The notes beneath the pieces are model-generated. The model did not search any database, was not told the origin of the DNA, and saw nothing but the letters and a program-made list of their open reading frames with translations. Below are positions 1 through 44,307 of a stretch of DNA of 44,307 nucleotides, in pieces. Positions within the stretch are counted from its first letter, which is position 1, and every line of letters begins with the position of its first letter. Source of the DNA: a virus; the IMG/VR virus record IMGVR_UViG_3300022891_000005, positions 1 through 44,307 of that record. The stretch is one strand, 5' to 3'. The translations under genes were made by a program, and so were the position numbers.

Positions 1-13
1 GGAATACCAGGGC

Positions 14-499
14 ATGAGCACCCCCGACAAGACGTTGGTCATGCGCCCCGGCGCGCTCGTGGTCCGCACGCCGGCCGCGGCGCCCGCCCGGCCCACCCGC
101 GTCTACAGCGCCGGCTATCACCAGAAGCACGTACTCATGGCGGACATCGCGCGCATGGAGCAGGCAGGCGAGATCGAGCGCCTGCGCCGCAAGCCGCTCT
201 GGAATCAGGACGTTCAGCTCTGGGAGATCCCCGTGCGCGTCCTGCGCGAGCCGCGCAGGCGGATGTCCGCGCGCCGCAAAGCGGCCATCGTCGCCGGCAT
301 CGTGATCGCGTTCCTGGCCGGCATGTTCGCGGCCGGCTGGTGGCTGCTTACCGCGCTCAACACGGCAGCGTTCCTGACCTTCGCCGGCGCCGTGCTCGCC
401 GGCCTCGTGCTCCTGATGCTTGCCGGCCGGCGTTCAAGCGGGGGTGGAACGGTGACGGCGACCGCGGTAGCCGTGGCATCGGTGACGGTGCGCCGATGA
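14..499 (+). CDS. two-helix membrane protein, unknown function
   Basis: Encodes 161 aa. Residues 1-85 are polar and basic. Two hydrophobic helices follow at about 88-112 and 117-137, then a Ser/Gly/Thr/Val-rich tail. The ATG overlaps the stop of the gene that wraps around from 44094 (ATGA junction), so it is probably the last gene of the accessory operon that starts near 43.2 kb. A strong hairpin follows at 522-565. The family is not recognised. Small two-helix proteins accompany transfer genes in actinomycete plasmids (Spd proteins), which is a contextual hint and not a homology claim. Confidence 0.75.
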   Translation: MSTPDKTLVMRPGALVVRTPAAAPARPTRVYSAGYHQKHVLMADIARMEQAGEIERLRRKPLWNQDVQLWEIPVRVLREPRRRMSARRKAAIVAGIVIAFLAGMFAAGWWLLTALNTAAFLTFAGAVLAGLVLLMLAGRRSSGGGTVTATAVAVASVTVRR

Positions 500-521
500 C
501 GATCGATTGGGATTAGACGTA

Positions 522-565
522 GAAGAAGGGGCCCTCCCGCATCCACCGGGGAGGGCCCCTTCTTC
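522..565. terminator. bidirectional intrinsic terminator
   Basis: A perfect 17-bp inverted repeat (GAAGAAGGGGCCCTCCC and its complement) encloses a 10-base loop. It sits between the convergent genes ending at 499 (+) and 601 (-), so it can stop both the accessory operon and the late lysis operon. Confidence 0.9.
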
Positions 566-600
566 CGTGTCGGTCACCACGCCAACATGCGCAGCGTAGC

Positions 601-843
601 TCAGCGATTCTTCTTGAGCCAGGCCGTGAGCAGACCGGACACGCCGGCCGCAGCGGCGACCGCGGTACCGGCCCACCAGCCGGACCACGTCGAAGTGTCC
701 AAGTCGGTGAGCCAGGCGAGTACGCCGGTTGCGCCGACCGTCAACGCCCACTGGACGGCGATGCCGACCTTGGACTCCTTGGCCAGTGCGTGTGAGCCGT
801 CACCGTTCGGGCCCTGGTTGATCGGGTTACCCATGGTCATCAC
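601..843 (-). CDS. holin-like membrane protein
   Basis: Encodes 80 aa with two hydrophobic helices at about 27-45 and 55-75 and a basic C-terminal tail (LKKNR), the usual size and topology of a small class II phage holin. It is the last gene of the leftward lysis cluster, and its ATG overlaps the stop of the upstream gene (ATGA). Holin activity is inferred from size, topology and proximity to the endolysin. Three other small membrane proteins in the cluster are competing candidates. Confidence 0.65.
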   Translation of the reverse strand: MMTMGNPINQGPNGDGSHALAKESKVGIAVQWALTVGATGVLAWLTDLDTSTWSGWWAGTAVAAAAGVSGLLTAWLKKNR

Positions 844-1169
844 CTCTCGTAACAGCGATACGTCACGGCCAGATCATGCCATGCCTTGGCCGCTGCTTTG
901 CCGACCTCGCTCTCGGCCTCACTGAAGACGCGCTCCTGCGCCAGGAACACGCCGCACAGCCCGCGCCGATTAACCTCTGCCAACTGCTGCGCCTTTACGT
1001 CGGCCTCCGCCTGCGCTCGCCTGTCGTTCTCGATCGCGTTCTGCGTGAGGTTGAGGTTGACCACCACGGACAGTGCCGCGCTGGCCGCGGTGAGACCGAC
1101 CACCACTACCCAGGAGTACCAGCCGGGGTGACCGTGCTCGCGAAACCATCGCTTCAGCGGCACAGTCAC
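840..1169 (-). CDS. single-helix membrane protein of lysis cassette
   Basis: Encodes 109 aa from a GTG start in a GTGA overlap with the upstream gene. A basic N-terminus is followed by one membrane helix (about 19-38), then a charged helical stretch and a Cys pair near the end (C72 and C106 by my count). This N-in, single-helix plus extracellular coil topology recurs in actinophage lysis cassettes and could suit a spanin-like or holin-partner role. The function is not established. Confidence 0.65.
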   Translation of the reverse strand: MTVPLKRWFREHGHPGWYSWVVVVGLTAASAALSVVVNLNLTQNAIENDRRAQAEADVKAQQLAEVNRRGLCGVFLAQERVFSEAESEVGKAAAKAWHDLAVTYRCYER

Positions 1170-1447
1170 TCAGCTCCCGAGGATGCGCCAGGCGATGATT
1201 CCGATGACGCCGGCAAGGGAGCCTCCGGCAGCGATGCGGCCGTAGAGGCTGCTCCGCCGGAGCGCGCCTGCCAGAGCTGCAACAGGCCGGGGGCGCCGAT
1301 AAGTATTCCCGCCACGTACAGCGCCGTGTCGTTCGGATGGGGTGGCGGATCGAAGAACACGCCCGCCTGGCGGAACATGATCAGCCACCCTCCCACCCAT
1401 GCCACCGTGTCGCGCAGAAGCGTGGGCAGTCCAGGTCGCATGGTCAC
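1166..1447 (-). CDS. putative holin, possible overlapping-frame C-terminus
   Basis: Encodes 93 aa. It starts with GTG at 1447, seven bases after GGTGG; ATG 1441 is an alternative. Two hydrophobic segments (about 13-30 and 42-60) are followed by a low-complexity Ala/Ser/Pro tail. The -/+1 overlapping frame (1170-1451) is also open, and its last 20 residues form a convincing hydrophobic helix, so a frameshifted or nested product is possible. It lies directly downstream of the endolysin. The holin label rests on context and topology. Confidence 0.55.
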   Translation of the reverse strand: MTMRPGLPTLLRDTVAWVGGWLIMFRQAGVFFDPPPHPNDTALYVAGILIGAPGLLQLWQARSGGAASTAASLPEAPLPASSESSPGASSGAE

Positions 1448-1491
1448 TCATGATCCACCTTACGGGGGAGAGGAAGTATCGGATCAGCAGC

Positions 1492-2361
1492 TCAGGAAGT
1501 CGGGTCTACCGGCTGGAGTTCCTTCAGCTCAGCCAGCAACTCCGCCGCCCGGGCGTCGATCTGCGCGGCCAGGATCTCGCGATCGTTATCGTCCATCTGG
1601 ACGTTCGCGAGGATCTTCTCTGCGGTGGCCTGCGTCTTCGCGACCGCGGCCAGAATCTGATTGCGGCGCGCGTCGGTGTACTGGATCCAGGTCTCCCACG
1701 GAAGGGAGCGCTCAGGATCGGCAGCGTCCTTGATCCTGCGAGCCATGAGCTGCTTGACCACCTCAGCAGCAACCTCGGAAGCGTCCATGTCGTCGTCCTT
1801 GTCGTCGATGAAGCCCGCTTCCTTGCTCACCAAGGCAATGAAGCGGGACCACGGGAAAGACTTCCCGGGGTCGGTGTGCGTGCCGCCGTCCTGCGGGAAC
1901 GCTTGCGTGATGTCCGCGTGACCGCAGAAGCCCTTCACGCCGGCAGCGACCTGCGCGGCGCTGAGCTTGCGGATCGGAATGTTCCACTTCCGCGCGTCCC
2001 GCGCTGCCTGCCTGGCCGCCTGCCGCAGAAGCGCGGCGTGGTACTCGTCGTCCCAGGTGCCGGCGCGCTTGACGGTAGTGCACAGCTCATGGTGGATGCC
2101 GCGCTTGTTGCCCTGCGCGCGGGCGGTGTGCGCCTGATCCGCGGTGTGCACGCACTGAACAGTGGAGTTCGAGTCATGGAAGTAGTGCGCGCTCGTGCCG
2201 TCGGTGCGGCGCGCGTCGTACGCGGCGCCGTCTTCCGCGGATTCCGGCCGCGCGCTGCCCTCGGTCGTGTGGATGACCACCAGTTGGACGGCGCTTCGGT
2301 TGGCGTTCGTCCAGGACTTCGGCGGGATCCAGAGGAGGTCCGGGTACTCGATGGACTTCAC
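1492..2361 (-). CDS. endolysin, N-acetylmuramoyl-L-alanine amidase (Amidase_2/PGRP type)
   Basis: Encodes 289 aa. An amidase_2-like fold occupies about residues 8-175. The first Zn-ligand motif is VVIHTTEG (H31), with the downstream GFCGHADIT and THTDPGKSFPW segments holding the later His/Asp ligands. It cuts the MurNAc-L-Ala bond of host peptidoglycan for release. After a D-rich linker (DDKDDDMD) the C-terminal 90 residues are helical and charged and may bind the wall or oligomerise. No signal peptide is visible, so export should depend on the adjacent holin-type proteins. The ATG is preceded by a small membrane gene overlapping by ATGA. Confidence 0.92.
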   Translation of the reverse strand: MKSIEYPDLLWIPPKSWTNANRSAVQLVVIHTTEGSARPESAEDGAAYDARRTDGTSAHYFHDSNSTVQCVHTADQAHTARAQGNKRGIHHELCTTVKRAGTWDDEYHAALLRQAARQAARDARKWNIPIRKLSAAQVAAGVKGFCGHADITQAFPQDGGTHTDPGKSFPWSRFIALVSKEAGFIDDKDDDMDASEVAAEVVKQLMARRIKDAADPERSLPWETWIQYTDARRNQILAAVAKTQATAEKILANVQMDDNDREILAAQIDARAAELLAELKELQPVDPTS

Positions 2362-2498
2362 TGCATCAGCTCCGCGAGAGAGCCTGCGGCCAGGAAGGCG
2401 ACGGCGAGCGCCAGCAGATTGACGCGAGAAGCGCTCACGAAAGCAGCCACCAGGCCGAGCACGACGGCAATCAGGTACAGGAATACGGCGATGGTCAT
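2358..2498 (-). CDS. small two-helix membrane protein upstream of endolysin
   Basis: Encodes 46 aa and is almost wholly hydrophobic (MTIAVFLYLIAVVLGLVAAF then a second helix). I chose ATG 2498 because GGAAAGGAAG precedes it at good spacing; the in-frame ATG farther upstream would add a basic, non-conserved-looking stretch. Its stop overlaps the endolysin start (ATGA), so the two are translationally coupled. It is a holin or antiholin candidate by position. Confidence 0.7.
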   Translation of the reverse strand: MTIAVFLYLIAVVLGLVAAFVSASRVNLLALAVAFLAAGSLAELMQ

Positions 2499-2529
2499 GA
2501 GTCTTCCTTTCCCCGTGCAGCGTACGGGA

Positions 2530-3015
2530 TCACGCGAGCGTGGGCGCCCACGAGAAATCAGCCGCATCGCCCACGCGGTAGACGTTCAGCGTGCACGGCG
2601 CCGTGCCGGACGCGCCGATGGATACCGTGTAGCCGGCCGTTCCGTTCATGGTCAGGCATAGCGCCGCGGCGACGGCGCTGCCGCCGACCTGGAAGTAGCC
2701 GGTGTAGTGCGTGCCGTGCACGGCGCCGGTGGCGATCAGGGTGCGCCATCCGTCCAACTGCTGCCCGCCAGTGTTCGTCTTGCGCACCCGGAACAACGGC
2801 GAGTTGGTCCCGGTGGATACCGAGGCGGGACCGGTCGCGATGAACTTGTACGCCGTGTTCGCCTCGTAGGTGGCTGAGCCGATCGTCAGCACGGCAAGCT
2901 CGGTCGTGCCGACGGTAGGGCCGGCCGAGCCGGTGAGCGCGCCGCCGGCCACCCAGCGGACGCGGTCGTACTCGTCGAGGTCGGTGGGGTAGACGATGTC
3001 TCCGACGGCAACCAT
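2530..3015 (-). CDS. putative minor tail/structural protein
   Basis: Encodes 161 aa rich in G, T, A and V with alternating beta-strand patterning and few charges, typical of a phage beta-sandwich virion protein. The ATG at 3015 shares one base with the stop of the large tail gene (TGATG), which decides the start over an in-frame ATG at 3039. It lies between the main tail protein and the lysis genes, where minor tail and receptor-binding accessory proteins usually sit. The function is inferred from position. Confidence 0.6.
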   Translation of the reverse strand: MVAVGDIVYPTDLDEYDRVRWVAGGALTGSAGPTVGTTELAVLTIGSATYEANTAYKFIATGPASVSTGTNSPLFRVRKTNTGGQQLDGWRTLIATGAVHGTHYTGYFQVGGSAVAAALCLTMNGTAGYTVSIGASGTAPCTLNVYRVGDAADFSWAPTLA

Positions 3016-5834
3016 CAGGGCCTCGCTCTCATGCCCCATCGGGCGGGTAGGAATATCTGGATCGGCTCGCCGGCGTCGAGCGACTTCACGATCCCGTTCA
3101 CGCTGCGCGTGACCGTGGCCGTCTGGTCATACGGGCCGGATCCGCTCACCGAGCCCATGCTGGTCACGGTGATCAGCTCACCGGCGATGAGCACTGAGTA
3201 CGGCTCGGCCGTGGTGCCCCAATGCTCCCGGACGTCCGAGGAGGAGAAGGTCAGGGAGGTGGCCGTCGAGTTGACACCGGTTTTCAGTGTCGTATATTTC
3301 GCGCCGTAACGCCGTGCAGACAGCCCGTAGACGCCGGTGAGGTAAGGCCCGTATGGCGTCAGGTTGAAGTCGATCGTGCGCGTGATGTTGGAGATCATCT
3401 CCGTGTAGCCGCGCACGATCTCCGTCGTCACCGTCGGCCCCCCGGCGTACACCGGCAGGTTCGACAGGATGAACGGCCGGCCGAGATCCAGCCAGGCAGC
3501 ATCGTCGACGGTCACCTCGGAGCGGTGCAGTTCGAGCGTGGCTACCGAGAACCGGAGTTCGTCCCACGTCCCCAGGAGCACCTCGCGCTGTGCAAGAGGG
3601 ATGAGTTGTCTATCCTCGCTCGCGTTGCGCGGGATGGAGACGTCGAACAGGCCAACGCCGTCGGGATCGTCCTCCCTCGGGTTGACGTTGTTCGGGCCTT
3701 CCTCCTTGACCCATCGGCCGAAGGAGCCGTCAGCGCGCGTGATCGTCACGTCGTTGCGGATGTCCCGGTTCTCCCGCGGTCGCAGCGAGCCGGAGAAGAC
3801 GTGAGCCGCGTAGTCCAGCGTGGGCCCGGAGCGGTTGAGCAGGGAGTAGTACGAACGGATCGCGAGACCGAGCTTGTCCCGCGGCGCGTGCAGGATGCCG
3901 CCGTCGATGTCCGCGCACTCCTGGAACAGGTCCATCGGGAACAGCAATCCCTGCGCCCCCATCGTCGGCGTCTGATCCTCACCGTCGATGGAGTCCGGAC
4001 CGATCCACCAGAACGGGATACCTAGCTCGGCGGCCAGCCGCATGGCGCGGTCGCGGGCGTTCTCGCCGACGTAGCCGTTCGTGCTCATGGTGAAGTCGGC
4101 GCCGGTGAATTCGAGATCTTCGCGCGAGAGCGCGACGTGGGCGATCTGGAGGTCGCTCTTGCCGGTGAACGGCCAGGAGATCCAGGACGAAGCGCGCCCG
4201 GACGTGCCGGCGAACGATCCCGTCATGCCGTACAGTACCGGCGCGCCGACCGCGTACCAGCCCCACTCGAAGTTGACGTTTTGGTCCATGAGTAGCCGCA
4301 TGGCGATCCACTGATTCGGCTCGGCGCCGGCCCCGAACGATGCGTTCGAGAAGAACAGCGAGGTGCCGTTACGGTCGAACAGCTCCATGGAGTAGTTCGT
4401 GGTGGAGACGTTGAAGGTCGCCTTGTAGACGGTGCCGCCCCGGTAGTAGATGGAGAAGATCTCCCGGTTGGCCGCGGGGATGGCATCGAACTTGAAGTAG
4501 AACAGCGCGAAACTCTGCGCGCTCACCGCGCCGGTCGTGACGGCCACGCCGGACGCGTACCCGTCATCGTCGGTGAAGCCGAGCGCGCCGGCCGAGCCGG
4601 GCAGATCAGGCGCGGTGCCGAACGCCGCGGACTTCATGTAGCCGGTCTTGCCGACATAGGCACCGATCGTGGTGGCGCCCAGGTCGCTCTCCATCGGCCA
4701 GTACCCATCCATGGCATACCGGGTGAGGTTGCGATAGATCGGCGAGCGCAGCGGCTTCTGGCCGGACATCAGGCGCTCAGCCACCGAGGATGCGCTGATG
4801 TTGACTACGACGTCCGTGCCGGTCGTGTCCCACTCTGAGGGAAACTCGGGGATTTCACCATGAAACCGGTAGTCCGCGTCGGTGATCTCCGCGCTCGCCG
4901 CGAGGGCCCAGGTATTCGGCGAGGCGAGGCCGTCGGACCAGGAGGTGGTACCGGACGCCTGCGCCGTCGCGTCCATCCGTGCGACCACCGTGCCGGCGAT
5001 GCCGTTGCGCAGCTCGAACGAATAGATCCTGCCCGTGAACGGATCGGCGTTGAAGGAGGTGGCGAAGATGCCACGACCTCCGGCGTTACCGGTCGTGCCG
5101 ACTTCAAGCGGCGCGTTCGAGGCGAAGATGCTGGTGGTACCGGTGGTGCCGGTGATCGTGGAGCCGAGCTGCGTCCAGGTGCCGTTGATCGAGGTGGACG
5201 TGTAGAAGGTGAGCGCGTACTGGCCGGCGCCGTTGTTGACGTCCAGCGTTGCGCGGAACGCCTGCCGGCCGCGGCCGGCGATGGTGGCTGTACTGCGCTG
5301 CACGATGCGGCCGCTCACTGCGCCGTTCGTGGACCAGATGAGCATCAGGTAGCCGTGCTGGTCCGTGCAGAAGGCCCATGCTCGCTGATCCACGCTGATG
5401 ACGTACTTGCCGGCCAGGACGTGGCCGAGCCGGCCGTACCAGTCGTCCGCCTCAGCGTCGATGCGGATATCGATGTCACCGGTGATATCGAGGCTGGCCT
5501 TGTCCGCGGTCCACGCGCGGGCCCCGTCGTAGTCGCGGGTGCCCGGTGTGTTCGTATCGGTGAGCCGCAGGCTGGTCCCGGCCTGCGTGATCGAACACCG
5601 GTATGGCGTGTAGAGGCCAAGGAGGCGGTAGTACGGGGACAGCGGGTTGCGGTTGGAGTAGCGGCCGTCCAGGTTGTCCAGGTAGAAGGAGGCGACGTCA
5701 GAGGCGATGTTCGCCTGCTCCGCCGAGGAGCCGCGGGTGATCCGGACGTCGCGACCGAGGCCACGCGTGTCGGAGGTGACCGCGGTCCATGCACCATCGA
5801 TCTTGATCTCTTGCTTGATCGCCTGAAGCGCCAT
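3015..5834 (-). CDS. large minor tail/baseplate-type protein
   Basis: Encodes 939 aa, directly after the tape measure and overlapping its stop by one base (TGATG). That overlap fixes ATG 5834 (MALQAIKQEIKIDG) and rules out the longer in-frame extension. The N-terminus resembles tail-hub proteins. Residues about 120-330 and 410-600 have repeated beta patterns with aromatic and Gly residues of the concanavalin/LamG type, suggesting carbohydrate contact. The C-terminus carries an IAGELITVTSMG...VTRSVNG module also seen in the connector at 10784-11818. The likely role is the tail tip, with glycan or receptor binding. Domain limits are estimates by eye. Confidence 0.8.
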   Translation of the reverse strand: MALQAIKQEIKIDGAWTAVTSDTRGLGRDVRITRGSSAEQANIASDVASFYLDNLDGRYSNRNPLSPYYRLLGLYTPYRCSITQAGTSLRLTDTNTPGTRDYDGARAWTADKASLDITGDIDIRIDAEADDWYGRLGHVLAGKYVISVDQRAWAFCTDQHGYLMLIWSTNGAVSGRIVQRSTATIAGRGRQAFRATLDVNNGAGQYALTFYTSTSINGTWTQLGSTITGTTGTTSIFASNAPLEVGTTGNAGGRGIFATSFNADPFTGRIYSFELRNGIAGTVVARMDATAQASGTTSWSDGLASPNTWALAASAEITDADYRFHGEIPEFPSEWDTTGTDVVVNISASSVAERLMSGQKPLRSPIYRNLTRYAMDGYWPMESDLGATTIGAYVGKTGYMKSAAFGTAPDLPGSAGALGFTDDDGYASGVAVTTGAVSAQSFALFYFKFDAIPAANREIFSIYYRGGTVYKATFNVSTTNYSMELFDRNGTSLFFSNASFGAGAEPNQWIAMRLLMDQNVNFEWGWYAVGAPVLYGMTGSFAGTSGRASSWISWPFTGKSDLQIAHVALSREDLEFTGADFTMSTNGYVGENARDRAMRLAAELGIPFWWIGPDSIDGEDQTPTMGAQGLLFPMDLFQECADIDGGILHAPRDKLGLAIRSYYSLLNRSGPTLDYAAHVFSGSLRPRENRDIRNDVTITRADGSFGRWVKEEGPNNVNPREDDPDGVGLFDVSIPRNASEDRQLIPLAQREVLLGTWDELRFSVATLELHRSEVTVDDAAWLDLGRPFILSNLPVYAGGPTVTTEIVRGYTEMISNITRTIDFNLTPYGPYLTGVYGLSARRYGAKYTTLKTGVNSTATSLTFSSSDVREHWGTTAEPYSVLIAGELITVTSMGSVSGSGPYDQTATVTRSVNGIVKSLDAGEPIQIFLPARWGMRARP

Positions 5835-7462
5835 CAGTGCGGCCGTCCCAGCGCGGCCTGAACGCTGCCGCCGAAGCGGTGATTCACGATCTCGCGTTGC
5901 GGGTCCAGGAGCTGCTCGGCCAAGATCCGGCCGTCCAGCATGAGGCGGAACAGGAGCGGCTGCCCGCCGAGGCGATCCGCGGCGCGCTGCGCAAACCGCA
6001 TGGAATCGGGATTGGACCACACGCGACCACCCGGCGCGATCTGAGCGAGTTCCGGCCCGTGCTCACCGACCCAGGTGAGGCCGTTGCGGACGCCACCGGA
6101 TGCCGCGCCGGAGATGCCGCCGGCGGCGCGGCGGGAGAGGATCTTGCCCACGCCCACGGCCGCGGTCCCCACGGTCGTATAGACCTGGCGGATCCGGACC
6201 GTCACGTCCACGTCATCGATGGACTTGAGTTCGGCGTTGACCTTCTTGCTGAACTCGGCGAACTTCTGCCGGGCAGAGTGCAGCTTGCCGCCGATGCCGG
6301 GGATCCAGCCGAATGCTTCGTCAGCGCCGGCCAGGAGGAGCTGGAAGAACTTCATGAACACGGTCATCAGGCCGACGATGACCGGCCGGACCACGGAGTA
6401 CATGCTGGTGAGCGCGGCGATAAGCTGACCCACGAACCGGATGCCGTGCTGGAGCAGATTCAGGAAGTCGTTCCAGAACAGGTTGGCGTCATCGCCCTGG
6501 CTGCCGATCGTGTCGAACATATCCGTCAGCGCCTGGCCGATGCCGGGCAGCTCATCGGCCAAGGTCTCCACCAGTGGCTCGCTGGCCTTGGCGAAGCGCT
6601 CCAGCCCGGGGATCAGGTTCTGCAGAAAGCCGGTCAGGCCCTGGCTGCCAAGTTTGTCCGCGGCCGGCGCCAGCGCCGCGCCGATCCTGTCGGATGCGCT
6701 GGCCGCCTGATCGGCGACGTTGTTCATACCGTCGAAGAGCTTCTGCGTGGGCAGCTCGAACCACTCGCCGTAGTCCTTACCGATGTCCTTGAAGCGCTGC
6801 TTGAGATCCTTCAGTCCCTCTTTGAGCTTCGGATCGTTCTTGATCGCCAAGGAGAATCCGGCGCCGATCGCACCGGTACCGAACGAGGTGAGCAGAACCG
6901 AGGAGATCGCAGCGCCCAACGTGGGCAGCAGCACGGTGACGAGTCCGCCGACGGTGAACGCCTTGGCGATGATGGTCAACGCGTCGCCGGAGAAGAACGA
7001 GGTGAAGCCCGCGCCGAGCGCTCCGGTGATCTTGTCCTGGATGTTCTTGCCGATCTCACCCAGACGGCCCATCAGCGACTTCTTGTCCACGTCCACATCG
7101 ACCTGCACGCGCTCACGGCCACCGAGCCCGCCACTGCGCGAGGAGGATTCCGACGATGAGCCTCCGGCGAACCGGCCGCGGGAGTCGCGTAGCCGGCCGT
7201 TGACGTCGCGGGTGAGACGCTCGGTCACGCGCTCGGAGATGCGCCGGCTCACCGAGTCGCCGATGGAGTCACCCATCCGGGCAATATCACCGCCGGAGTT
7301 GGCCGCCTCCCGCTGCACCCCCTCACGCATCGAGCGGCTGAAGTTGGTGGAGACGTCCTCTCCCATCTCACCGCCAAGATTGCGCGCGTCCTGGCGAATC
7401 TGCGCGAAGACGGCGCGCGTGTCGTTGCGCGCCTTGACGATGATCAAGACTTCATTCGGCAT
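5834..7462 (-). CDS. tape measure protein
   Basis: Encodes 542 aa, short for a siphophage tape measure. At about 1.5 angstrom per residue it predicts a tail near 80 nm. A helical charged N-terminus is followed by a Ser/Gly/Arg linker (95-115), hydrophobic membrane-active segments (about 150-205 and 340-380) and a C-terminal GLTWVGEHGPELAQIAPGGR motif typical of tape measures. It starts inside the end of the frameshifted chaperone frame, the classic gene order. It sets tail length and is thought to help DNA cross the envelope. Confidence 0.92.
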   Translation of the reverse strand: MPNEVLIIVKARNDTRAVFAQIRQDARNLGGEMGEDVSTNFSRSMREGVQREAANSGGDIARMGDSIGDSVSRRISERVTERLTRDVNGRLRDSRGRFAGGSSSESSSRSGGLGGRERVQVDVDVDKKSLMGRLGEIGKNIQDKITGALGAGFTSFFSGDALTIIAKAFTVGGLVTVLLPTLGAAISSVLLTSFGTGAIGAGFSLAIKNDPKLKEGLKDLKQRFKDIGKDYGEWFELPTQKLFDGMNNVADQAASASDRIGAALAPAADKLGSQGLTGFLQNLIPGLERFAKASEPLVETLADELPGIGQALTDMFDTIGSQGDDANLFWNDFLNLLQHGIRFVGQLIAALTSMYSVVRPVIVGLMTVFMKFFQLLLAGADEAFGWIPGIGGKLHSARQKFAEFSKKVNAELKSIDDVDVTVRIRQVYTTVGTAAVGVGKILSRRAAGGISGAASGGVRNGLTWVGEHGPELAQIAPGGRVWSNPDSMRFAQRAADRLGGQPLLFRLMLDGRILAEQLLDPQREIVNHRFGGSVQAALGRPH

Positions 7463-7676
7463 CGTCGGTCACCTCCTCTCCCTTACCGAGCCTGATGATC
7501 TCCAGTAGCCGCAATCCGCTGGCGTCCATGGCGAGGATCTCTTCCGGCAACTTGTTCCACCGGTCGCAGAGGGCGATCACCGTCTCCGCGTGGCTAAGTT
7601 CGATGGGCTTCTCTACGCGACTGCCATCGGCAGCAATGCCTCCGGGAACGGTTCGCCAGAGGTGGAGTCTTTTCCC
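7452..7676 (-). CDS. tail assembly chaperone, -1 frameshift extension
   Basis: There is no independent start. Reading in the -1 frame from the GGGAAAA heptamer at 7676-7670 gives 72 residues, including EKPIELSHAETVIALCDRW and ending GKGEEVTDDAE at TGA 7454-7452. The tape-measure ATG (7462) lies inside this end. Fused to the first 117 residues of the upstream chaperone it would make a protein of about 189 aa, the equivalent of the lambda G-GT fusion. The frame is open through the full overlap, and the heptamer is in the correct codon phase (G GGA AAA). Confidence 0.85.
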   Translation of the reverse strand, partial: GKRLHLWRTVPGGIAADGSRVEKPIELSHAETVIALCDRWNKLPEEILAMDASGLRLLEIIRLGKGEEVTDDAE

Positions 7677-8020
7677 AGGTCACGGTCACCCTTGACGCTC
7701 ATGATCACGTCTACCCAGGTGAGCACGAGGTCCAGCGCGACGTCCGCGTCCAGCATGAGTAAGCCATCGACGGTCGGAGGGATCTCCGTGCCGTCCTCGT
7801 CCGCCAGGTCCCACGACTCGATCCGGTCGGTAAAGACGGTGAGGAGGTCGCGCACGCGGCTGAGCACAGCGCCGCCGCCGGTGCGCGCCAATTCGGCCTC
7901 CTCGCCGACCTCCATGAGCGTGCCGAGGCTGGCTGATCGGCAGCGCACGGTGGCGCCGAAGAGGTCATGGCCCTCTTCGAACTGGAGCGTGAGGATCTTC
8001 CGCTTGACGATGAAGGCCAC
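7613..8020 (-). CDS. tail assembly chaperone (zero-frame product)
   Basis: Encodes 135 aa, the G-like partner of the frameshifted pair. It is mixed alpha/beta, acidic in the middle (GEEAELART, WDLADEDGTEIPP) and lies between the tail-tube gene and the tape measure, where siphophages carry this chaperone. It is thought to coat the tape measure and recruit tail-tube subunits. The slippery heptamer falls at codons 116-117, leaving 18 unique C-terminal residues in the short form. Confidence 0.88.
   Translation of the reverse strand: MAFIVKRKILTLQFEEGHDLFGATVRCRSASLGTLMEVGEEAELARTGGGAVLSRVRDLLTVFTDRIESWDLADEDGTEIPPTVDGLLMLDADVALDLVLTWVDVIMSVKGDRDLGKDSTSGEPFPEALLPMAVA
7670..7676 (-). promoter_or_regulatory. 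programmed -1 ribosomal frameshift site
   Basis: The minus strand reads GGGAAAA with GGA and AAA as zero-frame codons 116 and 117 of the chaperone (start 8020), which matches the canonical X XXY YYZ slippery pattern. A downstream stimulator was not folded. Confidence 0.85.
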
Positions 8021-8023
8021 GGG

Positions 8024-8431
8024 TTACGACCAAGCAGGGACGGTGCCATCGGCCAGAGAGCCGGGGGCCGTCCAGACCAGCGAGCCGTCCTGCGCACGCG
8101 TGAGCTGATAGTCGGTGAACAGGACTTCGTTCGCGAGCGTCTGGCCGGAGATCGCGATCGACATGGTCCGCGCCACGCTCGTACTCGAAACCGTCTTGAG
8201 AACGGCGTGGCTCTTGCCGGCTGCATCGTTGAACACGCCGTTCAGCGTGGTCGAGAAGTCTGCCAGGAGGAGGAGTCGCTCGATGGCGCTCTTGTCGATG
8301 CCGGTGACGTCCTGCACGGCGCGCGGCGTGGAGAAGTTGAAGTTGGTGACGTCGTTCCTGATGTCCTGCACGGAGCCCGAGGAGTCATCCACGCTGAGCG
8401 TGGTCCACCCGAGGCCGGTTTCCTTGCTCAT
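8024..8431 (-). CDS. tail tube-like protein (short paralogue)
   Basis: Encodes 135 aa from ATG 8431 (MSKETGLG), preceded by GGAAGGG; a TTG at 8437 is in frame but too close to the SD. It is a paralogue of the 9218-9949 product. Both start with MSK/VSK..GLG and share FNDAAG[KQ].H.VL and RA[QE]DGSL followed by a W near the end. This is a single beta-rich domain of the size of a major tail protein. Its position just upstream of the chaperone makes it a strong candidate for the main tube subunit. Confidence 0.72.
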   Translation of the reverse strand: MSKETGLGWTTLSVDDSSGSVQDIRNDVTNFNFSTPRAVQDVTGIDKSAIERLLLLADFSTTLNGVFNDAAGKSHAVLKTVSSTSVARTMSIAISGQTLANEVLFTDYQLTRAQDGSLVWTAPGSLADGTVPAWS

Positions 8432-8437
8432 GATCAA

Positions 8438-8629
8438 CTACCCTTCCTTCTCGGCCGCGGCCGGCTTGTCGTTGAAGTGGATCTTAAGCGTCAGCGTCGA
8501 CGTGCCGTCATTGGCGCGTTCAAGCGTGTAGCCGTAGACGATGGCTGGGTCTATGCCGGCCTCGGTCAGATGAGCCATCACCATTGCGTCCATCTGGCTG
8601 CCGCCGAAATAGACAACCTTCTTGGTCAT
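8438..8629 (-). CDS. small protein in tail module
   Basis: Encodes 63 aa (MTKKVVYFGGSQMDAMVMAH...), acidic and Lys-rich at the end, between the two tail-tube paralogues. It reads as a compact alpha/beta fold with no motif I recognise. Its stop lies just before the tail-tube start, within the same leftward operon. Confidence 0.65.
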   Translation of the reverse strand: MTKKVVYFGGSQMDAMVMAHLTEAGIDPAIVYGYTLERANDGTSTLTLKIHFNDKPAAAEKEG

Positions 8630-8632
8630 GGC

Positions 8633-9082
8633 TTACCCCCGCGCCTGTCGATCTTTGATCATGATGAGGTGCTCGCCGAGATCATCGCGCCAGTCCTCCG
8701 CCCGCACGTGCACGCGCCGATCGCCGGCCGGGTTCCCGCGGTAGTCACCCCCGCGGACGATGAACAGGGGTGGCCGGCCGAGCGGCGCTTGGTGCTCGGA
8801 CGCGCGCCAGCAGGGTTGGCCAGGCGCGAACATGAACTCGCGCTCCGCCGAGTCGATGCCGGTCGTCTCCTTGAACCGACGCCGGTGGCGGCCGGCGATG
8901 ATGTAGTCCGCCTCCGGCGATCCCCACGGCACGCGCGTGACCCAGCCGTTGAGGAAGGCGGGGCAGTTAATCTCTTCGCAGGTCGCCTTGCGCCAGTGCG
9001 TGGCGAGCGGCTGCCGAACCGCGTACGTCTTGTAGGCCTGAACGGGGCCCTGCGGCGCGATCGGCCGGAACGGTTCAGGCAT
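8633..9082 (-). CDS. conserved-type tail-module protein, unknown function
   Basis: Encodes 149 aa with aromatic and Arg-rich character. Features are two Cys at CEEINCP, an FMFAPGQPCW segment, His at SEHQAP and PLFIVRGGDYRGN. The C..C..C..H spacing could bind a metal. Similar short proteins with an FxFxPGQ-C and VRGGD signature occur in actinophage tail modules as far as I recall, without an assigned function. It overlaps the upstream 47-aa gene by eight bases. Confidence 0.65.
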   Translation of the reverse strand: MPEPFRPIAPQGPVQAYKTYAVRQPLATHWRKATCEEINCPAFLNGWVTRVPWGSPEADYIIAGRHRRRFKETTGIDSAEREFMFAPGQPCWRASEHQAPLGRPPLFIVRGGDYRGNPAGDRRVHVRAEDWRDDLGEHLIMIKDRQARG

Positions 9083-9218
9083 GACGGCACTTCCCCCAGC
9101 AACTCAGGCAGCATCGGCGCGCCATCGTCCGCGAGACAGGCGCCGGCGCCGGAGTCTTCTCTAAGCGAGACGGCCGCTGCGTCTTCGGCGCCTTCTGCTG
9201 CCCGCGTTTCTCGGTCAT
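9075..9218 (-). CDS. small Cys-rich basic protein
   Basis: Encodes 47 aa from ATG 9218, which shares a base with the preceding stop (TGATG). It is Lys/Pro-rich with a C-terminal RRCCLSCWGKCRHA cluster of four Cys and a His, suggesting metal binding. Its end overlaps the next gene by eight bases. Confidence 0.6.
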   Translation of the reverse strand: MTEKRGQQKAPKTQRPSRLEKTPAPAPVSRTMARRCCLSCWGKCRHA

Positions 9219-9949
9219 CAGTAGCTCACCGCGGTCTGGTGTCGGGTGAAGGCAACCATGAACTGCGCGTTCGTGAACGTCCCCGAGGTGATCGCCCGGA
9301 CGTAGCGGCGCACGGTGCCGGTGATCGCCAACCGCTGCGCGCCGCGCGTGGTCGCCGCGGTGAACGCGCCGCCGGTGATGTTGGCCCACGAGGAGTTGTC
9401 GGCGGAGTCCTGCAAAGTCACCGTTACTGAGGTGCCGGTGACCGAGCGGACGTGCAGATAGGCGGAGCCGCCGAACGAGGAGGAGGCGGTGCCGTCGAAC
9501 GACGCGCCGTTGGTCGCTGCCGTGTCGGTGCGCACGCCGGCGGTGAGCTGCTCTCCCCACTCCAGCGGCAGCCCGCCCGTGGACTGCATGGAGGAGTTCA
9601 TGGTGAGCGAGCCGTCTTCGGCACGCGTGGGGTCGTAGCCGATCTGGAGTGAGAGCAGGCTCGCTGCCGGCGAGCCGATCCCGGAGCCACGCAGGTAAGT
9701 GGCGATGCGATCCGCGGTGGGTAGCGCAGAGAGCACGGGGTGCGCCTGACCGGCTGCATCGTTGAAGTAGGAGGTGAACTCGATCGCGCCGGCCAGGATG
9801 CCACCAGCGCGCTCCATGGCGAGCTTGTCGATCGCCGTCATGTCGACCGGTGTATTGCCGCCGCCGATGCGGCTGAGGCTGCCGATGTCTCCGGACAGCA
9901 CATAACCGTCGATCAGGAGCTGATCACCGAGTCCGCTCTGCTTGCTCAC
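9218..9949 (-). CDS. tail tube-like protein with C-terminal beta-sandwich (long paralogue)
   Basis: Encodes 243 aa from GTG 9949, chosen because it forms a GTGA overlap and gives VSKQSGLGDQ, matching the MSKETGLG start of the 8024-8431 paralogue. Residues 1-135 share the FNDAAGQAHPVL and RAEDGSL motifs with that protein. Residues 140-243 are an extra domain (VRSVTGTSVTVTLQDSADNS...) patterned like an Ig-like or decorative beta-sandwich. It may be the tube subunit with surface decoration, or a second tube or terminator subunit. Confidence 0.72.
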   Translation of the reverse strand: MSKQSGLGDQLLIDGYVLSGDIGSLSRIGGGNTPVDMTAIDKLAMERAGGILAGAIEFTSYFNDAAGQAHPVLSALPTADRIATYLRGSGIGSPAASLLSLQIGYDPTRAEDGSLTMNSSMQSTGGLPLEWGEQLTAGVRTDTAATNGASFDGTASSSFGGSAYLHVRSVTGTSVTVTLQDSADNSSWANITGGAFTAATTRGAQRLAITGTVRRYVRAITSGTFTNAQFMVAFTRHQTAVSY

Positions 9950-10410
9950 GGCGCCTGCACCCATGCATTCTCAATGATCATCGGAAGATTGATCGTCATC
10001 ACTCGGTACATCGCACCTTCCTTGCCGCCGATCTGGACGTAGCCGGCTTCCGCGCTCAGGTTCTGCCCACCCTGGCCGAGGAGGTCGATCGCCATGGCGA
10101 GGCCATCTAGGGTGAAGTCCGCGGAGTAGCGCGTCATCAGATCGTCCACGGCTTCCATGATCTTCGGGTCGATCATGTCTTGCGGTTCGCCGATCATGTT
10201 CGTGTAGATGCGCACGTTGAGCACAACGTATGCGGTGGTCGCGGCCAGGCCGGAGTAGGCCGGCGCAGGCCCGACACTGGCCACCCAGACCGCGGCGTAG
10301 ATATCGGTGCCGGGTGGCGACTTCGGCTCATGCTGGTTGACGAAGCTGAAGCGCCCGCTGGCCATGGCGTGACTGGCCACAGACTCGACGAGATCAAGGG
10401 AATTGATCAT
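9946..10410 (-). CDS. tail terminator/neck-type protein
   Basis: Encodes 154 aa of alpha/beta pattern. Residues about 55-70 (TTAYVVLNVRIYTNM) and the closing ...YRVMTINLPMIIENAWV strand resemble tail-terminator folds, which sit between connector genes and the tail tube. It is coupled to both neighbours by 4-base overlaps. The assignment rests on order and length; head-tail joining protein is the alternative. Confidence 0.55.
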   Translation of the reverse strand: MINSLDLVESVASHAMASGRFSFVNQHEPKSPPGTDIYAAVWVASVGPAPAYSGLAATTAYVVLNVRIYTNMIGEPQDMIDPKIMEAVDDLMTRYSADFTLDGLAMAIDLLGQGGQNLSAEAGYVQIGGKEGAMYRVMTINLPMIIENAWVQAP

Positions 10411-10784
10411 CCGTTCAGCACCTTCACGATGTCCGAGATGACCGGATCCACGATGAACGCCACCGACTTCCTGTCGTTCATGGACTGCGTGGTCTGCCGG
10501 AAGTGGAAGTAGCCCTTGAAGCGGGTGCTCCGGTTGCGGCTCCCCACGCCTTCCAGCCAGGGGCCATAGATCACTCCCTGATCGGTGACCACGTGGTAAT
10601 CCGCGCGAGGCTTATCGATCACGCGCGTCCAGTAGTACGGGGTGGGGTGCCGGAAGTAGCCGTGCATCTTGATCTGAAGGCGCCAGTGCGCGGCAGCGGC
10701 GAGACGCTTCTCCAGAAGGTTGCAGCCGGAATCGACGATGTTGTCGGCGTGCGAGCTGAAGAACGGTCCTCGGACAGTAGCCAT
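10407..10784 (-). CDS. head-tail joining/neck protein candidate
   Basis: Encodes 125 aa, basic and aromatic (YGPWLEGVGSRNRSTRFKGY). The YGPWLEG..RFKGY region and a helical start are reminiscent of HK97 gp10-like and neck proteins. It is coupled upstream to the gp6-like connector and downstream to the terminator-like gene. The specific role is unverified. Confidence 0.55.
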   Translation of the reverse strand: MATVRGPFFSSHADNIVDSGCNLLEKRLAAAAHWRLQIKMHGYFRHPTPYYWTRVIDKPRADYHVVTDQGVIYGPWLEGVGSRNRSTRFKGYFHFRQTTQSMNDRKSVAFIVDPVISDIVKVLNG

Positions 10785-11818
10785 CAGATCGCCCGGCCTC
10801 GCGCCTTGCGGCCGTAAGCGGCGTACACGCGATCGGCCAGCGCCTGCACACCGCGGCCGGCAGCCTCGCGTTGGTTGTCCGCCGAGCCGACGACGCGACC
10901 GTAGCCGCTCGAACCCTGTTCGAGCGCGGTGATGGCGTACGCCATAGTCAGTTCCTCCACGAGCGACGGCGCGCGCAATAGGTAGATCTGCGTATCTCCG
11001 GCGTGCGCTGCGGGTGTGCTGCCGAGGATGCCGCGGGTGACGGTGAGACTGCGCGGCGCCCAGACCTGCGCGCCGATCTCGTGCGCGGCGAGCACTGAGC
11101 CGTTCTGACCGCGGGTGACGATGAGCGTGTCCCCGAGGATGTGTTCCACGAACATCGTTTCGCCATCGATGATGATCTGCTCACCGAGTTCGATGGCATC
11201 ACCGTCATCCACGGTCACCGTGCTCTGCCCTTTGTTCGCGGCCAGAGCAGCAGTCAGCGCGACGCCGGTATCCACCGAGCGCTCACCGGTGACCAGCAGG
11301 CGCTCGTCTTCGATGAGCAGGAGGCTGCCGGCGCTGGCGTACTCCGACGTGGACGCTTGCAGCGTGGTGGCGGAGTCGGTGATCGAGCCGGCGAGGTCCG
11401 GGCCGGCCTCCTGGCGCACTGGGTAGTGATAGGTGCCGGTGATCGCGATGGCCTCTTGCCAGGTCTGATCGGATTCCCATCCGACCGATCCGGACCAGCG
11501 GACGTCCAGGCGCGTGTACGGCGGTCCCGAGGACGGGCGGAGCACGTAGTCGTCCGCGGTCATGGCTGATGCGCCAGAGGTGATCGCGTCCACCTCTGCC
11601 AATTCGTTCTCGCCGAGGAAGAGTGTGTCTGTCTCGGGGACGTCGAACAGCCGCGTTCCGGTCCACGGGTAGAAGCGCCGGTGGCAGAGAGCTTCGACGT
11701 CCCGGGAGGCTTGCAAGATCTTTTCGTCGATGCGCTTGTTCAGGCGCACGGAGTCGGCATAGCCCAACTCGCGCTGCACGGCACGACGCGTGCAGTACGG
11801 GATTTCGATCTCGGTCAT
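10784..11818 (-). CDS. head-tail connector (gp6-like) with repeated beta modules
   Basis: Encodes 344 aa from ATG 11818 (MTEIEIPYCTRRAVQREL). The longer frame to 11920 crosses the opposing promoter and is unlikely. The N-terminal 130 residues are helical with a CHRRFYPWTGTRLFD motif, characteristic of gp6-like adaptor proteins. Residues about 165-290 contain two modules of the type LLLIEDERLLVTG and IIIDGETMFVEHI...VTRGQNGS..AAHEIG. The second type also closes the 939-aa tail protein. The C-terminus is basic. It probably sits beneath the portal. Confidence 0.7.
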   Translation of the reverse strand: MTEIEIPYCTRRAVQRELGYADSVRLNKRIDEKILQASRDVEALCHRRFYPWTGTRLFDVPETDTLFLGENELAEVDAITSGASAMTADDYVLRPSSGPPYTRLDVRWSGSVGWESDQTWQEAIAITGTYHYPVRQEAGPDLAGSITDSATTLQASTSEYASAGSLLLIEDERLLVTGERSVDTGVALTAALAANKGQSTVTVDDGDAIELGEQIIIDGETMFVEHILGDTLIVTRGQNGSVLAAHEIGAQVWAPRSLTVTRGILGSTPAAHAGDTQIYLLRAPSLVEELTMAYAITALEQGSSGYGRVVGSADNQREAAGRGVQALADRVYAAYGRKARGRAI

Positions 11819-11903
11819 GCTCGCGGCTGCTTTCTGCGCGGGACCTCTGGCTATGCGGTTGTTCGATCTCGGCCTGATCTTAGACCAGGACGGCCGCGGC
11901 TCT

Positions 11904-11930
11904 TTGCACTGATCACACATCTGATATAGT
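11904..11930 (+). promoter_or_regulatory. TATAGT promoter, leaderless (gene at 11937)
   Basis: The -35 is TTGCAC, the spacer 15, the -10 TATAGT, then TGAGGT and the ATG at the expected +1. It sits inside the leftward late region but points right. Confidence 0.75.
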
Positions 11931-11936
11931 TGAGGT

Positions 11937-12227
11937 ATGACTCAGCCGTTGAAGCCGTGCGGCACCGATGCCGCCTACAAGCGCCACCTCAAACGCCGCG
12001 AGCGCGCCTGCACACCGTGCCGGCGAGCGCATGCGCTCGCGACAGCTCTACAGAAGGATCCGGACTGGAAGCCGAAGGAGATCCCCGCCTGCGGCACCGT
12101 CCGCGCCTACAAGCGCCATCTGCGCCACGGCGAGGTGACCGATCGAGAGTGCTGCGACGCGTGGGCCGAGGACAAGCGAGACCGGGACCGCGAGCGTCGC
12201 CGGCAGCGCCGCCTTCAGACGGTGTGA
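11937..12227 (+). CDS. small basic protein with duplicated Cys/His motif
   Basis: Encodes 96 aa. The motif CGT..AYKRHL...E..C..C occurs twice (about residues 9-29 and 52-74), separated by a basic linker, and the protein ends in an Arg-rich tail. Each unit offers Cys/His ligands and looks like a small Zn-binding, possibly nucleic-acid-binding module. It is transcribed against the surrounding late genes from its own leaderless promoter, and its end overlaps the end of the 12215-13219 gene by 13 bases. It is a moron-like insertion with an unknown target. Confidence 0.8.
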   Translation: MTQPLKPCGTDAAYKRHLKRRERACTPCRRAHALATALQKDPDWKPKEIPACGTVRAYKRHLRHGEVTDRECCDAWAEDKRDRDRERRRQRRLQTV

Positions 12228-13219
12228 CCACCGAACTTGCAATGCCGGCCGCGAGGTGTCAGCTCAAGCGGCCAGCCGTGCTCCGGGCAGTCCAGCGGGT
12301 TGGCCTCACGCGCGAGGTTGCGCGCGTGGTCGGCGCGTGCCTCGTGAACGATGCCGCGCAGGGACTCCCACGATCCGCCCGTGTCCGGCGGTGCGTAGGT
12401 CGCGCCGCCCAGCGTGAGCGGGCCGAGCGCGATCGGGACAGCCAGACCGCCCGCGGTGATCGCGAGGTCGTCCGGAGGGCCCGCCAGCGTGGGAGCGCCG
12501 AGCGCGATCGGGAGGCTGAGGCTACCAATACTCAGCGCCAGGGTCTGGCTGAGCGTGGGAGCGCCGAGCGCGATCGGGAGGCTGAGGCTACCAATACTCA
12601 GCGCCAGGGTCTGGCTGAGCGTGGGAGCGCCGAGTGCGATCGGAACAGCGAGTCCACCAGTACTCAGCGCCAGAGTCTGACTGAGTACTGGTCCGCCGAG
12701 CGCGATCGGAACGGCGAGCCCGCCGGCGGAAATGCTCCCGCCGCCCACCTCGTCGGCCTCGAAGACCACATCGGCGAAATACGAGGCTCCGTTGCCGGAC
12801 TCGATCGTGGCGAACTGGTTGGACACGGGCGTGATGGCAAGCCATCCGTTGTCCGTCCCGGCGGTGAGGTTGCCCGATATCTTCGGCCAGGGGTAACTCG
12901 TGGTGGCCACGTAGCGTTCAGGGATGAAGATCGAGACCTGATATTCGACGCCACCGGTGACCGCCACGCTGAGCGCGTTGGAGACCTGCCAACCGGAACT
13001 CGTCACGGGGAACGAGGCACTACCCAATGACGCCTGGTCCGAGACACGGTAGATGCCCACCGTGTAGCCGGATCCCGCGGCGTCAGGAAAGAAGTACCTG
13101 CCGGCCGTGATGGTGCCGGAGACGGCGGGCGTGAAGTTCGTGGCAAGACAGTACGTCGCCGAGTCGGTGAGGTTGTTCAGTGCCGGCGTCTCGGTGCCGA
13201 AGAGGTTTTCGGCGACCAT
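12215..13219 (-). CDS. repeat-rich virion fibre/decoration protein (DUF4082-like N-terminus)
   Basis: Encodes 334 aa. Residues about 15-150 look like a beta-sandwich of the DUF4082 type (SGTITAGRYFFPDAAGSGYT...). Residues about 160-275 are five 22-residue repeats of the form (S/T)xGGLAVPIALGxPTLSQTLAL. The C-terminal 50 residues include DCPEHGWPLELTPRGRHCKF, a Cys/His motif. It lies between the connector and capsid decoration genes, so it may form a head fibre or whisker, or a tail-side fibre. The repeats suggest a beta-helical or collagen-like rod whose length can change by slippage. Confidence 0.7.
   Translation of the reverse strand: MVAENLFGTETPALNNLTDSATYCLATNFTPAVSGTITAGRYFFPDAAGSGYTVGIYRVSDQASLGSASFPVTSSGWQVSNALSVAVTGGVEYQVSIFIPERYVATTSYPWPKISGNLTAGTDNGWLAITPVSNQFATIESGNGASYFADVVFEADEVGGGSISAGGLAVPIALGGPVLSQTLALSTGGLAVPIALGAPTLSQTLALSIGSLSLPIALGAPTLSQTLALSIGSLSLPIALGAPTLAGPPDDLAITAGGLAVPIALGPLTLGGATYAPPDTGGSWESLRGIVHEARADHARNLAREANPLDCPEHGWPLELTPRGRHCKFGGHTV
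12423..12752. repeat. 66-bp tandem repeat inside fibre gene
   Basis: Units begin at 12489, 12555, 12621 and 12687, with a diverged unit before 12489. Units 12489-12554 and 12555-12620 look identical base for base, which points to a recent duplication. The others encode the same 22-residue motif with drift. Confidence 0.85.
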
Positions 13220-13222
13220 CGG

Positions 13223-13642
13223 CTAGCCGACCTTGAGGATCTTGTTTGTGCCGTTGGAGAAGGCCACGCTCACGTCACCGGTGCCTGGCTGGATCACGGA
13301 CGAGTCGTACCAGGCGATCACGCGCTGAGCGCTCGACGCGACGTCCGCGCCGCCGGTAACGGCGCTCGCCTGGAACAGGAGCAGACCGTGGTTGCTCGCG
13401 CTGGCTACGGCTGTGATCGTCGGGTCCGCGGCATCGAATACGCCACCGGTGACGCTCTTGGAGGTCAGCGCGGCGGACGTCCCGTTCAGGGTGCCGCCCG
13501 CGCCGGTGACGTCGGAGACGAACTTGTGCGAGGCAGAGAAGGTGTAGCCGCGAACGAGTGCGCACTTGATCACCGCAGTGTCAAGATCAATCGTGCCGTC
13601 GATGAAGCCTTCGGCGGCGGGAGTGAAGTACGCGTCGGTCAC
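13223..13642 (-). CDS. putative capsid decoration/structural protein
   Basis: Encodes 139 aa and begins MTDAYFTPAAEGFIDGTIDLD, with alternating beta strands, many G/A/S/T/V residues and few charges. The pattern fits small virion proteins found near head genes. The stop lies four bases before the fibre gene start, so the two are probably cotranscribed. The precise role is unknown. Confidence 0.65.
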   Translation of the reverse strand: MTDAYFTPAAEGFIDGTIDLDTAVIKCALVRGYTFSASHKFVSDVTGAGGTLNGTSAALTSKSVTGGVFDAADPTITAVASASNHGLLLFQASAVTGGADVASSAQRVIAWYDSSVIQPGTGDVSVAFSNGTNKILKVG

Positions 13643-13654
13643 GGCTACCTGCCC

Positions 13655-14017
13655 TTAGTTCTTGTCGGTGTTCTTGACCGAGGAGAGCGTGCCCTTGCGC
13701 GGCGCCGGCTTGCGACCGGTGTCGTTGCCGGAGTCGAGCGCGGTCGGCTTGGACTTTTCGTCCGCGCGCTCGGCCGTCTCGGCCTGCTTCGGCTGCTCAC
13801 CGTCGCCGGCCTCGTGCGCCGTCTCGCGATGTGTGGTGGTCGGGTTGTCCTCGCCGCGCTCGTCGGCCGTCTGCTTGCCGTCGGTCTCGATGGTCGGGCG
13901 CGTGTCCTCGTAGCGCGGCGCGTCCGAGTCCGGATCGGCCTCGTTCGTGACCTCACCGTTGTGCGCGATGATCGCGCCGTCCGGGTAGCTCGCACCGTAG
14001 TTGCTGCTCTTCGGCAT
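13655..14017 (-). CDS. disordered acidic/polar protein in head module
   Basis: Encodes 120 aa dominated by E, D, K, T, P and N, with no hydrophobic core after residue 25, so it is likely disordered. AAGGAG precedes the ATG at good spacing, just after a 13-bp hairpin. Its place between decoration genes allows a role as assembly factor or flexible linker. The family is not recognised. Confidence 0.65.
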   Translation of the reverse strand: MPKSSNYGASYPDGAIIAHNGEVTNEADPDSDAPRYEDTRPTIETDGKQTADERGEDNPTTTHRETAHEAGDGEQPKQAETAERADEKSKPTALDSGNDTGRKPAPRKGTLSSVKNTDKN

Positions 14018-14034
14018 CTGCCTACTCCTTGGTA

Positions 14035-14067
14035 ACCGGGGATCCTGCCTTCAACAGGATCCCCGGT
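14035..14067 (-). terminator. hairpin between decoration genes
   Basis: A perfect 13-bp inverted repeat (ACCGGGGATCCTG and its complement) has a 7-base loop and no T tract. It follows the stop at 14070 and precedes the SD of the 14017 gene, so it may attenuate transcription to set protein ratios. Confidence 0.7.
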
Positions 14068-14069
14068 GA

Positions 14070-14540
14070 TCAGGCCGCGGAAACCGAAGCTCCGGTGTCC
14101 AGCGGAACGTACGTGAGCGACCACTTCACCGAGCCGGTGTTCGTGGCGGCGCAGTTGAGCAGGATCGCGCCGGGCTTCAGCAGGAGAGGTCGCGCCAGCA
14201 TCTTGTCCGAAGACACGAAGTTCAGCGCGTCCTGCATGGCCGTGGCCGGTGTGCCGGTGATCGAGTACATCGTGCCGACCGCATCGGCGGTGATGTCCAG
14301 GGTGGCGCAGAGATCCTGCGTCGCGCCGGCGTCCGTGGGGTCGAACTGAAGCTTGGTCGCGTCCGCCTGCGTCTGGATGACCGTGGTCACCTCGCCGACG
14401 ATCGACGTGATGAGCACGCGGCCGGTGGCGATCGTGAACAGCGATGCGGTCGTGGTGGCCGGCAGCGCCGCGGTAGCGCGCTCGACCTTCGTGCCCATGA
14501 TGCCGGCCAGGAAGGAGGCGGCGCCCTGAAGGTTGGTCAT
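14070..14540 (-). CDS. putative head decoration/structural protein
   Basis: Encodes 156 aa from ATG 14540 (MTNLQGAASFLAGIMG), overlapping the upstream stop by ATGA. The body is beta-rich and low in charge (VERATAALPATTTASLFTIATG...), ending in ...VPLDTGASVSAA. It lies two genes downstream of the capsid gene. The C-terminal part resembles lumenal or outer decoration proteins only in composition. Confidence 0.65.
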   Translation of the reverse strand: MTNLQGAASFLAGIMGTKVERATAALPATTTASLFTIATGRVLITSIVGEVTTVIQTQADATKLQFDPTDAGATQDLCATLDITADAVGTMYSITGTPATAMQDALNFVSSDKMLARPLLLKPGAILLNCAATNTGSVKWSLTYVPLDTGASVSAA

Positions 14541-14974
14541 GCGACCACGCTCGACAGGTTCTGCGGCGCACGCTGGATGGACAGATCGTGCAGGATGGCG
14601 GTCACCACGCCGGCGCCGTCCACGGTGCACTTGACGTAGGGCTTGAGGTCGGGGCACTTCATGGCCGAGATCTCCACGGCCACGGTGTCCTCCGTGCCGT
14701 CCGCCTTGGTGAACGTCTCGGACGCCGGACTCACCGCGGTCCGGTGCCAGACGCCGGAGGCAGTGTCGTTGCTCTTGCCGTAGTAGTGATCGACCACGTC
14801 CGGCGTGACCGCACCGGTGCCGGCCGCATCGGACGCGAACGTGATGGTGACGACCGATGCGCCGTCCACTTCGTGCACGATGAACGTCACACCGGATGCG
14901 TTCTTCAGGTTGACGTAGACGTCGTCCGCGGGGGAGACGACGTCGTACAGCCGACCCAGACCTTCGGAGTACAT
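14537..14974 (-). CDS. putative head protein downstream of capsid
   Basis: Encodes 145 aa, beginning MYSEGLGRLYDVVSPADDVYVNL. It is mixed beta with a KCPDLKPYVKCTVDGAG segment. It is the first gene after the capsid terminator and is preceded by a modest SD. Capsid decoration or stabilisation is likely by position; the sequence gives no motif that decides it. Confidence 0.62.
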   Translation of the reverse strand: MYSEGLGRLYDVVSPADDVYVNLKNASGVTFIVHEVDGASVVTITFASDAAGTGAVTPDVVDHYYGKSNDTASGVWHRTAVSPASETFTKADGTEDTVAVEISAMKCPDLKPYVKCTVDGAGVVTAILHDLSIQRAPQNLSSVVA

Positions 14975-15052
14975 GGATCCTTCTCTCTGCCCGGGGTTTG
15001 AATGCCGGACGAGTTCGCCCTACTCCCCGGCTGGGGTGCGGGTCTAGAGACA

Positions 15053-15090
15053 TCCCGCCCGAGTGCCACGGGGGTAGCTCTCGGGCGGGA
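15053..15090 (-). terminator. terminator after major capsid gene
   Basis: An 11-bp perfect stem (TCCCGCCCGAG and its complement) has a 16-base loop, 19 bases past the capsid stop. It probably limits read-through so that capsid mRNA is most abundant. Confidence 0.75.
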
Positions 15091-15108
15091 CCTCGATCAG
15101 CTTACGCG

Positions 15109-16467
15109 CTAGGAGCGCGTCTGGAGCTGCACGAACGGGCTCAGCGTCGGACCGTTGTTGGCCGGCGTGATGGCGTTCAGGATCGCGGGCCGGCCGTCGT
15201 TGCGCTGGATCGCGCGCAGCGTGGTCTGGTCCGAGGTGAACTTGACGTGCGCGGAGGTCTCGATCGAGAGTTCCTCGCGGTCGCCGATGTAGTAGAAGCC
15301 GAGGTCCACGAGGTTGACGTCACCCTTCGTGCCGAGCACGGCGGGTGCCTTCTCGCTCATGATCACCGGAAGACCGAGGAGCGTGAGCTGCGGCCGGTTG
15401 TGCGCGTCCATCAGCCAGACGGCCGAACCGCCGGTGCCGACGTTGAGCGCCATCGTGGCGAGTTCGACGAACGCGTCCGGGGTGACGATCCAGACGGCAC
15501 GCGCGAGCGACTGCGGCAGCATCCGCGCGTACATGTCGATCGCGTTTTCCCAGATGAACGAGGCCGCGGGCTGACCGGAGCGCTTGTTGATCACGGTCAG
15601 GGCCGGGTTGTTCGCGTTCAGTACGCCGAGCGGCTCGCCGGCGCCGGTGCCGCGCAGGTAGTCCCAATCCTCGTACCAGCCGAACGCCGGGGGCAGGGCC
15701 TGGCGCAACCAGGCGAGCAGGGCACCACCGGTGTCCTTGATCGTCTCGTTCGTGAGGTAGGCCAGCGCGGTTTGCTTCGTGGCGTCGAGCTTGATCCGGC
15801 CGAACTTCGCCTGCGACTCGACGAACTCTTCGCCCTCCTCGGTGCGATAGACGACGATGCCGCCGAAGACCGAGGAGACGTTCGAGGTCGCGTCCACCGT
15901 GGGGAAGCTGAGCGTGTTCGTGCCCATGGGGATGACCACGGCGCGCGGCCGGACGATGGCCGTCTCCAGCGAGAGCGAGACGATCTCGGTGCGGAACTCC
16001 TCCGGGACGAGGAAGCCGCCGTCGGACGGCACCTTCTCCTGGTAGGCGTTCAGGACGGCGAGCTTCTCGTCCAGCGTCTTGCCGTTGGCCAGGCGCGCGT
16101 TACCTTCCAGGCGCCGGTGCCAGATCGTTTGGACGAACTCGCCCATGTCGTCGAACTTGCCGTTCAGGCCGGCGCCCTTGGCCTGCCGGTTGCCCTGCGA
16201 ACGTGCGCCGAGAGCCAGCCGCGCGTTCTTGATCTCGGCGTTGCCGGCGCCGCGCTCCTTCAGCATCTCCGTCAGGGACGCCTGCATCTCCGACTGGATC
16301 ATCTTCTGGATCTCGGCAGTGTCCGAGGTCTGCGCCTGCACGTAGGCGTTCAGGTTGTTCTTGAACGTGCCGTCGTTCATGGCGTCGGCGTACTTCTGCG
16401 GCGTGTCGAGTCCGTTGATGAACTCTTCCCACTCCGCCGAAGTCTTCGCGAGCACGGGTGCGGTCAT
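15109..16467 (-). CDS. major capsid protein, HK97 fold
   Basis: Encodes 452 aa from ATG 16467, which overlaps the protease stop (ATGA) and follows AAAGGA. Residues 1-120 are helical and charged, like the delta/scaffold region removed by the prohead protease. From about 130 (VPSDGGFLVPEEFRTEIVSL) the sequence has the HK97 landmarks: an N-arm, an E-loop, a spine helix (TKQTALAYLTNETIKDTGG), and the A-domain with GEPLGVLN, followed by WIVTPDAF and LLGLPVIMSEKAP. It forms the icosahedral shell. Confidence 0.95.
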   Translation of the reverse strand: MTAPVLAKTSAEWEEFINGLDTPQKYADAMNDGTFKNNLNAYVQAQTSDTAEIQKMIQSEMQASLTEMLKERGAGNAEIKNARLALGARSQGNRQAKGAGLNGKFDDMGEFVQTIWHRRLEGNARLANGKTLDEKLAVLNAYQEKVPSDGGFLVPEEFRTEIVSLSLETAIVRPRAVVIPMGTNTLSFPTVDATSNVSSVFGGIVVYRTEEGEEFVESQAKFGRIKLDATKQTALAYLTNETIKDTGGALLAWLRQALPPAFGWYEDWDYLRGTGAGEPLGVLNANNPALTVINKRSGQPAASFIWENAIDMYARMLPQSLARAVWIVTPDAFVELATMALNVGTGGSAVWLMDAHNRPQLTLLGLPVIMSEKAPAVLGTKGDVNLVDLGFYYIGDREELSIETSAHVKFTSDQTTLRAIQRNDGRPAILNAITPANNGPTLSPFVQLQTRS

Positions 16468-17294
16468 GCGAAGAGTCCTTTCATCGACTCGAATACCTTG
16501 CTGTGATCCCACGGGAATTCGGGGGATTCGTCCTTGACCTCGGGGACGCGGTGCGCGTTGACGAAAGCGCGAGCGCGATCACTGAGCGCATGATCCCACC
16601 CGGCGAGCCGCGCGGCTACCTCTTCGTCCTCGTCGGCCTCCTCGCCCTTCGTGAGCTGCACGAGTTCGTGGACGAGGCCGGCTTCCATGGCCTCCTGGCC
16701 GGTGTACCAGAAGCCGTCCTCGCCGTTCTCGGTCATCTTGGCGCGCCAGAATGCGGGATCCTCGCCGGCACTCTCCGCGTACATGTCGGCGATGTTGTCG
16801 GACACCTTGTCCAGCAGATCGGCTGCATCGCGGTGCGTGTTGCCGTTGCCGTAGGTGAACGTCATCGCATCGTGGATCATGACGAACCCGTTGCGCGCGG
16901 CGTGGATCCGGTCGCCGGCCAGCATGATGAACGAGGCCGCGGAAGCGGCAAGGCCGTCCACGTAGACACTGACGATGCCGGAGTGACGCGCGAGCAGGGT
17001 GTGGATCGCGATGCCCTGGAAGACGTCACCGCCGCCGGAGTTGATCCGTACATTGACCGGGCCGGGGCCGGCCTCCTTCAGCGCCGCCGCGACGTCGGAC
17101 GCGGTGATGCCGTCCATCCACATACTGGCTCCGATCGAGCCGTAGATCATAATCTCGGCCGGTACCTGCGCGCTGACGCGCTCGTGCACGGCCAGGCCGG
17201 GCACGTCGTCGATGCTGCGCTGGACGCTCGCGCGCATGGCGAAGTCGACGGCCGGCTGTAGGCCGGTGAGAATCTCGCGGCGCCGCTTGTTCAT
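16464..17294 (-). CDS. prohead protease, ClpP/S14-like
   Basis: Encodes 276 aa. The ClpP-like fold spans about 45-215. The oxyanion/turn motif is NSGGGDVFQG (85-94), the nucleophile S118 lies in DGLAASAAS, and the catalytic His is H141 in VMIHDA; the Asp lies further on. The acidic, then basic C-terminal 60 residues may be a self-cleaved or scaffold tail. It matures the capsid by removing the delta domain. It is coupled to the capsid gene by ATGA. Confidence 0.93.
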   Translation of the reverse strand: MNKRRREILTGLQPAVDFAMRASVQRSIDDVPGLAVHERVSAQVPAEIMIYGSIGASMWMDGITASDVAAALKEAGPGPVNVRINSGGGDVFQGIAIHTLLARHSGIVSVYVDGLAASAASFIMLAGDRIHAARNGFVMIHDAMTFTYGNGNTHRDAADLLDKVSDNIADMYAESAGEDPAFWRAKMTENGEDGFWYTGQEAMEAGLVHELVQLTKGEEADEDEEVAARLAGWDHALSDRARAFVNAHRVPEVKDESPEFPWDHSKVFESMKGLFA

Positions 17295-17306
17295 CAGAGA
17301 GGATCC

Positions 17307-17759
17307 TTACGGCGCGTCGTAGTAGTAAATCGAGTTCGCGGCGTTCGAGAAGTTCGTGGGGTAGTGCGGCACCCAGGGATCCCATGTGGTGGTGTTCGAC
17401 AGGTCCGTGTCGTACCAGGGCGAGTTGATCAGATCGAGCGACAGTACCGGCGCACCCTGACAATTGTCGTTCGGATAGATCGTCACGTAGCTCGCGTCGT
17501 TCGCGCTCATGTTGTTGATCAGGCTCGATGCGCGATTCTTGAAGTTCGCGTCGAAGTTCAGGCAGTCGCCCGGCTGGCTGAGGATGTTGGCCGGCTGATA
17601 CGCCCGATAGCCCATCCCCGCGGTGCCGAAGTTGGTCGGATCATAGAGGCAGATGAACGCAGCGCCGCAGTTGTTCGGCGGAATGGCCTGTGCGGGAGCG
17701 GCGATGCCGAACAGGGCGAGCAGGCTCACGGCCAGCAGCGCCAGGAAGCGTTTGATCAT
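17307..17759 (-). CDS. secreted peptidase-inhibitor I36-like protein
   Basis: Encodes 150 aa. A clear Sec signal peptide (basic MIKR, hydrophobic core, cut near AQA|IPP at 25) precedes a mature domain with CGAAFICLYDPTNFGT and four Cys (31, 37, 66, 100). This resembles the beta-gamma-crystallin-like I36 (SMPI) inhibitors common in actinomycetes. It is placed between the portal-side genes and the prohead protease and coupled by ATGA to the preceding gene. As a secreted protein it should act outside the cell, for example on host proteases, and not on the phage protease. An unrelated secreted crystallin-type protein is the alternative. Confidence 0.72.
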   Translation of the reverse strand: MIKRFLALLAVSLLALFGIAAPAQAIPPNNCGAAFICLYDPTNFGTAGMGYRAYQPANILSQPGDCLNFDANFKNRASSLINNMSANDASYVTIYPNDNCQGAPVLSLDLINSPWYDTDLSNTTTWDPWVPHYPTNFSNAANSIYYYDAP

Positions 17760-17932
17760 CGGGATACCTCGATCGTAGGCATGGGCTTGTGTTCGATGCG
17801 AAGATCACCGGGCACGCATGCTCGGTCCGCCAGGGTGTGGTGCGCAGGGTCGACGCCCTCGCGGGCGTATACGACGATGCCGTCCGCGCCGGGATAGACG
17901 GCGATCCGCGTGTAGCAGTGCTGACACCTCAT
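17756..17932 (-). CDS. small CxxC protein
   Basis: Encodes 58 aa from ATG 17932 in an ATGA overlap. It begins MRCQHCYTRIAVYPG and has His and Cys further on (DPAHHTLADRAC), making a plausible Zn-ribbon half. It is one of four tiny coupled genes between the portal and the secreted protein. Confidence 0.65.
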   Translation of the reverse strand: MRCQHCYTRIAVYPGADGIVVYAREGVDPAHHTLADRACVPGDLRIEHKPMPTIEVSR

Positions 17933-18141
17933 GACTGCCTCCGCCGGATCACCTTGCAGCGGCACTTGTTGCCGAATTGCCGGCCGATGCATTTGATGTA
18001 GCCGCTGCCGCCGGGGTAGTCCGCGTACGCTGATGAGCGGTTGCGGTACAGCTTGTTCTTGTTGTCGAGGCACTTCTCGCAGGTATTGCCGTCGATGTGC
18101 GCCTTGACCTTCCAGCGCATGGCCATCTCGATGACGTTCAT
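17929..18141 (-). CDS. MuF C-terminal-like small minor head protein
   Basis: Encodes 70 aa from ATG 18141. The pattern DGNTCEKCLDNKNKLY ... GGSGYIKCIG..FGNKCRCKV matches the C-terminal Cys/His-type signature of Mu F-like minor capsid proteins (CxxC, a Gly/Pro-rich gap, then CRC). The whole N-terminal helical part of a MuF protein is absent, so this is either a stand-alone small version or a remnant. It lies just downstream of the portal, where MuF genes belong. Confidence 0.6.
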   Translation of the reverse strand: MNVIEMAMRWKVKAHIDGNTCEKCLDNKNKLYRNRSSAYADYPGGSGYIKCIGRQFGNKCRCKVIRRRQS

Positions 18142-18272
18142 GAGATCACCCCGCGCTTCTTCAGACGTCGGATCAGGTCTTCCGCCTGCGGCAAGGGCAC
18201 CTTGCGGTCGAGCTCGACGCGGCATGCCAAGCACTCGACCACCACACCGGGCTCACGACTCCACCACCTCAC
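18138..18272 (-). CDS. very small CxxC protein
   Basis: Encodes 44 aa from GTG 18272 in a GTGA overlap (VRWWSREPGVVVECLACRVEL...). CLAC plus a helical basic C-terminus (EDLIRRLKKRG). It is coupled on both sides by 4-base overlaps, supporting a real gene. The function is unknown. Confidence 0.6.
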   Translation of the reverse strand: MRWWSREPGVVVECLACRVELDRKVPLPQAEDLIRRLKKRGVIS

Positions 18273-18439
18273 GAGATCACCCGACCCTGACGCAGGAGGT
18301 TGTGCACCGTGCGCCGGCCAGGCGCGAGCGGCACGAACTCCGCGTGCTCGCCGTCGCGCGGGTGCCGCCCGCCGCACAGCGGGCAGTTGATCATCACCGG
18401 CTGAATGATGTTCGGCTCGGTGGACTCGCGCTCAGGCAT
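18269..18439 (-). CDS. small Zn-ribbon-like protein after portal
   Basis: Encodes 56 aa from ATG 18439, overlapping the portal end by eight bases. It contains MINCPLCGGRHPRDGEHAEF, a CxxC with two nearby His, so metal binding is likely. The helical end is HNLLRQGRVIS. The role is unknown. Confidence 0.62.
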   Translation of the reverse strand: MPERESTEPNIIQPVMINCPLCGGRHPRDGEHAEFVPLAPGRRTVHNLLRQGRVIS

Positions 18440-19715
18440 CGTCGGCTCCTGGCTCACCGGGCACACCCCCTGCCGGCACCGTGACGATCTTCGGTTCGGG
18501 CTTCGGCGCCATCTTCAGCCGCGGGATGCCGACGAAGTCGGCAGCCTCGTCGGGATCAGCGCCCGCGTCCACCAGCGTCTTCCACGCGGTGGTCTTCGTG
18601 GTCATGGTCGCGTTGTCGGACTCCTGGTCCGGCGGCACCGGCGACTCGTAGTCGAACTCCACGGGGATCTTCGACGCCGCGAGGCCGGGGTAGAACTGTG
18701 GCAGGAGGTCGAAGTTGACCGCGGCCTTCAGCCGGTCGAGGCGGGGCACGGTCAGCGTTTCGGCCATGAGCGCCAGTGATGCGGTAGCGGTCGCGCGGTT
18801 GACATCGTCCACGTCACCGAGGCCGAACTTCGGGAAGCCGTACGCGTCGAGGATGGACTGCTTCGTCCAGCCGCGGGTCTCCACGAACTGCATGTCCTTC
18901 TGGGTGTAGGTGAGCGGCACGAACTTCGCGTTTTCAAGCACGGCCACGCGGCCGGCGTTCGCGATGCCCTTGTGCTGCTGCTCCCAGCGTTCGACCATTT
19001 CGTCGAACTCGGTATCGGTGAGCTTGGTCGGGACTTCCACGATGCCGCCCGGGGAGGCGGAGTTGCGGAAGAAGTTGGCTGCCCACTGGCCTTGCATCTG
19101 GTCCTGGTTGAGGTCGGTACTCAGCGAGGGGATGGGCGACTCGCCGCGGTAGATGTCCAGCGGCGCCGGGGTGCGGACCATGATCACATCTTCACGGCGC
19201 AGCGGTACCTTCTCGCCGTCAGGTGCGGTGTAGATATAGCCGGCGATGAACTCGGCGTTGCTCTCGACGGCGCTCATCCGGTCCGGGCGCACGGGCCACA
19301 TCTCGATCGGGGTGCCGCCGGTGAGCCGGCTACGCACGAGTACCCACCAGGCCTCGCCGGCGAGGTCGAGGTGCTGCTGGCCGATCTCGCGGAACTCCTG
19401 ACCGGGCATGAACGCGTTCGGCTGTGACCAGACCATGAGCGCGGCGTGGCGGGTGATCTCGGTGCGGTCTTCGGCGAGGCCGGACGGCGCCTTCTGCCAG
19501 AGCTTCCATTCCACGCGCGAGGTCATGGAGGCGAGCTTGCTGACGACCCCGTGCAGGGTGCCGATCTCGGAGTACATGCTGAGCTGCTCGGCGCGACCGC
19601 GTGCGCCACGGGAGGTGCCGATGCCGACGCTCATGAGTCCGGAGCGCCAGCGCGAGATGTAGGGGACGGGCGGAGCTTCGTTGGCGATGCCGCCAAGCAG
19701 GCTCCGCAGGCTCAT
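18432..19715 (-). CDS. portal protein
   Basis: Encodes 427 aa from ATG 19715 in an ATGA overlap. The order of features fits HK97-type portals: a basic N-terminus (SRWRSGLMSVG), a wing region with AGEAWWVLVRSR and EMWPVRPDRM, the stem/crown with LNQDQMQGQWAANFFRNSASPGGIV, ETRGWTKQSILDAYGFPKFGLGDV, and a Pro-rich acidic tail. It forms the dodecameric DNA channel that docks the terminase. It is somewhat short for the family but has no gaps visible. Confidence 0.92.
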   Translation of the reverse strand: MSLRSLLGGIANEAPPVPYISRWRSGLMSVGIGTSRGARGRAEQLSMYSEIGTLHGVVSKLASMTSRVEWKLWQKAPSGLAEDRTEITRHAALMVWSQPNAFMPGQEFREIGQQHLDLAGEAWWVLVRSRLTGGTPIEMWPVRPDRMSAVESNAEFIAGYIYTAPDGEKVPLRREDVIMVRTPAPLDIYRGESPIPSLSTDLNQDQMQGQWAANFFRNSASPGGIVEVPTKLTDTEFDEMVERWEQQHKGIANAGRVAVLENAKFVPLTYTQKDMQFVETRGWTKQSILDAYGFPKFGLGDVDDVNRATATASLALMAETLTVPRLDRLKAAVNFDLLPQFYPGLAASKIPVEFDYESPVPPDQESDNATMTTKTTAWKTLVDAGADPDEAADFVGIPRLKMAPKPEPKIVTVPAGGVPGEPGADDA

Positions 19716-19996
19716 CGACGTCTCGCTTCCAGGAAGAACAGGGCGAGTCCGGCCATGGCCCACCCCGCGATGGCGCTCAGCATAGTCGCAGCGATCACGA
19801 AAGCGGAGCATCCGGCTAGCACGAGCGTGTGACGCGTGGCAAAGGTTGTCAGGACAAGTAGAAGCCGGTGGATGGGCGCGAGGTTGACCCGCTTCACCCG
19901 GCGCCAGAACAGGCGCACGGCGCGCCGCTTCGTGCGCGGCACCTGCATGGACTGATCCCGCGCGGCGAGGAGATCGAAGAGGGTGGTTGTGGTCAT
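19712..19996 (-). CDS. membrane protein between terL and portal
   Basis: Encodes 94 aa. A basic N-terminal half (RTKRRAVRLFWRRVKRVN) is followed by hydrophobic helices at about 40-54 and 58-87. It is coupled to the portal by ATGA. Membrane proteins are unusual within a packaging module. It could be a host-interaction factor; no family is recognised. Confidence 0.62.
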   Translation of the reverse strand: MTTTTLFDLLAARDQSMQVPRTKRRAVRLFWRRVKRVNLAPIHRLLLVLTTFATRHTLVLAGCSAFVIAATMLSAIAGWAMAGLALFFLEARRR

Positions 19997-20175
19997 GCTT
20001 CCTCAAGCCCGGGAGTCCAGACCTCACTGCCTTCAGGGACATCCTTTGCGTGACGCTCATTGGGCAGCACGGTGCCCGCGGCATGGTTGTAATCGCACCT
20101 CGGACAGACGAGGATCCCGCCGGGGAACAGGCCACGGCGCCTGCCACAGCAGCACGACACGGTGAACATCTTCAC
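19993..20175 (-). CDS. small Cys-rich protein
   Basis: Encodes 60 aa with VSCCCGRR and VCPRCDYNH, two Cys clusters making a likely Zn ribbon, and an acidic C-terminal half. It is coupled to both neighbours by ATGA overlaps. The function is unknown. Confidence 0.62.
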   Translation of the reverse strand: MKMFTVSCCCGRRRGLFPGGILVCPRCDYNHAAGTVLPNERHAKDVPEGSEVWTPGLEEA

Positions 20176-20366
20176 GCCGGCCGCACCGCGATTACCTGAT
20201 CCACACCGTCGATGATCAAGAGCTTGATCGAATCATCAAGCTGAGACCGGATCTCCTGCTTGAGATTCTCGATCTCGAAGTCGCTGAGCCGGCGCGAGGT
20301 GCGCAAAATCAGCGTGTCTCCTGGCTTGACGATGCCGGCCTCCGGGAATTCCATGAAGCACAGCAT
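20172..20366 (-). CDS. small alpha/beta protein
   Basis: Encodes 64 aa. The pattern KPGDTLILRTSRRLSDFEIENL...IKLLIIDGVDQVIAV is a strand-helix-strand fold of a type seen in small phage proteins near terminase genes. A second in-frame ATG (20354) gives MEFPEAG. Neither start has a strong SD. The function is unassigned. Confidence 0.65.
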   Translation of the reverse strand: MLCFMEFPEAGIVKPGDTLILRTSRRLSDFEIENLKQEIRSQLDDSIKLLIIDGVDQVIAVRPA

Positions 20367-20383
20367 AAGGGCAGGAGGCAGTC

Positions 20384-20557
20384 ATGGTCAGTGATCGAGG
20401 TGGGCGCGCGGGATACGTCGTGCGTTCGAGGCAGAACGTCTACCGAGCGCTCCGGCGCCAGGGCAAGAGCAAGAGCATGTCCGCCAGGATCGCGAACGCC
20501 GGCCGCACGAAGATGGGCCGGACACGGATGGCGCGCAAGGCAGCGCGCTCGCGCTGA
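20384..20557 (+). CDS. small highly basic protein, opposite strand
   Basis: Encodes 57 aa with GGAGG ahead of the ATG. It is very basic (YRALRRQGKSKSMSARIANAGR, then repeated MGRTRMARKAARSR), suggesting nucleic-acid binding. It lies on the plus strand inside the leftward packaging operon and ends ahead of a long hairpin. No TATAGT promoter is seen upstream. Confidence 0.72.
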   Translation: MVSDRGGRAGYVVRSRQNVYRALRRQGKSKSMSARIANAGRTKMGRTRMARKAARSR

Positions 20558-20564
20558 ACATGGA

Positions 20565-20636
20565 GCAACCGCTAGGCCACGAGTCGCGCTCTCCTCGTCC
20601 GCGGTGAGGTAGCTACGTGCTCGGCCTAGCGGCTGC
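20565..20636. terminator. long-stem hairpin between convergent genes
   Basis: Arms CCGCTAGGCC (20569-20578) and GGCCTAGCGG (20623-20632) extend with one mismatch to about 15 bp and enclose a 44-base insert. It separates the 20384 gene (+) from terL (-). It could be a bidirectional terminator or a structured RNA or packaging signal next to the terminase. Confidence 0.6.
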
Positions 20637-20651
20637 TGCGTTCAGGATAGG

Positions 20652-22019
20652 TCAACTCTTCATGAACCGCACGCGCGGGCGCGGCTGGACGTCGATCTCC
20701 ATCAGCGCATAGCGCATCTGGTCCATGCCGTCGTCCTCGTCCTTCATGGGCTCGTCCTTGCCCTTGTCGTTCCAGACGTAGCCGGGAATCTCCGCGACCG
20801 TGGAGGTCGGCTTCTTGGCCTCCTCCGCTTCGAGGTCGCGCACGATCCCGGCGTCGCGGAAGAACTTCAGGCGCGCACGGCCGCGGGCGTCGGGGCGGAA
20901 GCGTGAGGCTGTGACCTGAAGGCCATCCTTCACGCTCTTGTTCGCCGGCCGGGTGGGCTGGCCGATGTGGCGTTCAAGTGTGGCCCGGTCCTCAGCGTCG
21001 TGATCGCAGATGATGATGGATGGTCTCTTGGCCTGCCATCCGGTGACAGGCTCACCCTCATACGGCAGGATGCGCCCGGTCTCCGGATCGACCGGCCCCC
21101 AGCCGCAATGCGCACGGATCATGCGCGCGTGGTCTTCCACGAGGACTTTCGTCTTGTGGATCTCGTTGACCAGGATCGCCTCACCGTCGGGAGCGACCGC
21201 CCAATCGCCCCAGACGAACGGGTGCACGAATCCGAAGTCCACACTCCAGATGCGGCGCCAGTCCTCGGGGATCTCGAACCGGTCGACCACGTGCAGCGCC
21301 GGGTTGAAGTCTTCGTAGATGACGCCTTCGGCTGCTGCCCAGATGCCCTTGCGCAGGCGCAGGTAGCGCACGCCGGTGAGCGAGTCGAGCTTCTCCATGT
21401 AGTTGCGGCCGGCCTCGGTCATGGAGCCGTCCTCGTTGAAGTAGCGCGGGTTGTCCTCGTGACGCGAGTGCAGCATCAACGTCTTACCGGCCTCGCAGCG
21501 CAGCTTCAGCCAGTGCGTGGGCTCCTGTGGATTGCAGTCCATGATGATCTGCGAGAAGGAGATGGCGCCGTTGCGCAGGCGGGACACGCACGCTTCGAGA
21601 TCCTCGACCTCGATCTCGGTGGCTTCCTGGATGTAGATCACGTCGTACTCGGTGGACATGACCTTCATCGGGTTGTCCATGCCGCCGATGGCGATGCGTG
21701 AGCCGTTGGAGTAGCGGTAGCTCGGAGGTTCGCGCCGGTTGCCGCCGAAGAAGCTGACGGTGCCATCGAGCAGGGCTTGCACGGCTACGTGCTTTTCGTA
21801 CGTCTCGATGCCCGAGGTGGTGAGCGAGACGGCGGTCTTGCGCAGCATGAGCGCGCGCACGTTGGGCGTGAGCAGGCAGATGTAGTGCAGCTTCTCCAGC
21901 GCGGCGCGGCTCTTGCCGGTGCCGGCCGGGCCGGCGAGCAGCACTTCACCCCCGCGGTACCGCATTGCTTCTGCCGCGGCGCCCCGGGGGCGGAAGTGAT
22001 GGACGAGGGCGGTGGTCAC
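20652..22019 (-). CDS. terL: terminase large subunit
   Basis: Encodes 455 aa from GTG 22019 in a GTGA overlap. The ATPase domain has Walker A GPAGTGKS (30-37) and Walker B YDVIYIQEATE with E132. The RNase H-like nuclease has D261 in SVDFGF, Asp residues in IIICDHDAED (339-344), and D430/D433 in DDGMDQMRYAL. It pumps DNA into the prohead and cuts the concatemer. With no cos-type signal evident, and a genome that closes on itself, headful packaging is possible. Confidence 0.95.
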   Translation of the reverse strand: MTTALVHHFRPRGAAAEAMRYRGGEVLLAGPAGTGKSRAALEKLHYICLLTPNVRALMLRKTAVSLTTSGIETYEKHVAVQALLDGTVSFFGGNRREPPSYRYSNGSRIAIGGMDNPMKVMSTEYDVIYIQEATEIEVEDLEACVSRLRNGAISFSQIIMDCNPQEPTHWLKLRCEAGKTLMLHSRHEDNPRYFNEDGSMTEAGRNYMEKLDSLTGVRYLRLRKGIWAAAEGVIYEDFNPALHVVDRFEIPEDWRRIWSVDFGFVHPFVWGDWAVAPDGEAILVNEIHKTKVLVEDHARMIRAHCGWGPVDPETGRILPYEGEPVTGWQAKRPSIIICDHDAEDRATLERHIGQPTRPANKSVKDGLQVTASRFRPDARGRARLKFFRDAGIVRDLEAEEAKKPTSTVAEIPGYVWNDKGKDEPMKDEDDGMDQMRYALMEIDVQPRPRVRFMKS

Positions 22020-22177
22020 GCCTTGACGGTAATCGGCGTCGCGCTCTTGCAGTATGCGATGTACTCCGTGCTGGTCATGCGGCGCCGAACCTTGCGCATG
22101 AGGATCATGCGGTCAACCCAATGCGCGACAGGGAAGGCCACGTTCTGGACACTGGGGAGAGCCATTCGATCAATCAT
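22016..22177 (-). CDS. small protein, first gene of late operon
   Basis: Encodes 53 aa (MIDRMALPSVQNVAFPVAHW...), with a basic centre and one Cys. It begins exactly six bases after a TATAGT -10 and so is predicted to be leaderless. It overlaps terL by GTGA and would couple terL translation to this promoter. The function is unknown. Confidence 0.75.
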   Translation of the reverse strand: MIDRMALPSVQNVAFPVAHWVDRMILMRKVRRRMTSTEYIAYCKSATPITVKA

Positions 22178-22183
22178 GTCTCT

Positions 22184-22211
22184 ACTATAGCAGACCTACG
22201 GCCTACTGCAA
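22184..22211 (-). promoter_or_regulatory. TATAGT promoter, leaderless; candidate late promoter
   Basis: TTGCAG, 16-bp spacer, TATAGT, AGAGAC, ATG. The -35 lies inside the last codons of terS. It is the only member of the promoter family facing the leftward structural block, so it probably drives terL and the virion genes. Confidence 0.75.
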
Positions 22212-22709
22212 GTCCTCGGCCGAGAAGCCCTCAATGCGGTACGTCGTAGTGGTGTTCATGTCGCCGGACACCTGCAAGCGCGTCGGAAGCTGACCCATCT
22301 CCTCCGCGGCCTGCTTGAGCACCTGAGCAGCCGCGCGCACGTCCACCTCGTGCACGATGACCTCGGTCGTCTCGCCGGTATCGTCCTCGACCGTCTCGCG
22401 AATGATCCTGCCGTTCGGCGCCACCTTCGGCGTGGGCGTACGCGCCACCTCGAACAGTTCTTCCAAGGCGCGCAGGCGCTCCGCCTTCTGCGCGATCAGG
22501 ATGCCGGCGAACTCGTTGTCCGCATCGGCGCGCAGCGCGTTGATGGCCTCGGCCTCGCGCTGCTTGAACTGCGTGATCGCACCCTCGGTCACGCCGTACC
22601 GCACGGCCAGGGAGGCCTGCGTGACGTCTTCGAGCGCGAGCGCGCGGATCAGGCCGTTGCGCTTCAGTCCGCCGAGCTTGCCGCGGTCCCGCTTCGTGGC
22701 CCCGCTCAT
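22203..22709 (-). CDS. terS: terminase small subunit
   Basis: Encodes 168 aa. The N-terminal helix-turn-helix (LEDVTQASLAVRYGVTEGAITQFKQRE, about 27-53) should bind DNA. The middle is helical (ILIAQKAERLRALEELFEVA) for oligomerisation. The acidic C-terminus is ...IEGFSAEDLQ. It is separated from terL only by the leaderless 53-aa gene. It recognises the packaging initiation site. Confidence 0.8.
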   Translation of the reverse strand: MSGATKRDRGKLGGLKRNGLIRALALEDVTQASLAVRYGVTEGAITQFKQREAEAINALRADADNEFAGILIAQKAERLRALEELFEVARTPTPKVAPNGRIIRETVEDDTGETTEVIVHEVDVRAAAQVLKQAAEEMGQLPTRLQVSGDMNTTTTYRIEGFSAEDLQ

Positions 22710-23095
22710 CGCTCCGCCTCAAAGACGCACGAAGCTGACCACCTGGCACGGCACCGGACGCAAAACGGGTCCTCAGTCTCGCCAATACGCCAGATGTGAT
22801 CACACTCCGGTTCCTGCACCGGAAGTGCAGATTTAGGAAGCTCTTTATCCACAGCCTGTGGATAACTTTCCCGAACACGCGGCTGACCAGGGCCGTAGTT
22901 GCCCGAAGGCCTGTGGATAACCTGTGGATAACTCGTCACATGCCCGCGGCACGACTCCTCGGGCCAGCGACACGGCGTCGGATGCTCCGCCGCATCCGGG
23001 CCGAACTGCCACGTCGGGCGCGAAAGACCACGCAAGGTCGTGGCCATATGCGTCGGGGCAGGGCCGAAGTTGAGAACGACCTCCCGACTAGCCAC
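22706..23095 (-). CDS. Cys-containing protein whose gene holds DnaA boxes
   Basis: Encodes 129 aa from GTG 23095, overlapping the upstream gene by eight bases and terS by ATGA. The C-terminal CDHIWRIG...DPFCVRCRARW offers C/H/C/C ligands for a Zn ribbon. Residues about 55-86 (SYPQVIHRPSG, ESYPQAVDK) are the translation of the DnaA-box array on this strand, so this stretch may be shaped by DNA function. A shorter product starting downstream is possible. Confidence 0.65.
   Translation of the reverse strand: MASREVVLNFGPAPTHMATTLRGLSRPTWQFGPDAAEHPTPCRWPEESCRGHVTSYPQVIHRPSGNYGPGQPRVRESYPQAVDKELPKSALPVQEPECDHIWRIGETEDPFCVRCRARWSASCVFEAER
22845..22931. other. DnaA-box cluster, candidate replication origin
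   Basis: Four perfect TTATCCACA 9-mers lie in 87 bases: 22845-22853 (+), 22857-22865 (-), 22912-22920 (-) and 22923-22931 (-). The first two form an inverted pair and the last two a direct pair 11 bases apart. This is the high-affinity DnaA box. Chance occurrence of four is very unlikely in this base composition. Confidence 0.75.
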
Positions 23096-23258
23096 CGAAA
23101 CCTCCCGAGATCGCGACCGGGATGAGGATCACGAGCACGACGATAGCCGCGAGCTTGATCAGGGCCCACCAGCGTGCGCGACGGCCGTACTTCTCAGCAC
23201 GAGCGCGCCCGTACTCATCGGCGCCGGAGTGCCAGGCGCGCTCGAAGAAGTCAGGCAT
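23088..23258 (-). CDS. small single-helix membrane protein
   Basis: Encodes 56 aa (MPDFFERAWHSGADEYGRAR...). A charged N-terminal half is followed by one membrane helix (LIKLAAIVVLVILIPVAI) and a Gly-rich end. The ATG follows the preceding stop without a gap. The function is unknown. Confidence 0.68.
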   Translation of the reverse strand: MPDFFERAWHSGADEYGRARAEKYGRRARWWALIKLAAIVVLVILIPVAISGGFGG

Positions 23259-23477
23259 CTACCGCCCCTCCCCTTGCGCGATGAGCCGCGGAATGAAGAT
23301 GACCCCATGGCCGAGCACGAGAGCGGCCAGAAACGACAGCACGCCGGCGGCAAGCTGCCCGGTCAGGGTGAACCAGTACCCCCAGATCAGGAACCAGAAG
23401 GCGATCACGGATGTGGCCCCTGCGGCGACCGCCACCGTGGCGCGAGCGGTCCGAGGTAACTGCGTTGGCTGGGTCAT
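23259..23477 (-). CDS. two-helix membrane protein
   Basis: Encodes 72 aa with hydrophobic helices at about 13-35 and 42-62 (VIAFWFLIWGYWF; GVLSFLAALVLGHGVIFI). It is coupled to the upstream gene by a 4-base overlap. It forms a small membrane pair with the 23088 gene, upstream of terS. The role is unknown. Confidence 0.68.
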   Translation of the reverse strand: MTQPTQLPRTARATVAVAAGATSVIAFWFLIWGYWFTLTGQLAAGVLSFLAALVLGHGVIFIPRLIAQGEGR

Positions 23478-23866
23478 CGAATGGCCTCCTTGAACGCTCC
23501 CAGCGTGGCATGGCGCCGGAAGAAGTGCTCATCACTCCACGTCCAGAACGATGTCCAGTCATCATCGGTGCGCACGGCTACCGCGGACTGCTTGCCGCGC
23601 TGTAACCGCATGGCCCACAGCGTCTTGGTCTTAGCGCTCGGGGTGCCACGGATCGAGTGCGGGGTGTGCCCGATGGACTGCCACGGACCGGCGACCTTCC
23701 AGCCGAGAAGGTCCGCCTCCACGGCCAGGGTCGCGACCGGATCGGGTGGTGAGGCGATCGGCTCATCGCGGGAGGTGAGTGCGGGCGCCGGGAACGGACT
23801 GCGCGCCGCGGGCGCGGGCGCTTCGCCGACCGGCGGGAACGGGTAATGCCTGATTTCGAGCATCAC
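23474..23866 (-). CDS. unknown protein with Pro-rich N-terminus
   Basis: Encodes 130 aa. It starts with GTG 23866 (GTGA overlap) or ATG 23863. A Pro/Ala-rich low-complexity stretch (10-45) precedes a C-terminal domain with several Trp (LLGWKVAGPWQSIG, DDDWTSFWTWSDEHFF). No family is recognised. It follows the nuclease gene in one operon. Confidence 0.65.
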   Translation of the reverse strand: MMLEIRHYPFPPVGEAPAPAARSPFPAPALTSRDEPIASPPDPVATLAVEADLLGWKVAGPWQSIGHTPHSIRGTPSAKTKTLWAMRLQRGKQSAVAVRTDDDWTSFWTWSDEHFFRRHATLGAFKEAIR

Positions 23867-24312
23867 GGGTGATACACCATGCCTTGGATGGCACTGTCCG
23901 GATCACCGAGCTCGATGGCCGCGAAGACGGCCTGTGCCGGCGAAGCCTCAAGGAAATGCACGGCACGCGTCAGGGCTGCCTGATCCAGCCAGCCGATGAT
24001 CCGGTTGCAGGTCCGGTCTCCGCCGGAACAGAGCAGGCCGCGGACGGCTTGCGGGCGGAAGCCGAGCACGTGATTGTGATCAATGCCGAGCCGGCGCGCA
24101 CCAGTGCCCTTCGGATCGTCCGGATGCTTGCCGCGCGCTTTCTGGCAGATGTAGCAACGGCCGAGCTGCGCGAGGTAGAGGCCACGGTACATCTGCGGCG
24201 TGACGCCGTACGTGGTGAATGCGTGCCGGTAGAACGTGCGCCACTCCCGCGCCACCGGCGCGAGCATGCCGGCCGGTGGCGTCCAGGAGGTGACCGGATC
24301 TTCCCTGGTCAT
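23863..24312 (-). CDS. recombination endonuclease VII-like HNH nuclease
   Basis: Encodes 149 aa. Structural Zn ligands C53 and C56 (CYIC) and C95/C102 flank the catalytic LGIDHNHVLGFRPQAVRGLLC (DHNH 78-81), with N103 in TCNRIIGW. This is the His-Me finger arrangement of endonuclease VII (T4 gp49-like). It resolves branched DNA before packaging, which suits its place upstream of the terminase genes. Confidence 0.9.
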   Translation of the reverse strand: MTREDPVTSWTPPAGMLAPVAREWRTFYRHAFTTYGVTPQMYRGLYLAQLGRCYICQKARGKHPDDPKGTGARRLGIDHNHVLGFRPQAVRGLLCSGGDRTCNRIIGWLDQAALTRAVHFLEASPAQAVFAAIELGDPDSAIQGMVYHP

Positions 24313-24662
24313 CGTTCAGCGATGGTGTAGAAGGTCCGGTTCCTGCTGGCGTTGAACGAGACCACCTTGACGGTTCCGTCCTTGAGTTCCACCTCCCGCT
24401 GCACGGTGGTGGGCACCTTGCGATGGCTGACGGCCAGGAAGCCGTCATGCGCCATCCGGTGCATGTGCGCAAGCACGCTGTTGGGCGCGAGCTCGAAGCG
24501 CTCGCCGGCCTCGACCGCAAGCTCGATCGCCTCGCGCGGCTCGGTGTGGCTGAGCTGATCCCACACGTGCTGCCAGGCGCGTGCGACCTTGCCGCCCTTG
24601 TTGCCGTTGTTGCCCACCTTGGGCAGGGGCGCTTCGCCGTTCGGCCTGTCTTTCACATTCAT
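24309..24662 (-). CDS. winged-helix-like DNA-binding protein
   Basis: Encodes 117 aa from ATG 24662, six bases after a CATAGT -10 (leaderless). A basic Gly/Asn-rich N-terminus is followed by helices (REAIELAVEAGERFEL, PNSVLAHMHRMAHDGFL) and a beta hairpin (VSHRKVP..., RNRTFYTIAER), consistent with a winged helix. It is a candidate regulator, overlapping the endonuclease start by ATGA. Confidence 0.65.
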   Translation of the reverse strand: MNVKDRPNGEAPLPKVGNNGNKGGKVARAWQHVWDQLSHTEPREAIELAVEAGERFELAPNSVLAHMHRMAHDGFLAVSHRKVPTTVQREVELKDGTVKVVSFNASRNRTFYTIAER

Positions 24663-24668
24663 TACTCT

Positions 24669-24697
24669 ACTATGCCTCAGTAAGGCAGGAAAAGCAA
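24669..24697 (-). promoter_or_regulatory. CATAGT promoter, leaderless (gene at 24662)
   Basis: TTGCTT, 17-bp spacer, CATAGT, AGAGTA, ATG. It lies inside the 3' end of the preceding gene and is the weakest -10 of the family with 43550. Confidence 0.65.
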
Positions 24698-25185
24698 TCC
24701 ACCACGTCACGGTTATCGACCATGCGGTAGCGCTTCAGGCCCTGCGGAGGGTTGCAGGCGGGCCGCTCCCCTGCCCGGAGGTGCACCGGCGCCGGCAGGA
24801 CCCGCACGCGCACGATGGAGGGCGCCACGTGCCTGCTGACGGCAACCACGAGGCCGGTCCGGATCGCCTCATGGACGATCTTCGCGAGGCCGGTCCGCCG
24901 CAGTGGTGAGCCGGCCGGCGCCGTCCAACCGGTATGGCCGCCCTGAACGACCTCAGTACCCATCTCCAAGGCGCGTATGAGGCGACTGATCTCCAGATCG
25001 GTGACGCCGTTCTCGAACGGCGCGCTGTCCGGCTGGATGTGTGCCACGGCGCGCTCCACGGCGCGTGTAGGGGTCTCGGAATCGGCCAGGCGAGCGCGGC
25101 ACGCCGGCAGGTGCCGCGCGACGTTGCCGACCTCGCGCGTGCAGGAAGGGCAGGTACCGGCCTGCGGTCCGTATGGGTGCATCAT
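24670..25185 (-). CDS. Zn-finger protein beside the iteron region
   Basis: Encodes 171 aa. The N-terminal CPSCTREVGNVARHLPAC is a C2HC-type finger, with a helical middle (LEISRLIRALEMGTEVV, then TGLAKIVHEAIRTGLVV) and a C-terminal DCFSC. The ATG is six bases after a TATAGT -10 whose -35 overlaps an iteron, so the gene may be controlled by whatever binds the iterons, possibly itself. Candidate origin-binding or regulatory protein; no family match is claimed. Confidence 0.7.
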   Translation of the reverse strand: MMHPYGPQAGTCPSCTREVGNVARHLPACRARLADSETPTRAVERAVAHIQPDSAPFENGVTDLEISRLIRALEMGTEVVQGGHTGWTAPAGSPLRRTGLAKIVHEAIRTGLVVAVSRHVAPSIVRVRVLPAPVHLRAGERPACNPPQGLKRYRMVDNRDVVDCFSCLTEA

Positions 25186-25191
25186 AGCTCA

Positions 25192-25220
25192 ACTATAGCA
25201 GACGGGCCGTAGATGTGCAG
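25192..25220 (-). promoter_or_regulatory. TATAGT promoter, leaderless, -35 in an iteron
   Basis: CTGCAC, 17-bp spacer, TATAGT, TGAGCT, ATG. The -35 lies within the iteron-like TGTGCAGGAT at 25214-25223. Confidence 0.75.
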
Positions 25221-25487
25221 GATCGGCCAGGGGAGCCTGCACATGATGTTTTCCCTGCTCAGGGGCCGTTTTTCGAGCAAGTGTGCAGGGTTGTGCAGGG
25301 TATTTCCCTACTCGGTTCTTACATTGAGAAAACCCCTTACTCCCTGGAGCCCTTTTATATATACGTACTTTTACCTTGCACATCTTGCACAAGAGAGTAA
25401 ATAAGGGGGGTGAGCTGCAAAAACGGGTGTGCAGGGTACCGATCGGTACCCTGCACACACCCTGCACCGCAGGCCAGACCCTGCACA
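25214..25487. other. iteron and A+T-rich region, candidate replication origin
   Basis: There is no credible gene in 25186-25491. The 10-mer TGTGCAGGGT occurs exactly at 25282, 25292 (tandem), 25428, and inverted at 25448 and 25478. Variants lie at 25214, 25235, 25376, 25385 and 25459. Between the iteron groups, 25351-25377 is strikingly A+T-rich (TTTTATATATACGTACTTTT) for this genome. The block abuts the stop of the primase-helicase gene, the architecture of an iteron replicon. Confidence 0.75.
25427..25458. repeat. 32-bp perfect palindrome containing two inverted iterons
   Basis: The arms read GTGTGCAGGGTACCGA and its exact complement with no spacer. Each arm includes a complete TGTGCAGGGT. 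It could be a dimer-binding site or a cruciform, or it could terminate primase mRNA. Confidence 0.85.
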
Positions 25488-25491
25488 CCTC

Positions 25492-27828
25492 TCAAATGGC
25501 GTCTGACCCGATGCCGTGCAAGACGGTCACGAACTTCCCCTCACTGCGTGTCCGCTTTGAGGTGAGGCCGTCCACCTTCTGCCGAAGATCCCGACTAAAG
25601 ATCTCTTTGGTAGTCGTGTCCCTTGTGCGGCCTTCGCCCTCGCACCAGTTCCGGTATTTGAGGTATAGGTGATCAAGGTCAATCGCCTGTTTCGGATCGA
25701 CCGTGCACCAGTCCTCGATGAAGGCGCCGATCGGGTCCGCGAGCCGGCGCGTAGCCTCCGCCTCGCCGCGCCCGCTCTCAGGCTGAGTGAAGCGACCGCG
25801 CTCATCGAGCCGGTCGAGTCCGTCCAGGGCCCAGTTCAGGATGCCGCTCAATTCCCCCATCAGCTTCTCGGTCAGGGCAGTGTCCTCGCGGCCGTAGAAC
25901 GACTGCTTGAACGCGACGTAGAGCATGCGGTCAACCAAAGCGCCGGACCGGTCGGAGAAGGTGGGCGTGTCGTTGCTCATGAGCATGAAGCGCACCCCGA
26001 GGCGGCCCTTCCATGCGGCCTTGTTCTTGCGGTGAACCGTGACGTGGTCCTCGCCCGAGATCTCCAGCATCACCTGGACGGCATCACCGATATTGCGCGA
26101 GTGCCAGCGCACATCCGAAGCCACGGCCAATGCGGAGCCCACGAACGGCTCAAGGCCGAAGGTGCCGCCGATAAGGCCGAGGTTGAGTCCGGAGACATTG
26201 TCCTTGCCCACCAAGGCCGTCAGGACACGGGCGATCGTGCCCTTGCCGGAACGCTTCTTGCCGATCAGGGCAGCCATCTTCTGCTGATCCGTGCGGCCGC
26301 TCAGGACGTACCCGAACCACTCTCCGAGGAAGTCCTGCGCCTGGCCGTCGTCCGGGAGCACCTGATCAAGGAAGCCCTGCCAGTTCGGGCACCGTGCATC
26401 AGGGTTGTAGTCGAACGGCAGGCTGAACAGATTGAAGCGGCGCGGCGTGTGCGCCAGCAACTCCCGCCGGACCACGACACCGTTGGCCGCGGCCAGGGCT
26501 CGATCCTCCTCGCCGAGATGCTGCAACTCCGCCACGGCGAGCGCATCCATGACGTTCGCGATCTTCTGCTTCGTGGGAGCCCACGGGTTACGCTCCGGCG
26601 CATCCCCCGCCTTCTTGGCCGCGGTCAGGTAAACGGCGTCGCCGGTCTGCTGATACAGCCAGCGCCGGACGATCGGGTCCGGCTCCACCTCCCAGTGCGC
26701 GCCTGTCCACCGATAGAAATCGTCCTGCCACCACATCAGGTGCGGCACACCGTCACTAGCAGGGATCAGCGTCTTCAGTGCACGCGCGACCTTGAGCGGT
26801 TGCCCTGGGGGCGCGAGGATCGCCAGGCCGGGAGTCTCGTCCGCCTGCAACCGGGCAGGCTCGACGATCTCGGCCATCCACTGGCCCTGCCGTTCGGCAT
26901 CCGCACGCGACCGCTCGATCGTGCTCAGCGTGTCCTCGTCGAGGACGTCCCAGCCTTCCGCCGGCCAGCGCTCGCGCCCGAGTCGCGACACCTCGGCCCG
27001 GACGTCACCGGCCTCGATCACCGCGCTGTAGTGCCAGCTCTCGAACGCCAGGTCCCGGACAGCGTTATTGCGGTTGCCCTGGACGAACTTCTCACCGAAG
27101 CGCGCGCAGGCGCGCCGCCATGCGTCTCGGACTTGCTCCTCGGTCATCAGGTGATCCGAGACGGCATCGTCGAAGAGGTCATCGTCGACCGCGACCGCGG
27201 GCATCTTCAGCGAGCGCAGGAACGCGACCCATTCCGCGGGGAGCTGGGGGACCTCCTGTGTGGCGACGGGGACCTTGCACCGCTCGCCGGCCTCGTTGTA
27301 CCAGAGGTACTCGTTGCCGCTCGGGTGGATGCTCGGTGCCACGATCGCGTACCGGTGCCCGTAGTGGAGTAGATCGAGCTTGTCTCCGTAGCGCTCGCGG
27401 AGAACGCCCTCGATCCGGGAAAGATCAAGATCGGTAGGAATGCGGTAGAAACGGTGCCGGCGTGCGCTGTCCGCGCCGTGACTGGTGGAGTAGGGCCCCG
27501 CCGGCAGGGCTACGCCCACCTGCTGCTCCACCTGGCCGAGGACGTCGGCTCCCTCCAACCCGTCGATATCGAACGCGATAAGGAACTTCGGTAGTCGAAT
27601 CGCGATGTTGAGGTTTCCGCGCTGGCCGGACCAGACGGTGAGCTGATCGTGACCGACCTTCTTGCCCTCGCGACCGGTGTAGCCGGCCGGAACAGGCTTC
27701 TTCTGCTTCGGCGCGGTGCCGACCGGGATGGGATTTTCCCAGCCGCGCCGCCAATAGACCTGCGCTCCTCTGGCGTAAGGAGCGGCCAAACCACTACCAC
27801 TGGTAGGATTCGTCAAGACAGTCTCCAT
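25492..27828 (-). CDS. prim-pol / D5-type primase-helicase
   Basis: Encodes 778 aa. Residues about 10-205 are an archaeo-eukaryotic prim-pol domain with FDID (86-89), STSHG..SARRHRFYR, and VAPSIHPSG. A linker leads to a D5_N-like region (about 335-500) and an SF3 helicase with Walker A GKKRSGKGT (523-531) and a FMLMSNDTPTF segment. The C-terminus is winged-helix-like. It should unwind the origin and prime replication, as in P4-type and AICE/plasmid replicons. No SD is visible before ATG 27828. Confidence 0.9.
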   Translation of the reverse strand: METVLTNPTSGSGLAAPYARGAQVYWRRGWENPIPVGTAPKQKKPVPAGYTGREGKKVGHDQLTVWSGQRGNLNIAIRLPKFLIAFDIDGLEGADVLGQVEQQVGVALPAGPYSTSHGADSARRHRFYRIPTDLDLSRIEGVLRERYGDKLDLLHYGHRYAIVAPSIHPSGNEYLWYNEAGERCKVPVATQEVPQLPAEWVAFLRSLKMPAVAVDDDLFDDAVSDHLMTEEQVRDAWRRACARFGEKFVQGNRNNAVRDLAFESWHYSAVIEAGDVRAEVSRLGRERWPAEGWDVLDEDTLSTIERSRADAERQGQWMAEIVEPARLQADETPGLAILAPPGQPLKVARALKTLIPASDGVPHLMWWQDDFYRWTGAHWEVEPDPIVRRWLYQQTGDAVYLTAAKKAGDAPERNPWAPTKQKIANVMDALAVAELQHLGEEDRALAAANGVVVRRELLAHTPRRFNLFSLPFDYNPDARCPNWQGFLDQVLPDDGQAQDFLGEWFGYVLSGRTDQQKMAALIGKKRSGKGTIARVLTALVGKDNVSGLNLGLIGGTFGLEPFVGSALAVASDVRWHSRNIGDAVQVMLEISGEDHVTVHRKNKAAWKGRLGVRFMLMSNDTPTFSDRSGALVDRMLYVAFKQSFYGREDTALTEKLMGELSGILNWALDGLDRLDERGRFTQPESGRGEAEATRRLADPIGAFIEDWCTVDPKQAIDLDHLYLKYRNWCEGEGRTRDTTTKEIFSRDLRQKVDGLTSKRTRSEGKFVTVLHGIGSDAI

Positions 27829-27841
27829 ATGTAGTTGATTC

Positions 27842-27870
27842 GGCCCCCGGGATGTCCGTCCACGGGGGCC
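27842..27870 (-). terminator. hairpin between 88-aa gene and primase
   Basis: GGCCCCCG and CGGGGGCC (8 bp) are separated by 13 bases. The hairpin follows the stop at 27904 and ends 14 bases before the primase ATG, so it could terminate the upstream operon or act as a leader element. Confidence 0.6.
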
Positions 27871-27903
27871 GAGCGCTGTTCAGGGGTGCCTCAGGGTACG
27901 CCG

Positions 27904-28170
27904 TCACTTGTTCAAACCAAGATCATCGCAGCGCTGGATGACTGCCCTCTGGAGCGTTACCAATTGCTCATACGACATTCCGTCCAGCGCCGACCATCCG
28001 TGCTCGTGCATCTCATCGATCCAGCGCAGTTGCTTGTTCCGTGTGCGTGCTGCACGTGCGGCCGATGGATCGGGCCGCCATGGGCGCGCGGCTTCGATGA
28101 ATTGTTCGATCCGCGCAATCTCTTGTCGCGCATCCTCTGTGAGCTGAAACCCGAATGGATCATTTGTCAT
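27904..28170 (-). CDS. small helical protein
   Basis: Encodes 88 aa, acidic and helical (MTNDPFGFQLTEDARQEIAR...), with a Trp-rich centre. Upstream lies an inverted repeat TATCAGA-N7-TCTGATA (28181-28201) and a weak TAGCAT six bases before the ATG, possibly a degenerate member of the leaderless promoter family. The function is unknown. Confidence 0.65.
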   Translation of the reverse strand: MTNDPFGFQLTEDARQEIARIEQFIEAARPWRPDPSAARAARTRNKQLRWIDEMHEHGWSALDGMSYEQLVTLQRAVIQRCDDLGLNK

Positions 28171-28222
28171 GCCTGCATGCTATCAGATTCCACTTCTGAT
28201 AACAGATGCTCAGGCTACGCCG

Positions 28223-28501
28223 CTAGTAGCCCCACATGTCGTCACGCGGCGCACGCCCGTTGTGCCAGTGCCGCCGCGCCGTCTGGCCGGAGCGATAGTC
28301 GTCACCCCATTCGCAGGCGTAGGTGATGACCTTCTCGTCCGGCTCGTTGTGCCTGCGCCGGTTGATCAGGAAAGCGACCCAGCGGGCATGCCACCAGGAT
28401 CGGTAGGCGACCTTCATGCGGCGCTTGCGGCGCCGGGCCGATCCGGGCGTGCCGTAGCCGTGCTCTTTCGTCCATCGCGAGGACGGACTATTACCGGTCA
28501 T
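28223..28501 (-). CDS. small basic Trp/Arg-rich protein
   Basis: Encodes 92 aa with many R, W, H and Y (RRRKRRMKVAYRSWWHARW), suggesting nucleic-acid contact. It is coupled by a 4-base overlap to the 28498-28701 gene in the helicase operon. No family is recognised. Confidence 0.65.
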   Translation of the reverse strand: MTGNSPSSRWTKEHGYGTPGSARRRKRRMKVAYRSWWHARWVAFLINRRRHNEPDEKVITYACEWGDDYRSGQTARRHWHNGRAPRDDMWGY

Positions 28502-28701
28502 GCCTGCGGAGGCAGTTTCGGTTCACCGAGCGGCACCCGCTTCAGTTCCCCGGTAGCCCAATTCAGGCGGTAGTACAGGCCGGTCCCGGCTTTCCGGAAA
28601 AACCACCACGGCGAGTCAGCCCAACCGTAATCAGGCTCGACGCCGGTCCATGCGCGGATGAGCCGGAGCTTCTTGCGGCTGAGCCGCCCATCGGCACTCA
28701 T
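28498..28701 (-). CDS. small basic protein after helicase
   Basis: Encodes 67 aa from ATG 28701 in an ATGA overlap with the helicase. It is rich in K, R and W (SPWWFFRKAGTGLYYRLNW). It is compact and probably beta-rich. The function is unknown. Confidence 0.65.
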   Translation of the reverse strand: MSADGRLSRKKLRLIRAWTGVEPDYGWADSPWWFFRKAGTGLYYRLNWATGELKRVPLGEPKLPPQA

Positions 28702-30143
28702 GCCTGCGTGCTCGCGACGGTGACGCTCTCGCTCGCCCGGGAGACGGCGGTGTACATCCAGCGGCGCCGATCGGCCGGCGTGTCGCGGGTCATCTGATGC
28801 GTCTGGTCCACCACGTACACCGAGGGCCACTCGCTGCCCTGCGCCTTGTGGCAGGTGATGGCGTTGGCGAACGCGAACAGGGCCCGCTTGCCGCGGTAGG
28901 CGCGCAGGTCCGTCTTCGCCTCCGCCTCGGCGATCATGCCCTGAAAACCATCGGCATAGGCGGAGACGGTGCGCTCGCGGCCTTCGTCATCGCGGACGTG
29001 CAGGTCCCAATCCTCGCCGTCACGGATTGATTCGAGCACCTCGAACTGCTGGCCGTTAAGCACGCCGGCATCACGGTTGTTGACCAGGCACATGATGCGG
29101 TCGCCGGCCACAGGGACGCCCACTGCACGCCCGAGCTTGGCCCGGATCTTCTCGATCAGGTTCCATCGGGTGCTGTTCTTCCACACGATGATCTGGTCCG
29201 CCTGCATGGCCGCATCGAGGTTCACCTTCACCTTCGGCCAGTCCATGCCCTTGCGGATGTCCGTGCACAGCGCATAGACCGGCGATTCCAGTGCCTGGCG
29301 GTGCACCTCGGTCAGCCGGAAGTCCGGCTCCCGCCGGGTGTAGTGGCCGCCGCCCTCGACCGGGGGGAGCTGCGCCTTGTCGCCGAGCACGAGCACGGGC
29401 ACGCCGAAGCTCTCGATGTCCAGGGCCATCTTCTCGTTGACCATGGACACCTCGTCCAGCACGATCAGGTCGGCGTCGGCCCACGGGGAGTCAGGATTCA
29501 GCTCGAATCCCGGGCGCCGGATCTGCGCTTCGAGTTCCAGCGCTCGCCGCTCGATCACCGCAAGGTCATCCAGGCTTATGCCGCTCAGCGTGGCTCGTGC
29601 AATCTGATCTTGAGCCTCGCGCAGCTCCGCCCGGGCCTCGTAGTTGTCCATCGGCGTGTAGATCGCAGAGTGGATGGTGGTGGCCGGTACGCCTTTCTTG
29701 CGCAGCATGTGAGCGGCCTTGCCGGTGTAGGCGCCGAAGACCACTCCGGACCGGGCGCCGACCGCCGCGCCCACGTGCTTCGCCAGGGTGGTCTTGCCGG
29801 TGCCGGCGGGGCCGGTGAGGAAGAACGGCACATCACGCACGCGGCCGTCCAGGAACCATCCCTGAATGGCGTCGAGGGCGCTCTGCTGCTGGTCCGAAAG
29901 TGTGACCGGGGCCACCGGGGGATTACCGGCCGGTATGGACTTAGGAGTGCGTAGAACCGCGAGATCGAGTACCGGCAGGGAGTCGTACTCCTCTTCCGTG
30001 GGCGTCAGCGGCACATCAGGGAGCAGCTCCAGTCGATCCGGCCGCGCCTTGGGCTTCAGCCGGTCGCCACACTTGCAGACCCCCTGATCCGGCTTGACTT
30101 CTGCGCGGCAGCCCAGGCAGAACAGGCCCGTTCCGATCTTCAT
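28698..30143 (-). CDS. RecD/Dda-like SF1B DNA helicase
   Basis: Encodes 481 aa from ATG 30143 (MKIGTGLFCLGC), in an ATGA overlap. An N-terminal Zn ribbon (CLGC...CKCG, 9-25) precedes a helicase core: Walker A GPAGTGKTT (111-119), Walker B LIVLDEVSM, motif III GDKAQLPPV, motif V CHKAQGSEW and motif VI YTAVSRA. Such 5'-3' helicases serve phage replication or recombination. The fused Zn ribbon is an uncommon addition. Confidence 0.9.
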   Translation of the reverse strand: MKIGTGLFCLGCRAEVKPDQGVCKCGDRLKPKARPDRLELLPDVPLTPTEEEYDSLPVLDLAVLRTPKSIPAGNPPVAPVTLSDQQQSALDAIQGWFLDGRVRDVPFFLTGPAGTGKTTLAKHVGAAVGARSGVVFGAYTGKAAHMLRKKGVPATTIHSAIYTPMDNYEARAELREAQDQIARATLSGISLDDLAVIERRALELEAQIRRPGFELNPDSPWADADLIVLDEVSMVNEKMALDIESFGVPVLVLGDKAQLPPVEGGGHYTRREPDFRLTEVHRQALESPVYALCTDIRKGMDWPKVKVNLDAAMQADQIIVWKNSTRWNLIEKIRAKLGRAVGVPVAGDRIMCLVNNRDAGVLNGQQFEVLESIRDGEDWDLHVRDDEGRERTVSAYADGFQGMIAEAEAKTDLRAYRGKRALFAFANAITCHKAQGSEWPSVYVVDQTHQMTRDTPADRRRWMYTAVSRASESVTVASTQA

Positions 30144-30460
30144 GCCGACTCCTCCCTGGTGCCGTACGCGTCGCGAATGTCGCTCAGAGACCATGGCACA
30201 TGTCCCGTGCCATGCCCGGTGATCATGTAGTAGCTGCCATCGCGGCCACGAGCCCACCCGTCGCCCTCGCCATCGACCACCAACGCCGGTCCGCGGTCGA
30301 TCAGTTCCCAACCAGTAGCCTTCATGGCTGGCGAGGCGAGGTCCCACCCCTCGCTGCTCAGCAGATCTGCCGCTTCCTGGATCCTGCGTTCGCGGGCGCG
30401 CTCCAAGCGGGCGCGCGTGGCCTCCGCGGTTTGCGCTCGCCTCTTCTCGATCGGTGTCAT
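30140..30460 (-). CDS. first gene of leftward replication operon, unknown
   Basis: Encodes 106 aa. The N-terminal half is a charged helix (EKRRAQTAEATRARLERARE...). The C-terminal half contains GWELIDRGPALVVDGEGDGWARGRDGSYYMI, a compact beta domain. The ATG is six bases after TATAGT (leaderless). It is divergent from the 30535 operon and a possible regulator by position only. Confidence 0.68.
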   Translation of the reverse strand: MTPIEKRRAQTAEATRARLERARERRIQEAADLLSSEGWDLASPAMKATGWELIDRGPALVVDGEGDGWARGRDGSYYMITGHGTGHVPWSLSDIRDAYGTREESA

Positions 30461-30466
30461 GGATCT

Positions 30467-30495
30467 ACTATATCAGACGTCAAACGTCGGACGCA
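30467..30495 (-). promoter_or_regulatory. TATAGT promoter, leaderless (gene at 30460)
   Basis: TGCGTC (weak -35), 17-bp spacer, TATAGT, AGATCC, ATG. It is back to back with the promoter at 30501-30528. Confidence 0.65.
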
Positions 30496-30507
30496 CGACG
30501 TTGACGA
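30479..30507. promoter_or_regulatory. operator-like dyad between divergent promoters
   Basis: CGTCAAACGTCG and CGACGTTGACG form an inverted repeat apart from one extra A, and lie between the two -10 boxes and across both -35 regions. A dimeric regulator bound here would control both operons. Confidence 0.5.
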
Positions 30508-30528
30508 AAAGAGTATCTCTGCTATAGT
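30501..30528 (+). promoter_or_regulatory. TATAGT promoter, leaderless (gene at 30535)
   Basis: TTGACG (best -35 in the window), 16-bp spacer, TATAGT, TGATCC, ATG. It is the probable main early rightward promoter. Confidence 0.8.
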
Positions 30529-30534
30529 TGATCC

Positions 30535-30807
30535 ATGAGGCAGACGAAGACCAGCGCGCTGACGGTCGTGAAGGCCACCAGCCAGGCGCGGCGCTACGTG
30601 GACAAGCTGATGCCGGGCGTTATCGCCACGGTCGAGAGCAAGCTCTCGCATGACCTGGCCACGGACACCCCGATCGTGATCACCACGATCACCTTCCCGC
30701 GGGCGCACGCCGCGCGGCACGTCTTGGTGGTCAACCTGAACACGCTGTCTGGCGTACGTGGATCCTCGGACTCGGACTGCCGCATCGAGATCACGAGGGC
30801 CCGATGA
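30535..30807 (+). CDS. first gene of rightward early operon, unknown
   Basis: Encodes 90 aa. A helical basic start (KATSQARRYVDKLM) is followed by beta strands (PIVITTITFPRAHAARHVLVVNL). It is leaderless by prediction and overlaps the next gene. It is small enough to be a regulator or host-takeover protein; the sequence gives no family. Confidence 0.68.
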   Translation: MRQTKTSALTVVKATSQARRYVDKLMPGVIATVESKLSHDLATDTPIVITTITFPRAHAARHVLVVNLNTLSGVRGSSDSDCRIEITRAR

Positions 30808-31037
30808 TGCCGACGTTCAGCGTGCACATGACGATGGCTGTCAGCACGACCGTCACAGTCGAGGCCGGCAGCGTGGAAGAAGCGCTGGAGAAGGTCTACG
30901 GCAGCCCTGACATGCCCGGCTCGATCACTCTCGGCGCGTTCGGTCCGGCCAGCGTTGACGAGGCTGGCGAATGGAACCCGGTCGCGGTCTACCAGGACGG
31001 CAATTACAAGGTGCCGGTCTGGGAAGACCGGTCATGA
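30804..31037 (+). CDS. small acidic protein, unknown
   Basis: Encodes 77 aa (MMPTFSVHMTMAVSTTVTVE...), a beta-alpha pattern with an acidic helix (AGSVEEALEKVYG) of the kind seen in small DpnD/PcfM-like beta-alpha proteins, without a firm match. It overlaps both neighbours by four bases. Confidence 0.65.
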   Translation: MMPTFSVHMTMAVSTTVTVEAGSVEEALEKVYGSPDMPGSITLGAFGPASVDEAGEWNPVAVYQDGNYKVPVWEDRS

Positions 31038-31405
31038 CGCCGCAGGAACGTGCGGTGATCGAAGCTGCGCGCGCATGGCGCAGGCGGACCAGGGTCGATC
31101 CACGCGCGGACGCTCTCTTTTTCGAGGCCATCGATGCGCTCGACACCCCGGACGCCGAACAGTCGATCTCCTGGCGCGAGCTGGCTGAAGGTGACCATCT
31201 CAAGAGCGCCAAGACGGGCGTCTTCTGGGAGGTCATCTCTGTGCACGCCATGCGGGACGGGTACAAGATCGGCATCAGGCTCGGCGGCAAGCGCGCCCTG
31301 ATCACCCGGCCGACGCTGGCCGAACCGGAGGCTATCGTCCGCCGCGGCCAGACCGGGCGCGCCGTGGACATGTTCGTGAACGTCTTCTCCAGCGGAGGTA
31401 AGTGA
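31034..31405 (+). CDS. small protein, unknown
   Basis: Encodes 123 aa from ATG 31034 (ATGA overlap). A basic helical start (ERAVIEAARAWRRRTRVDP) precedes a beta-rich domain (SWRELAEGDHLKSAKTGVFWEVISVHAMRDG...). No motif is recognised. Confidence 0.68.
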   Translation: MTPQERAVIEAARAWRRRTRVDPRADALFFEAIDALDTPDAEQSISWRELAEGDHLKSAKTGVFWEVISVHAMRDGYKIGIRLGGKRALITRPTLAEPEAIVRRGQTGRAVDMFVNVFSSGGK

Positions 31406-31406
31406 A

Positions 31407-31598
31407 ATGGAGAATCGCCTCTCCAAGACGCAGATCGAGTGCCTGAAGTATCTGTACACACATCCCGGCGCAACGTACGACACCATCCCTTTCCGGGATT
31501 CCACATTTCGTGCTCTGGGTCGGCTCGGAATGGTGCACAACGGCGCCATGATGCCGATCATCAGCAAGGCCGGCCTGCTCGCGATCGGCAAGTCATGA
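31407..31598 (+). CDS. small winged-helix-like protein
   Basis: Encodes 63 aa (SKTQIECLKYLYTHPGATYD, then TFRALGRLGMV and ISKAGLLAIGKS), the layout of a minimal winged helix as in small phage regulators. An SD-like GGAGG lies ten bases upstream. DNA binding is inferred. Confidence 0.65.
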   Translation: MENRLSKTQIECLKYLYTHPGATYDTIPFRDSTFRALGRLGMVHNGAMMPIISKAGLLAIGKS

Positions 31599-31729
31599 CC
31601 GAGACGATCTGTCCGTCCTGCCGTCACCCGCGGCGCGTGCACTCCAAGAACGGCTGTGAGGATTGGGATCCGAAGACCGGCCCCTGCAAGTGCAAGAAGA
31701 AGTACATGGAATTGGGGCCGCGAGGATGA
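31595..31729 (+). CDS. small Zn-binding protein
   Basis: Encodes 44 aa from ATG 31595 (ATGA overlap). CPSCRHPRRVH, then GCEDW and CKCKKKY give four or five Cys and two His for a Zn ribbon. The function is unknown. Confidence 0.65.
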   Translation: MTETICPSCRHPRRVHSKNGCEDWDPKTGPCKCKKKYMELGPRG

Positions 31730-31905
31730 CCATCGCGAACAAGCAACGCCGCGCCCGCCGATGGGCACGCTACGTCAACCACTATGGCCACATCCCCATG
31801 GTGACCATAGGTGGATGGGGCGCCATCAGTGCCATGAACTACGGCCGGATTCGCGGCGAGTACTACCACGTCCGACGTCAGGCGAAGAGGAGGTTTGGAT
31901 CATGA
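31726..31905 (+). CDS. small basic protein before helicase
   Basis: Encodes 59 aa, very basic (KQRRARRWARYVNHYG; HVRRQAKRRFGS), overlapping the helicase start by four bases. It may bind nucleic acid or the helicase. No family is recognised. Confidence 0.62.
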   Translation: MTIANKQRRARRWARYVNHYGHIPMVTIGGWGAISAMNYGRIRGEYYHVRRQAKRRFGS

Positions 31906-33818
31906 CCATCCAACTGCGTCAATACCAACTCGACGCGCTCGACGCCGAGGCTCGGCACCGGGCCGAGCACCCCGAGGAGACGCGCCTGGCCATCGTGCTG
32001 CCAACCGGCGCCGGCAAGACGATCACCTTCGCTGAGCGGGCGCGGCGCTTCCTGGCGGAGGCCTTCAACGACATCACGGTCTTTCCACATCAGCGCGTTC
32101 TCATCCTCGTGCACACCGACGAACTGACCCAACAGGCGTACGCCAAGGTCAAGCTCGTGGTCGGTGACGCCTGGACCGTCGGCATCGTCAAGGCCGAGCG
32201 CGACGAGATGGATGCGGATATCGTCATCGGCAGCGTGGCGACGCTGGCTAATCCGGAACGCCGGGCGCGCATCACCGACGTCGGCCTCGTGATCGTGGAC
32301 GAGTGCCACCACGCCACCGCGGCCAGCTACCAGGCCATCATGCGGCACTTCGGGTGCATGATCGCCGGTCCCGAAACGGGCAAGCGTGCAGGCAATACCT
32401 GCATCTGCCCCATCCTGCCGCGGCATCACGAGGGAGCCTGCCCTCAAGGCACGTTGACTCCCGCGCTCGGCTTCACGGCCACCTTGGAGCGCGGCGACGG
32501 CCAGGGGCTCGGCGAGATCTGGCAGGACGTGGCCTACTCGCGTGACGTCTCGTGGGGGGTGCGTAAGGGCTTCCTGGTCAACCCGGTCGGCTACCGGCTG
32601 GAGATCGAGCCGGGAGTCTTCCGCGCTCGTCACTCCGGTGACGTGCATGAGATCGCGGACCGCATTTTCTCCACCAATCCGGCCGATCAGGATGCGCAGC
32701 TCGTCGAGGGGCTGGCGCCTGAGAGGATCGTGGAGAAGTGGCTTCAGCTCGCGGCCGGCCTCTGTGACGAGTGCCTGGAAGCGGTAGACGCGCTCAACGC
32801 GCCGGCCATGCCGTCCTACTGCCCGAACGGCTGCCTCGGCAAGGCACGCCCCACGGTCGCCTTCATGCCGCTGGTCCGGTCTGCCCGCATGCTCGCGCTG
32901 TGCTTCAACGATGCCGGCATCCGGGCCGACGTGATTCACGGCGACATGCCGTCATGGCAGCGGCGCGAGGCACTCGCGGCCTACGAGGCTGGTGAGATCC
33001 AAGTCCTGGTCAACGCCATGGTGCTTACGGAGGGGTGGGACTCGCCGCGCACGAAGTGCGTGATCGTCGGGCGCCCGACGAAGAGCCGCTCCCTGTTCGT
33101 CCAGATGGCCGGTCGCGGCCTGCGCCCGGTGCCCGGCGTCCCAGTGGAGGAGCAGGACTGCATCCTCATCACCGTCGCGGACGCGACCACCGACCTGTGC
33201 AGCGTGGCAGACCTCTCCGATCGGCCGTTGGACCGCAAGGCCGAAGGCTCCCTGGTGGCGATGGAGGACCAGTGGAACATCGGCAAGGAGCTGGACGAGG
33301 CCAACCGGCAGAAGCTTTGGACAGGCCACGTCGATCCGGTCGAGTTCGATCCGCTGGTCAAGCGCTCCAGCAAGGTCTGGCGCGCCACCGAGCACGGCAC
33401 GCCGTTCCTGCCGATCAGCATCGATCGCGAGTACGTCTTCATCGTGGGCACGTCGGTGTTCGTCTACGAGGAGCACTCGGTGCCGATGAAGACGCACCGG
33501 CACCGGCGCGTTCGTCGCCTCCACAATGATCTTCCCGATCTCGAACTGGCCCTGACCGTCGCCGAGCAGGAAGCCGAGGAGCGCGGCGGAGACATCGGCC
33601 GGCTCATCGCCGATCGCAACCGGCCGTGGCGCAAACAGGTGCCGAGCCAGGAGCTTCAGGAGTACGCGGAGCGTCTCGGGCTCGGGCCGCAGGTGGCCGC
33701 GATCCTGGCGAGCAAGGCGGGCGGTAAGGCCGGGAAGGTGTCGGACCTGATCGCCAAGACGGTAGCTACCAGGGCACTGGAGCCTATGGTTCAGAAGATC
33801 AAGGAGGCGACGAAGTGA
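31902..33818 (+). CDS. SF2 DEAD/DEAH-type helicase with Zn-binding insertions
   Basis: Encodes 638 aa from ATG 31902 (MTIQLRQYQLDALDA), overlapping the previous stop. Motif I is LPTGAGKT (33-40), motif II DECHH (133-137), and motif VI QMAGRGLRP. Two Cys-rich inserts, CICPILPRHHEGAC and CDECLEAV...YCPNGC, lie between the RecA lobes. The SSL2/RAD25-like core is common in actinophage early operons and may act in replication or repair. The C-terminal 150 residues are helical. Confidence 0.9.
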   Translation: MTIQLRQYQLDALDAEARHRAEHPEETRLAIVLPTGAGKTITFAERARRFLAEAFNDITVFPHQRVLILVHTDELTQQAYAKVKLVVGDAWTVGIVKAERDEMDADIVIGSVATLANPERRARITDVGLVIVDECHHATAASYQAIMRHFGCMIAGPETGKRAGNTCICPILPRHHEGACPQGTLTPALGFTATLERGDGQGLGEIWQDVAYSRDVSWGVRKGFLVNPVGYRLEIEPGVFRARHSGDVHEIADRIFSTNPADQDAQLVEGLAPERIVEKWLQLAAGLCDECLEAVDALNAPAMPSYCPNGCLGKARPTVAFMPLVRSARMLALCFNDAGIRADVIHGDMPSWQRREALAAYEAGEIQVLVNAMVLTEGWDSPRTKCVIVGRPTKSRSLFVQMAGRGLRPVPGVPVEEQDCILITVADATTDLCSVADLSDRPLDRKAEGSLVAMEDQWNIGKELDEANRQKLWTGHVDPVEFDPLVKRSSKVWRATEHGTPFLPISIDREYVFIVGTSVFVYEEHSVPMKTHRHRRVRRLHNDLPDLELALTVAEQEAEERGGDIGRLIADRNRPWRKQVPSQELQEYAERLGLGPQVAAILASKAGGKAGKVSDLIAKTVATRALEPMVQKIKEATK

Positions 33819-33994
33819 GCGGCAGCATGTATGTCAACGGCTCTGACCAGGACGCGCAACTGATCATCAACCAGGACGGATGTGCGGACGATGAGGTGCG
33901 CCTGGCGATCTTGAACCATGACGAGGGCGAGGCTGCTTACCTCATCGTGGAAAAGGCTGAGCTGTTGAAGCGGATCAAGGAGGCCACGAAGTGA
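33815..33994 (+). CDS. small acidic protein
   Basis: Encodes 59 aa from GTG 33815 in a GTGA overlap. It is acidic and ends KRIKEATK, almost the same as the helicase end (KIKEATK). In both genes this codon run supplies the AAGGAGG Shine-Dalgarno for the next GTG, so the likeness serves translation. The function is unknown. Confidence 0.65.
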   Translation: MSGSMYVNGSDQDAQLIINQDGCADDEVRLAILNHDEGEAAYLIVEKAELLKRIKEATK

Positions 33995-34110
33995 GCGAGG
34001 GAGTCTGCGGCAGGTGCGCCGGCGCTGGCAAGGTTGACGCCTACAACTCGACATCCAAGAAGATCGAGACGAAGACCTGCCCCGTCTGCAAGGGCAGTGG
34101 TAGGCGATGA
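33991..34110 (+). CDS. DnaJ-type Zn-finger micro-protein
   Basis: Encodes 39 aa: CGRCAGAGKV ... CPVCKGSGRR, two CxxCxGxG motifs as in the DnaJ central domain, with nothing else. It uses a GTG start with AAGGAGG from the upstream gene. A similar protein is encoded at 41104. The role is unknown. Confidence 0.75.
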   Translation: MSEGVCGRCAGAGKVDAYNSTSKKIETKTCPVCKGSGRR

Positions 34111-34370
34111 CGCCGGCTCACTGCTACATCTGCAACGGTGATCACGCTCCGGACGACGCGTGTGTGCGTCCGGAGCGGGCACCCGCCACTGACCTCTTCG
34201 ACGATGCCGGCCAGGAGAGCGCATCCCCGTTCGGTCCGGTCTTCGCGGCCACGTTCGAGTCCGAGGACGCGTGCTGTGGCGAGGGCATCCTGCCCGGCGA
34301 AGACATCCGCGCGGACGGCCAGGGCGGATGGATCCACGCGGACGACGGTTGCGAGAGGATGGCCTCGTGA
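34107..34370 (+). CDS. small Cys-containing acidic protein
   Basis: Encodes 87 aa. It begins MTPAHCYICNGDHAPDDAC (CxxC plus H and C) and has a second cluster, EDACCGEGI, and a terminal DDGC. This may be a Zn knuckle followed by an acidic domain. It is coupled by ATGA and GTGA overlaps. Confidence 0.68.
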   Translation: MTPAHCYICNGDHAPDDACVRPERAPATDLFDDAGQESASPFGPVFAATFESEDACCGEGILPGEDIRADGQGGWIHADDGCERMAS

Positions 34371-34486
34371 AGTGCCGGTGTGGCCGTCCGGTCAACAAGC
34401 AGGGTCACAGGTGCTGCGCGATGTGCTGGCTCGGGTACGGCACGCACTCCAAGCTGTGCCGCAAGAGGAACGGGGGAACGCCGTGA
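34367..34486 (+). CDS. Cys-rich micro-protein
   Basis: Encodes 39 aa from GTG 34367: CRCGRPVN..GHRCCAMCW...HSKLC, with seven Cys and two His in a basic background. It probably folds around one or two Zn ions. Confidence 0.68.
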   Translation: MKCRCGRPVNKQGHRCCAMCWLGYGTHSKLCRKRNGGTP

Positions 34487-34650
34487 ACCTCAGGACCATC
34501 ATCGTCAACAACAGGGACTGCGCCTGTTGTCACTGCGATGCACAGGAGCGAGCGCGTGTGCTCGCCGAGAGGTGCGGTTGCCGGATATCGCGTACCCATC
34601 TCGGTGTGGCCATCGCGCAGATCGAGGTCGAACGAGAGGCTAAGAAGTGA
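34483..34650 (+). CDS. Cys-rich small protein
   Basis: Encodes 55 aa from GTG 34483: DCACCHCDAQERARVLAERCGCRIS, then an acidic helix. Six Cys and one His suggest metal binding. It is the third consecutive Cys-rich micro-gene. Confidence 0.65.
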   Translation: MNLRTIIVNNRDCACCHCDAQERARVLAERCGCRISRTHLGVAIAQIEVEREAKK

Positions 34651-34841
34651 CCGAGAGCAGATACGGCAAGGCATTCGATCAAGTGGCGGACGAATGGGCA
34701 CGGCTTGAGGACGAGCATGACCGAATGCACCCGGACCGGTCCGACTGTGGTGGAGTCGGGGCCTGCCCGATGATGGCAGCCGCGGTGGACAACCAGCACA
34801 CCATGATCAACATCCTGAATGAACGGCGGAAGCGCGCGTGA
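34647..34841 (+). CDS. small acidic helical protein
   Basis: Encodes 64 aa from GTG 34647. It is helical with a short GVGACPMM segment and ends in basic residues (NERRKRA). It is coupled to the nuclease gene by a GTGA overlap. The function is unknown. Confidence 0.62.
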   Translation: MTESRYGKAFDQVADEWARLEDEHDRMHPDRSDCGGVGACPMMAAAVDNQHTMINILNERRKRA

Positions 34842-35800
34842 CCGACCTTGATCTGTTCGACGACGTTCCGCCGGAGCCGGAGTACCGCGTCCAGGCCGGC
34901 CGCTACCGCTTCCCGCCGCCGCCCGGCGTCGCGCCGAATCCCCGCGGCTGGATGCGTGCGAGCAACCTTGCCGGCGCGTTCAGTGACCAGCGCGCCTTGC
35001 AGCTCTGGTTGGAGAAGCGCACGCTGCTCGGTCTGCTGGCTGATGATGGGGTGATCTTCGATGAACTCGCTGCCATCCCGGACGGCCGGCTCACCGACGA
35101 GCTGATCCAGGAGTTCGCTGAGAAGGCGCGTACCGCGGCCGGCGCGGTCGGTGCGCGCCACGGCACGGCGCGGCACGAGATGCTTCAGCACTACTTGGAG
35201 ACGGGCGAGGTCGCCGGCCATCGGCGCATGCGCTTTCAGCTCGAAGAGCTGATCGAGGTGATGGAGCAGCACGAGTTGGACTTCGTCCCCGGTTGGTCCG
35301 AGCGCGCCGTCTGGCATTCGATCGCGGGCGGCACGATGGGCCGCATGGACGGCCGGGTGCTGTGCCGGCGCACCGGCCAGGTGGGCGTGATCGACCTGAA
35401 GACGCAGCGCCGCTTCTGGACGTATCAGGAGATCTGCGCGCAGCAGTGGACCTATGACTCTGCCGAGTGGGCATGGGAGGGACCGGAAGGTCCGGGCGGT
35501 CGATGGGTGCCGTATCAGAAGCCTGAACTGACCAAGGGGAAGTACGTCACTCCGGACCGCAATAGCCTCATCGGTCGGCCGGGCGGCATGTGCGAAGGCA
35601 AGCGCGTGGCGATCATCGCGCACATGCCGTCCACGGGTGGCCCGGTCGAGCTGCACGAGGTCGATCTGGAGTACGGCGCGCAGGTGGCCGCGGTCGCCGC
35701 GGCGAACACGGAGCTGCGTAGCCGCGGCAAGAGCGTGGCGAAAGGTCGCGGCGTCGGGGGCTTGCGGCCCATGCTTTCCTCAGCTATAGTAGAGGCATAG
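34838..35800 (+). CDS. PD-(D/E)XK (Cas4/RecB-like) nuclease
   Basis: Encodes 320 aa from GTG 34838. The core contains GTARHEMLQHYL (about 109-120), MGRMDGRVL (D171) and VIDLKTQ (D186, K188) followed by a Q/Y helix (YQEICAQQWTYDSA), which match the RecB/Cas4 nuclease motifs I-IV. No four-Cys FeS cluster is visible, unlike typical Cas4. It probably processes DNA ends for recombination with the SSB-like protein downstream. Its last codons contain the promoter at 35762-35790. Confidence 0.82.
   Translation: MTDLDLFDDVPPEPEYRVQAGRYRFPPPPGVAPNPRGWMRASNLAGAFSDQRALQLWLEKRTLLGLLADDGVIFDELAAIPDGRLTDELIQEFAEKARTAAGAVGARHGTARHEMLQHYLETGEVAGHRRMRFQLEELIEVMEQHELDFVPGWSERAVWHSIAGGTMGRMDGRVLCRRTGQVGVIDLKTQRRFWTYQEICAQQWTYDSAEWAWEGPEGPGGRWVPYQKPELTKGKYVTPDRNSLIGRPGGMCEGKRVAIIAHMPSTGGPVELHEVDLEYGAQVAAVAAANTELRSRGKSVAKGRGVGGLRPMLSSAIVEA
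35762..35790 (+). promoter_or_regulatory. TATAGT promoter for structured leader and SSB-like gene
   Basis: TTGCGG, 17-bp spacer, TATAGT. The expected +1 is ATA (35797) rather than ATG, so this member makes a long untranslated leader. It is embedded in the end of the nuclease gene. Confidence 0.75.
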
Positions 35801-36189
35801 GACGGAGTTGCCGGTACGACCTCCCAATGTCTGAACCGGAGCAAGGCCCTGGAACATCGAAGACGTCCGCCAGGTAGCTGTTCAATTGGTCTGGTGGAAT
35901 GCAGGTCAAGTCCTCTCGGAGCGGAGGGGCGCCGGCCACGGGAGTCCTGTCGGGAACCGTGCGGTCAGCGAGCGACAGGGGCGCCGATCCCGTAATGCCG
36001 GCTTGCCGGCGTGCCGGACGGACGCTCGGGAGCCAGACCCGACGGCGTGCGGTTGGTCACCGTCGGTGGTCGGTGGTTCGATCCCATCGGGGACCGCGAG
36101 GGGGTGGCAGCGTGACAGCATTCTTTTGCCGATCGGGTCACCCCCTCACTCACAAGAACAAGATCAAGCGGAAGAGGACACACAAGCGC
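35797..36189 (+). ncRNA. about 390-base structured leader or small RNA with tRNA 3'-half-like element
   Basis: No convincing gene lies here. Stems seen: CCGCCAG/CTGGTGG (35867-35873/35891-35897), CCTGTCG/CGACAGG (35946-35952/35973-35979) and CCGACGG/CCGTCGG (36039-36045/36060-36066). At 36072-36096 a perfect tRNA T-arm (GGTGG-TTCGATC-CCATC) is followed by GGGGACCG, like an acceptor 3' strand. No matching 5' half was found, so this is not a complete tRNA. It could be an untranslated regulatory RNA, a decayed tRNA or an attP-like tRNA fragment. Confidence 0.5.
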
Positions 36190-36765
36190 ATGACGGACAA
36201 CACGAACGCCACCGAAGATCTCGAACTCTACGACGACGCGAAAGCGGAGTTCCCCTCGAAGTACGACCTGAAGGATCGCCTGGTGGCGATTTGGGTCACC
36301 GGCAAGGAAGGCTCCCGCGCCGGCCAGGAGGGGAAGACCTACCCGTGGATCGAGACGATCACCCTCGTACTCGACGATCCCGAAGGCAAGACCGGCTGGG
36401 ACGGCATGGTCAAGAACGAGCACGGGGACATGGTCGAGACCCTTGTGCCACCCGTCGAGGACGAGGGCCCGGCGCGACTGGACAACTTCCAGTGGTCCGC
36501 GACCGGCATCGTGACGCGGCTTCAGCCGCGGCTAAAGCTGAAGGACAAGAAGACGGACGCTCCGATCTACCGGCCGATGATCGGCCGGATCAACGAGCGC
36601 AGGTCCACGGTCCGTGGTCGCAACAACCCGTGGTCCATCGCGGAGAAGACGCCGGAAGACTTGGCGACCATCCAGAAGTACGCGGACAAGATCCGGGCGA
36701 TCACGGCCGAGGTGAAGGCCACCCGCGAGGGCGGCAGCACCTCGGACACGAACGACTTCGAGTAG
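36190..36765 (+). CDS. putative single-stranded DNA-binding protein
   Basis: Encodes 191 aa from ATG 36190. Beta-rich segments (DRLVAIWVTGKEG, TYPWIETITLVLDD, FQWSATGIVTRLQPRLK) fit an OB-type fold, and the short acidic tail TSDTNDFE resembles SSB C-terminal tips that recruit partners. It follows a Cas4-like nuclease, a common pairing in phage recombination modules. The long leader upstream suggests post-transcriptional control. The SSB assignment is an inference. Confidence 0.6.
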   Translation: MTDNTNATEDLELYDDAKAEFPSKYDLKDRLVAIWVTGKEGSRAGQEGKTYPWIETITLVLDDPEGKTGWDGMVKNEHGDMVETLVPPVEDEGPARLDNFQWSATGIVTRLQPRLKLKDKKTDAPIYRPMIGRINERRSTVRGRNNPWSIAEKTPEDLATIQKYADKIRAITAEVKATREGGSTSDTNDFE

Positions 36766-36920
36766 GTCTTTCCAGGGCAGCGCTTTCCCTCCGTAAGGCG
36801 CCGATCCGCGTCGTTGCTCCGGGCGTGCCCGATACGGAGCACTCTGCGAGGCTCGGACTGCCGCCATGGTCCGGGCCTCGCGCTCATTGACGGACATCTA
36901 ATTGTTAAGAAGGTTAACAG

Positions 36921-37136
36921 ATGCAGCATGTTCTTCTGAGTTTTGATGGAGTCGCTGTCGGCCTGATCGAGGGATTGACTCGAGCCCTGACCCCTCCGCC
37001 GAACGAGTATGAGCAGGCTCGCGACGCGGACGGTGATCTGCTCTGGATCGATGACCGCGGCTTTACGCAGTACACCGTCTCCGGCAAGGCGACGCCAAGA
37101 GATGGCTGGCGCCCGCTCTACGTCAAAAAAGGCTGA
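36921..37136 (+). CDS. small acidic protein, unknown
   Basis: Encodes 71 aa with AAGAAGG at ideal spacing inside a GTTAA-N5-TTAAC dyad. It is acidic and aromatic (DADGDLLWIDDRGFTQYTV). The 155 bases before it (36766-36920) hold hairpins but no promoter of the TATAGT family that I can see. Confidence 0.68.
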   Translation: MQHVLLSFDGVAVGLIEGLTRALTPPPNEYEQARDADGDLLWIDDRGFTQYTVSGKATPRDGWRPLYVKKG

Positions 37137-37137
37137 C

Positions 37138-37344
37138 ATGAGTAGCTACCAGGAGATCGAGCGTCACTCGCTCGGCATCGGCACGGAAGCGCTCTATGTG
37201 GCAGACGAGACGAATCATGCGCAGTGGATCTCGGACGACTTCGTCGAGAAGTTCGGCGGACAGGAGCCGGACATCCCGGTCATGATGGCTTGCGACACCT
37301 GCGGTGATCAGCACCAATGGAGAAAGGTCTACGTGAAGGCATGA
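37138..37344 (+). CDS. small protein with CDTCGD motif
   Basis: Encodes 68 aa from ATG 37138, one base after the previous stop. It has one CxxC (MACDTCGDQHQW) near the end with an adjacent His. Its stop overlaps the hydrolase start by ATGA. The function is unknown. Confidence 0.65.
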   Translation: MSSYQEIERHSLGIGTEALYVADETNHAQWISDDFVEKFGGQEPDIPVMMACDTCGDQHQWRKVYVKA

Positions 37345-38147
37345 GCCCACACTGGGAAGACAAGATCGAGTCGGCTCGCTGGGAGGCCGGTAAGCCCGTG
37401 CGCGCTATCCGCTCCCTGGCCGATCTGCGGCCGGGGGACATCATGTTCGGCCCTATCGGCGGCATCGTGCCCGGCCTGTTCCCGGTCGGCGCCGGTCAGG
37501 CGCTGCTGGGTGAGGTCTTCCGCTCCGGCGTCATGTCGTCCCGGCACGTCGGGGTGGTGGTGGAAGCGGCGGAGCGGCGAGGCGAGTCGCCGGCCGAGGC
37601 GGCATCCATGATTGTCCCCGATCTCCAGTGGGTGACCACGCGCGACGATCGACTGATCATGAAGGGTCCTCGCCTCGTCCAGGCCATGCCCCACGGCGCC
37701 GAAGAGATCGAGCTGACTGAGGCAGCGCACTGGACGGACCGCCACGCGTACGTGCGCATCCCCGAGGACTACCCCGGGCAGGGCAGCGACGCCGCGGCCA
37801 TCGCGCGCCTGTTCGTCTCGGAGCGGGTGCCGTACTCCTTCCTCTCCTACGCCGCGCTCATCGCCTGGAAGTGGGGGTGGAAGGCGGAGCGGCTGGAGCG
37901 GTGGATCGATCGGCGCCGGCCGACCGTTGCGCCCTTCCCCCGCCCCCCTTTCGCGCTCGCAGGGAAGACCGTAGGTGCGCAGCTCCCCTGCGAGGCCATC
38001 TGCTCCGTGCTCGCGGATCAGGCGTGGTCGCTGGCCGGCAAACGGGTCATGGAGGGTGTGCCGCACCAGGCGGTGACGCCCGGCGCCATGGCCGCGCGGC
38101 TGTTCGCCATGCAGGGCATCGAGTGGGGTGGGAAGGGGTTTCTGTGA
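37341..38147 (+). CDS. permuted NlpC/P60-like (papain-fold) hydrolase candidate
   Basis: Encodes 268 aa from ATG 37341 (ATGA). It opens with LRPGDIMFGPIGG, then SSRHVGVVV (H69) and PRLVQAMPHGAEEIEL, and later has LPCEAICSVLADQAW (C217, C221). The order GD-x-x..H..V first and CS-x-L-x-x-x-AW last is that of permuted NlpC/P60 (YiiX/C92-type) cysteine hydrolases, with C221 and H69 as the probable pair. It could cleave an amide or acyl bond of a peptide or lipid. It sits in the early/middle operon and not with lysis genes, which hints at a host-takeover or counter-defence role. Confidence 0.65.
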   Translation: MSPHWEDKIESARWEAGKPVRAIRSLADLRPGDIMFGPIGGIVPGLFPVGAGQALLGEVFRSGVMSSRHVGVVVEAAERRGESPAEAASMIVPDLQWVTTRDDRLIMKGPRLVQAMPHGAEEIELTEAAHWTDRHAYVRIPEDYPGQGSDAAAIARLFVSERVPYSFLSYAALIAWKWGWKAERLERWIDRRRPTVAPFPRPPFALAGKTVGAQLPCEAICSVLADQAWSLAGKRVMEGVPHQAVTPGAMAARLFAMQGIEWGGKGFL

Positions 38148-38275
38148 CCCTCTGGCTCCTACTGGCTGTGCTCGGCATGGCCTGCCTGCTGGTCACGCTG
38201 GCGCTCGTGGTCGAGCTTGAGGATGCCGGGACGGTGCCGGTGGAGCCGGCGCGGCATCGCATGATCGAAAGCTAG
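38144..38275 (+). CDS. small single-helix membrane protein
   Basis: Encodes 43 aa from GTG 38144 in a GTGA overlap. Residues 2-24 are one hydrophobic helix (TLWLLLAVLGMACLLVTLAL), followed by an acidic then basic tail. It may anchor or partner the preceding hydrolase. Confidence 0.65.
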   Translation: MTLWLLLAVLGMACLLVTLALVVELEDAGTVPVEPARHRMIES

Positions 38276-38364
38276 GATGCACGATCGCAGGCCTCGGAGC
38301 TTCATCGCCCGGGGCCTGTCGCTTGCGCTGGAATTGAAACGTGTCAAACGTGGGCAAAAAGGAA

Positions 38365-38382
38365 GGGCCCCTCGCGGGGCCC
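38365..38382. terminator. terminator between convergent operons
   Basis: GGGCCCC-TCGC-GGGGCCC. On the minus strand it is followed by TTCCTTTTT, a good intrinsic terminator for the gene ending at 38390, and it also faces the rightward operon ending at 38275. Confidence 0.8.
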
Positions 38383-38389
38383 CGCTCCC

Positions 38390-38557
38390 TCAGCTCGCCG
38401 GCTGGATGAAGTACTCCGGCCGCGGCTCACCCTCCCGCTCGCCACCTTCCTCGAAGTCGCTGAGGAGGTAGCTCATCTCCCGCTCCATCTTGGCCTTGCT
38501 GCCCTCGTCGATGATCTCAAGGCCGTCGCCCTCGTCGATCGCCAGTTGGTATGTCAT
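38390..38557 (-). CDS. small acidic protein, single-gene unit
   Basis: Encodes 55 aa from ATG 38557, with GGAG before it. It is very acidic (AIDEGDGLEIIDEG; LLSDFEEGGEREGEPRPEY), a composition seen in DNA-mimic or antirestriction proteins, though this is only suggestive. It is transcribed from its own TATAGT promoter at 38588. Confidence 0.7.
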   Translation of the reverse strand: MTYQLAIDEGDGLEIIDEGSKAKMEREMSYLLSDFEEGGEREGEPRPEYFIQPAS

Positions 38558-38587
38558 CTCCGGCCCCTCCCTCTCGCTTATATGTCT

Positions 38588-38617
38588 ACTATAGCAGAGG
38601 AAGGGAGGGGGTCGCAA
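38588..38617 (-). promoter_or_regulatory. TATAGT promoter with leader (gene at 38557)
   Basis: TTGCGA, 18-bp spacer, TATAGT, then AGACATATAAGCGAGAGGG, a leader nearly identical to that of the promoter at 38847. Confidence 0.78.
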
Positions 38618-38636
38618 CCCCCTCCCCCGAGATTCC

Positions 38637-38807
38637 TCAGGCCTTGTTCGCCCGGACCCAATCGGAGCCGTGGGCCGGCGTCTTGCTCGCCTCGATGTCT
38701 GCCTGCATCCGGGCGCGGGTGCTGTTGACCTGGCTCTCCGGCACCGCCCGGGTCACCCGGACCTTGTCGCCGTCGTTCGCCACTCGCTCGACCTTGAAGA
38801 GGCCCAT
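38637..38807 (-). CDS. small charged protein, single-gene unit
   Basis: Encodes 56 aa from ATG 38807 with AAGGAG at ideal spacing (MGLFKVERVANDGDKVRVTR...). It is mixed charged, a beta hairpin then a helix. It is a separate transcription unit with its own promoter (38847). The function is unknown. Confidence 0.72.
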   Translation of the reverse strand: MGLFKVERVANDGDKVRVTRAVPESQVNSTRARMQADIEASKTPAHGSDWVRANKA

Positions 38808-38846
38808 TTCCGTCTCCTTCGTTCGTTCCCGCTTGCTTATATATCT

Positions 38847-38875
38847 ACTATAGCAGAGGAAAGGAGGGGCCGCAA
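38847..38875 (-). promoter_or_regulatory. TATAGT promoter with leader (gene at 38807)
   Basis: TTGCGG, 17-bp spacer, TATAGT, AGATATATAAGCAAGCGGG leader. It is back to back with 38880-38907, only four bases separating the two -35 boxes. Confidence 0.78.
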
Positions 38876-38879
38876 CCCC

Positions 38880-38907
38880 TTGCGCAGAATCTTTCCTCTG
38901 CTATAGT
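38880..38907 (+). promoter_or_regulatory. TATAGT promoter, leaderless (gene at 38914)
   Basis: TTGCGC, 16-bp spacer, TATAGT, AGAGGC, ATG. It starts the rightward accessory operon that includes the DUF2637-like gene. Confidence 0.8.
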
Positions 38908-38913
38908 AGAGGC

Positions 38914-39093
38914 ATGGACAAGGTGAGCGACGACCTCAAGCCGATGTTCGGCGTCTGGTACCGCAACACCGAGCATCCCTGGATGCTCGGCAAGGTCACC
39001 GGCGTGGGGCTGGACTACGTCGAGGTGACGGCGACCGACGGCATCGGCACCTGCACGCACGAAGAGTTCGCACAGATGTGGGAGTTGATCTAG
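38914..39093 (+). CDS. small protein, first gene of accessory operon
   Basis: Encodes 59 aa, leaderless by position (MDKVSDDLKPMFGVWYRNTE...). It is a small beta-rich domain with LGKVTGVGLDYVEVTATDG, and is acidic. The next gene starts directly after its stop. The function is unknown. Confidence 0.7.
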   Translation: MDKVSDDLKPMFGVWYRNTEHPWMLGKVTGVGLDYVEVTATDGIGTCTHEEFAQMWELI

Positions 39094-39306
39094 ATGGCAA
39101 AGCTGATGCTGATCGGCTCAGTCGCCCAGGTCGAGTTGACCAGCGACTCGCTCGAAGGTCAAGTATTCGCCACCTGCGTGATACATCCCGCCTTCAGGCG
39201 GGAGTACGGCGGACTCTGCTCCTGGGCAGCGCGCTATGACGACATGAACGACGCGACCGGGTACGCCGCGGATCACGCGGACACAGGAAGGCAGGATGCA
39301 TCGTGA
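39094..39306 (+). CDS. small protein, unknown
   Basis: Encodes 70 aa with the ATG immediately after the previous stop, so it depends on coupling. It is beta-rich then acidic (KLMLIGSVAQVELTSDSLEG; YDDMNDATGYAADHAD). No family is recognised. Confidence 0.66.
   Translation: MAKLMLIGSVAQVELTSDSLEGQVFATCVIHPAFRREYGGLCSWAARYDDMNDATGYAADHADTGRQDAS

Positions 39307-44307: not shown

Follow-up and report, generated by a model that had tools for sequence, protein, structure and literature searches.

The stretch of DNA analysed here (the window, a metagenomic virus contig from IMG/VR, 44,307 bases, 65.7% GC) raises the question of why a phage should carry a cluster of perfect DnaA boxes inside an open reading frame adjoining its packaging genes. 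A preliminary description had recorded four perfect copies of TTATCCACA at 22845-22931, arranged 3:1 in orientation within an 87-base span, and these coordinates proved to be exact. The four sites are the only copies in the entire window, where 0.07 would be expected, and none of 100 shuffled sequences reached this number. The looser pattern TTWTNCACA returned the same four sites (0.27 expected), and four were reached in one of 100 shuffles. Elsewhere in the window, only two sites with up to one mismatch were detected (2268 and 20197), both of them solitary. In this study, a DnaA-box cluster was defined by at least two consensus 9-mers, exceeding chance, in a stretch of about 100 bp, and the array is such a cluster. 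The features of the region are collected in Table 1.

Table 1. Features of the window in and around the DnaA-box array (coordinates are positions in the window).
Feature	Coordinates	Strand	Remarks
Terminase large subunit (terL)	20652-22019	-	
TGCTATAGT promoter-like motif	22181-22192	-	directly after terS, before terL
Putative terminase small subunit (terS)	22203-22709	-	contains an HTH, long helices, and a beta hairpin; name based on position and a weak fold match
Box-bearing ORF	22706-23095	-	129 aa, GTG start; no PHROG, Pfam or NCBIfam match
DnaA box 1	22845-22853	+	TTATCCACA; one half of a 21-bp inverted pair (other half, box 2)
DnaA box 2	22857-22865	-	TTATCCACA; flanks G...GG
DnaA box 3	22912-22920	-	TTATCCACA; in tandem with box 4, 11 bp apart
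DnaA box 4	22923-22931	-	TTATCCACA
Putative membrane protein	23088-23258	-	56 aa; stop codon overlapping the GTG of the box-bearing ORF
Endonuclease VII	23863-24312	-	member of the same syntenic block
TGCTATAGT promoter-like motif	25189-25200	-	would drive an early operon ending in terS
Putative main origin	25186-25491	.	AT-rich, CCTGCACA iterons, 32-bp palindrome
Prim-Pol / D5-type primase-helicase	25492-27828	-	

The minus strand carries, in this order, the primase-helicase gene, an AT-rich strip, four genes including that for endonuclease VII, small ORFs, the putative terS, and terL. Past terL follow portal, protease, capsid, and tail genes, and this structural gene region also contains a tandem array of 66-base units in 3.4 copies (12486-12709). 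The terS gene is named by its position and a weak structural resemblance, and its identity is not firm. Comparison with sequence families recognised only the HTH, and no family calls the protein a terminase. A low-confidence structure prediction for the protein (mean pLDDT 70, pTM 0.38) gave an SPP1-like small terminase as its best PDB match (3zqq, E 0.036), and several of its viral structure matches carry the name terminase small subunit. The ORF containing the boxes had been described as coupled on both sides, which agrees with our analysis: it is open and overlaps both neighbours, sharing an ATGA at 22706-22709 with the start of the putative terS. It was also unmatched in the phage collection, and a partial homologue was found in locus L005 only among the relatives searched. 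The ORFs filling the corresponding slot are unrelated between the window with L005, L331, L010-L013, and L020.

In the lineages examined, the minus-sense boxes (relative to terS) are translated as VDN or VDK in the frame of the surrounding ORF, which raises the alternative of a peptide motif, with the boxes as by-products of a PVDN/YPQ tail motif of the encoded proteins. Therefore, the ORFs of the window (with its own codon usage), L331, L011, L013, and L020 were recoded synonymously in 20,000 trials each. No trial yielded at least three boxes in the window ORF (four observed) or at least two in that of L331. For L011, L013, and L020, where four, three, and two boxes are observed, at least three arose in 3, 0, and 0 of the 20,000 trials, respectively, and at least two in 95, 36, and 39. 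Moreover, the boxes of the window additionally encode YPQ and VIH, and one other frame would hold a stop. An origin at the protein level is thus hardly credible, and, judged by these sequence comparisons, the box array is a DNA-level feature that is independent of the enclosing ORF. The recoding and the comparison with relatives lend good support to the earlier statement that host-type DnaA sites overlap a coding frame.

The relatives were obtained by a terL scan, from which the best 80 of 381 loci were used, many of them short fragments, and by a terS-profile scan yielding 19 loci, partly on the same contigs as the terL set; an initial terS-profile scan of genome contigs gave no matches. Among the best 80 of the 381 terL relatives, clusters of at least two copies of TTATCCACA occur in L011, L012, L013, and L020, and L010 contains a cluster of TTGTCCACA, which it uses in place of TTATCCACA. 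The prevalence of either form of box was counted in 15 terS-bearing loci representing ten lineages. The 300 bp preceding the putative terS genes (4,500 bp in total) hold 28 boxes, compared to a single one in the remaining 206,224 bp of these loci, and only one of 663 control windows of 300 bp holds a box. Six of the ten lineages possess at least two boxes in the terS slot (five of nine if that of the window is set aside), and the boxes are absent from this slot in the other four (L006, L007, L008, and L341/L342). The distance from a perfect box to terS varies from 11 to 260 bp. The nearest relative by TerS, L005 (82% identity), has one box left, and the adjacent copies read as decayed. Because the cluster is absent from four lineages and decayed in L005, it is dispensable. 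DNA alignment of the strips upstream of terS did not reveal a common core.

None of the five distant terS loci L340 and L344-L347 (30-47% identity), which were excluded from the prevalence count, contains a cluster, and L345 has a lone box at -359. A further family member, L310, carries two boxes ending at the terS start; it was found by its box pattern and was thus not counted. For the same reason, no weight was given to 238 loci fetched by box patterns, a set that includes family members and in which all ten terL matches have boxes upstream. No box near terL was detected in 26 actinobacterial prophage loci examined (42 fetched), one of which has a single TTGTCCACA at a distance of 8.7 kb, and the 4-5 kb around the terminase of the nearest annotated Streptomyces and Thermobifida phages by terL contain no perfect box. 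The boxes at the left end of Microbacterium phage OneinaGillian, initially taken to adjoin its terminase, were rejected as a further case, being single boxes among hypothetical genes in 5 kb without an annotated terminase. An unrelated low-GC phage, L290, carries three copies of TTATCCACA and one of TTGTCCACA at 4886-4994, 0.5-0.6 kb before terL. We treat this array as an anecdote and not as further support: its 90% relative L445 has no boxes, and the only loci with boxes among 21 examined (of 25 fetched) are four that have one and the same terL.

The recurrence of the cluster in the same place, despite a changing surrounding gene, points to a control site read by the host rather than to the main origin. 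The observation of the array is thus sound, and stronger than the single sequence could show in the preliminary description.

The phage probably infects a soil actinobacterium, as relatives of its terL are found in prophages of Lentzea, Amycolatopsis, Streptomyces, Nonomuraea, and other Actinomycetota. While TTATCCACA represents the DnaA consensus, TTGTCCACA is listed as a high-affinity DnaA box for Streptomyces coelicolor and Mycobacterium tuberculosis in PMC4285127, and the use of these two forms suggests host DnaA as the reader. In addition, the box stays constant while TerS and the origin repeats change, so the reader is best explained as a host protein: the TerS proteins of the window, L011, and L020 share 35-58% identity and their HTH changes, and the 9-mer remains the same. 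For comparison, we analysed the dnaA regions of 40 actinobacterial loci, 30 from a search of 79 members of the class and ten from hosts of the terL relatives. These regions contain 68 boxes in 33 of the 40 loci, preceded by G in 53 and followed by G in 46 cases. Of the four close pairs among them, two are inverted at 12 bp and the other two are in tandem, at 11 and 20 bp; the window array shows both the 12-bp inverted and the 11-bp tandem type. We therefore consider it very likely that the array is recognised by host DnaA.

Recognition by DnaA does not by itself make the array an origin. The preliminary description had already set an iteron region apart from the boxes, about 2.3 kb away, and we confirm it as the AT-rich strip at 25186-25491, which is less stable than any other DNA of the window on scales of 50, 100, and 200 bp. 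A strip is present in the matching place in all ten sequences examined (the window, L005, L006, L007, L008, L011, L013, L337, L020, and L341), with or without boxes, and that of L011 is without short iterons. Its repeats vary by phage (CCTGCACA, CCTGCACC, CCTGCAAC, CTGTCCCAG, or CCGGTCC) and its AT-rich core is mostly common; the strips at this place provide a natural set of diverging putative origins from a single family of phages. We regard the strip as the putative main replication origin, and the boxes are probably not that origin. A primase-helicase was detected by tblastn in 9 of 14 relatives, including the box-less L006, L007, L008, and L341; L011 was unmatched, and L010, L012, L331, and L342 were taken as too truncated to judge. 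Two predicted proteins of the window were disregarded in this comparison, g23089 as mis-framed and g23251 as seemingly non-coding. The loci L011 and L013 have the array in common and share 99% identity in TerS and in the first 290 primase residues. Neither BLASTP nor PHROG relates the remaining helicase halves of these two proteins (encoded at L011:329-2788 and L013:1320-3560) to each other, and the origin strips of the two loci are different, which looks like a joint exchange of helicase and origin. Because the same array occurs with a different helicase half and strip, it does not follow the replication module, and no linkage of the boxes to this module was found among the relatives.

The preliminary description had proposed a second origin, a plasmid-state origin, or a DnaA-titrating trap as possible functions of the array, and both kinds of proposal have to be weighed against this background. 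As an auxiliary or conditional origin, the array DNA would be opened by host DnaA to start replication, e.g., soon after DNA entry or while the phage is maintained as a plasmid. The four strong boxes with their oriC-like flanks and spacing are in line with such a function, as is the low stability of the array DNA, which falls among the lowest 0.3-0.9% of windows (lowest 0.34% at 50 bp), although the boxes themselves cause much of this. However, the phage encodes its own primase-helicase, the least stable DNA is the separate strip beside that gene, which persists in relatives with or without boxes, and no AT-rich unwinding element comparable to it adjoins the array. The retention of the array in L011 and L013 further weakens this proposal, and no clear origin was apparent from GC skew, whether computed by window or at fourfold sites; we therefore regard an auxiliary origin as unlikely. 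As a sink, the phage copies would absorb host DnaA and halt chromosome initiation, with no local role of the array. Several high-affinity boxes are present, as in datA, and plasmids carrying DnaA boxes titrate DnaA in E. coli according to PMC5835720, which leaves a trap as a possible activity. On the other hand, a sink would not need a fixed address, yet the clusters stay in the strip before terS, and several relatives have no boxes. Titration alone thus fails to explain why the arrays of different lineages lie in roughly the last 260 bp ahead of terS, and we consider a mere sink quite improbable.

Two further explanations would dispense with DnaA or with a DNA site. In the case of a packaging site, the repeats would be a pac, cos, or terminal-repeat signal for TerS or another phage protein, their likeness to DnaA boxes being incidental. 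The position directly before terS fits such a site, and the reading is kept alive because of Streptomyces phage Dagobah, the sole isolate with a TerS homologue (recorded there as a putative transposase): its annotated terminal repeat of 1,187 bp ends at position 1187, and the homologous gene lies at 1282, 95 bp further on. Short GTGCAAAG-like repeats are present at the inner end of this terminal repeat (L326:1070-1187). Nevertheless, the 5 kb of Dagobah that were examined contain no perfect box, the 9-mer does not follow the divergence of TerS as a packaging site should, and L006 has no boxes although its HTH resembles that of L011. Besides, the exact DnaA consensus and the exchange for TTGTCCACA in L010 would both be due to chance, which makes a packaging site a rather poor prospect. 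Finally, an RNA hairpin might set the translation of terS or transcription termination. The inverted pair could fold, but the z-score of -4.5 in L011 contrasts with values of -1.36 (window) and +0.07 (L331), and L010 and L020 possess no dyad of at least seven pairs, so such a hairpin is highly improbable.

Since the place of the cluster is fixed, we favour control in cis of the terS end of an early operon. Perfect matches to the 12-base promoter-like pattern occur in the window at 22181, 25189, 30520, 38585, 38844, 38899, 40536, 40831, and 41061. Together with these nine, 25 matches with up to two mismatches were counted, compared to 12 expected. The boxes are located between the motif at 25189 and terS, this promoter being known as a motif only. 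Among 12 loci examined, the motif TGCTATA[CG]T was found 1.8-2.7 kb upstream of terS in all ten that are long enough, L010 and L331 ending short of that upstream gene. None of the 12 loci contains a copy between the boxes and terS, and the next copy, where there is any, follows terS. Because a promoter-like motif lies upstream and none between the boxes and terS, the array appears to stand in the path of transcription into terS.

We consider a cis role linked to the position before terS somewhat more probable than its absence. The more specific proposal, in which host DnaA binds the array and the array exerts its cis effect where the early operon ends, right before terS, is tentative, and a roadblock as the form of this cis role is more doubtful still. 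In such a mechanism, host DnaA would occupy the array, and the bound protein would hinder or otherwise set the transcription going into terS. As the phage copies multiply, the boxes would exceed the available DnaA and the block would be released, and the packaging protein would then increase late in infection. In bacteria, DnaA can repress or activate genes, and at the origin of lambda it influences transcription (PMC8203912 and PMC3985674). In its most elaborate version, the array would serve as a phage copy counter: DnaA would block read-through into terS, the four sites on each new genome would dilute DnaA, packaging would start once the host supply is passed, and initiation in the host would be starved as well. 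This version is speculative, and we regard it as improbable.

Several known systems resemble parts of this arrangement. The DnaA boxes in and near the origin and promoters of lambda are likewise phage-borne sites for host DnaA that work together with transcription (PMC3985674; PMC8203912), but they are located at the replication genes and the origin, whereas those of the window precede terS, away from the putative origin. The datA and other titration loci of E. coli are alike in their clustered consensus boxes, which bind much DnaA according to PMC5835720; in contrast, the window array is located inside a phage ORF and in a fixed place before terS. The oriC boxes of actinobacteria share the GTTRTCCACAG flanks and the 11/12-bp pairs, but the array of the window has no dnaA/dnaN context, few perfect boxes, and no comparable unwinding element. 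The form of iteron-type phage origins beside a primase is matched by the strip at 25186-25491, an element separate from the boxes. A search of the mainly open-access literature by titles and the beginnings of abstracts returned no case of a DnaA-box cluster recurring before terS.

How phages time the passage from copying their genomes to packaging them is an open question, which the array makes testable. If the proposed role is true, these phages would use the replication initiator of their host as a position-specific signal at their packaging genes.

Follow-up and report, generated by a model that had tools for sequence, protein, structure and literature searches.

The initiators of SaPI and SCC elements bind, by means of their C-terminal domain, iterons situated directly behind their own gene (as set out in the relevant part of PMC7581432). 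The alpha protein of phage P4 unites in a single polypeptide a Toprim-type primase, a helicase and a winged helix that binds the origin at repeats, while in pRN1 a terminator hairpin precedes a further stem-loop, which is the essential one (both from the passages of PMC4234260 on these replicons). In pRN1, and likewise in phage BIP-1, the available descriptions place an essential element, a large stem-loop without iterons, directly behind a gene for a protein with prim-pol, SF3 helicase and winged helix. For actinobacterial phages of the type considered here, literature searches turned up no origin that has been mapped.

We have analysed a stretch of viral DNA of 44,307 bases (an IMG/VR virus record, hereafter the window), in which a gap of 306 bases, 25186-25491, occupies exactly the space between the gene for a 171-aa protein and that for a primase-helicase. 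In our judgement this gap is very probably the replication origin of the phage and the adjoining primase-helicase its initiator, which would sit on the iterons with a winged helix and be loaded at a core pair of sites. The features of the region are as follows.

24670-25185, minus strand: 171-aa protein with a CxxC...H...C motif; a neighbour, unlikely to read the iterons (motif, comparison among loci)
25186-25491, no strand: proposed replication origin, the entire gap (iterons, A+T tract, conserved place behind the helicase)
25192-25202, minus strand: extended -10, TCTGCTATAGT, of the 171-aa gene; ATG 6 nt later, probably leaderless (promoter scan)
25214-25223, plus strand: outer far-arm iteron, TGTGCAGGAT (one-mismatch scan)
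25234-25243, minus strand: outer far-arm iteron, TGTGCAGGCT (one-mismatch scan)
25249-25261, plus strand: Box B copy 2, TTTTCCCTGCTCA, inverted (11 of 13 positions; 0 of 200 shuffles)
25282-25291, plus strand: far-arm iteron, 10 bp from the following one (exact copy)
25292-25301, plus strand: far-arm iteron (exact copy)
25353-25375, no strand: A+T-rich tract, probable unwinding element (GC minimum of the record)
25373-25382, minus strand: core iteron b, TGTGCAAGGT, 9 bp from core iteron a (one-mismatch and register scans)
25382-25391, minus strand: core iteron a, TGTGCAAGAT (register scan)
25411-25423, minus strand: Box B copy 1, TTTTTGCAGCTCA (12 of 13 positions; 0 of 200 shuffles)
25427-25458, minus strand: 32-bp palindrome, then CCGTTTTT; probable intrinsic terminator of the primase gene (fold z -4.4, paired changes)
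25428-25437, plus strand: iteron 4, inside a palindrome arm (exact copy)
25448-25457, minus strand: iteron 3, inside a palindrome arm (exact copy)
25459-25468, minus strand: iteron 2, GGTGCAGGGT (one-mismatch scan)
25478-25487, minus strand: iteron 1, TGTGCAGGGT (exact copy)
25492-27828, minus strand: Prim-Pol and D5-type SF3 helicase with C-terminal winged helix, 778 aa, proposed initiator (Pfam, structure model)

The arrangement recalls SaPI Rep-ori and SCCmec Cch2-ori: the window likewise has a gene for a D5/SF3-type helicase, iterons directly downstream of it and a C-terminal DNA-binding fold, here a predicted one. It departs from those systems, as far as they are described in PMC7581432, in belonging to phages of actinobacterial type and in having a fused primase, a ten-site mirror register, a conserved 13-bp site (Box B) and a terminator hairpin. 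Unlike the P4 protein, the primase is of the Prim-Pol type (PF09250). The likeness to pRN1 and BIP-1 lies in the domain order and in the place directly behind the gene; the core of the window's gap consists of iterons and an A+T tract, unlike their iteron-free stem-loop, and its hairpin resembles a terminator. A noncoding origin of about 300 bp is also found in Streptococcus thermophilus phage Sfi21, whose ori measures 302 bp (PMC6356513, in the part describing it), in a different host and with a different sequence. We think the locus best read as an origin of the SaPI/P4 working type, built on iterons and served by a D5-type initiator of its own; the mirror register, the turnover of iterons and Box B are its new elements.

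The preliminary description of this DNA had singled out the gap for its iterons, A+T-rich tract and 32-bp palindrome, and counting bore out all three. Exact copies of TGTGCAGGGT occur five times in the whole record, each time within the gap, and the reversed control pattern is absent. Allowing up to one mismatch raises the count to 13 in the 44,307 bases, against 2.5 expected and a largest count of 6 in 100 shuffles; nine of these matches fall within the gap, and TGTGCAAGAT at 25382-25391 brings its total to ten iterons, five exact and five variant. P4 has a second, distant iteron cluster, crr; none of the kind was found in the window, where the other four one-mismatch matches are scattered outside the gap. 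The lowest GC content of the record also falls inside the gap, at 0.15, 0.35, 0.40 and 0.45 for windows of 20, 60, 100 and 150 bp, respectively. The GC-skew analysis that had been suggested as a check lent the origin no support: skew at fourfold sites is practically the same on the left (0.109) and on the right (0.112) of the gap. Cumulative skew, with a maximum near 22-25 kb, largely tracks gene direction, and we treat it as neutral. BLASTN comparison of the gap with phage records gave nothing useful. A protein encoded across the gap was also considered and rejected; a 99-aa ORF (25189-25488) is open in the window, and the primase-sense frames are broken by stops in eight other phage gaps.

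When positions are counted from the base after the helicase stop codon, with > and < for orientation, the sites of the window form a mirror-like register. The first iteron begins 4 bp past the stop codon, and the near arm reads 5>, 24>, 35>, 55<, followed by Box B at 69>, the core pair at 101> and 110>, and the A+T tract. Beyond the tract lie iterons at 191< and 201<, Box B at 231< and iterons at 249> and 269<. An eleventh scan site, 231>, has two mismatches, overlaps Box B and was left out of the iteron count.

Protein, profile and DNA-pattern scans yielded the related loci L006, L007, L011, L013, L016, L018 and L019, and three more, L041, L042 and L045, emerged when the C-terminal domain was used as the query. 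L011 was initially detected through the core DNA pattern and recovered independently by protein search. Near-duplicates (L017, L019, L043 and L044) were removed from the set of distinct loci, and L010, a chance match without a helicase gene, was dropped. Helicase identity to the window is 77-87% in L006, L007, L011 and L013, 63% in L016 and 53% in the Dactylosporangium loci L018 and L019. Four contigs, those of the window, L006, L007 and L011, measure 43.5-44.3 kb and show one gene order in circular permutation, which makes it probable that each is a complete genome. The GC content and the Dactylosporangium relatives lead us to infer an actinobacterial host.

An iteron array lies directly behind a D5/SF3 helicase gene in nine distinct phage loci, one chromosomal pair and three plasmid records, a position common to 13 distinct replicons. 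The strongest 7-mer cluster of a locus sits at the helicase stop in all nine loci compared (six distinct viral contigs including the window, L017 and two Dactylosporangium loci), and three further distinct phages agree. The phage gaps contain 7-16 iteron sites each, against shuffle means of 0.1-1.4 and a shuffle maximum of 6. The register (about 5>, 24>, 35>, 55<, core 101>, 110>, then inverted sites) is closely followed in the window, L006, L011, L013 and L016, the last four having a near-identical layout of left arm and core. It is mostly kept in L007, L041 and L042 and less so in L045, which has the 9-bp core pair with a different left arm. The iteron unit itself switches among the phages from TGTGCAGGGT to GTTGCAGGGT, TGTGCCGGGT or CTGTCCCAGAT while the register stays; L042, for example, keeps the first four sites and the 9-bp core pair (1>, 20>, 31>, 52<, 86>, 95>) with the different unit CTGTCCCAGAT. 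At the level of sequence, the architecture, its conservation and its link to the helicase gene are established.

A similar layout was also found in independent replicons. In the circular 16.3-kb Streptomyces plasmid NZ_CP108186.1 (L050), the helicase is 38% identical over 98% of the query. An iteron-free hairpin stands behind its gene, outside the array, and is followed by eleven exact TGTTCAGGG sites, arranged as 79>, 89>, 100>, 111>, a Box B-like site at 145> and the core at 177> and 186>, then on the far side 262<, 271<, a Box B-like site at 300<, and 328<, 338<, 349<. This mirrors the window in the 9-bp distance within the core pair and in the Box B-like site 32 bp ahead of the core. The gene next to the array is an integrase, and the fetched stretch holds no terminase. 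A comparable array is present in the Pseudonocardia record NZ_CP053567.1, together with a terminase gene. Among 13 remote D5 loci (eight phages and five plasmids) only four (Mycobacterium phage Madruga, L050, L051 and L052) have such a cluster, at most about 500 bp downstream of the gene; L048 and L049, remote as well, have no iteron array. The Marinobacter phage-plasmid phiTHAF39 (L052) has a comparable array too, with an iteron pair 8 bp apart (4293-4309) that abuts a 40-bp stretch of 7% GC; no Box B was found in this gammaproteobacterial array behind a D5 helicase gene. In phage Madruga (L025, 5393-5653) GTTTCAG occurs seven times, accompanied by a Box B, behind the primase gene and near the genome end.

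The primase-helicase matches the Pfam families Prim-Pol (PF09250, 5e-18), D5_N (3e-9), DUF5906 (2e-11) and Pox_D5 (4e-6). In the PDB it has a single match by sequence, 7ola (E 4e-18), which we take to be a SaPI5 protein. The C-terminal 99 residues (680-778) are predicted to form a winged helix (pLDDT 82); in a 448-residue model the helicase part was poor (mean pLDDT 53). The top VIA-align matches of the winged-helix model are RFX DNA-binding domains (Z 11.1 for RFX5, and 10.9). The origin-binding domain of P4 (1ka8) comes next, with Z 8.9 and an rmsd of 2.4 over 76 residues, a likeness in fold to the P4 origin binder in which the RFX domains score higher. Among the relatives, identity to the window is 11-30% in the N-terminal half of the protein, 53-87% in the helicase and 40-86% in the C-terminal domain. 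The divergence of the one half and the conservation of the other parts suggest that helicase, winged helix and origin stay together. In the close relatives L006 and L011 the N-terminal, primase half of the protein (26839-27828 in the window) is swapped for largely unrelated sequence, the helicase half being 77-87% identical.

Within the predicted winged helix, the wing (residues 755-774) varies most among phages whose repeats differ and is likely to be the part that reads the iterons. We compared it in seven phages whose pairwise helicase identities are 83-91%. Where both members of a pair have TGTGCAGGGT (six pairs), their wings are 85-90% identical; for the remaining fifteen pairs the figure is 45-75%. 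A partial Mantel analysis of wing against iteron class gave r 0.42-0.50 and p 0.03-0.06, compared with p 0.10-0.32 for the remainder of the winged helix. The association is weak after allowing for divergence and no more than suggestive, since the four TGTGCAGGGT phages are also closest to one another in the helicase, if by a small margin (0.021 vs 0.252 for the wing), and since L007 and L045 share an iteron unit, yet have wings merely 60% identical. Of the two iteron readers considered in the preliminary description, the primase-helicase is favoured by the layout in the relatives and in the Streptomyces plasmid and by its predicted C-terminal winged helix. Having the proposed reader and its sites side by side, the pair could change or move as a single cassette, and a portable origin may be defined as the last part of the helicase gene with about 300 bp behind it. 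The natural iteron classes, at least six, offer a direct test series for a protein-DNA recognition code.

Taken with the equal place and layout in relatives and in the Streptomyces plasmid, these data support the earlier proposal of a replication origin beside its initiator. In such an origin the winged helix of the primase-helicase would bind the iterons of both arms. The core iterons, a pair with a spacing of 9 bp, would seed a helicase ring beside the A+T-rich tract, probably as two rings facing each other. The tract would then melt and the helicase load onto the single strands. The fused primase would lay the first primers, after which a host polymerase probably takes over, since none of the window genes scanned proved to encode a replicative DNA polymerase. 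The hairpin would end the primase transcript ahead of the origin, and Box B may assist through a further factor, probably of the host.

The repeats could instead be operators through which the neighbouring 171-aa zinc protein or another phage regulator controls both the leaderless promoter (25192-25202) and the operon of the primase, with replication starting elsewhere. We regard this as unlikely. The iterons do adjoin a conserved promoter element, as an extended -10 of the form TCTGCTATAST is present in eight of the nine phage gaps, and inverted paired sites would suit a dimeric repressor. In seven of those eight gaps the ATG stands exactly 6 nt past the -10, which suggests that the transcript of the neighbouring gene is leaderless. 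The window also has the promoter-like TGCACA-16-TATAGT with its -35 within the iteron at 25214-25223 (one found in the region, 0.6 expected), the overlap from which autoregulation had been proposed. That overlap exists in the window; it is not conserved, however, as the last iteron stands anywhere from 13 to 42 bp from the -10 in eight loci while the extended -10 is constant. Nor does the iteron sequence follow the finger of the supposed regulator: the L013 homologue of the 171-aa protein lacks the N-terminal CxxC finger with iterons unchanged, the L042 homologue has the finger with entirely different iterons, and in L016 and L018 iterons are present and the adjoining gene is another one. This independent variation speaks against the earlier suggestion that the product of the neighbouring gene reads the iterons. 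The array moreover remains with the helicase gene in L050, beside the integrase, and operators would have no obvious use for an A+T-rich core.

The hairpin was the next candidate for the essential element, the primase-helicase assembling there as in pRN1 and BIP-1 and the iterons being secondary. The palindrome is perfect, with 16-bp arms and no spacer, and a hairpin on the primase-sense strand folds in all nine phage gaps (z -3.7 to -9.4). Four of 14 pairs are altered on both sides among four aligned sequences, L007 being excluded from the alignment. A stem-loop behind the primase-helicase gene is, moreover, required in pRN1 (PMC4234260, in the section concerned). In the phages, however, a T-run follows the hairpin within a few nucleotides in eight of nine cases (4-5 T in seven, just 3 T in L016), and in L045 there are 4 T about 20 nt later. 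This resembles an intrinsic terminator, and the terminator-like hairpin at the equivalent place in pRN1 is dispensable according to the same section of PMC4234260. The L050 hairpin is free of iterons and lies outside the array. The inverted repeat of the far arm, tried as a mirror copy of the hairpin, gave z of -0.4 to -1.3 or positive values in four of four cases, not clearly better than shuffles. A hairpin origin therefore seems to us quite improbable. The palindrome, described earlier as an origin element, is probably the terminator of the primase gene, which is the simpler reading; a second role is possible. The window contains five perfect hairpins with arms of at least 12 bp, this one among them, where 20 simulated sequences had a mean of 0.15 raw matches. 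The other four, with arms of 13-21 bp, are at 14035-14067, 39911-39946, 40779-40814 and 41247-41289, more than simulated, and the relatives carry similar ones.

That the gap is a packaging (pac or cos) or other structural site is scarcely credible. In its favour, the gene for the terminase large subunit lies 3 kb away (20652-22019) and the four circularly permuted contigs imply a packaging start somewhere; but the array lies behind the helicase gene in 13 distinct replicons, among them the plasmid record L050, whose fetched stretch has an integrase and no terminase.

We return to the reading of the gap as an origin and to its Box B sites (consensus TTTTCGCAGSTCA), which flank the core and are retained in sequence while the iterons turn over. 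Sense-side sites matching in at least 11 of 13 positions occur in all nine phage gaps, equalled by at most 5 of 200 shuffles; in L042 the top copy, at 217, is away from the hairpin. Four gaps (window, L007, L016, L041) have an inverted partner with 11 of 13 matches; the partners in L006, L011, L013, L042 and L045 are weaker and do not rise clearly above chance. The 13-mer was not found in the literature on either strand, and papers sharing an 11-mer part of it are unrelated by title.

Box B is not confined to phages and plasmids. TTTTCGCAGSTCA occurs in 126 of 296 genomes of the class, at 150 or more places, compared with 8 matches of the reversed control. Seven of 30 sampled chromosomal sites read CTGGGGATAAC-N-TTTTCGCAG, and the combined pattern was present in 9 of the 296 genomes (control 0). 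In L072 (1501-1513) a Box B, TTTTCGCAGGTCAG, stands between dnaA and dnaN, beside DnaA-box-like sites. At least four such sites lie no more than 800 bp from Box B in 4 of 37 cases, and a second copy of the 8-mer is found within 250 bp at 11 of 37 Box B sites vs 50 of 707 random positions. A tRNA gene adjoins Box B in 3 of 30 loci; most of the other chromosomal sites are unexplained. As a general marker of chromosomal iteron clusters Box B was rejected, a cluster score of at least 8 being reached by none of 30 sampled sites and by 5 of 600 random ones.

As a motif Box B is real; it occurs in some actinobacterial oriC regions as well as in these phage origins and is not specific to origins. We put forward more tentatively, as a possibility that may well prove wrong, that it is common to actinobacterial phage and plasmid origins and part of the chromosomal oriCs as a docking or bending site for a host replication factor. 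On this reading its place is beside the pair of initiator sites that adjoins the unwinding tract. Because Box B stays while initiator and iterons turn over, it would be the site of a host factor that foreign replicons must recruit, and its presence in the dnaA-dnaN interval of some actinobacteria points to a host factor common to chromosome and parasite origins.

In two Dactylosporangium chromosomes, two of seven Box B sites fall in iteron clusters (L055, about 2826-3175, and L056, about 2901-3250), with CGGAGAT repeated 12 times and GGTACGG-like units, respectively. Ahead of the L055 cluster are a Prim-Pol gene and an ORF of 599 aa that matches no Pfam family; a weak integrase match comes after it. 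Elsewhere in the window, 39296-40543 (plus strand) and 41297-43114 (minus strand) show weak matches to DUF2637 and FtsK/TrwB-like proteins, genes typical of actinobacterial conjugative elements; a DUF2637 gene is also carried by plasmid L050.
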